Shown: positions 1-35,707 of the stretch, one piece after another
Position numbering within the stretch: the stretch's first letter is position 1
Layout: every line of letters begins with the position of its first letter
NCBI GenBank assembly: GCA_012517375.1
Contig: JAAYVC010000024.1
Coordinates: forward strand, 1-35,707
Reading direction: 5' to 3'
Length of the DNA stretch: 35,707 bases
Origin: a bacterium
Lineage (GTDB): Bacteria; Hydrothermota; Tepidihabitantia; B3-TA06
The notes under the pieces: model-generated
What the model was told of the DNA's origin: nothing
What the model saw: the letters and a program-made list of their open reading frames with translations, nothing else
Database searches by the model: none
Made by a program: the position numbers and the translations under genes

Positions 1-20
1 AAAACGCCATGGAGCGTTTT
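1..20. terminator. Possible terminator hairpin at the window edge
   Basis: Perfect inverted repeat AAAACGC / GCGTTTT (1-7 and 14-20) around a 6-nt loop. The A-rich 5' arm and T-rich 3' arm would suit a weak bidirectional terminator of a gene lying left of the window. The stem is AT-rich and the neighbouring gene is not visible, so this is tentative. Confidence 0.35.
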
Positions 21-96
21 GCAAAAAGCTCCTCTTGGGTTCGTGAAAAAATTTGTGTTTCTGCCGTAGGCTTCAGAACAAAACAACTATCTTGTC

Positions 97-124
97 TTGA
101 CTTCCGGGCTAATTTACCTATAAT
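97..124 (+). promoter_or_regulatory. Sigma70-type promoter of speDE
   Basis: TTGACT at 97-102, 16-bp spacer, TATAAT at 119-124. The expected transcript start is near 131, giving a leader of about 109 nt before speD. Confidence 0.8.
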
Positions 125-130
125 AACAAT

Positions 131-239
131 CTTGCGCCGTTAATTCGGTGGTCTCTGGGCGGCGATCCCCCTCGATGAAAGGTTGGTCGCCGTGTCTGTT
201 ATGGTAAACCCTTCAAACAGCACTGGGGTGCTATAATGG
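131..239 (+). promoter_or_regulatory. Structured 5' leader of speDE with a tiny upstream ORF
   Basis: The leader between the predicted start and speD can fold into two hairpins. The first pairs CGGCGA (160-165) with TCGCCG (187-192), extended by CC/GG across a bulged T. The second is AGCAC-TGGG-GTGCT at 219-232, ending 7 nt before the first speD ATG. A ten-codon reading frame (MKGWSPCLLW, 175-207) overlaps the first hairpin but has no Shine-Dalgarno sequence. The 10-mer AGCACTGGGG of the second hairpin recurs at 269-278 inside speD and could compete for pairing. No known riboswitch class was recognised. An extended -10 (TGCTATAAT, 229-237) also lies here and could drive a short alternative transcript starting at the second ATG. 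Confidence 0.4.
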
Positions 240-614
240 ATGCGAAAGATGCAGACAATAGTAAAGAAAGCACTGGGGACCCACACCATCCTCGAATTTA
301 CAGGCTGCCCTGCGGAGCGGCTTACGGATTCAGGAGAAGTGGAGCAGGCCTTTCGCGAGGCCGCACGGCGTTCAAACGCCACAATTGTAAATTCGCTCTT
401 CCACTACTTTAACCCGCATGGTGTTTCAGGAGTGGTGGTGATAGCGGAGTCGCATTTTACCGTTCACACTTGGCCCGAGCACGGTTATGCCGCTATTGAT
501 TTCTTTACCTGTTCGGATGACGTGGACATTGATATAGCGGTTGAACATCTGCGCAGATGCTTGGAACCTGAAAGAATCAGCCGCAAGACGTTTGAGCGTG
601 GAGTTTTTGATTGA
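240..614 (+). CDS. speD: S-adenosylmethionine decarboxylase proenzyme
   Basis: Decarboxylates S-adenosylmethionine to give the aminopropyl donor for spermidine synthesis; a cytosolic, pyruvoyl-dependent enzyme. The 124-residue product has the length and layout of the short Thermotoga/Bacillus-type SpeD. The self-cleavage site is Glu70-Ser71 in AESHFTVHTWPE, where Ser71 becomes the pyruvoyl group. His76 and Cys91 (FFTCS) are the usual processing and catalytic acid residues. The ATG at 240 and the in-frame ATG at 249 are both possible; neither has a clear ribosome-binding site, and family alignment (KALGTH corresponding to the usual start region) allows either. speE follows with a 4-nt overlap, so the two enzymes are co-translated. 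Function is near certain; only the exact start is open. Confidence 0.95.
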   Translation: MRKMQTIVKKALGTHTILEFTGCPAERLTDSGEVEQAFREAARRSNATIVNSLFHYFNPHGVSGVVVIAESHFTVHTWPEHGYAAIDFFTCSDDVDIDIAVEHLRRCLEPERISRKTFERGVFD

Positions 615-1459
615 CTGAAAGCGAGTTGTGGTATACCGAGGAGTACACTGAGCACATACGCTTCAGTTATCGGGTAACCGATCTGCTCCTCAGGAAACAA
701 ACAAAGTACCAACTCCTTGAAATCCTCGAGACGCCCGAGTTCGGGCGTCTCATGTTATTGGACGGAAAGGTGATGGTCACGGATAGAGATGAGCATATCT
801 ATCATGAGATGCTCGTTCATCCGGCCATGCTTATTCATCCGGCTCCGAAAAGAGTTCTCGTTGTAGGCGGTGGGGATGGAGGCACGATAAGGGAGATTGT
901 AAGACATCCTGCTGTCGAGAAAGCTGTGCTCGCTGAGATCGACGATGAAGTCATCGAGGCTTCAAAGAAATACTTCCCAGTCTTAACGTCGGGGTTATCC
1001 GATCCTAGAGTTGAGTTGCAAATAGGTGATGCCGCGGAGTTTGTCCGAACAACGAAGGAGCGTTTCGACATCTGTTTTATCGATTGCACCGATGTCGCAG
1101 GACCGGGACCTACCGAGATCGCCGGCACTCTGATAACTGATGAGTTTCTCGATAATCTCAGAAGCATTATGACTGAAGACGGGATAATGGTAGCTCAGTC
1201 GGAAACGCCCGTGTATTCCACCGCTTACCTCAAGAACTACACAAGACGTTTGAAAGAGCGCTACAAACACGTCGCGGCCTACGTAATAATGGTTCCATCA
1301 TACGCCGGACTCTGGTCGCTTACCTGGGCGGCAAAAACAATCGATCCATTCACTGAGATAACCCGTACCCCTCCCCCCGGTCTCAAATATTTTACGCCTG
1401 CCCTCTTTAAGGGTTGCCTTGAGATGGGCAGGATTGACCTCTGGGGTGAGCGGCCTTAG
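611..1459 (+). CDS. speE: Spermidine synthase (polyamine aminopropyltransferase)
   Basis: Transfers the aminopropyl group of decarboxylated SAM (made by the SpeD encoded just upstream) to putrescine, giving spermidine. The 282-residue length matches bacterial SpeE. A beta-strand N-terminal domain precedes a Rossmann-like fold with the nucleotide loop GGGDGG (86-91), the acidic EIDDEV strand end (109-114) and the catalytic-loop motif DCTD (158-161), in which Cys replaces the more common Ser. The start is TTG at 611, overlapping the speD stop as TTGA and preceded by GGAG at 600-603, so translational coupling is likely. A GTG or ATG alternative is not present nearby. The 260 bases that follow, up to the next promoter, contain nothing recognisable. 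Confidence 0.95.
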   Translation: MTESELWYTEEYTEHIRFSYRVTDLLLRKQTKYQLLEILETPEFGRLMLLDGKVMVTDRDEHIYHEMLVHPAMLIHPAPKRVLVVGGGDGGTIREIVRHPAVEKAVLAEIDDEVIEASKKYFPVLTSGLSDPRVELQIGDAAEFVRTTKERFDICFIDCTDVAGPGPTEIAGTLITDEFLDNLRSIMTEDGIMVAQSETPVYSTAYLKNYTRRLKERYKHVAAYVIMVPSYAGLWSLTWAAKTIDPFTEITRTPPPGLKYFTPALFKGCLEMGRIDLWGERP

Positions 1460-1690
1460 GGAAAAATCGACCCCGCCTTCACCTTCTAGCTCTCTAATCC
1501 TAAAGCTTATAAGTCGTCATCAAATAAATCTATACGCCTTGCGTATTTCGACTTTGTGTTTTTTGAAGCAAGTGCGGAAACAAGCATCTGATACCGTGAT
1601 GCAGATGTAGCTGTTTTCGATAAATACTCATTCCGATTCAATAACACCTTCTCATACTTAGTCCGCTCTCATGGTCAATTCCCTTAATAA

Positions 1691-1718
1691 TTGACTTTGC
1701 CCCAAGAACGTTTATTAT
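1691..1718 (+). promoter_or_regulatory. Promoter of the PH-domain gene (leaderless)
   Basis: TTGACT at 1691-1696, 16-bp spacer, TATTAT at 1713-1718. The GTG at 1724 lies 5 nt after the -10 box, at the expected transcript start. Confidence 0.65.
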
Positions 1719-1723
1719 CAAGC

Positions 1724-2251
1724 GTGGACTTTCCTGTTGCAGAATTTGACCGCGCAAACAGAGCAGGCGCCATTGTATTTATTTCTCTCATACTTCTCTT
1801 CCTCCTTGCGGCTTTGGCCCCCTTTGACTTCGAAAAGTATGTGAAGGAATTTCCCATTAGATGGCTTTTAGCAGGGATTGGCTTATTTTATCTTGTCCTG
1901 ATGCTTATTGTTACTGGATGGGCGCCGGCAGGTTATAGACTGACAGATACCGAGTTTGTGGTTCGCAGACGCTTTTTCGGAGAGAAACGGTATCCGCTGC
2001 AGTTTTTCGAACGTGTGGAAAATGCGGAAGGCATATTTAAGGCCGGCTCGCAAAAGGTTTCGGGGTCAGCCGGGCTCTTCGGTTATTTCGGCGCTTTTCG
2101 CAACCGTGAATGGGGGAAATTCGAAGCGCAGGCGACAAACTCAGCAAAGGCATTAATCATTTTGGGTACGAAGAAACTCCTTATTTCTCCTCGAGAGCCT
2201 GAGCTGCTAAGGGAGATTCTGACCGCTAAGCTTATCCGCAATAAGAAGTAG
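1724..2251 (+). CDS. Membrane protein with bacterial PH-like domain
   Basis: A predicted inner-membrane protein of 175 residues. Two hydrophobic segments (about 14-33 and 46-65) form a hairpin, followed by a soluble, strand-rich domain (about 70-165) resembling bacterial PH domains (bPH families). The tail with FGYFGAFRN and LIILGTKKLLISPREPE is typical of that fold. The role of these proteins is not known. The reading frame can be extended to a TTG at 1691, but that TTG is the first half of a good -35 box and has no ribosome-binding site. The GTG at 1724 fits the leaderless pattern seen repeatedly here. The gene stands alone and converges on the STAS-like gene across a hairpin. Confidence 0.75.
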   Translation: MDFPVAEFDRANRAGAIVFISLILLFLLAALAPFDFEKYVKEFPIRWLLAGIGLFYLVLMLIVTGWAPAGYRLTDTEFVVRRRFFGEKRYPLQFFERVENAEGIFKAGSQKVSGSAGLFGYFGAFRNREWGKFEAQATNSAKALIILGTKKLLISPREPELLREILTAKLIRNKK

Positions 2252-2259
2252 AAAAGGAA

Positions 2260-2289
2260 GAAGGTCCCAGCCTTTCGGCAAGGACCTTC
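2260..2289. terminator. Hairpin between convergent genes
   Basis: GAAGGTCC (2260-2267) pairs perfectly with GGACCTTC (2282-2289), with an inner GCC-TTTC-GGC (2270-2279). It lies between the convergent PH-domain and STAS-like genes. There is no T-run on the plus side and only a short one (CCTTTTC) on the minus side, so it is probably a shared, imperfect terminator. Confidence 0.5.
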
Positions 2290-2349
2290 GGACCATGGGA
2301 GGAGTGCAGGAATTTCAGATCACACTAAATCACCTAAGAACTCTTTCCT

Positions 2350-2712
2350 CTATCCTGAACCATTCAGCCACTTAATGGCCTGCTCCTCATTCAAGAAAAA
2401 CTCCGTTTTAACTTGTTTCCCCAATCTTTCAATCATTATCCTTCCCACAATCTTAACTTCAGGTCTGCTCCCCACAACTGCCACTTTAGAAAAACCTGCG
2501 GCTTGCGTTTCATCGGCAAGTTGCTCCCTGACATCCTCATCCGGGAAAGATTCTATGTCTGAAAGATCGATAAGAGCTCTCCTGGTTTCCTTTTTATCCA
2601 TAAGTTCCCGGAATATCTTTCCCAATTCAACAACGTCTTTCCTGCCGCACAGCCCTACGAATCTTATTCTCAGGGCATTATGATCTTGATCAAACCACAC
2701 ACGGTGTTTCAT
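2350..2712 (-). CDS. SpoIIAA/STAS-like protein
   Basis: A 120-residue soluble protein whose strand-helix pattern (RIRFVG, RALIDLSDIESFPDEDV, KVAVVG, EFFLNEEQAIKWL) resembles the SpoIIAA-like/STAS family. The DSSG phosphorylation motif of true anti-anti-sigma factors is missing: DLSDIESFPDED stands in its place, so regulation by serine phosphorylation is unlikely. The start at ATG 2712 is chosen because GGAAGG lies just upstream; a TTG seven codons earlier is possible but has no such site. A weak promoter, TTGATA-16-TAAATT (minus strand, 2811-2838), may drive it. The gene lies downstream of the two-component genes on the same strand, but about 190 bases separate them. Function unknown. Confidence 0.7.
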   Translation of the reverse strand: MKHRVWFDQDHNALRIRFVGLCGRKDVVELGKIFRELMDKKETRRALIDLSDIESFPDEDVREQLADETQAAGFSKVAVVGSRPEVKIVGRIMIERLGKQVKTEFFLNEEQAIKWLNGSG

Positions 2713-2899
2713 ACTACCTTCCGTATTCTTCAACTTTACGCCTTAGCAATCCCACTATCATTACGCTAAGACAATCATGCTTTCAGGATGATCTTGTCTC
2801 ATACGTAAAGAATTTAGGGAAAAACTTAACCTTATCAATAGGACATCTAACCTATATCTTGCGCTACTAAAAAAGCCCTACCCCCTGAATCCTTAGTTG

Positions 2900-3550
2900 C
2901 TATAAAAGCCCTTTTGTGACTGCGTAACGGGTCAGTTCTGCAGTGGAATGAACACCCAGCTTCTCCATGATATGAGCGCGATGGGTCTGCACCGTTTTAA
3001 AGCTTATTTTTAGAATCTCTGAAATCTGTTTGCTGGTATAGCCTTCAGCGATGAGTTTGAGGATTTGGCGTTCACGCGATGTAAGTTTTGCAGGTCCTTG
3101 ACGCGAACCTCCTCTGGACTGACCTTCCTGGAGCTGTCTTCTCAGTTTTTCAGAAACGGATGGCGAAAGGAATGTTGACCCTCTATAAACGCTGTGTACG
3201 GCTGACACTAAGTCAGAAACCACAACATCCTTAAGAATATATCCTGAAACACCAACTTTGAAGGAATCCAGAATATACTCTTCGTCATCATACATCGACA
3301 GTATTAGTATTTTAGTTTCAGGTATTTTCTCTTTGATCTTACGTGCGGCTTCCACTCCTGAAAGCAAAGGCAGCGCCATGTCAAGAACAACCACGTCCGG
3401 TTCTTCCTGAATGCAGACATCAACGCCTTTCAACCCGTCTTCTGCTTCAGCAACTATTTCTATATCGGACTCCTGTTCCAAAAGAACCCGGATGCCCTTT
3501 CTCACAACTGTGTGATCGTCTACGAGAACAACTCTTATTTTATCGGTCAT
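2900..3550 (-). CDS. NarL/FixJ-family response regulator
   Basis: A DNA-binding response regulator of 216 residues. The receiver domain (about 5-120) has the acidic pair Asp11-Asp12, phospho-acceptor Asp57 (VVVLDMALP) and the conserved Lys in GYILKD. The C-terminal LuxR-type helix-turn-helix (about 150-212) reads TSRERQILKLIAEGYTSKQI followed by the recognition helix KTVQTHRAHIMEKL. Its ATG overlaps the TAA of the giant kinase gene by one base (TAATG), so the pair is translated together and the kinase is almost certainly its phospho-donor. NarL-type regulators normally pair with HisKA_3 kinases, as here. The regulon cannot be told from this window. Confidence 0.95.
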   Translation of the reverse strand: MTDKIRVVLVDDHTVVRKGIRVLLEQESDIEIVAEAEDGLKGVDVCIQEEPDVVVLDMALPLLSGVEAARKIKEKIPETKILILSMYDDEEYILDSFKVGVSGYILKDVVVSDLVSAVHSVYRGSTFLSPSVSEKLRRQLQEGQSRGGSRQGPAKLTSRERQILKLIAEGYTSKQISEILKISFKTVQTHRAHIMEKLGVHSTAELTRYAVTKGLL

Positions 3551-6500
3551 TACTCCTCCGGTTTCATTCTATTCATAATGGGCCGGATTGCAACCTCGAC
3601 TCTAAGATGCGTACCTTCGCCCGGCGAAGATTCAAGTTCCATTCGTCCCCTTATTAAAGCGACCCTTTCCTGCATTGAATGCAGTCCCAATCCTCTGTGT
3701 TCAGAAAGCGTTTTATCCAGGTCGAACCCCTTTCCGTCATCCGATATGGTAAATCTAAGTAGGGGTGCATCGTAATCAAATACGATTCTAATCTCTTCCG
3801 GCTCTGCATGTTTTAATGCATTATTCACAGCTTCCTGGATAATCCTGTAAATCATGATTTCGGTCTCCTGTTCGGTGCGCGGGAACTCATCTTCAGTCTC
3901 TACTTCAACGCTGACCCCTGTTGCAACAGCTACGGATCGTGCAAGCGCTCTTACTGCAGCAAGAAGCCCCAAATTATCAAGGGCTGGTGGTCTTAAATCG
4001 TAAGAAAGATCTCGAATGAATTTCTGAGTCTCCTTAACCATATCCTTTGCCTCTTTTATTCTGCCCTGGGAGTTTTCGTTTTGATTCATCTCGGGCGTGG
4101 AAAGAATCAAAGCTATGCCTGTGAGCTGCTGTGCGATTTCATCGTGAAGAACGCGAGCAATGCGTCTGCGTTCTTCCTCTTCGGCCTTTACGAGTCTGAT
4201 ATGCAAATCCGTAATCTGTCTTTCACGCTCTCTAAGATTCTCGTATGACAAGGCGAGTTCTCTCGATTTACTCTCTGTGGCGAGTGCCGACGAGAAGCTT
4301 TGCGATGCGGTCCAGAGCAACCTTATGTCCTCAACATCCCATTCTCGTCGCTTTTTTGCCTCATCGAATCCTATGGCGCCCCAGAATCTGCCTTCGACGA
4401 ATATCGGAAGTACTAAATAGGCAACAATACCCTCTTTAGAAAAAGTCTTTTTTTCTTGTTCGGGCATCTCATCCACTAATCCATGCATATCCTCACCCGT
4501 AGAAAGTCCGGCCAGCCACCTTTCGAATCCTTGCTCATAGTAAAGTCTGTTCATGTTTCCATTATCGAGTTGAGGCACATCTTCAGAAACCCATCTGTGC
4601 GTTCTGTTCATGAAATACTTGTCGTCTTCATCTTTATCATGGGAAAAAATATACACTCTGCTCACTTCTGTGACCCTGCCCAACCGTTCAAGAAACTCAT
4701 GTATCGAGTTGTCAGTAATTCCTTCCGCAAGAAAAAGCGAAGACACTTCGTAAAGGGCTTTCTCGTATTCCATCCTGAGTCGTAAAGCACGTTCCGATTC
4801 CTTACGCTCCGATATGTCTCTTGCTATGCCTTGTACCGCAACAATCTCGCCTTTGTCGTTTTTTATCCAGTTCCAACTCAGGGAAAACCAGTGACGGATG
4901 CCATTCTTGTCATAGATTTCAGAGTCAATTTCCTGCACAGGATGCGATTCCCGCAGTGATTTTGCGAATACGGCTCTGAGCATGATCATCTCGTCCTGAG
5001 GTATGGCCTGTATGACTGACTGAGGGTTCTTAATTATTTCGTCAGGCTCGTATCCAAGACGCCTGGAGGCCGGGGACACGTAAAGAATTTGGCCTTTAAT
5101 TGTAAGGAGGAAAATTATATCCATAGAAGTTTCAACCAGCGTTCGATAACGTTCCTCTGACTCAGCCAACGCATTTTCTGCAAAACGTCTTTCCTGCTCT
5201 TCAAAGAATCTATCCATGGCAGCGCCGACAAGACGAGCGAAGGTTTGAAATTCCTCAAGTTCAAATTCGGACCACGTCCTTGGCTCTTTTGAATCGCATA
5301 CCCCTATAAAGCCGTAGAAATTTCCCACTATTTTTATCGGCGCAAACATACCTGACTTGGCATTTGATTCCCCTAAGAACCTCCCTTCTTCAGTTGTTGT
5401 ATCAGGTGACGTTTTAACAACTAGGCTGCCGGAAAGAAAATTCTTATAGATTTTCGGGAAATTTGAATAATCGTAACTTGATCCGAATATTGATTTTTTT
5501 TCTTCCTTCTTCCACTCGTGAGTTATCCGAAAATCATTCTTGCCTTCAAGATTTGTAGCAAGGTAGACCCTATGCGCTTCAAATACTGAGCCAAGAATCT
5601 TCAATGAATCCATAATAAAGACGTCAAGATCATCGATAAGTATCGCCTTATTAAGTATCTCTGTAATTGTAGTCTGATATATCAATCTTACCCTTAATTG
5701 CTCCTCGGCTTTTTTAATATCCGAAATATCTGTGAGAACGCCGAGTGTGGCATGAAATCTGCCGTCGGAATAGTATACCGGCGCCGCATTAACCAAAACA
5801 TCCCTTAGTGAACCATCTCTGTTTATAAGTGATAATTCGTATCGGGAGGTTTCACCTTTTTCCCTTCGCAATGTCTCATTAAGAATCAATTCCTTTTGAT
5901 CTAAAGGAACATAGTCGGTTATTAACCTACCGACAAGCTCCTCTGCATTATAACCTAAAAGCTCAGCCATCTTGGGATTCACAAAAAGGATCTTCTCATC
6001 CGGGGCCACAAGACCTATCCCCTCCTGTGCAGTATGAATCAGAGTTCTGTACAGCTCTTCGCGTTCACGAAGAGCTTCTTCGGCTTCTTTGCGCTCTGTG
6101 ATGTCGCGAACATATTCTATGAGCCCTTTCATCTTTCCGGTAGATAAGTCCATCAAGGGAAAGGTATAAAGTTCGACCCATCCAACGCTTTCACCTTCAG
6201 GTCCTCTTTTCGGTACAACTTCGTATCCGGCTTCTCTCGTCTCCTTCGTTCGCTTTCCCGGACAAAACTCACATACTTCGTGCCTGTTATGATAGACTTC
6301 ATAGCACTTTTTCCCGATGAAAGGCGCTGAATGAGCATACCACTTTTCCATAGTCGGGTTTACTCGGACAACATTAAGCTCATTATCCAGGATGCTTAAC
6401 CCATCCTGTATACTTGCAAATATGCTCGCAAGGAATCTCTCTCCTTCACGAATGGCCTCCTCGGCTTGCTTTCTTTCCTCTATATCTCTTAAGAAAACAA

Positions 6501-9500
6501 GTATCGCACTGCCTTTTCCCCAAGGAATCATACTGCCGCTCAGTTCGAGCGGGAACCTTGTGCCGTCAATTCTTAGACCCACTCCTTCTCCAAAGAACCC
6601 GCCTCTTGTCTTGACCTGATTTATAAGTTCGGGCATTATCCCGCTCATTTCTGGTGAAACTAAATCAACAAAGACTTTATCAAGAAACGCCTCCTCCGAA
6701 TACCCGTACAGGTCAGTTGCTTTCTGATTAACCGCCAGTATTTTACCATCGAATCCTTCGACTATTATGGCATCATTAGCCTGTTGAAAGAGGTTCCTGT
6801 AGCGTTCTTCCGATTCCCGAAGAGCATCTTCCGTAATCTTACGGTCCGTTATATCGCGAGATATTACAAGCGCTCTGTCGACAAGACCCTCCTCGTTGGT
6901 TAACGGCCTTCCCTTTGATTCAACCCAGATGTATGAGCCGTCTTTCTTTTTAGTTCTGAATTCCAAGGATGAGCTTTTCGCATCCCGCCACGATTCTTTA
7001 AAAGCCTTAATCACCATCTGACGGTCATCAGGATGCATTATCTCTACTGCAGTCATCCTTGATAATTCTGCTGCAGAGTAGCCGAGGATCCTCTCGACCG
7101 CAGGGTTGAAATATAAATAATTCAAGGAAGAATCATGAAGAGTTATAAGATCGTTTGCGCTCTCAGTAATCAATCTGTACCTCTCTTCCGACTCAGCCAG
7201 AGCCTCCTCTGCCCTTTTGCGTTCAGTAATATCGCGAACTATCGCCTGAATGATGATTTCACCCCTTAACTCCAGGCGATTCAACGATACCTCAGCATCG
7301 AAAGGAGAACCGTCCAGCCTTATGTGCTTCCAGTAAAATCGCTGAGGCTCCCCCGCTAAAGCTGCCTTAATCCTTTTAATAGCGGCATCTTTTGATGAAG
7401 AACCGTCTGGCTGGAAAGGTGGCGAAAAACGGTAAGGAGTTTGGCCGACTATCTGGCTTCTTTCGCACTTGAAAAGCTCAAGAGTAAGCGCGTTACAGTC
7501 CACAAAAACGTCTTCAACCATTGTGAAAATGGCGTCATCGGCATTCTCGAATAACGCTCTGTATCTTGTTTCACTCTCCTTAAGGTCGGAAAGATTTCGC
7601 GACCTCAGATAAGCTATGGAAGCCTGCCGCGCAAAGATGCGCATCTTTTCCTGATCCTCTTGATTGAAAACTCTCTTAATCGCAACGAGATTAATTACAC
7701 CCAGTAACCGGTCACCATAGAGAAGAGGCTCTGCAATAACCGACTGCATTTCATCCTCTTCTCCTTCCGTTCCCTGCGTCGATAATGTTTTTCCCTTACT
7801 GTTATAGTTTAGATACAAACCTCGTTTATCAGCGGCTGCTTGTCCGGTAACACCCTGGCCCAGCGAAAACTTATAGTCAAGCAACTTCTCCTTTATTTGT
7901 CTTGCATTGGTATAGTACGGTACAAGAAGCTCCTGCTTACCATCCCAAAGAAAGATCGTTGACGAGTGTCCGTCAAGGAGGTGGACAGCTTGATCTGCGA
8001 TAACGGCCAAAACCTCGGTCAGATCTGTCTTATCAGCCAAGGCAAGTGTTGTTTCATAAAGTCCCCTGTAGGTTCGTTCCGATTCTCGAAGGGCTTCCTC
8101 TGAAAGCTTTCGTTGAAGCGCCGTTGAGAACATCTCGGCAATCGTTTCAAAAAAGACTATATCCTCTTTAGGAATAATTTGCGGTTCGCGATTCGCAAGA
8201 TGCATGACTCCCAGCAACTGACGGGATGCACCCAAAAGAGGCCATGAGATTATTGAATTTATCTCGCTTTCTTCAAATCTTTTCTCGAATTTTTCGAATA
8301 TTTCGTGTTGTCTTATATCCGGTGCAAAGATTGATTTTTTGGTTCTTGCAACGTATGAAGCGACAGACTGCGGATCATTTATGTTCTGAGAAGGTTTCGG
8401 GAGGCTCATCTTCACAGGTCCGTCCTTCCAGAAACCTGTCATGGCAGTAAGTTCAAGCGTACCTTTTTGAAAGTCATAAAGCTGTATCGAACCGGTATCA
8501 AAACTCAAAACATCAGCAAAACCCTTAAGAACTCTATCGCATAGATCGCCGATATCTTTTGAACTGACCGCGGCTTCAGCAATAACTGAATACGCCTGTC
8601 GTTCTTTTCTTATGGTCTCTTCTATACGCTTTCGCCGGGTAATGTCATGAGCAACAAGTTGAATGGCAGGTTTACCCTGATAAGTAAAGGCTATTGATAT
8701 TGAATCTACAATAACCTCCTTCCCGTCAATTCGTATGAGCTTTTCTTCAAGGAAGGGGTTTTTGGAATTATCCGCAACTGACTTCATTCTTTCAGTTACG
8801 ATTTTCTTGAAATCAGGATGAACAAAATCTATAGCTTCTCGTCCAATCAATTGCTCTTCGCTCTGCGCTCCCAGGATTCTGACGGCTGCTTCGTTAACAA
8901 AAACCATCTTCCCGTTCTGTAAAACTACTATTGCCTCCGGTGAAAGGGATACAAGTTTGCGATATCTTTCTTCTGATTCTAAAAGTGCCTCTTCGGCTTT
9001 CTTTCTTTCAGTGACATCTTCAGTCAGGATTACTACACGTTCGACTTCTCCTGATGCGTTTGGAATTGCGTAAAAGTATTGCGAGACATATATAGGCTCC
9101 TCTTTTCTCGTTCTTTTAACTTCAACCTGCGGTATGTGAAAACTTCCCCCGTGCTCGTATACATCCTTGATTTCCTTCTTCCATTGCTCAAGATATGAAT
9201 CGCTTTCGTCGAATTCGAGACTATCCCTCTCGCGGCTCATATCATCGATAACAGCATCCTCAGACATACCCCATATCTTCTTCCAGGCTTCGTTGGCGCC
9301 AAGCAGTCTTCCCGTCCTGTCACGAACTGACACGCCCAAAGGCGCGTTTTCGATAACGGTCCTGTTAAATTCCTCACTCCTCTGCAGAGCCTCTTCGGTT
9401 CTTTTTCTTTCTGTTATGTCGCGCGCTATTGAAAAAACTATTTGTTCGCCGGCAAGCTCGAAGATATGGGAGCTTAACTCGACAGGTATCTTACGGCCAT

Positions 9501-12500
9501 CTTTGGCAAGGTGTTTTGTCTCGAATACAATATGCTTCTCTTCGAGTATCCGCTTACCTACTTCAAGAATTTTTTTTCTGTTTTCATGTTCTTCAATCTG
9601 TATAGGAGATAATTCCAAAAGTTCTTCCTTAGAATATCCCAATCTTGAGCATGCAACCTCGTTAACATCCTCAAATTTACCTGGTTCCCCATTAGGAGAT
9701 ACGGTATGAATGAAAAGTGCATCGTTAGCGCTCTCGAACAGCATTCTATAGCGCTCCTCGGAATCCTTAAGAGCTCTCTCAATCTTTTTCCTTATCCTGA
9801 TGTCTCTAGCAAACACAAGATCGGCAGGGCGGCCTTTGTAGTTTATTATTCCTGCATTCACTTCTACGTCGATAAGCTCGCCGTCCTTGGTCAATAGCTG
9901 GGTTTCGTATACAGACTGCACCTCTTCCCCTTTCATCCTTCGATTGTATTTGTCCCTTATCTTGTCCCTCACTTCAGGATTAAAAAGAAATGTAAAATCC
10001 TTGTCGAGCACATCTTCAGTCTGGTAACCTAGAGTATTCTCAAGAGCCTTATTCGCAAAAACCAGATGGTTATCCTGCAGAATGGCTATCCCATCGAGCG
10101 CTTGCTCGACGAAGGAACGATATTTTTCCTCGGAATCAACGAGAAGGGAAAACAAAGTGCTGTTGAGCGCGGCGTCGGCAACCTGGTTAGCGAACAGCGA
10201 AAACAATTCCAAGTCCCTCTCCCCAAATGGATTATCCTCCAAACGAACAAGGGTCATGACGCCCCAAAGCTCGCTTTGAGCTATGAGAGGAGCCACCAAA
10301 AGGCATTTCGCAGAGTCTTTAACACCGGGTATTCGAATTGCATCATCCGAAAGGTGAATATGATTTGCTATCATGGGTCGCCTTTCCATTGCAACCTTTC
10401 CAGTTATACCCTTGCCGAGAGGGAACCGGTAGGCAAGCCTCTCTTTCTTGTCTTTTTCAATCGTTGTCGTTATAGGTATTAGCTCGTCAACATCAGAGTC
10501 GAGTCTATAGACTGTGCAACCGTCTGCATCTATGAGTTCGGTTGCCCTTTCTGCTATTATCTTAGCTACTTCGTCCTCGTTAAGGCTTGCCGACACATCA
10601 GTACTTATGTCCAAAAGAGTCCTCAACTCCTGGCTGCGGCGTTTTATCTCGGCCTCGTTCGCTTTTCTTTCGGTAATATCCCAGAATACAGCCTGTGATG
10701 CGGGTTTGCCTTCGTACATGGTCGGCATGGAGGTTACTTCTACGTCAATGATCTTTCCGTCGAGACGAAGGAACTTTTCCTCAAACAAATCGGACGTTTC
10801 GCCTTCTTCTATGGATTTTTTGATTCTCGAAGTAGCGGTTTCCCGATAGTCAGGATGAACAAAATCAAGAGCATTCAACCCCATTACATCTTCTATACTA
10901 TTCGCACCCATGAGTTTCAGACACGAATCGTTCGCATATACAACCTTTCCTTCGCAATGTACGGCAATGGCGACAGGGTTAAGTTCAACCAACTTGCGGT
11001 ACCTTTCTTCGGATTCTCTTAATGCATACTCTGAGCGCTTCCTGTCTGTGATATCTCGGACAATACCGCGGTACCCCTTGAATTTCTTATCCCGGTCGAA
11101 TATAGGTACGCCTGAGGTCTCAAGAACAACCTTGCTGCCGTTTTTATGCAGATTAATATTTTCAAGAAGATAAAAGGATTCCCGAGCTGCAACAATCGAG
11201 GCAATTTTCTTGGTTATTCTGTCAGCCTCATCTTCAGGCATAAAATCGAAGGGCGTCCTGCCAAACAGCTCCTCAGGCTTATACCCCAGTATATCAAAAG
11301 CCCTTGGGTTTGAATACACATATTTGTTGTCCTCGTCTATTTCCCATACCCAATCGCTTGTCGTCTCGACAAGGCCCCTGAATTTCTCTTCTGATTCCCT
11401 GAGTGCTTCCTCCGAACGCTTGCGCTCTGTTATATCTATTACGTATCCGAGGTAGTGGGTTATATTATTCTTTTGATCTCTTATTATTGTTGTATAGTCA
11501 TCAACCCAAATTCTTCGTCCATCTTTACAGGTCAGTCTATACGGTATGTGGTGAAACTCCTCTACGCCGCTTTCACTGTAAGTTTTGACTTCATTCGCCA
11601 CCCTTTCAAGCTCCTCTTCAGGAATAATCTCAGCGTAGGATACTTTTCCTGTAATCCATTCCTCCACCGAGTATCCCATAACATCCTTAACGTTAGCCGA
11701 GACGTATTCAACAGGCCAACCCTGCTTGTTCTGCCATTTGAAGACTACTACCGGACCCGAAATGAACATCTTTCTTTCCTGAATCAACTCAAGGTTCAAT
11801 TCTTTCAAGGCTTCTTCAGCCTTTTTCCGTTCCGTAATATCCCGTACAACAGTTACAATGCTTTCTACCTTGCCGCTTTCATCCTTGACAGGTATCTTTC
11901 TTGTTTCCGTGAAAATCTCCCTCCCTGAAATAATATTGGATTCCTGGGTTATCAAAGGCTTGCGAGTCTGCCACACTTCTTTGTACTCTTTTTGAACCTT
12001 TGGAGAAAGAAACGGGAAAACATCGAACAGCGATCTGCCGATAACATCGTCAAGAATTATGCCAAGCTCGACGGACCAGAGTTTGAAAGCAAGATTATGC
12101 ATGATTATCCGCATATCCCTGTTAACGACGTGAATGAGTTCACCCATCGAATTGATTGTCGAGCGGTACAGCTCCTCTGAAGCCTTTAAGGAATCCTCGG
12201 CTTTTTTCCTGTCTGTAATATCGCGGACAACCGTGAGAATTCTTTCTACCGAACCTTCTCGATTCTTAACAGGTATTTTACGCACCTCGATTATAACCTT
12301 TTTTCCGGCAACCTCGATGACTTCCTGAGTTTGAATTGAATCCCCGTACTTGAACACCTTATCATAGTCCTTGCGCGCACTATCGGAAATGAAAGGGAGG
12401 ACATCAAAAAGAGGCTCGCTCGTAATATTCGCAAGCTTGAGTCCAAAAACCTTCATCCACTTAGTCAAGATATCGTTATACATTACAATACGCTTTTTAT

Positions 12501-13305
12501 TATCTATCACATAAACAAGGTCTTCCATCGAGTCTATTGTCGAGTGGTAGAGTTCCTCCGATGAAGAAAGCTCCTTCTGCACCCTCATGTAATCGGTGAT
12601 ATCAACACAGTGACCTAATCTGGCTTTTTCACCCTTATATGATATATCTCTTGTATAAACGTCAAGGCAAGCCTCTTCTTTATCTTTACGTATAATCCTG
12701 AAAGAATAGTGTGAAGCGGTATCCTTACCCTTTGTTCTTTTATCTACACGTTCACGATCTTCCGGGACTATCAAATCGACCGTCCTCATTTTCAGCAGTT
12801 CTTCTGCAGAATAACCGGTCATCCGAACCATCTGCTCGTTAACGTAGAGGAAACGGTCATCACGGTAAATGTAAACGCCTACAAGAGCGGACTCGCTAAG
12901 TGAACGGTACATCTCCTCAGATTCCTCGTGAATGACGCTTGCCATATTTCCGAATGATGTTTCTGCCCCAACCATAACCGCTCCCTTTATTGCACCCTTA
13001 GATGTCTTTAATGGATAAAAGGAGGTTCGGATTGACGTGTGAGAGCCGTCCTTTGTCTTTGATATTACTACCTTTTGTTCAAGCACCTCGCCTGCACGTA
13101 TTCCCTGCAGAGTTTCGGCAGGAAACTCGATAAAGTCGCCAACTTCTGAATTTAAGGCTTCCTTCCTGCCGGTGTTAAAGAAAGCCTCAGCCCCCGGGTT
13201 CCACTCAGTAATAAAGCCTTTATCATCAAATGCAATACAAACTACTGGAAGCCGTCTCGAAAGAGACAAAAATAAAGCCCCTACATCTTTGTATTCTTTT
13301 TCCAA
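3550..13305 (-). CDS. Giant soluble PAS/GAF histidine kinase, 3251 residues
   Basis: A sensor histidine kinase of exceptional size with no visible membrane segment or signal peptide, so probably cytoplasmic. I count about 17 PAS domains, most ending in RDITERK-like linkers, and 5 GAF domains. In order: PAS1-7 (to residue about 880), GAF1 (890-1050), PAS8-11 (1060-1555), GAF2 and GAF3 (1565-1905), PAS12-16 (1910-2530), GAF4 (2540-2705), PAS17 (2715-2835), GAF5 (2840-3010). A short coiled coil leads to a HisKA_3 domain with phospho-acceptor His3054 ([16 protein letters not shown]). The HATPase_c domain follows, with N-box NNALKHA near 3161, then DDGKGFD and [11 protein letters not shown]15 carries Cys2334, Cys2345 and Cys2348. 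The start is TTG with GGAG 9 bases upstream. It is coupled to the downstream NarL-type regulator. Ligands cannot be predicted. Confidence 0.95.
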
Positions 13306-13331
13306 ATCTTATCTCCGCATAATTATTATAG

Positions 13332-13360
13332 ATAATAATTAATATTGTGCTCCGCGTCAA
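13332..13360 (-). promoter_or_regulatory. Promoter of the kinase-regulator operon
   Basis: On the minus strand: TTGACG (13360-13355), 17-bp spacer, TATTAT (13337-13332). The transcript should start near 13325, leaving about 20 nt that contain the GGAG of the TTG start. Confidence 0.7.
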
Positions 13361-13371
13361 GTGCATCCAGC

Positions 13372-13400
13372 TTGACTTCGTTAATTGAATGAAGTAAAAT
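13372..13400 (+). promoter_or_regulatory. Promoter of the carbonic anhydrase-pyr operon (leaderless)
   Basis: TTGACT at 13372-13377, 17-bp spacer, TAAAAT at 13395-13400. The ATG at 13410 is 9 nt beyond the -10 box, so the leader would be about 3 nt. The divergent kinase promoter has its -35 box 11 bp away. Confidence 0.75.
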
Positions 13401-13409
13401 CCCGTTAGG

Positions 13410-13919
13410 ATGTCTGTATCAGAAAAACCAAGCGTAATCGCCAAGCGCTGTTTCATAGCTGCCGGAGCGCATATTATTGGCGAAGTCGAATTGGGAGAGC
13501 TTTCGAGCGTTTGGTATAATGCCGTATTGAGGGGTGATTTGAACTACATCAAGATAGGGAAGGAAACCAATATCCAGGATAACTGCGTCTTACATGTGAC
13601 AGATGAACTGCCTGTTATCATTGGAGACAGAGTGACCGTAGGTCACGGAGCCATTATCCATGGATGCGTGATTGAAGATGATTGCCTTATCGGAATGGGA
13701 GCGGTTATTCTGGACGGGTCCCGCATAGGCCGTGGATCGGTGATAGGAGCAGGATCGCTTGTAAAGGAGAGAATGAAGATTCCTCCTTCCAGCCTGGTCG
13801 TCGGCGTGCCTGGAGAAATCAAAAGAACTCTTGATCCTTCAACCATCGAGATGATTAGGGAAGCGGGAAGGCATTATACAGAACTCACTAAAAGACATCT
13901 GGGGGAGCTAAAGGAATGA
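13410..13919 (+). CDS. Gamma-class carbonic anhydrase-like hexapeptide protein
   Basis: A left-handed beta-helix protein of the YrdA/CaiE/PaaY gamma-carbonic anhydrase family, 169 residues, usually a cytosolic trimer with a metal at each subunit interface. Hexapeptide repeats run from about residue 20 to 130. The three metal-binding histidines are visible as His62 (VLHVT) and His79 and His84 (VGHGAIIHGC). The family interconverts CO2 and bicarbonate, though several members lack measurable activity. It is the first gene of an operon leading to pyrRBC, and its mRNA appears leaderless. One inference is that it supplies bicarbonate for carbamoyl phosphate, the substrate of PyrB. The stop overlaps the next start as ATGA. 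Confidence 0.88.
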   Translation: MSVSEKPSVIAKRCFIAAGAHIIGEVELGELSSVWYNAVLRGDLNYIKIGKETNIQDNCVLHVTDELPVIIGDRVTVGHGAIIHGCVIEDDCLIGMGAVILDGSRIGRGSVIGAGSLVKERMKIPPSSLVVGVPGEIKRTLDPSTIEMIREAGRHYTELTKRHLGELKE

Positions 13920-15616
13920 AAAAAACAAGTACTACATTAACGTGCTCGACCATTCTTTTAGTTTTTTTGGGGATAACGGGCTGCACAGCGCCTTTCATCA
14001 ACAGAGAGAAATACGAAGCCGAAGCAACAGCATACTTCAACACCGGGGAAGAGTTCTTCAAGAAAGGAGACTACGACAAGGCAGTCTCTACCTTTACGAA
14101 CGTCATTAAAACCTACCCGCGCTCCCAGCTTGCAGATGATGCATACTATCTTGCTTCGCTTTCTTTCGCTAAAAAGAAGGATTGGGAGCACGCAGTTGGA
14201 GCTTCATTGAATCTTGCTAAATCTTATCCCGCATCTCCTCTTATTCCGAAAACAAAGATAATTCTTGCTGAAGGCTACAATAACATCGGCATGTACGAAG
14301 AAGCTCTCTTAAATTATATCGAAGCCTATATAGTCTCGGATATTCCTAAGGAACGTGAGATAGCTTCCTCCCAGGCAAAAAACCTGTTGGGCAGAGAAAA
14401 AGACTATAGTGTTCTTTTAGATATTTATGATCGTTATGGAAATACTGATGCAGCGGAATGGATTCTCTACAGGCTTGGAGATTTGTCGTTTCAACTTGAA
14501 AACTACGAGGCTTCTGAACGGCACTTATCCGAGTTGAAAAGGAGATTTCCCAAGAGCCCGTATATTGATAAGATAGGCGGGAAGGACATATCCGCATCAA
14601 AACTTAAGAGCGAATTAACCATCGGGGTGCTGCTCCCTCTGACCGGAAGCCTTTCTTCATATGGTCTAAATGTGAAGCAAGGTATAGATTTGGCAAACGA
14701 CCTGAAGGGAGACGCAACGGTCAAACTCGTGGAATACGACACGAGATCAGATCCTGGAGAAGCTCTAAGGGGAGCCGAATATCTCTTAAAAGAGGAAGCA
14801 AGTGTAATCATTGGCCCATTGACTTCCTCCGGCATTACTGCCGTCACAAAAGCTGCCGCAAGAAACGGAACTGTCGTTATTTCTCCGACTGCGACAGACC
14901 CTTCCCTCTTATCGCAATACGAATGCTTGTTCGAACTCAATTCGTATTCGGAGGAAGAGACTAAAGCCATTGCAAGTTACGCTTTAAGCCAAGGTATGAC
15001 TCAGTTCGGGGTGCTTTACCCCAATTCGGAAAACGGTAAATTTCTTGCCGATGTTTTTGCCAAGGCGGTTGAGAGAGGAGGAGGAAAGGTTCTTTACTCT
15101 TCCCAGCTCAGCGACACTGTTACAGAAATTCAGAAAACCATCGTATCTGTGAGATACAGTCCCGCTCAGGCTGTATTCTTACCTTTTACTAAAACTCAAC
15201 TTATGTCTGTTGTACCCGAAATCGCATACTACAGGTTGAAGGTAAAAATTCTGGGGATAGATGACTTCGCGGACTCGGACATATTGAGGCGGGGTGGAGT
15301 ACCTTTCGAGAACGTGTGGTTCGCTTCTCCTCCGTGCAAGATTGAGACGAGCTATCCATTCGAGGTTTTCTTTTCACAGTATAAATCTCTATACGGCAAG
15401 GACCCGAATTGGGAATCCGCCCTGGGATACGATGCATACAACTTTATTATTGCCGCATTCTCATCCGGGAAATCGGAATCTCTCTGCAGATCGCTTCGTC
15501 AACTGGATAACAGAAGAGGAACTCTTGGGCGTCTGGTTTTTATCGATTCCCCCCAGGAACCTTCTCTTCGTATTTATACAATAAAAAATGAAGAAATTAA
15601 GGAGGTAGTTAGATGA
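13916..15616 (+). CDS. TPR plus periplasmic-binding-fold lipoprotein
   Basis: A probable lipoprotein of 566 residues. The signal peptide ends in the lipobox GITGC, with Cys23 as the lipidated residue. Residues about 32-210 are tetratricopeptide-like helices (AYFNTGEEFFKKGDYDKA and similar), as in BamD/YbgF-type proteins. Residues about 233-560 form a type I periplasmic-binding fold (LTIGVLLPLTGSLSSYG, VIIGPLTSSG, LGYDAYNFI), as in branched-chain amino-acid receptors. This combination of helical repeats and binding-protein lobe recalls LpoA-type penicillin-binding protein activators, but the similarity is by architecture only. No ABC permease genes are nearby, which argues against a transport role. 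The start overlaps the carbonic anhydrase stop by 4 nt, and the end overlaps the next gene by 4 nt. Confidence 0.85.
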   Translation: MKKTSTTLTCSTILLVFLGITGCTAPFINREKYEAEATAYFNTGEEFFKKGDYDKAVSTFTNVIKTYPRSQLADDAYYLASLSFAKKKDWEHAVGASLNLAKSYPASPLIPKTKIILAEGYNNIGMYEEALLNYIEAYIVSDIPKEREIASSQAKNLLGREKDYSVLLDIYDRYGNTDAAEWILYRLGDLSFQLENYEASERHLSELKRRFPKSPYIDKIGGKDISASKLKSELTIGVLLPLTGSLSSYGLNVKQGIDLANDLKGDATVKLVEYDTRSDPGEALRGAEYLLKEEASVIIGPLTSSGITAVTKAAARNGTVVISPTATDPSLLSQYECLFELNSYSEEETKAIASYALSQGMTQFGVLYPNSENGKFLADVFAKAVERGGGKVLYSSQLSDTVTEIQKTIVSVRYSPAQAVFLPFTKTQLMSVVPEIAYYRLKVKILGIDDFADSDILRRGGVPFENVWFASPPCKIETSYPFEVFFSQYKSLYGKDPNWESALGYDAYNFIIAAFSSGKSESLCRSLRQLDNRRGTLGRLVFIDSPQEPSLRIYTIKNEEIKEVVR

Positions 15617-15867
15617 CAGACAAGAAATCTTTAAAGAAAAAAGATAAAAAAAGAACAGAACCGGTTGCGATTCAAACCCCTAAATTCAGTTTGCTGAACT
15701 GGCTTCTGCTGTGTGTTGCAGTAATAATTATCGTTTTCGGATTCGTGTTCCTTTCAAAAGGTTCTATTACCCTTGCTCCGATACTTCTCGTGCTCGGTTA
15801 CTGCGTCGTAGTCCCTCTGGCGCTTATACTGCGTCCGAAAAGCAAGCCATCCGGGAAAGATGCATAA
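15613..15867 (+). CDS. Small two-TM protein, DUF3098-like
   Basis: An 84-residue membrane protein with a lysine-rich N-terminus (about 1-25), then two hydrophobic segments (about 29-47 and 53-73) and a short basic tail. The second half (SITLAPILLVLGYCVVVPLAL) resembles the DUF3098 family, known mainly from Bacteroidetes and often found near cell-division or wall genes. Function is unknown. The ATG overlaps the stop of the preceding lipoprotein as ATGA and follows AAGGAGG (15598-15604), a strong ribosome-binding site. pyrR starts 20 nt after its stop. Confidence 0.8.
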   Translation: MTDKKSLKKKDKKRTEPVAIQTPKFSLLNWLLLCVAVIIIVFGFVFLSKGSITLAPILLVLGYCVVVPLALILRPKSKPSGKDA

Positions 15868-15887
15868 GAGTCCTAAAAGTCAACGGC

Positions 15888-16433
15888 ATGAGTGAACATC
15901 AAATAGCTGATGCGGCTGAAATATGCCGTATGATAACACGCATAGCTACACAGATTGTAGAACGAAACAAGGGCGTAATGAGCCTGATCCTTGTAGGAAT
16001 AGTGCGCAGAGGCGATATTCTTGCCAGAAGGCTTGCTGCAGAACTTAAAAGGCTTGAGGGCGGCGAGATTCCTGTTGGAGCGATTGATATCACACTCTAC
16101 CGGGATGATCTGCAACTCGCATCTGAAATGCCCCTGGTTCAGGCCTCTTCAATACCTTTTGATATCAACAACAAGATAATAGTCCTTGTCGACGACGTTT
16201 TATACACAGGTCGAACCGTACGCGCCGCACTCTCTGAGATTCTTGATTTCGGAAGACCCCAGATAATTCAGCTTGCCGTTCTTGTAGACAGGGTAAACCG
16301 AGAACTTCCAATAGGCGCCGACTTCATCGGACGAAAAATTCCTGCGGCAAGAGACGAGATCATTGATGTCAATCTTAATGAAACCGACGGAAGAGAAGGC
16401 ATTTACATAAAAAAACGCGAGGAGACTAAGTGA
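15888..16433 (+). CDS. pyrR: PyrR bifunctional regulator/uracil phosphoribosyltransferase
   Basis: A 181-residue type I phosphoribosyltransferase. The PRPP-binding loop is VLVDDVLYTGRT (99-110), and the stretches ITLYRDDL (68-75) and QLAVLVDRVNRELPIGAD are characteristic of PyrR. In Bacilli this protein binds pyr-mRNA to attenuate transcription and also has weak uracil phosphoribosyltransferase activity. The ATG at 15888 is the only sensible start: the frame stays open further upstream, but only as a shadow of the previous gene. No pyr-attenuator fits in the 20 nt between the genes, so the regulatory role may be different or act elsewhere. The stop overlaps pyrB as GTGA. Confidence 0.92.
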   Translation: MSEHQIADAAEICRMITRIATQIVERNKGVMSLILVGIVRRGDILARRLAAELKRLEGGEIPVGAIDITLYRDDLQLASEMPLVQASSIPFDINNKIIVLVDDVLYTGRTVRAALSEILDFGRPQIIQLAVLVDRVNRELPIGADFIGRKIPAARDEIIDVNLNETDGREGIYIKKREETK

Positions 16434-17365
16434 CCTGGAAACATAAGCATCTGCTTGGACTTGAAGGCATGTCAAGGGATGACATAAGCTTCATACTCGA
16501 TACGACCGAGCGTTTCCATGAAGTACTTGACAGACCCATACCTATAGTACCGGCGCTTCGAGGCAAGACGATTCTGGCTATGTTCTACGAACCTTCGACA
16601 AGAACCTCTATCTCGTTCGGAATGGCTGGAAAAAGATTGTCGGCGGATGTAGTCAGCTTCAGCAAATCGACCTCAAGCGTCCAGAAGGGAGAAACGCTGC
16701 TGGATACCGTTCGGACTATCGAATCAATGAGGATTGACGGCGTCATTATCAGGCACGCATGTCCGGGTTCGGCAAAGTTCGTAGCAGACAGGGTTGACGC
16801 CTTCGTGGTAAACGCAGGAGATGGACCTCACGAGCATCCGACTCAGGGTCTACTTGATCTCTTCTCTGCAAGAAAGCGGCTTGGAACCCTGGACGGGAAA
16901 AGAATCGTCGTAGTCGGAGACATAACCCACAGCAGGGTTGCACGCTCGGGAATAATCGGTTTCTCCACCATGGGAGCAAAAGTTACAGTATGCGGTCCCG
17001 CGACATTGATGCCAAGAAATATCGCAGAAGCGTTCCCGATGATAGCGGTCGAAACCGATTTAGACAAGGCGATTGAAGACGCAGACATTGTAATGATGCT
17101 TCGTCTTCAGCTTGAAAGGCAAAGAAAAGGACTGTTTCCGTCAATAAGAGAGTACAGAACCCTTTACTGTCTGACATCAAAGCGATTAAAAAAGGCGAAA
17201 AAAGACGCGGTAGTAATGCATCCCGGACCAATGAACCGTGGCGTCGAAATTGACGCTGATGTAGCGGATGGCCCTAATTCCTGCGTGCTTGCACAGGTGA
17301 GGGCAGGCGTGGCCGTGCGAATGGCAGTCTTATACATACTTGCAGGAGGTGAGCTTGAGCGCTGA
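16430..17365 (+). CDS. pyrB: Aspartate carbamoyltransferase catalytic subunit
   Basis: Condenses carbamoyl phosphate with aspartate to carbamoyl-aspartate, the committed step of de novo pyrimidine synthesis, in the cytosol. The 311-residue product is of normal length for the catalytic chain. The carbamoyl-phosphate loop is FYEPSTRTS (52-60). HPTQGLLDLFS and, near the C-terminus, HPGPMNRGVEI are diagnostic for ATCase over ornithine carbamoyltransferase. The GTG start overlaps the pyrR stop by 4 nt and follows GAGGAG at 16419-16424. No pyrI regulatory chain is present. Assembly with the adjacent PyrC, as in Aquifex-type complexes, is a reasonable guess. Confidence 0.96.
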   Translation: MTWKHKHLLGLEGMSRDDISFILDTTERFHEVLDRPIPIVPALRGKTILAMFYEPSTRTSISFGMAGKRLSADVVSFSKSTSSVQKGETLLDTVRTIESMRIDGVIIRHACPGSAKFVADRVDAFVVNAGDGPHEHPTQGLLDLFSARKRLGTLDGKRIVVVGDITHSRVARSGIIGFSTMGAKVTVCGPATLMPRNIAEAFPMIAVETDLDKAIEDADIVMMLRLQLERQRKGLFPSIREYRTLYCLTSKRLKKAKKDAVVMHPGPMNRGVEIDADVADGPNSCVLAQVRAGVAVRMAVLYILAGGELER

Positions 17366-18635
17366 ATCGTATCTTCTCCGAAACGGAACAGTATACTTTC
17401 CTGAAGAAAAAACCCTGAGGAAAGCTGATATCATTATTGAAAACGGTTCGATTAATCGGATCCAAGAAAGCATACAACCTCAAGAAGGCATCCAGATCAT
17501 TGAAGCCGATGGCAAGATCATTACGCCCGGATTCACCGACCTGCACACACACCTCAGGGAACCCGGCAGAGAGGATGCGGAAACGCTAGAGTCCGGAGCT
17601 ATGGCCGCGCTTGCGGGCGGGTTTACAACAATATGCGCCATGCCGAATACGGAACCCGCAACAGATTCACGCGAACAGGCGGATTTCATAAGGAATAAAT
17701 CCAAAGCACTGGGTCTGGCTGAAATACTTCCTATAGGTTCGGCAACAAAAGGAAGGCGAGGGGAAGAGATCTCGGAGTACGCGCTTCTAAAGGAAGGTGG
17801 GGTGGTTGCTCTTTCAGATGACGGAGATTGGATACGCTCGGCTGAAGTAATGCGACATGCCCTGGAATACGCCGGAATGCTTGGCCTTCCTGTTATTACA
17901 CATGCAGAGGAACCGACCTTGTGCGAAGGCGGTGTTATGAATGAGGGTAAGGTTTCAACGATACTGGGCCTTAAAACAAGACCTCCTGTAGCGGAAGAAA
18001 TAGCCCTGAAGAGAGACATCGCTCTCGCCGCATACACGGAATCTCATCTGCATGTCGCCCATTTGACGACCGGAACAGGCGTCGCACTCATTGAAGAGGC
18101 TAAGTCAAAAGGCATTCGCGTAACCGCAGAGGTCACTCCTCATCATCTGCTGCTTGCGGATGAGTCCATGTTTTCATTTGACGCCAATCTCAAGGTAAAC
18201 CCTCCGTTGAGAACCGAACAAGATAGAAAATCCCTCCTCAAGGCGATAACAGAGGGATTAATCGACGCAATAGCCACAGATCACGCACCTCATCCTGTGG
18301 AAGAAAAAGAGCAGGAACTCGATATCGCTCCATCAGGAATGATAGGCCTTCAGACCGCTTTTTCGTTGCTCTGGGAAAATCTTGTTGACAAGAGCATACT
18401 GAAGCCTGAGACGCTTCTCGGACTTCTTACTACAGGCCCGGCTTCCGTAATAGGAAGAAAAGTCGAACTCAGGGAAGGTTTAATCGTAAATCTGGTCTTG
18501 TTCGATCCGGAAGCCCGCTGGGTTTTGGATAATTCCACAAACCGTTCGCGTTCTCGCAACACGCCGTGGTTCGGAAAAACCTTGAAGGGCAAGGTTGAAG
18601 CGGTATTTCTCGCGGACAAAAAGTTTTCCTTTTAA
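17355..18635 (+). CDS. pyrC: Dihydroorotase, class I
   Basis: Cyclises carbamoyl-aspartate to dihydroorotate, the step after PyrB. The 426-residue zinc amidohydrolase shows the first metal motif DLHTHLREPG (His64, His66), the substrate loop with NTEPATD, HVAHLTTGTG and TPHHLLL carrying further ligand histidines, and ATDHAPHP with catalytic Asp309. This long class I type groups with PyrC proteins that associate with ATCase. The TTG at 17355 is chosen because it follows a full AGGAGGTGA (17344-17352) with 2 nt spacing, or 5-6 nt from the core AGGAGG. The frame is also open to a TTG at 17340, which has no such site. The overlap with pyrB is 11 nt. No clear terminator follows. Confidence 0.95.
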   Translation: MSAESYLLRNGTVYFPEEKTLRKADIIIENGSINRIQESIQPQEGIQIIEADGKIITPGFTDLHTHLREPGREDAETLESGAMAALAGGFTTICAMPNTEPATDSREQADFIRNKSKALGLAEILPIGSATKGRRGEEISEYALLKEGGVVALSDDGDWIRSAEVMRHALEYAGMLGLPVITHAEEPTLCEGGVMNEGKVSTILGLKTRPPVAEEIALKRDIALAAYTESHLHVAHLTTGTGVALIEEAKSKGIRVTAEVTPHHLLLADESMFSFDANLKVNPPLRTEQDRKSLLKAITEGLIDAIATDHAPHPVEEKEQELDIAPSGMIGLQTAFSLLWENLVDKSILKPETLLGLLTTGPASVIGRKVELREGLIVNLVLFDPEARWVLDNSTNRSRSRNTPWFGKTLKGKVEAVFLADKKFSF

Positions 18636-18685
18636 GTTGTTCGGAAGTTATCGGTTAGTTTTTCAAATAAAAGGATAGATGAGGT

Positions 18686-19999
18686 TTAAGTCAGGGTTTT
18701 AACAATATCCTCAGCTTTAACCCGCTGGACTTTTTTCCATGAACGCGATTCGAGTCCAAGAATTAGATTAAAGGTAGCAACAACTATAAGCGGGAACCAT
18801 AAACTCATATAAATAATCGTGACAAAGGTCCGGCCCGTTATCTGCCATATATTATATCTGTGTTCCCGTATGTAAGCGGCTACGAGATTTGCGGAAAATG
18901 TCACAAACGTTGCAAGCATGACTAATCCCAGATTCCCGAGCCGAAGATAACCGAGAGTGAATATCCAGACGAACTGGGAAAGAAGATCGGCCACAACGTA
19001 AACTGGAACGGCGTACTGCAGAAGGAACAGCACCATATCAAAACGAAGTCTTGGATGGATAGGGCCCCTGAGAATGCGGAGGATGTAATCGAGATATCTC
19101 GTCATCCCTCCTTCAATCCATCTCAGCCTTTGCTTAAAGAAACCTCGCAAATCAGGCGCTGCTTGTTCCCACACCGATGTTTCGTTAACAAACCGTATTC
19201 TGTAGCCGGCTAAAAGCATTTTTGTAGAGAGATCCAGATCATCCGTAAGGGTTTGAATAGTCCACCCGCCTACGGCTTCGATAGCGCTTCTTTTTACAAA
19301 CATCCCGTTTCCCTTGAACTCTACGGCTCCGCCGACCATATCCCTTCGAAGCTGAATGCTTATATCAACCTTATACTCGTCGGCCTGCCTCGAACACAAC
19401 ATATTGGTTTCAGGATTCGCAATCCGTTTAGCCACTTGTGCTCCGCAGACTTCGTCGGAAGAAAGATATCCTATTGCCTGAGAGATAAGGTCTATAGGGA
19501 AATGAGAATCCGCATCAAGAATGAGTATGACTTCTCCCTTAGTCAGGGGAAGGCATTCGTTAAGGGCAGCCGATTTGCCAGGGAAGGCATCATGGGAACG
19601 TGATAGAACATTAAGCGACCTGTATCGCTTCTTTAAACCTTCGAGGACTCGCCCGGTTGCGTCCGTTGAACGGTCATCAATCACCCAGACTTCGAAGTTT
19701 CTTTTCTTGCCCTTCTGATATCTCAATTTAAACGCCTGGCTTACTGTTTCAGCTATGACACTTTCTTCGTTATGTGCGGGGATTATTACGGTAACAAAGG
19801 GTCTGTAGCCGGGGGACGGCGGTGCGTGCGGGTATTCCCTGCCTATTGTGAGTGCAGCATACGCTACCGCCAGGGCAAGGAATATCCCCGTCCCCACGAA
19901 AAACCACGGACCGAGTTTCATAAACATCTGCAACCCGGCAATAGCAAGCACGAAAAGCAGGAGCCACATGCGACGTTTTAATGATAACCCGGCTAGCAT
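18686..19999 (-). CDS. Family-2 membrane glycosyltransferase
   Basis: A processive-type glycosyltransferase of 437 residues in the inner membrane, related to poly-N-acetylglucosamine, hyaluronan and cellulose synthases. Two N-terminal membrane segments (about 11-27 and 31-50) precede the cytosolic GT-A domain. That domain has Asp108-Asp109 (VIDDRS), the metal-binding DAD at 162-164, TDDLD at 252-256 and the QRLRW motif (290-294) typical of processive enzymes. About four membrane segments follow (about 315-425). The sugar and product are unknown; no deacetylase or export partner is present, only a small membrane protein upstream on the same strand. The start at ATG 19999 is supported by a promoter that places the transcript start on or next to the codon. 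Confidence 0.88.
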   Translation of the reverse strand: MLAGLSLKRRMWLLLFVLAIAGLQMFMKLGPWFFVGTGIFLALAVAYAALTIGREYPHAPPSPGYRPFVTVIIPAHNEESVIAETVSQAFKLRYQKGKKRNFEVWVIDDRSTDATGRVLEGLKKRYRSLNVLSRSHDAFPGKSAALNECLPLTKGEVILILDADSHFPIDLISQAIGYLSSDEVCGAQVAKRIANPETNMLCSRQADEYKVDISIQLRRDMVGGAVEFKGNGMFVKRSAIEAVGGWTIQTLTDDLDLSTKMLLAGYRIRFVNETSVWEQAAPDLRGFFKQRLRWIEGGMTRYLDYILRILRGPIHPRLRFDMVLFLLQYAVPVYVVADLLSQFVWIFTLGYLRLGNLGLVMLATFVTFSANLVAAYIREHRYNIWQITGRTFVTIIYMSLWFPLIVVATFNLILGLESRSWKKVQRVKAEDIVKTLT

Positions 20000-20006
20000 T
20001 CGTTAT

Positions 20007-20034
20007 AGTCTACCTCTCATGAGAAAGGTGTCAA
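20007..20034 (-). promoter_or_regulatory. Promoter of the glycosyltransferase gene (leaderless)
   Basis: On the minus strand: TTGACA (20034-20029), 16-bp spacer, TAGACT (20012-20007). The ATG at 19999 follows after 7 nt. Confidence 0.65.
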
Positions 20035-20055
20035 GGCCGACCAGAAAGACTTGCT

Positions 20056-20457
20056 TCACTTTCGATTAGTTTTTTTCTTACCCTTGACTTCCTCTTCGTT
20101 CTTTTTTGAGAAAGATATCCTTGCCGAAAGGCCTTCGCGTAAAACTATAGCAATACCTAGTATTGAAAAACACGCTGAAAGGATGGCCAGACGAATTTCC
20201 CAGAACGACTGTCCGGGCGAAAAGACCCAGACGGCAACAAAACCTGCAGCAAGCACAAGCAGGAAGAGGAACACATCCAGGATGACTTTCATGATCTTCG
20301 AATTTAATGAAGTAAGGGGATTGCGAGAGTAAAAGCCTGAGCGAAGCCTTACAAGATGGACCAGAAGGAGAAGAAAGAATACGAGCCACAGAAAAATCAG
20401 GACAAAAACCGACCACGGACCGAGTCTTAGAAAAAACTGATTTAACGAAGGATTCAT
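20056..20457 (-). CDS. Small membrane protein of unknown function
   Basis: A 133-residue protein with three hydrophobic segments (about 14-37, 57-80 and 86-104) and a lysine-rich cytosolic tail. No family was recognised. It lies upstream of the glycosyltransferase on the same strand, and both N-termini share a LGPW motif before a membrane segment, so a functional link is possible but unproven. The frame can be extended to a TTG at 20493, but that TTG is the first half of a consensus TTGACA. The ATG at 20457, 8 nt after the -10 box, fits a leaderless start and is preferred. Confidence 0.75.
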   Translation of the reverse strand: MNPSLNQFFLRLGPWSVFVLIFLWLVFFLLLLVHLVRLRSGFYSRNPLTSLNSKIMKVILDVFLFLLVLAAGFVAVWVFSPGQSFWEIRLAILSACFSILGIAIVLREGLSARISFSKKNEEEVKGKKKTNRK

Positions 20458-20465
20458 TAACAAGA

Positions 20466-20493
20466 AGAATACTTTATTAATATCCTGTGTCAA
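20466..20493 (-). promoter_or_regulatory. Promoter of the small membrane protein gene (leaderless)
   Basis: On the minus strand: TTGACA (20493-20488), 16-bp spacer, TATTCT (20471-20466). The ATG at 20457 is 8 nt on. Confidence 0.65.
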
Positions 20494-20532
20494 TCTTGTT
20501 TATAATATCGCAGGACGTCAATATAATCAACC

Positions 20533-20560
20533 TTGACACTTTTGCCCGAGCACTTATAAT
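20533..20560 (+). promoter_or_regulatory. Consensus promoter of the envelope cluster
   Basis: TTGACA (20533-20538), 16-bp spacer, TATAAT (20555-20560), both hexamers perfect. The expected start is near 20567, leaving about 26 nt of leader with GGAGG. Confidence 0.85.
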
Positions 20561-20592
20561 CCATTTTACTAATTTTTTCTTATGGAGGATTT

Positions 20593-22608
20593 GTGATAAG
20601 AAAATTCATACTGCTTGCATTGATCTTCACAAATTATGTAGGCGCATCGATCGAACCGAAGGTAAAGCCCGAACATCCTGTAGCAGGTCAAAGAATATCT
20701 CTTGAGTTTGACTCACTTAACGCTCAAGAACCTGTTCTCATAATTTCAGCAAATACGCCTGATACGGCTATAGTTGAAATTCTTTCAGGAAAAGCTTCCG
20801 GTAAAGGATTGCTTTTCTCCTACACGGTACCTGAAAAAGCCGTGTTTCTTCAGTACACTGTCGAGGATAAAGACTCAACGCTTATGCCCGAAGGCATCAA
20901 GTTTTACGGAACACCTGTATACGATAAGGTTTCGGACAAGCCGCTCTTCGATGCGAATCGTTTATACTCGCTTATATATCTGGATTCTAGGGCAGATCAT
21001 CTTGCGAAAGCTCGCGAACTCCTGGAAAAGGAACTCGAGCTCTATCCAGCGAACTGGGAAGCTTATGTACTGCTTAAACGATTGGACCTCGGAGAGGGAA
21101 AAACGAATGAAGATAAGATGGCCGCAAACCTAGATTCCCTGCTTGCATTAAAACCAGATTCCCTTGAGACGCTGGAGTTTGCCGCCCTCGATTTTTATAT
21201 GTCTTATTCTGCTTACGAGAGCAAAGCTTCGAGTCTCTTGGCCTCGCTTGCTCAAGCCTACCCCGCAAGCAAATACTGGACCGATTACCAGTATTCTATA
21301 TACAATTTCATCTCGCAAACGCCTGAAAAACTTGGCGATTTCGAAAGAGAGGTTTTCCCTTCACTTAAGAGTGAAGCAAAGGAAAGCGCTTACTTCCTTT
21401 TGATGAGCTACGCACTTGCTGGAGGCCGCTCAAGAAGGATAGAGGACCTGGCCAACTCATTCCTAAAGGAGTTCCCGAACTCGACACTCGCTCCCGCTTT
21501 CATCGTAACCATGCTCGGTTCCAAGTATGAACAGCAAAACGCCGAGTGGGCCAAGAAGGTAGAAGACTGGCTTAAGATTTATCCCGAAGATCCCGAGCTC
21601 AACATCCAGCTGGCCGAGTATTACAGGGACAAGAGTTGGAACACAGCACTGGTTTACTACCGAAAAGCCTTAAAATCGAGCAATCTTCCCCAGGTTGCAA
21701 TTGTTTTTGCAGAAGCCTCTGCAGAAAAGGAGAAAAACTTTGCTGAAGCCTCAAAGGCGATGAAGCAAGCGTTTGCTCAGACTACCCAGAATAACTACAG
21801 AAAACTCCTCTGGTGGGAGGATTTTCAGACCCGCCAGCGCAAGCTGGATCAATCGCTGATAGCCCTTTACTTAAGCAACGGCTGGCTGGCGTTCAAGACT
21901 GGGAATTACGAAAACGCCCTGTCCGACTTGCTTAATGCGGATTCCCTGCTCGTAAACCTGAATTCGTACAGCGAGGAAGTTTACAGAAGGCTCCTTGCGG
22001 TTAGTGAAAAAATGGGAAATCTGGAGGCGCGCAAGATAGCTTTAGTCAATCTTCTTATCGCTCAGCCCGATGATGAGTCTAACCAAAACCTTATTAAAGG
22101 CATATACCTTCTGGAACACCAGGATACAACAGGATTCGGTGAATGGTTTTTTAACGAAAAACTCAAGGTCGCTCTACGAAACCGGATAGACAGAGGAGTC
22201 CCCGAATTCAAGATATTCGATATGGCCGGAAAAGAAATGAACATTCGTGACTTAGCCGGCAAGGTGGTTGTAATAAACTTCTGGGCAACGTGGTGCCAGC
22301 CCTGCCGCCAAGAAATTCCTCAGCTCAACGCTCTGGTTAAGGACTACAAAGACAACGATGAAGTCGTATTCATAAGCATCTCAAAGGAAGACCCCAAGAC
22401 AGTAAGCGATTTTTTGAATGAAAACACGTTCACGTACAAAATCTACCTAGATGACGGCCAGGCATCAACGCTATTCAACGTCCAGTCTGTGCCGACGCAC
22501 CTTGTTATCGATAAAAAGGGTAAGCTCCAATACGAACATATAGGCAGCTTCCCTAATCTTGGACAAATCCTTTCTTCGGAGATAAACGCTCTTCTTGAAA
22601 ATCGCTGA
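20593..22608 (+). CDS. TPR protein with C-terminal TlpA-like thioredoxin domain
   Basis: An exported 671-residue protein. An N-terminal signal sequence (about 1-18) is followed by a strand-rich segment, then long helical repeats with TPR character (about 125-520). A TlpA/ResA-type thioredoxin domain ends the protein (about 535-671). The redox motif is WCQPC with Cys568 and Cys571, and the cis-proline is Pro634 in SVPTH. Such domains reduce disulfides in periplasmic proteins, for example in cytochrome c maturation, but no cytochrome genes are here. The helical repeats probably bind a client. The start is GTG at 20593 after GGAGG (20584-20588). The end overlaps the NlpC/P60 gene by 14 nt, so the two are one transcript. 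Confidence 0.9.
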   Translation: MIRKFILLALIFTNYVGASIEPKVKPEHPVAGQRISLEFDSLNAQEPVLIISANTPDTAIVEILSGKASGKGLLFSYTVPEKAVFLQYTVEDKDSTLMPEGIKFYGTPVYDKVSDKPLFDANRLYSLIYLDSRADHLAKARELLEKELELYPANWEAYVLLKRLDLGEGKTNEDKMAANLDSLLALKPDSLETLEFAALDFYMSYSAYESKASSLLASLAQAYPASKYWTDYQYSIYNFISQTPEKLGDFEREVFPSLKSEAKESAYFLLMSYALAGGRSRRIEDLANSFLKEFPNSTLAPAFIVTMLGSKYEQQNAEWAKKVEDWLKIYPEDPELNIQLAEYYRDKSWNTALVYYRKALKSSNLPQVAIVFAEASAEKEKNFAEASKAMKQAFAQTTQNNYRKLLWWEDFQTRQRKLDQSLIALYLSNGWLAFKTGNYENALSDLLNADSLLVNLNSYSEEVYRRLLAVSEKMGNLEARKIALVNLLIAQPDDESNQNLIKGIYLLEHQDTTGFGEWFFNEKLKVALRNRIDRGVPEFKIFDMAGKEMNIRDLAGKVVVINFWATWCQPCRQEIPQLNALVKDYKDNDEVVFISISKEDPKTVSDFLNENTFTYKIYLDDGQASTLFNVQSVPTHLVIDKKGKLQYEHIGSFPNLGQILSSEINALLENR

Positions 22609-23098
22609 CAAGAGTCGCGCAAAAGAGCGGATTACTGCAAGCAGCATCTTGAATGCGTTCTTGTTGTCGTGTTTGATTGTCTCAGGCTGCGTTCCTCCTT
22701 CTACAACGGTCTTGCGGACTCCAACAAGAGACGCACTCGTTGAAGAGATTCACAAATTCAAAGGAACCCCTTACCACTATGGCGGCTCCACGCCGAAAGG
22801 AACGGACTGTTCAGGCTTTACCATGACTGTTTTCTCAAGATTCGGTGTCAAGCTTCCCCATTCAGCATCAGGGCAATTCAATATGGGCAAGTCGGTCGAC
22901 CGCAGCAACTTAAAAATCGGCGATTTACTTTTCTTCCGCACCCAGGGCTCCAAAGTTGTCAACCATGTAGGCATATACCTTTGGGAGGGCAAGATGGTCC
23001 ACGCATCTTCGACGGACGGCGTCATCGTAGTCCCTTTTACCGGAAACATATATTACGAACGTCGCTACGCCGGGGCAAGAAGGATAATAGACTTTTGA
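22595..23098 (+). CDS. NlpC/P60 peptidoglycan hydrolase lipoprotein
   Basis: A lipoprotein of 167 residues with lipobox IVSGC (Cys32), followed by a single NlpC/P60 cysteine-peptidase domain (about 45-165). The catalytic triad is visible: Cys72 in GTDCSGF, His124 in NHVGIY and a further polar residue, His136, in VHASS. These enzymes cut D-glutamyl-diaminopimelate bonds in cell-wall peptides, as in E. coli Spr/MepS. The start is TTG at 22595, inside the end of the preceding gene, without a strong ribosome-binding site; coupling to upstream translation is likely. The stop overlaps the signal peptidase start as TTGA. Confidence 0.9.
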   Translation: MKIADKSRAKERITASSILNAFLLSCLIVSGCVPPSTTVLRTPTRDALVEEIHKFKGTPYHYGGSTPKGTDCSGFTMTVFSRFGVKLPHSASGQFNMGKSVDRSNLKIGDLLFFRTQGSKVVNHVGIYLWEGKMVHASSTDGVIVVPFTGNIYYERRYAGARRIIDF

Positions 23099-24309
23099 GC
23101 AGGAAAGAGACAAAGAAGACGAAAAAAGAAGAGGGACAAAAGACTCAAGGAAAGCGTTCCTTCTGGCGAAAAGCGTGGGATTTTGTTAAAGACTGGTCGA
23201 CGATAATCCTTTTAGTGCTCGCCATAAGGGCGTTTGGGGTGGAGTCGATGATAGTACCTACCGGCTCGATGGAAAGAACCATCATGCCGGGCGACGCCTT
23301 GCTCGTCAACAAATTCCGCTATGGATTCAAGATGCCCTTCACCAACAAAGACATAATCCCCGGCCGCAGACCCAATAAGGGCGATGTAATCGTCTTCCGC
23401 TACCCCCATCACGGTCGCTACCCCCAGCCTGACGAAAGATTTGTTCGTTTCTTTCCAAAATGGTTCCCGCTCCTGCCCATACACTGGGATAAGCGGGATA
23501 AGAAATTCAACTTCTACGCGCCTGAGAACTGGGTTAAGCGTTGTGTCGGATTGCCCGGCGACACGGTGGAGATAATAAATAAGGAGCTATACGTCAACGG
23601 AAGGACGTTCGCGTGGAACTACAAAGCCGCTTTCGAGGATCAGTACGCCTTTCCGAGCCTTGTTCCAAGGGAGGAGTTCCAGAAACGCTGGATGGACCTC
23701 TTGTGTTTTCAATTTCACGACAGCCTGTACTACGCGGACTCCAGCGTATACAAGTCGAATCCTTCCTTCGGCAGAATATCATTCGATGAACTGAGATTTT
23801 ATTACGACAGCCTTTTCGTTCAAGCGTATTACGACAGAAGGATAGGTGAGGAGCATCTTATGCACTATATCGTGAATTTCTATATGAACCCCAAGCATCT
23901 GAAAGACATGGAGAATCAAAGTCTGGATATAGACCTCCCCATCCCACCTGATGGAACGGCTGATCTTGCCGGATTTTACAACAAATACTACTCTCAGACG
24001 AACTACAAGGTGCGGAACATGGAAGTGGACAGTTTTCTTTATGCTTCCTACATAATGCACTACTATATGAGAGATAACTTCGGTCCCATTGTCGTTCCGG
24101 ATGGAGTCGTGATGGGTATAGGCGATAACAGGGATTATTCGCACGATTGCCGCTACTGGGGATTCATTCCGCTCGAGATGCTCAAGGGTTCGCCTCTGGT
24201 CTGCTACTACTCGCTTGGCGACGAGTACGATGCCGACTCGAACAAGATGAGTATACCTGCAAGGATTCTCGGAACCCATTGGGAAAGGATAGGAAGACCC
24301 GTTAACTAG
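23095..24309 (+). CDS. lepB: Signal peptidase I with a large insertion
   Basis: Cleaves signal peptides from secreted proteins at the outer face of the inner membrane. The 404-residue product has a basic, charged N-terminus, one membrane anchor (about 40-56), the catalytic Ser58 (PTGSME), the general base Lys148 (VKRCVGLPGDT) and the C-terminal box GDNRDYSHDCRYWG. Compared with the paralogue immediately downstream, it carries roughly 120 extra residues between ELYVNGR and MRDNFGPIVVP. The extra part is rich in Tyr, Phe and Asp, and its function is unknown. The TTG at 23095 overlaps the NlpC/P60 stop (TTGA). The open frame further upstream is a shadow of that gene. Confidence 0.92.
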   Translation: MSRKETKKTKKEEGQKTQGKRSFWRKAWDFVKDWSTIILLVLAIRAFGVESMIVPTGSMERTIMPGDALLVNKFRYGFKMPFTNKDIIPGRRPNKGDVIVFRYPHHGRYPQPDERFVRFFPKWFPLLPIHWDKRDKKFNFYAPENWVKRCVGLPGDTVEIINKELYVNGRTFAWNYKAAFEDQYAFPSLVPREEFQKRWMDLLCFQFHDSLYYADSSVYKSNPSFGRISFDELRFYYDSLFVQAYYDRRIGEEHLMHYIVNFYMNPKHLKDMENQSLDIDLPIPPDGTADLAGFYNKYYSQTNYKVRNMEVDSFLYASYIMHYYMRDNFGPIVVPDGVVMGIGDNRDYSHDCRYWGFIPLEMLKGSPLVCYYSLGDEYDADSNKMSIPARILGTHWERIGRPVN

Positions 24310-24338
24310 ACAAACGTCTCGATTCCCTGTGAATAATA

Positions 24339-24357
24339 CATCACAACGAGAGTGATG
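24339..24357. other. Short inverted repeat between the signal peptidase genes
   Basis: CATCAC (24339-24344) and GTGATG (24352-24357) with a 7-nt loop, just before the second lepB promoter. It has no T-run, and may be a weak terminator, an operator or chance. Confidence 0.25.
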
Positions 24358-24364
24358 GAACCTG

Positions 24365-24392
24365 TTGACTAACCTTCAACAACACCTATAAT
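24365..24392 (+). promoter_or_regulatory. Promoter of the second lepB (leaderless)
   Basis: TTGACT (24365-24370), 16-bp spacer, TATAAT (24387-24392). The ATG at 24401 lies 8 nt after the -10 box, giving a leader of about 2 nt. Confidence 0.8.
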
Positions 24393-24400
24393 CACGCTTT

Positions 24401-25261
24401 ATGTCTAAGAATAAGAAGAAAAGGAACGTAGAACAGCCACAGTCAAAACCGGCTGAAGCAAAGAAACCCAGGAAGCCGTTCGGCCGCAGGCTCTGGGAGT
24501 TCGTGCGTTCGTGGGGGCTCGTGATTTTGATAGTGCTTGCCATTAGGGCATTCGTAATCGAGGCGTTCACGGTTCCCACAGGTTCAATGGAGGATACAAT
24601 CCTTCCGGGAGATTTTCTTCTTGTCAACAAGTTCGTATACGGATTCAAGGCTCCCTTCACTAATGCGGATATAATCCCGGGCAGAATGCCTAAACGGGGC
24701 GAGATAATCGTCTTCCGCTATCCCAGGGACACAAGATGGCCCGAACCCGAGGAGCGCTACGCGCGCTTCTTCCCGAAGTGGTTCCCGCTCCTGCCCATAT
24801 TCTGGGACAAATGGGATAAGAAGTTCCACTGGTACTCGCCGCACAACTATGTCAAACGCTGCATAGGCCTGCCCGGCGACACGATAGAGGTAATAAACAA
24901 GAGGCTCTACGTTAACGGAGAGCCTCTTGACGATTCCCGCTACGTTACCCATAAGGATCCTTCAATATTTCCGCCGGTTGTCCCTGCCGATGAATTCAAC
25001 AAGCGCTGGCGGAACCTTGAGTTCGAACGCCGGTACGAGGTCCGCGACAACTTCGGCCCGATAATAGTACCCCAGGGCTACGTGTTCGGTATGGGCGACA
25101 ACCGCGACCAGTCCGACGACTGCCGCTACTGGGGACCTATACCGATAAAGTTTCTCAAGGGTTCGCCTGTCGTCATTTACTTTTCACTTGGCGAAGGGAA
25201 CAACCTCTTGGAACGTATTTTGCGTATCAACTGGAACCGCATAGGTCGGGTTGTAAGATAG
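24401..25261 (+). CDS. lepB: Signal peptidase I, compact paralogue
   Basis: A second signal peptidase I of 286 residues. It has a basic N-terminus, one membrane anchor (about 40-56), nucleophile Ser62 (PTGSMEDTILPGD), general base Lys152 (VKRCIGLPGDT) and the GDNRDQSDDCRYWG box. Long stretches are almost identical to the preceding gene (for example ARFFPKWFPLLPI against VRFFPKWFPLLPI), so the pair arose by tandem duplication followed by insertion or loss. Unlike its partner it has its own promoter and should be translated from a leaderless mRNA, so the two can be expressed separately. Confidence 0.95.
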   Translation: MSKNKKKRNVEQPQSKPAEAKKPRKPFGRRLWEFVRSWGLVILIVLAIRAFVIEAFTVPTGSMEDTILPGDFLLVNKFVYGFKAPFTNADIIPGRMPKRGEIIVFRYPRDTRWPEPEERYARFFPKWFPLLPIFWDKWDKKFHWYSPHNYVKRCIGLPGDTIEVINKRLYVNGEPLDDSRYVTHKDPSIFPPVVPADEFNKRWRNLEFERRYEVRDNFGPIIVPQGYVFGMGDNRDQSDDCRYWGPIPIKFLKGSPVVIYFSLGEGNNLLERILRINWNRIGRVVR

Positions 25262-25331
25262 TCCTTTTCCCTCTCTGCTCTGCAATAGATACAACAGTGC
25301 TTCACTAAGCTTTTCAGATAGTCTGTGTTAT

Positions 25332-26114
25332 TCAGAGGTAGAACCGCAGACTCAGGTTAAGGCCTGGCGTGGACGAAATCCTGTAGGCTGCCGCGAGATC
25401 TATCCAGTACCACCTGAAACCGATATGGGGCGTTACGCTCAAATCTTGCGATGTTCCCTGTAAAGAGGCGCCTACGAAGGCATAGTCGAGCGGAAGGATG
25501 TCGAGGGATACGCCCCACGAAAAACCCTGCGAAAAATCCGTACCCCACTCTTTTGTGTCGTTTTCGCGGTAAAGAAAGTTGTCTTCCAGTACGACTGATG
25601 CTACGAGAGGCAGCTTGCCGAAAAGATCGTCATATTCCTTGAGCAATGGCAGTTCGTAAGTATAGGAAAGCCCAAGGCCGTATAAAGTCCGGTTATTGTT
25701 AAGTCTCTCCCTTATATTCAATGTATTTTGTGCTGTCAGGAATTCGGCCCTAGCCTTAGCCGCCAGATATCCGTAGCGTATGCTGCCGATTATTCGGCGC
25801 TTATATTGCAGCGCTATGTTACCCAGGAAGATCGAATGCGTGCTGTCGCCGAAAAAAGGGCTGTGAACGGTGTCTATATCGACCCAAAGCAGAGGAAGTT
25901 CGAGACCAAGCTCATTATACCCGTCTGGTGAAAACAATACCTTGCTAAGGGCAGGTATTGAGAAAAGACTGTCACCGAAACCGGTCCTGTAATGGAAATC
26001 GAACTCAGCAGTGCTTGCAGAAATCAATGCACCTGATTCTATTTCAAGAGGCTTGTGCGGTATATAAACATCGGTATACTGCGTCATAAGCGAGATAAGA
26101 ATTACAAAGCTCAT
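25332..26114 (-). CDS. Putative outer-membrane beta-barrel protein
   Basis: A 260-residue protein not assigned to a named family. After a short hydrophobic start, the sequence is made of alternating-pattern strands rich in Tyr, Phe, Gly and Ser. It ends in LNLSLRFYL, resembling the aromatic C-terminal beta-signal of outer-membrane barrels. The N-terminal signal is short and lacks a clear cleavage site, so export is inferred. The ATG at 26114 is preferred over an in-frame TTG two codons earlier because a consensus-type promoter puts the transcript start on this ATG. It converges on the second lepB; the 70 bases between hold no clear terminator. Confidence 0.7.
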   Translation of the reverse strand: MSFVILISLMTQYTDVYIPHKPLEIESGALISASTAEFDFHYRTGFGDSLFSIPALSKVLFSPDGYNELGLELPLLWVDIDTVHSPFFGDSTHSIFLGNIALQYKRRIIGSIRYGYLAAKARAEFLTAQNTLNIRERLNNNRTLYGLGLSYTYELPLLKEYDDLFGKLPLVASVVLEDNFLYRENDTKEWGTDFSQGFSWGVSLDILPLDYAFVGASLQGTSQDLSVTPHIGFRWYWIDLAAAYRISSTPGLNLSLRFYL

Positions 26115-26120
26115 ATTCAA

Positions 26121-26148
26121 AGTCTATTTAGGCTTTCTATTATGTCAA
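26121..26148 (-). promoter_or_regulatory. Promoter of the barrel-like gene (leaderless)
   Basis: On the minus strand: TTGACA (26148-26143), 16-bp spacer, TAGACT (26126-26121). The ATG at 26114 follows after 6 nt. Confidence 0.7.
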
Positions 26149-26166
26149 GTGAGTGTTGATGCTGAT

Positions 26167-26451
26167 TTAGTTATCCTTGACTACGACCTTTAGTCCTGAA
26201 TATGGAAACTCCGATATCCTTACGCCCGAGCCCTTTATCTCGATGGGTATGGAACCGTATATGGCGCTTCCTCCGATGCTTTTTATATTCACATCCGTGG
26301 TAGATGATCCCGACTGGGCATAGAGCGGCATTGGAGAAAGAAGCCCTTTTATGGCTATCACGGACAATGCGATGGCGATTACCACGAGGACAATCTTAAC
26401 AAAGGGTGAAAGCGTCAGTCGCACGCTTCTCATTCCTGATTTTTCTGTCAT
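26167..26451 (-). CDS. Small membrane-anchored protein of unknown function
   Basis: A 94-residue protein with a basic N-terminus, one hydrophobic segment (about 17-38) and a polar, strand-prone C-terminal half that is probably outside the membrane (SGSSTTDVNIKSIGG, IPIEIKGSGVRISEF). No family was recognised. The ATG at 26451 is chosen because AAAGGAGG lies 4-5 nt upstream; longer starts would include that site. It is transcribed from a promoter back-to-back with that of the phosphoglycerate mutase. Confidence 0.75.
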   Translation of the reverse strand: MTEKSGMRSVRLTLSPFVKIVLVVIAIALSVIAIKGLLSPMPLYAQSGSSTTDVNIKSIGGSAIYGSIPIEIKGSGVRISEFPYSGLKVVVKDN

Positions 26452-26476
26452 GGTTCCTCCTTTGAAGGTTAATAAT

Positions 26477-26504
26477 ACTATAGTAATGAACAAGATTCAG
26501 TCAA
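26477..26504 (-). promoter_or_regulatory. Promoter of the small anchored protein gene
   Basis: On the minus strand: TTGACT (26504-26499), 16-bp spacer, TATAGT (26482-26477). A leader of about 20 nt carries the AAAGGAGG. Confidence 0.75.
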
Positions 26505-26507
26505 TCA

Positions 26508-26535
26508 TTGCGAAGACTTTCCAGGCAAGTATAAT
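26508..26535 (+). promoter_or_regulatory. Promoter of the permuted phosphoglycerate mutase (leaderless)
   Basis: TTGCGA (26508-26513), 16-bp spacer, TATAAT (26530-26535). The ATG at 26544 lies 8 nt after the -10 box. The divergent promoter has its -35 only 3 bp away. Confidence 0.6.
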
Positions 26536-26543
26536 GCATTGAT

Positions 26544-28112
26544 ATGGACGAACCGATACTTTCAACACCACTGGCTAGGGCGATACTAGCTTCTTACAAA
26601 AAAGGTGAAGAGGATGAACTCTTAGAACCGCTTGTGCTAGTGGATAAAGCCGGCAACCAGATCGGAAGAATCAAGGAGGGCGATTCGGTAATCTTTTACG
26701 ATATCAGGGGTGAAAGAGAGATAGAGTTGACAGAGGCTTTGACCGACCCCGGTTTCAGCCATTTCCCCTCTATGGATCTTGGGCTTTCATTTGTTACCAT
26801 GATCCGTTATCGAAAGGGTCTCGGGGTTCGTGAAGCCTTCCCGCCCCTGGAAAAACTCAAAAACACCCTTTGCGAGGTGCTTTCGAACCGGAGCAAGCGG
26901 ATTAGAAAGATAACAGAGGCTGAAAAAGCCATCCATCTTTCTTACTTTCTCAACGGCAAGAGCGAAGAATCCTTCGAAAATGAGGAAAGGGTCATCCTGC
27001 CGACAAGGAAAGATGTAGCTACATTTGACCAGGCCCCGCAGATGTCTGCGGAGCTTGTTACCAAAGCCGCTTGCGAAGCGCTTGCCGATAAGGCCGTCGA
27101 TGCCGTGATTGTTAACTTATGCAACGTCGATGTTGTCGGTCATTTCGAGAATGAAGGGTCGGTCTTGAAAGCCATAGAAACCGTTGACGAGAGCCTAGGT
27201 AAGATGATATCGTGCGCCAGACAGAACGACGCGACTTCCGTGATAACGGCTGACCATGGAACGGTTGAGCGCTGGCTCTACCCGGAGGGTACTGTGGATA
27301 CAGGTCACACGAAAAGCCCCGTGCCTTTTATTGTTGATGCGGATGGTTCTTTTACAGTAACCGATGGCGAACTCAGCGACGTGGCGCCTACCGTTCTCCA
27401 CCTTTTAGGCATAGAAAAACCCTGCGAGATGACCGGAAAGACCTTGATTGACGGAAGCGCTCCTCGAGCAAAAAGGATATTATTGGTAATACTCGACGGC
27501 TGGGGACACAACGACGGCGATTACGGCAATATGATAGCCAAGGCAAGAACGCCAAGTTTTGACTCGCTGTGGAGCTCCAGGCCTCACTGCGTTTTAAAGG
27601 CTGCGGGCACCGCTGTAGGATTGCCTGAACGAAGCGTCGGCAACTCCGAAGTAGGACATCTCCATATAGGAGCAGGCAGACACGTTCCATCTGATAGAGT
27701 GAGAATAGACTCTGCAATAGCCGACGGGGCTTTCATGCAAAACGAGGCGTTTCTCTGGGCGATAGAGGAAGCCAAAAGCCGCAGATCTTCACTGCACCTC
27801 CTGGGTATTGTGAGCTTCTATTCGTCTCACGGCTCCATTACGCACCTCGAGGCGCTCATGAGACTCTGTAAGGAAAGGGATGTGGATAACTTCTTCATCC
27901 ACGCTATGCTCGGCAGACGCGGTGAACGGCCTATGGCTGGCGCGCGCTACATAGGAATGATTGAGGACGAATGTCTTAAGATAGGCCGAGGCAAAGTCGC
28001 AGGAGTTATTGGCCGTTACTGGTCTCTTGACAGGGAAGAAAACTGGCGGCGGATTGAGCGAACTTACAGATGGCTTCTGGAAGGTCACGGAACCCGGATA
28101 ATAGATTCGTAA
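26544..28112 (+). CDS. gpmI: Circularly permuted cofactor-independent phosphoglycerate mutase
   Basis: Expected to interconvert 3- and 2-phosphoglycerate in glycolysis with two metal ions. The 522-residue length is normal, but the order of the halves is swapped. Residues 1-305 match the canonical C-terminal part: substrate arginines Arg55 and Arg58, Lys128, metal ligands Asp196 and His200 (NVDVVGH), Asp237-His238 (TADHG) and His255 (TGHT). After a short linker (about 306-312), residues 313-522 match the canonical N-terminal part: Asp318 (ILDGWG), phospho-acceptor Ser368 (GNSEVGH), His429, and Arg491 and Arg497 (GRYWSLDRE). Spacings within each half equal those recalled for the Bacillus enzyme. 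The usual DGRD reads GRRG (457-460), so one substrate-contacting aspartate is replaced. The single uninterrupted frame and its own promoter argue against an artefact. No ordinary gpmI is visible in this window. Confidence 0.9.
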   Translation: MDEPILSTPLARAILASYKKGEEDELLEPLVLVDKAGNQIGRIKEGDSVIFYDIRGEREIELTEALTDPGFSHFPSMDLGLSFVTMIRYRKGLGVREAFPPLEKLKNTLCEVLSNRSKRIRKITEAEKAIHLSYFLNGKSEESFENEERVILPTRKDVATFDQAPQMSAELVTKAACEALADKAVDAVIVNLCNVDVVGHFENEGSVLKAIETVDESLGKMISCARQNDATSVITADHGTVERWLYPEGTVDTGHTKSPVPFIVDADGSFTVTDGELSDVAPTVLHLLGIEKPCEMTGKTLIDGSAPRAKRILLVILDGWGHNDGDYGNMIAKARTPSFDSLWSSRPHCVLKAAGTAVGLPERSVGNSEVGHLHIGAGRHVPSDRVRIDSAIADGAFMQNEAFLWAIEEAKSRRSSLHLLGIVSFYSSHGSITHLEALMRLCKERDVDNFFIHAMLGRRGERPMAGARYIGMIEDECLKIGRGKVAGVIGRYWSLDREENWRRIERTYRWLLEGHGTRIIDS

Positions 28113-28176
28113 CTGACGTTTATAATCCGATTTCAAAAAATTTACCGGTGGATAACAGGTAATCTGACTTAACGTC

Positions 28177-28437
28177 TTACTTTAGGTCGTCTTGCTCCGC
28201 GCTCTGCTCGAAATCTGCAAAATCTTGCTCCTGCGAGTCCTTAATAATCTGATACGCAAACTCGGCCGCCTCCCTTGGAACCATTATTTTGACTACGGGT
28301 TTCTTGTCGGAAAACGGTCTCAGATGATCCGAAGCTTCATCAAGAAGATGAACCGTTATCTCGGAAGCGCGCAGTAGCCCCGCTATCACAAGAGCTTCCT
28401 CGCGCGAGCAGGTATGGATGCAAATAAACCTATCCAT
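28177..28437 (-). CDS. DUF2007-like putative signal-transducing protein
   Basis: An 86-residue soluble protein. The pattern FICIHTCSREEALVIAGLLRASEITVHLLDE, followed by VVKIMVPREAAEFAYQII, matches the small DUF2007 family (putative signal transducers of ferredoxin-like fold), often the only domain in such genes. The C-terminus is acidic. The start at ATG 28437 is 7 nt after a -10 box, fitting a leaderless mRNA; an upstream extension of the frame would run through that promoter into the end of the kinase gene. The -35 box overlaps the stop region of the upstream histidine kinase. Biochemical role unknown. Confidence 0.75.
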   Translation of the reverse strand: MDRFICIHTCSREEALVIAGLLRASEITVHLLDEASDHLRPFSDKKPVVKIMVPREAAEFAYQIIKDSQEQDFADFEQSAEQDDLK

Positions 28438-28444
28438 GCAGTTC

Positions 28445-28472
28445 ACACTACTCCGTGATTGAATTTTGTCAA
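28445..28472 (-). promoter_or_regulatory. Promoter of the DUF2007-like gene (leaderless)
   Basis: On the minus strand: TTGACA (28472-28467), 16-bp spacer, TAGTGT (28450-28445). The ATG at 28437 lies 7 nt on. The -35 box overlaps the kinase stop codon. Confidence 0.6.
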
Positions 28473-29467
28473 GCTTCCCATACTCCGGCTGAGACCTCAT
28501 CCTCATCTATCGGTCTGCGTATCGTGAAGTGGAAAGTAGAACCCTTGCCAGGTGTGGACTCAACCCATATCCTTCCGCCGTGCTGCTCTACGATTTTCTT
28601 GACGATATTGAGGCCGACCCCTGTCCCTCCTCCGTATTCATCCTGACCGTGAAGCCGCTGGAAGATCCTGAATATCTTCTCAAGATATTTTTCATCGATG
28701 CCTATGCCGTTATCGCTGACTGTAAACTCATCGAACCCCTCCTCCGGATGAGCTACGCATCCGATATCTATGGTCTTGTCAGTCCTGTCGTTATATTTAA
28801 TCGCATTGCTGATGAGATTCGAGAAAACCTGAACCAATCTCACTTCATCGCAGTAAATGACGGGCAACTCATCTTGAATCGTTATTCCTACTTCGCTGTC
28901 GGGATTTACGAATTCGATTGCCTGCTTCACGAGTTCGCTGGAATCTATCTCCTTGAAGGGATTTCTGTGCCTGCCTATGCGCGAAAGCTCCAGAAGATCG
29001 TTAATGAGTCCTTCCATGCGCTCGGCGCCCTCCACGATTCTTCGCAGGTAATCCTGCCCGACATCATCCAGTTTCGACTGGTAATCTTCCTTCAGGAATC
29101 TTGAGAAACCCATCATAGCCCTGAGCGGAGCCTTGAGATCGTGGCTTACTATGTAGACAAAATCCTCAAGCTCCTGATTGGTCTTCTCGAGCAGACGCGC
29201 CTTCTCTTCATCCTGCGCCTTTAGTTCGCGCAAGCCCTTGACCATCACGTTGACTCCCATCGCTACCGACCCGAATATATCCTCGCTCGATATCGGCACC
29301 TCTACCGTAAGATCGCCGAGGGCTACGTCGGAGAGCACTGAAAGTATTTCCGTTAATTTCTGCTCGGTGTAATCCCTGAGTTCCTCGAGATTCAATTCGT
29401 CAGGATTCCTTATTTCGGCTTCTTCTCCGGAACTAGTTCCTGCATCTGTGTCGCGCTTCTCGTCCAC
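28469..29467 (-). CDS. Soluble HAMP-HisKA histidine kinase
   Basis: A 332-residue histidine kinase without a visible membrane segment or sensor domain. Residues about 40-80 look like a HAMP segment (ALGDLTVEVP, then GVNVMVKGL). A short coiled coil then leads to HisKA, with phospho-acceptor His109 in YIVSHDLKAPLRAMMG, close to phytochrome-type kinases. The HATPase_c domain has the N-box (FSNLISNAIKYN), DNGIGID, FQRLH and GGTGVGLNIVKKI. No response regulator is adjacent, so this is an orphan kinase that may be fed by a partner protein. The GTG at 29467 is 5 nt after a -10 box, consistent with leaderless translation. The acidic N-terminus is unlike a signal peptide. Confidence 0.9.
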   Translation of the reverse strand: MDEKRDTDAGTSSGEEAEIRNPDELNLEELRDYTEQKLTEILSVLSDVALGDLTVEVPISSEDIFGSVAMGVNVMVKGLRELKAQDEEKARLLEKTNQELEDFVYIVSHDLKAPLRAMMGFSRFLKEDYQSKLDDVGQDYLRRIVEGAERMEGLINDLLELSRIGRHRNPFKEIDSSELVKQAIEFVNPDSEVGITIQDELPVIYCDEVRLVQVFSNLISNAIKYNDRTDKTIDIGCVAHPEEGFDEFTVSDNGIGIDEKYLEKIFRIFQRLHGQDEYGGGTGVGLNIVKKIVEQHGGRIWVESTPGKGSTFHFTIRRPIDEDEVSAGVWEA

Positions 29468-29472
29468 GCAAA

Positions 29473-29500
29473 ACTATAGGTAATCTGAGAGTTTTGTCAA
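29473..29500 (-). promoter_or_regulatory. Promoter of the soluble kinase gene (leaderless)
   Basis: On the minus strand: TTGACA (29500-29495), 16-bp spacer, TATAGT (29478-29473). The GTG at 29467 follows after 5 nt. Confidence 0.75.
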
Positions 29501-29634
29501 GTAAGAATTGCATGCAAAAGGGATGAATTCAGAACCGCATTCTCAGGGTTTCTTGTATTAACAATGAAAGTTTAAAGATATTGTTTAACTTATTCACTTC
29601 GATTCAAGACGGATACGGAGCGTGTTTTCAAAGA

Positions 29635-29662
29635 TTGACAAAGGTGTTTTTGAGGCTAGATT
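29635..29662 (+). promoter_or_regulatory. Promoter of the acyltransferase gene (leaderless)
   Basis: TTGACA (29635-29640), 16-bp spacer, TAGATT (29657-29662). The ATG at 29670 follows after 7 nt. It would lie inside the ORF if the upstream GTG at 29622 were used. Confidence 0.6.
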
Positions 29663-29669
29663 TATCTTG

Positions 29670-30386
29670 ATGGAACTTCACGGCGGACAGAAACTGTGGC
29701 CCTCGGAGATCAGGACTTTCTTTACGAGTCTTAAGGAGGCTTTCCTTGCGTTTTACGGACGGCTCGTTCGCATCAAGATCTTCGGCAGGGAATTCTGGCA
29801 AGGGCTGAACCGAAATTCCATTGTCGTGGCAAATCATGTGACGGGCGTGGATTCGATAATTCTTCAAATAGGTCTCAAACGCAGACTTTTTATGCTCGCT
29901 GCAAAAAAATGGTTTGAAGGCAGATTCATCCGTTTCTTCATGACTTTCTTTTGCGATATGATACCGGTTGCGATAAAAGAAGGTCCATGCAACGTCAAGG
30001 GCATCAAAAGGGCTCTGAAACTCCTTGAACTGAAGCAGAGTATCGGGCTATACCCCGCAGGCCGCATGACCCGCGAAGACGCAGTGCCCGAGATAAGCAA
30101 TGGAGCCGCCTATCTTGCCTTGAAATCGGGAGTTCCAATAGTCGCCGTATACGTGAAGAATCTTGCCTTCGGCCCAGAGATAGGCTCCTCTCCCCGCATT
30201 GACGACGCTGTCGAAGGGTTGGGGTCGGTGGTTCACAATATCTTCAATAGGAGGATAGAACTCTACATCGCTCCCCCTGTCTTCCCCGTAACCGACGCTT
30301 TGGATAGAAAATCCGAGATAAACCGCATCAATACCGAGATACATGAAAGATTCGAGGAACTCATTCAACAAGCAAGCCTAAACTGA
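29670..30386 (+). CDS. PlsC-like acyltransferase
   Basis: A 238-residue member of the glycerolipid acyltransferase (PlsC/LPLAT) superfamily, which transfers acyl chains to lysophosphatidic acid or related acceptors at the inner membrane. Block I is NHVTGVD, with the H-x4-D catalytic pair His56 and Asp61. The third block, normally FPEGTR, reads YPAGRMTRED (128-137), so the substrate-binding glutamate is missing and the acceptor may differ from the classic one. SGVPIVAVYV corresponds to block IV. The frame can be extended to a GTG at 29622, but a consensus promoter lies between the two starts, so the ATG at 29670 is preferred. It stands alone. Confidence 0.8.
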   Translation: MELHGGQKLWPSEIRTFFTSLKEAFLAFYGRLVRIKIFGREFWQGLNRNSIVVANHVTGVDSIILQIGLKRRLFMLAAKKWFEGRFIRFFMTFFCDMIPVAIKEGPCNVKGIKRALKLLELKQSIGLYPAGRMTREDAVPEISNGAAYLALKSGVPIVAVYVKNLAFGPEIGSSPRIDDAVEGLGSVVHNIFNRRIELYIAPPVFPVTDALDRKSEINRINTEIHERFEELIQQASLN

Positions 30387-30445
30387 CATGCTTGATCAGG
30401 GCTGTAAAAAGAAGTCGACGGTGATTTTCGGACTTCGTTAGAATT

Positions 30446-30688
30446 CTAGGTAAACCAGCCGCCCACTGCAAGCCTTACGACTGCCAGCGCTATTACGACT
30501 ATTGAAAGTATAAGGCCAACAATGGCTAAGGGCGCCACCAGACGTCGTGATATAGGCACTATTGCCAGGATAAAAGCCATTACAGCAAGCGCTAACGCTA
30601 TCCATTCGAAGATTCCGAAAAGAGGTACAAGTCCAATTGCTCCGAAGACCAGACCTATTATCGAGAGAATAAAGCTCGCTATACCCAT
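30446..30688 (-). CDS. Tiny three-TM membrane protein (DUF4190-like)
   Basis: An 80-residue, almost wholly hydrophobic protein with three membrane segments (about 3-23, 26-46 and 50-75). The opening pattern MGIASFILSIIGLVFG recalls DUF4190-type small membrane proteins, but the match is weak. Function unknown. The ATG at 30688 is preceded by AGGAGGAA; the open frame further upstream crosses an 11-bp inverted repeat and is not credible. It converges on the acyltransferase gene. Confidence 0.65.
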   Translation of the reverse strand: MGIASFILSIIGLVFGAIGLVPLFGIFEWIALALAVMAFILAIVPISRRLVAPLAIVGLILSIVVIALAVVRLAVGGWFT

Positions 30689-30735
30689 TCTTCCTCCTAA
30701 AATCCTTTCGGTTATTGGTAACGGATTCCAAAAGA

Positions 30736-30767
30736 GCAAGGGAGAGTGTCGCAGCGCTCTCCCTTGC
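30736..30767. repeat. Perfect 11-bp inverted repeat
   Basis: GCAAGGGAGAG (30736-30746) pairs perfectly with CTCTCCCTTGC (30757-30767) across a 10-nt loop, in the region between the divergent 30688 and 30924 genes. On the minus strand it is followed by TCTTTTGG. It could be an attenuator or leader structure of the small membrane gene, or a regulator-binding palindrome. Confidence 0.55.
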
Positions 30768-30796
30768 GAATTGGCAACCAATCACCATGGGGCGCA

Positions 30797-30830
30797 TGGA
30801 GTCGAAACTCCAGCACCATTCCATTTTTTT
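30797..30830 (+). terminator. Possible intrinsic terminator without an obvious gene
   Basis: TGGAGT (30797-30802), CGAA loop, ACTCCA (30807-30812), then about 10 bases later a run of seven T. It points along the plus strand although no plus-strand gene ends here. Together with the inverted repeat just before it, it may end a small RNA. Confidence 0.35.
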
Positions 30831-30878
30831 ATACTCTTAAGACGTCCGGTCTTTGTTTTTGTTTCATTAATTCTGATA

Positions 30879-30906
30879 TTGACTTCACGACCCTTAGGGC
30901 TACTAT
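30879..30906 (+). promoter_or_regulatory. Promoter of the two-lipoprotein operon
   Basis: TTGACT (30879-30884), 16-bp spacer, TACTAT (30901-30906). A short leader contains GGAGG ahead of the ATG at 30924. Confidence 0.65.
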
Positions 30907-30923
30907 TGTCTTTTGGAGGCAAT

Positions 30924-31577
30924 ATGCTTAAACGAGTGTTCATTTTCTGTTGGATTATCTTTATTTCCGGATGCGGCACGGTCTCGACTGTTAGACCGCT
31001 GCCAGTAGGCCAGAATGCCCTTTCCCTCTCGGTCGGCGGACCGATTGCCGAGCTTCCGGGAATTGCCGATGTGCCCTTGCCATACTCGACTTTACGATAC
31101 CGCTGGGGCGTATATAAAAATCTCGAGGCGCACATAGGCCTTCATCCTACAATGCTCGTATTCGGAACGATAGGGCTTGACGCAGGATTAAGCTATGAGC
31201 TCATTCACGGGAGCAAATTGACGCCTTCGCTCGTCGCCGGAATCAACCCGACCTTCTGGATTAATCCTTTCAACCGTGCAGCAGGGTTTTCGCCTGAAGC
31301 TGAAGCCGTAGCCTCATGGACAATAGGAAAAAACCTTCTCGTTTATTCGGGAGGACAGGCTTTCTTCCAGCTGGAGAAACCTTACGTTCCATGGGCGGCG
31401 CTCATAGGTTGGGAATGCAGGTTTGGAGCTGCAGGTCTAGGGATCGAGGCAAAATGGTATGCGCCTACGGAAAACTCCGAATACCGCGTCGTGCGCTTTC
31501 CCTTATCGCCCGGCAAAATGGGCGCTTTTGGAGCAGTTGTAGGATTTTCTCTCTACCCGGGAGGCCGCGATGGTTAA
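30924..31577 (+). CDS. Lipoprotein of unknown function, barrel-like
   Basis: A 217-residue predicted lipoprotein. The signal peptide ends with ISGC, Cys17 being the lipidated residue. The rest is rich in Gly and aromatic residues in alternating strands (YRWGVYKNLEAHIGLHP, GLDAGLSYEL, GAFGAVVGFSLYPGG), like a small outer-membrane barrel. No named family was recognised. The ATG at 30924 has GGAGG at 30915-30919, while the much longer open frame upstream (to 30522) runs through hairpins and a promoter and is not coding. The end overlaps the hydrolase gene by 8 nt, so the two are co-expressed. Confidence 0.75.
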   Translation: MLKRVFIFCWIIFISGCGTVSTVRPLPVGQNALSLSVGGPIAELPGIADVPLPYSTLRYRWGVYKNLEAHIGLHPTMLVFGTIGLDAGLSYELIHGSKLTPSLVAGINPTFWINPFNRAAGFSPEAEAVASWTIGKNLLVYSGGQAFFQLEKPYVPWAALIGWECRFGAAGLGIEAKWYAPTENSEYRVVRFPLSPGKMGAFGAVVGFSLYPGGRDG

Positions 31578-32445
31578 AAAGCTTTTCTCTTTTTTCGCTC
31601 TTGCGGCGATGACAGGATGCTTTTCCCTTGAACCTTTTTACTTCATGGAAGAACCGCTCGAGAAATATCTCGACCCTGAAGACATGAAGGAAAACGAGCA
31701 TTACAGGGGAATAATACCTTCCGAATTGATTGCGGCGGACAGCTTTCAGATTAGTTCGGGCTTCATTTACGGGTTCTGGGCGCTGCATCCAGGCGACACG
31801 CTCAGCGATACCACTATGCCCTTCAATCAAAAGGCAACCATACTTTACAGTCATGGAAACTCTGGCAACATCAACGGATACTGGGACAGGGTCGAACTCC
31901 TGTGGGAGATGGGGTACCGGGTATATATTTACGATTATCCGGGTTTCGGACGATCCGACGGCGCACCATCGAGCGAGAATTGTTTAGAAAGCGCTAAAGG
32001 TGCACTTGCAAGACTCCTGGCGCAGAAGATGGTAGATACCTCGAAGATCGTCTTCTACGGATATTCGCTCGGCGGCTACATGACTACCTATCTCGCATCG
32101 GACGTTCTCTCGCCCGGAGTGGTGATACTCGAATCGGCGCCAGCTTCAACCCGGGCGTTCATGAAGGATTCAGGCCTGCTGGGGCTGCCCGGAGGCATCG
32201 TATCGGGCGATGATTTCGACAGCGAAAAAAGAATCGCGAATATAGGCTGCCCGCTGCTCATGATGCACGGCCGCAACGACAGCTACGTTGTTTTTGAACA
32301 CAATGCGCTAGCGCTCTGGGAGCTTGCAAATGACCCCAAGGATTCCTTTTGGGTCGAGGGTGCCGGGCACGGCGACGTACCTTACGTAGCCGGCGATGAG
32401 TATTCAACGAAGGTGAAGGAGTTAATAGACTCTATTCTGCCGTAA
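31570..32445 (+). CDS. Alpha/beta-hydrolase lipoprotein
   Basis: A 291-residue serine hydrolase anchored as a lipoprotein (lipobox AMTGC, Cys17). The alpha/beta fold shows the oxyanion loop HGNSG starting at His95, the nucleophile elbow GYSLGG with Ser166, Asp237 in HGRNDSYV and His267 in GAGHGD, a complete catalytic triad in the usual order. The closest look-alikes are ABHD13/BEM46-type hydrolases of unclear substrate. The start overlaps the end of the preceding lipoprotein, which suggests a joint role at the outer membrane. The hairpin that follows is the terminator of the tRNA gene on the opposite strand and has no T-run for this gene. Confidence 0.9.
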   Translation: MVKKLFSFFALAAMTGCFSLEPFYFMEEPLEKYLDPEDMKENEHYRGIIPSELIAADSFQISSGFIYGFWALHPGDTLSDTTMPFNQKATILYSHGNSGNINGYWDRVELLWEMGYRVYIYDYPGFGRSDGAPSSENCLESAKGALARLLAQKMVDTSKIVFYGYSLGGYMTTYLASDVLSPGVVILESAPASTRAFMKDSGLLGLPGGIVSGDDFDSEKRIANIGCPLLMMHGRNDSYVVFEHNALALWELANDPKDSFWVEGAGHGDVPYVAGDEYSTKVKELIDSILP

Positions 32446-32463
32446 CAGATTTCATTTCGATGT

Positions 32464-32494
32464 AAAAAAAAGGAGGCAGATTTCTCTGCCTCCT
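32464..32494 (-). terminator. Intrinsic terminator of tRNA-Pro
   Basis: A 10-bp perfect stem, AGGAGGCAGA (32471-32480) with TCTGCCTCCT (32485-32494), around a 4-nt loop. Read on the minus strand it is followed by seven T (32470-32464). It starts 6 nt after the tRNA 3' end. Confidence 0.85.
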
Positions 32495-32500
32495 CTTACA

Positions 32501-32575
32501 TCGGGGCGAGTGGATTTGAACCACCGGCCCCTAGCACCCCAAGCTAGTGCGCTATCCGGGCTGCGCCACGCCCCG
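32501..32575 (-). tRNA. tRNA-Pro(GGG)
   Basis: A complete cloverleaf on the minus strand: acceptor CGGGGCG paired with CGCCCCG, D-arm GCGC/GCGC, anticodon stem CTAGC/GCTAG around TTGGGGT (anticodon GGG), and T-loop TTCAAAT. The discriminator base is A, and no CCA is encoded. It has its own consensus promoter and a strong terminator. Confidence 0.92.
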
Positions 32576-32616
32576 ATTGAAAGGACGCTCTCCGAGGAAA
32601 GCCCTTTTCAGATGTG

Positions 32617-32644
32617 ATTATATTTCAAGATAAATGAGTGTCAA
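32617..32644 (-). promoter_or_regulatory. Consensus promoter of tRNA-Pro
   Basis: On the minus strand: TTGACA (32644-32639), 16-bp spacer, TATAAT (32622-32617); perfect hexamers. Confidence 0.9.
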
Positions 32645-32654
32645 GTTCCAAAGG

Positions 32655-32683
32655 TTGACAGACTTGACCCGTGTTGCTATACT
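32655..32683 (+). promoter_or_regulatory. Promoter of tRNA-Gly
   Basis: TTGACA (32655-32660), 17-bp spacer, TATACT (32678-32683). It is divergent from the tRNA-Pro promoter, with 10 bp between the two -35 boxes. Confidence 0.85.
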
Positions 32684-32712
32684 TAACTCTGCGCAGGCAT
32701 TATCGCGCGTAC

Positions 32713-32784
32713 GCGGTGGTAACTCAATGGTAGAGTAACAGCCTTCCAAGCTGTTGGTTGCGGGTTCGAGTCCCGTCCGCCGCT
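32713..32784 (+). tRNA. tRNA-Gly(TCC)
   Basis: A cloverleaf on the plus strand: acceptor GCGGTGG paired with CCGCCGC (one G-U pair), D-loop AATGGTA, anticodon stem ACAGC/GCTGT around CTTCCAA (anticodon TCC), and T-loop TTCGAGT. The discriminator is T, and no CCA is encoded. The gene body runs directly into six T. Confidence 0.92.
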
Positions 32785-32795
32785 TTTTTACCCGT

Positions 32796-32816
32796 GAAAA
32801 TCACGCTGTGATTTTC
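32796..32816. terminator. Terminator hairpin after tRNA-Gly
   Basis: GAAAATCAC (32796-32804), loop GCT, GTGATTTTC (32808-32816): a perfect 9-bp stem just after the T-run that follows tRNA-Gly. It lies between that gene and the convergent LRR gene and may serve both. The 138 bases up to the LRR gene hold nothing else recognisable. Confidence 0.5.
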
Positions 32817-32954
32817 TGAAGGCCCTATTCGCATTCAAGACCTCCGCAAAATACCATTAATTTTATGTAACAACTGAGATAGCTCGTAAATATTATCTCT
32901 AATCATTTAGTGGTTTTAGCCTCGTCCGTAATCTTTCGATAGAATGAATTGAGT

Positions 32955-33968
32955 TTACAGGTCCGCTCTTATCTCGCATTGAGGCAGCTTCTTCTGGAGC
33001 TTTTCTACTCCCTCGGAGGTGATTTCTCCACCGCTGCCGAGATAAAGTATTTTAAGACCCTTAAGCTTCTCAAGATGCTTGAGGCCCGAATCCGTTATCC
33101 GCGTGCCGTAGAGATCGAGTTCCTTGAGGTTTGTCATCTTGCCAATGAACTTAAGGTGCGCGTCGTCGATTCCGGCGTAGGGAAGATAGAGCCTTTCGAG
33201 CTGTTTAGTCTCGGCAAGAAGCTCCAGTACCTCTGGCAGGACTTCGGCCTGGATTATGGAGAGCTCCTTGAGTCCTGTGAGCGTGGGAATGAGTTCGAGC
33301 CAGGGTGTGTCGACAACGTTGTACATGCGGCTCAGGCTTTGGAGATTATTCATCCCCTTCAGATGAAGCATCTCCTCGTCGGAGACTGCGTTCAAGGAGA
33401 GTTTTTTGAGATTCGGCAGTTGTCCTATGTAGCGCATCGCGCCCTCTGGAAGAATCGTGAAGCTCGCATCAAGCTCAATCAGGCTGGTGAGAGCGGCAAG
33501 GACATCTATCCCGTGCTCGGCTAGAGGACCCTCGCCCAGGTTAAGATAACGAAGACCTTTGAGTGTCTGAAGAGAGGAGAGATCGTTTTCCTCATCGGTA
33601 TGTACTACGGAAAGCGCCGCGAGATTGGGAAACCGGCCGAGATCGGGAAGGTACTGGACGGTTGCAAGGATTGCAACCACATCGCCAGGTTTCTTGACTT
33701 TCTTCGGCTCCTGGTCGAATGTGTTGAAACCCCGGAGCTTGCCCGAAACCCAGAGACCTTGTTCATCGACGGTGTAGTCTATTGAATCCTCACCTGACCA
33801 CGGATAGTAGTAATTGTTGTACGGTTCGCCTTCAAGCATAAGAAACTCCCCGCCGGGCGTCCAGTCCGATACTTCCTGAGTTTGAGCGACCTCTCCGTCG
33901 CGTACTATTACGAGCTCGCGCGCTCCGAGAAGGGATGCAATGAATAAAAGGATAAATGTAGTTTTCAA
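32955..33968 (-). CDS. Exported leucine-rich-repeat protein
   Basis: A 337-residue protein with an N-terminal signal sequence (about 1-16, MKTTFILLFIASLLGA). A non-repeat domain (about 17-90) follows, then about ten leucine-rich repeats of 22-26 residues (about 90-330), with units such as LTGLKELSI, MTNLKELDLYGTRITDSGL and LKGLKILYLG. The repeats are of the kind common in Planctomycetes and other environmental bacteria and generally mediate protein binding outside the cytoplasm. Partner unknown. The TTG at 33968 is chosen because AAGGAGG lies 5 nt upstream; the open frame extends much further but crosses the promoters of this gene and fhs. Confidence 0.85.
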   Translation of the reverse strand: MKTTFILLFIASLLGARELVIVRDGEVAQTQEVSDWTPGGEFLMLEGEPYNNYYYPWSGEDSIDYTVDEQGLWVSGKLRGFNTFDQEPKKVKKPGDVVAILATVQYLPDLGRFPNLAALSVVHTDEENDLSSLQTLKGLRYLNLGEGPLAEHGIDVLAALTSLIELDASFTILPEGAMRYIGQLPNLKKLSLNAVSDEEMLHLKGMNNLQSLSRMYNVVDTPWLELIPTLTGLKELSIIQAEVLPEVLELLAETKQLERLYLPYAGIDDAHLKFIGKMTNLKELDLYGTRITDSGLKHLEKLKGLKILYLGSGGEITSEGVEKLQKKLPQCEIRADL

Positions 33969-33987
33969 GAAAGCCTCCTTTTGAAAA

Positions 33988-34015
33988 AGAATACATGCGA
34001 GGCAGTTACTGTCAA
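33988..34015 (-). promoter_or_regulatory. Promoter of the LRR gene
   Basis: On the minus strand: TTGACA (34015-34010), 16-bp spacer, TATTCT (33993-33988). A leader of about 13 nt carries AAGGAGG. Confidence 0.7.
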
Positions 34016-34020
34016 CGTCT

Positions 34021-34048
34021 TTGACAAGCCTCTTTTTCGTACTATCAT
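34021..34048 (+). promoter_or_regulatory. Promoter of fhs
   Basis: TTGACA (34021-34026), 16-bp spacer, TATCAT (34043-34048). It is divergent from the LRR promoter, with 5 bp between the -35 boxes. Confidence 0.75.
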
Positions 34049-34079
34049 AAATAGAAATTGTAAAACCAGAGGAGCAATC

Positions 34080-35707
34080 ATGTCTTCGGATATAGATATA
34101 GCGAATAATGTCAAACTGAGCCCTATAACCGAGATAGCGGCCAAATTGGGACTTAGCGAGGGTGAGTTGGAGCTTTACGGACGCTACATGGCCAAGGTCT
34201 CCGCGGATACATGCCACAGGGAGGTAGGATGCGAGCAGACAGGCAAGCTGATTCTTGTTTCCGCCATAACGCCTACGCCTGCTGGAGAAGGGAAGACCAC
34301 GGTCTGTATCGGGCTTGCCCAGGGCCTTGCCCATATAGGCAAGAAAGCGGCTCTCGCCTTAAGGGAGCCGAGCCTTGGCCCTGTCATGGGAGTAAAGGGC
34401 GGCGCAACCGGAGGGGGGTACTCGCAGGTGCTGCCGATGGAGGATATTAATCTCCACTTTACTGGAGACATACACGCTGTAACGGCTGCGCACAACCTCC
34501 TTACCGCCATGATTGACAACCACATCCACCAGGGCGACGAACTGGCGATTGACGGCAGAACGGTTTTATGGCGCCACGTGATGGACGTCAACGACAGATC
34601 ATTGAGACAGATGGTCATCGGTCTAGGCGGAAGAACGATGGGGTTCCCGCGCGAATCCGGTTTCGACATCACCGCTTCATCCGAAGTCATGGCGATACTG
34701 TGTCTGACGAATAGCTTTTCGGACCTCAAGCGCCGGCTCGACAGCATTCTTGTCGGATTCACGTTCGACGGAGAGCCCGTGACCGCAAAGGGGCTTCACG
34801 CCTCAGGCGCAATGGCGGCCCTTCTCAAACACGCATTCAAGCCCAACCTTGTTCAGACCATTGAGGGCGTTCCTGCGTTCATTCACGGCGGGCCGTTCGC
34901 CAACATCGCCCAGGGCGCAAACTCCGTCATGGCGACGAAGCTGGCATTAAGGCTTGCAGACTATGTAGTTACCGAGGCGGGGTTCGGCTTTGACCTGGGC
35001 GCTGAGAAGTTCTTCGATATCGTGTCCCGGACAGGCAATCTCGATCCCGGCGTAGTCGTGCTCGTCGCGACGGTCAGGGCGTTAAAGATGCACGGAGGCG
35101 CGGACAGGAAGGAGCTGGACAAACCAAATGCGGACGCTGTCCGCAAGGGTCTGCCCAATCTCGCCAAGCACCTCGAGAACATAGCGAAGTTTGGGATGCC
35201 GGAGGTGGTGGCTATCAACATATTCTCCGGCGACACCGAGGAGGAGCTGAAGGTGATTGAGGAGTTCTGCGCGGAAAAAGGCTGCGAGTATGCGCGCGCA
35301 GAGGTCTGGGCAAAGGGAGGAGAGGGCGGTGCGGAGCTTGCACGCAAGGTCGTTAAGGTTCTGGATACGGAGCCCGCTCACTACAAGCCGCTATACGAAC
35401 TGGACTGGCCCGTCGAGAAAAAAATCGAGACCGTCGCGCGGGAGATATACGGCGCAGAAGCTGTGGATTATACGCCCGACGCTGAATCAGACCTCCGAAA
35501 GATAACGAAGCTAGGATACCAGAATCTGCCCGTATGCATCGCCAAGACGCAGAATTCGCTTTCGGACAACCCCCGCCTCCTGGGCCGGCCCAAGGACTTT
35601 CTCGTGACCGTCCGCGACATAGTCATTGCGGCGGGCGCCGGCTTCCTGATTCCGATTACGGGCGAGATTTTAAGGATGCCCGGCCTGCCCAAACACCCTG
35701 CAGCCGA
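34080..35707 (+). CDS. fhs: Formate-tetrahydrofolate ligase (3' end cut by the window)
   Basis: Joins formate to tetrahydrofolate with ATP to give 10-formyl-THF, the entry of formate into one-carbon metabolism and, in acetogens, the methyl branch of the Wood-Ljungdahl pathway. About 542 codons are present; the family is usually near 555-560 residues, so only some 15 residues are missing. The ATP loop TPTPAGEGKTT (64-74), REPSLGPVMGVKGGATGGG (folate/ATP site), FTGDIHAVTAAHN and EAGFGFDLGAEKF are all diagnostic. The ATG at 34080 follows GAGGAG (34069-34074) with 5 nt spacing. It has its own promoter, divergent from the LRR gene. Whether the host is an acetogen cannot be judged from this gene alone. 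Confidence 0.95.
   Translation, partial: MSSDIDIANNVKLSPITEIAAKLGLSEGELELYGRYMAKVSADTCHREVGCEQTGKLILVSAITPTPAGEGKTTVCIGLAQGLAHIGKKAALALREPSLGPVMGVKGGATGGGYSQVLPMEDINLHFTGDIHAVTAAHNLLTAMIDNHIHQGDELAIDGRTVLWRHVMDVNDRSLRQMVIGLGGRTMGFPRESGFDITASSEVMAILCLTNSFSDLKRRLDSILVGFTFDGEPVTAKGLHASGAMAALLKHAFKPNLVQTIEGVPAFIHGGPFANIAQGANSVMATKLALRLADYVVTEAGFGFDLGAEKFFDIVSRTGNLDPGVVVLVATVRALKMHGGADRKELDKPNADAVRKGLPNLAKHLENIAKFGMPEVVAINIFSGDTEEELKVIEEFCAEKGCEYARAEVWAKGGEGGAELARKVVKVLDTEPAHYKPLYELDWPVEKKIETVAREIYGAEAVDYTPDAESDLRKITKLGYQNLPVCIAKTQNSLSDNPRLLGRPKDFLVTVRDIVIAAGAGFLIPITGEILRMPGLPKHPAA

Follow-up and report, generated by a model that had tools for sequence, protein, structure and literature searches.

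As judged from its sequence, the product of the open reading frame (ORF) at positions 26544-28112 of the forward strand belongs to the alkaline-phosphatase superfamily, in the branch of cofactor-independent phosphoglycerate mutase (iPGM, GpmI type), and is a natural circular permutation of such a protein. The ORF lies on contig C24 of a MAG, a contig of 35.7 kb whose full length of 35,707 nucleotides is here called the window, and the source genome as a whole measures 2.54 Mb at 96.9% completeness. The gene and its parts are laid out as follows, canonical residues being those of the Bacillus enzyme.

26544..28112, + strand: whole gene of the permuted iPGM-family protein, 522 amino acids, ATG start
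26571..27449, + strand: first part, residues 10-302, equivalent to canonical 217-509 (the rest of the transferase domain and, after it, most of the phosphatase domain)
27450..27470, + strand: linker of 7 residues (303-309), bridging the former C and N termini
27471..28097, + strand: second part, residues 310-518, equivalent to canonical 4-212 (the opening stretch of the phosphatase domain, followed by the first part of the transferase domain)

When the ORF product is compared with the PDB by phmmer, each iPGM structure is matched twice and in swapped order (E 3e-111 overall), such that residues 10-302 align with residues 217-509 of the Bacillus stearothermophilus enzyme (1ejj; 192 bits) and residues 310-518 with its residues 4-212 (183 bits). 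The TIGR01307 model is split likewise on the genome, with 26574-27449 corresponding to model positions 214-504 and 27471-28106 to positions 1-212, and a profile built from 22 relatives again aligns to the ORF product in swapped order. The two Pfam domains are also each found in two stretches, Metalloenzyme at residues 99-292 (profile 62-252) and iPGM_N at residues 388-517 (profile 1-130). A natural permutation had been proposed in an earlier note on this DNA, and it is upheld by the structural, TIGR01307 and family-profile alignments together with relatives in the same order; the alignments likewise rule out that both halves stand in canonical order. The note's estimate of new termini at about residues 207-216, within the transferase domain, is refined by alignment to a cut at canonical residues 212-217, and the few residues that it expected between the old termini prove to be the seven of the linker, the length and sequence of which vary among relatives.

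In canonical GpmI the start of the phosphatase domain is followed by the transferase domain and then by the rest of the phosphatase domain, an order replaced here by 217-509 and then 4-212. In the canonical Bacillus enzyme the transferase domain is inserted into the phosphatase domain, which we take to comprise residues 1-76 and 311-511. A cut at 212/217, inside the transferase domain, would thus leave the phosphatase domain continuous and split the transferase domain between the two ends of the chain. Ala334 of the Caenorhabditis elegans enzyme (PMC5382265) agrees with the placing of hinge 2 near Bacillus residue 310. In regard to overall structure, the permuted chain would fold into the same two-domain, two-metal enzyme, and the AF2 model has a mean pLDDT of 88.2 and a pTM of 0.86. 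The best 22 PDB matches to this model in Foldseek are all iPGMs, aligned over 225-326 columns, with a fit to 1ejj of 2.4 A. Each alignment covers about half of the chain, since a sequential aligner can follow only one half of a permuted protein at a time.

The source window being a 35.7 kb contig of a MAG, the swapped order could in principle have arisen by assembly or binning, if two fragments of a canonical gene had been joined the wrong way round. Such an artefact is, however, almost inconceivable, and the misassembly that the earlier note had named as a possible refutation is rejected, given that the same order is kept in some 80 other genomes, in relatives at 51-70% identity. One of these copies lies at position 2,054,745 of its contig, the permuted family has conserved motifs of its own, and a profile search of the source genome found neither a canonical iPGM that could have broken nor a broken copy of one elsewhere.

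These carriers fall into two phyla, to which the census was confined. In the phylum of the source genome, labelled WOR-3 here, 147 genomes were searched; of the seven other genomes in the source family, six have the gene at full length and 66-70% identity, and the remaining WOR-3 genomes contain neither the permuted gene nor a canonical iPGM. A 'Deltaproteobacteria' MAG (G147) and a Thermodesulfobacteriota bacterium MAG carry it at 54-55% identity. Six of the eight genomes in the class of the former have the gene (one copy being cut at a contig end), and ten further carriers appeared among 395 genomes drawn from the wider Desulfobacterota/Thermodesulfobacteriota phylum. Among the 155 genomes in the class of G353, a single full-length match in permuted order is found in 60; a further genome (G475) has the order with an insert, and five contain pieces of the gene. 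The total, including the source, is at least 81 carriers (7 WOR-3, 6 of the G147 class, 66 of the G353 class, and G155 and G229), such that the 80 others comprise 6 of WOR-3 and 74 of the Desulfobacterota/Thermodesulfobacteriota kind.

A tree was calculated from 52 permuted rows, rearranged to canonical order, from 47 genomes (five genomes being sampled twice). All permuted proteins fall into a single clade (SH-aLRT 100), the stem of which measures 1.13 changes per column, a length that weakens the placing of the clade among the canonical iPGMs. Its neighbours are the canonical iPGMs of the short type (95), and the long type lies outside; the root is drawn at the midpoint. WOR-3 and the G147 class each form one group within the tree. 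The simplest reading is a single permutation followed by spread. The permutation would probably have arisen once, through a tandem duplication, a fusion and the loss of both outer halves, and a transfer of the gene between WOR-3 and bacteria of the Desulfobacterota type is probable as well.

The active site of the permuted protein is made up of residues from both parts of the chain, with D318 and the nucleophile S368 in the second part. Its principal features are these.

27129..27308, + strand: metal ligands D196, H200, D237, H238 and H255, equivalent to 403, 407, 444, 445 and 462, invariant in 52 permuted rows
27645..27647, + strand: codon of the nucleophilic S368 (S62), invariant
27813..27833, + strand: loop SFYSSHG, residues 424-430, where the canonical sequence is SDGGVHS, with H429 (H123) kept
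27909..27926, + strand: loop LGRRGE, residues 456-461, where canonical iPGM has LDGRD(T/V), with R459 (R153) kept and D154 replaced by G460

In an alignment of 52 permuted rows with 33 canonical ones (28 of the short type and 5 of the long), the six metal ligands (D12, D403, H407, D444, H445 and H462) and S62 are invariant across all rows. The residue equivalences given in the earlier note, D196/H200/D237/H255 to 403/407/444/462 and D318/S368/H429/R491/R497 to 12/62/123/185/191, are correct by alignment, as is its statement that the metal ligands and phospho-serine are retained, which extends to 52 of 52 permuted rows. Nine residues contact 2-/3-phosphoglycerate in the Bacillus enzyme, namely S62, H123, R153, D154, R185, R191, R261, R264 and K336 (PMC3886921). 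Eight of the nine are invariant in the permuted rows (R191 is not alignable in the long canonical type), the exception being D154, a change absent from the earlier note, as are those in the flanking loops: here 52 of 52 permuted rows have Gly, in contrast to Asp in 33 of 33 canonical rows. Beside it, all permuted rows have Gly for D151, Arg for G152 and Glu at position 155, and in the H123 loop all have Phe for D119, Ser for V122 and Gly for S124. In other words, two loops have been re-fixed across the family, from SDGGVHS to SF(F/Y)SSHG and from LDGRD to LGRRG. A comparison of 22 permuted with 14 canonical sequences gives 20 fixed differences, which lie mostly within active-site motifs or next to them.

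The suggestion of an active enzyme, made in the earlier note, thus stands in part. The catalytic metal ligands and serine are in place, and the phosphate of a substrate would be passed to the metal-activated serine and from there to an acceptor hydroxyl, as in a mutase, or to water, as in a phosphatase. A plain, active phosphoglycerate mutase is, however, poorly supported, given the loss of D154, the 20 fixed differences and the presence of another, conventional mutase in nearly all carriers checked. Overall, it appears rather probable that the protein is a permuted and functionally diverged phosphotransferase of the iPGM family which acts on a different phosphorylated substrate, and it is probably not the glycolytic mutase. 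Since a substrate contact is lost, the acidic D119, D151 and D154 are gone and an Arg is gained, the physiological substrate would most likely be another, probably more anionic, compound than 2- or 3-phosphoglycerate. The loss of D154 and the remodelled loops would also suit a relative that lacks catalysis or has a regulatory role and serves to bind a phosphorylated ligand. This is an improbable reading, because selection for binding alone would not need the nucleophile and every metal ligand, all of which are invariant across two phyla.

The main rival to a changed substrate is that the protein is a genuine 2-/3-phosphoglycerate mutase, in which the permutation was neutral, the pocket was rebuilt around Gly460, Arg458 and Glu461, and the enzyme provides a second mutase in addition to ApgM, GpmA or GpmI. 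Eight of nine substrate contacts, compatible with binding of 2-/3-phosphoglycerate, and all the catalytic metals are kept, the protein scores 458 bits against a TIGR01307 cut-off of 330.65, and bacteria often have two forms of phosphoglycerate mutase (PMC2964296). A retained mutase role nonetheless seems unlikely, D154 being invariably lost and the neighbouring loops re-fixed in all permuted rows, and three different conventional mutases stand beside the permuted gene in most of the carriers checked.

The identity of these other mutases requires some care, as matches to the apgM model TIGR00306 fall into two score classes. The two typed examples at 490-550 bits are of the proposed homoserine kinase type, both being over the TIGR02535 cut-off (in NCBIfam the same two proteins are also PRK04200, 'cofactor-independent phosphoglycerate mutase'), and the three typed examples at 350-365 bits are of the ApgM type PRK04135. 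TIGR00306 alone therefore overcounts phosphoglycerate mutases (L083 and L014 are also over the TIGR02535 cut-off). Raw co-occurrence with ApgM was not counted as evidence, since high scorers were typed as TIGR02535, and ApgM presence was dropped as a mark specific to carriers because 19 of 25 non-carriers also exceed the TIGR00306 cut-off. By score class, ApgM is found in the source genome (G000:C114), in the other WOR-3 carriers (split over two contigs in G007) and in G147, G148, G153, G306, G353, G475 and G512. G155, G219, G229 and G375 have an iPGM in canonical order, its SDGNVHS and LDGRDV intact, and GpmA is found in the carriers G152, G417 and G437. In G149 and G154, MAGs for which completeness is not stated, no other phosphoglycerate mutase was seen, an observation that favours a genuine mutase and goes against a changed substrate. 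In the G353 class, about 54 genomes have the canonical iPGM, 66 the permuted form and about 22 both, against 23 expected by chance; the two forms do not exclude one another and co-occur at about chance level. From this co-occurrence and the other mutases present, a dedicated glycolytic role in most carriers is unlikely, even if redundancy alone is compatible with one.

The gene neighbourhood provides a lead in one class. In the G353 class, the next gene on the same strand encodes a protein with the ADP-ribose-binding macro domain, typed as an O-acetyl-ADP-ribose deacetylase, in 29 of the 33 loci examined (L070-L078 and L101-L129), usually 8-60 bp from the permuted gene and at most 265 bp away. 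On the divergent side lies a conserved block, which we read from sequence as protein-isoaspartate methyltransferase, LysM/M23-type, CarD-like, PIN/TRAM-like, IspDF and GltX genes. The macro-domain adjacency is a lead to the function of the permuted protein, even though its absence from other carrier groups counts against a changed substrate: no macro-domain gene lies beside the permuted gene in WOR-3, the G147 class, or G155 and G229. The WOR-3 and G147-class loci also have no shared metabolic neighbours that hint at a substrate. In the window, the permuted gene stands alone, with a divergent ORF upstream and an opposite-strand ORF next downstream, and is preceded by one candidate promoter.

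26508..26535, + strand: sigma-70-like promoter site, TTGCGA, 16 nt, TATAAT, 8 nt before the ATG (consensus match only)

From a site ending so close to the ATG, the transcript could be leaderless. Two divergent sigma-70-like sites in fact occupy the interval (26477-26535) between the permuted gene and the opposite-strand ORF.

Elsewhere in the window, a 3251-amino-acid ORF (3550-13305, - strand) contains many PAS domains (up to 14 stretches with one PAS model) and GAF domains and ends as a histidine kinase (HisKA_3, HATPase_c), that is, an unusually long sensor kinase. Two adjacent ORFs (22981-24309 and 24401-25261, + strand) both match signal peptidase S26 (PF10502). A leucine-rich-repeat ORF (32955-34334, - strand) overlaps the start of an opposite-strand formate-tetrahydrofolate ligase ORF (33981-35705, + strand); one of the two called starts is probably too early.

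Natural circular permutations of enzymes of central metabolism are, to our knowledge, rare. The earlier note knew of no permuted iPGM, and in the open-access literature, the only literature searchable, no relevant description of a permuted phosphoglycerate mutase or of a permuted member of the alkaline-phosphatase superfamily was found; permutation is unmentioned in a survey of bacterial mutases (PMC2964296). The family is thus apparently undescribed in that literature. The chances appear evenly balanced for the fuller proposal of an undescribed family, namely a permuted iPGM of single origin, with an invariantly remodelled substrate site, a substrate other than 2-/3-phosphoglycerate and a macro-domain neighbour in one Desulfobacterota-type class. 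The permutation reverses the arrangement of host and inserted domain in a textbook two-domain enzyme, with the catalytic metals kept. The family constitutes a natural test of the link between permutation and change of substrate, and it singles out the D154 region and the H123 loop as the positions of interest. Moreover, as the TIGR01307 cut-off is passed, automatic annotation would name a glycolytic mutase, hiding both the permutation and the altered active site.

Among known families, the closest is GpmI (TIGR01307; PF01676 and PF06415; PDB 1ejj and 1o98), with which both halves align end to end at 35-40% identity in the structure matches; the permuted protein shares with it every metal ligand, the nucleophilic serine and eight of the nine substrate contacts. 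Both Pfam domains are present, and the 458 bits with TIGR01307 are the total of two stretches. In contrast to GpmI, the permuted protein has swapped halves, Gly for D154, new loops and a clade of its own. Since two tested features of GpmI, the order of the halves and D154, are lacking, the family is, on these comparisons, a permuted sister clade of GpmI and not GpmI proper. ApgM (TIGR00306, PRK04135) belongs to the same superfamily and reaction class and matches weakly over the metal-site region (34.5 bits against a cut-off of 320, such that membership is rejected), a true ApgM-type gene being present elsewhere in the source genome, at G000:C114. Membership of DeoB (the phosphopentomutase; TIGR01696, 18.9 bits against 341.2) or PhpG is likewise rejected, phosphopentomutase models as a whole giving 18.9-30.6 bits and the transferase PhpG 19.7 bits, against cut-offs of 254-545. 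Both DeoB and PhpG nevertheless share the metal core of the alkaline-phosphatase superfamily and are examples of iPGM relatives with other substrates.
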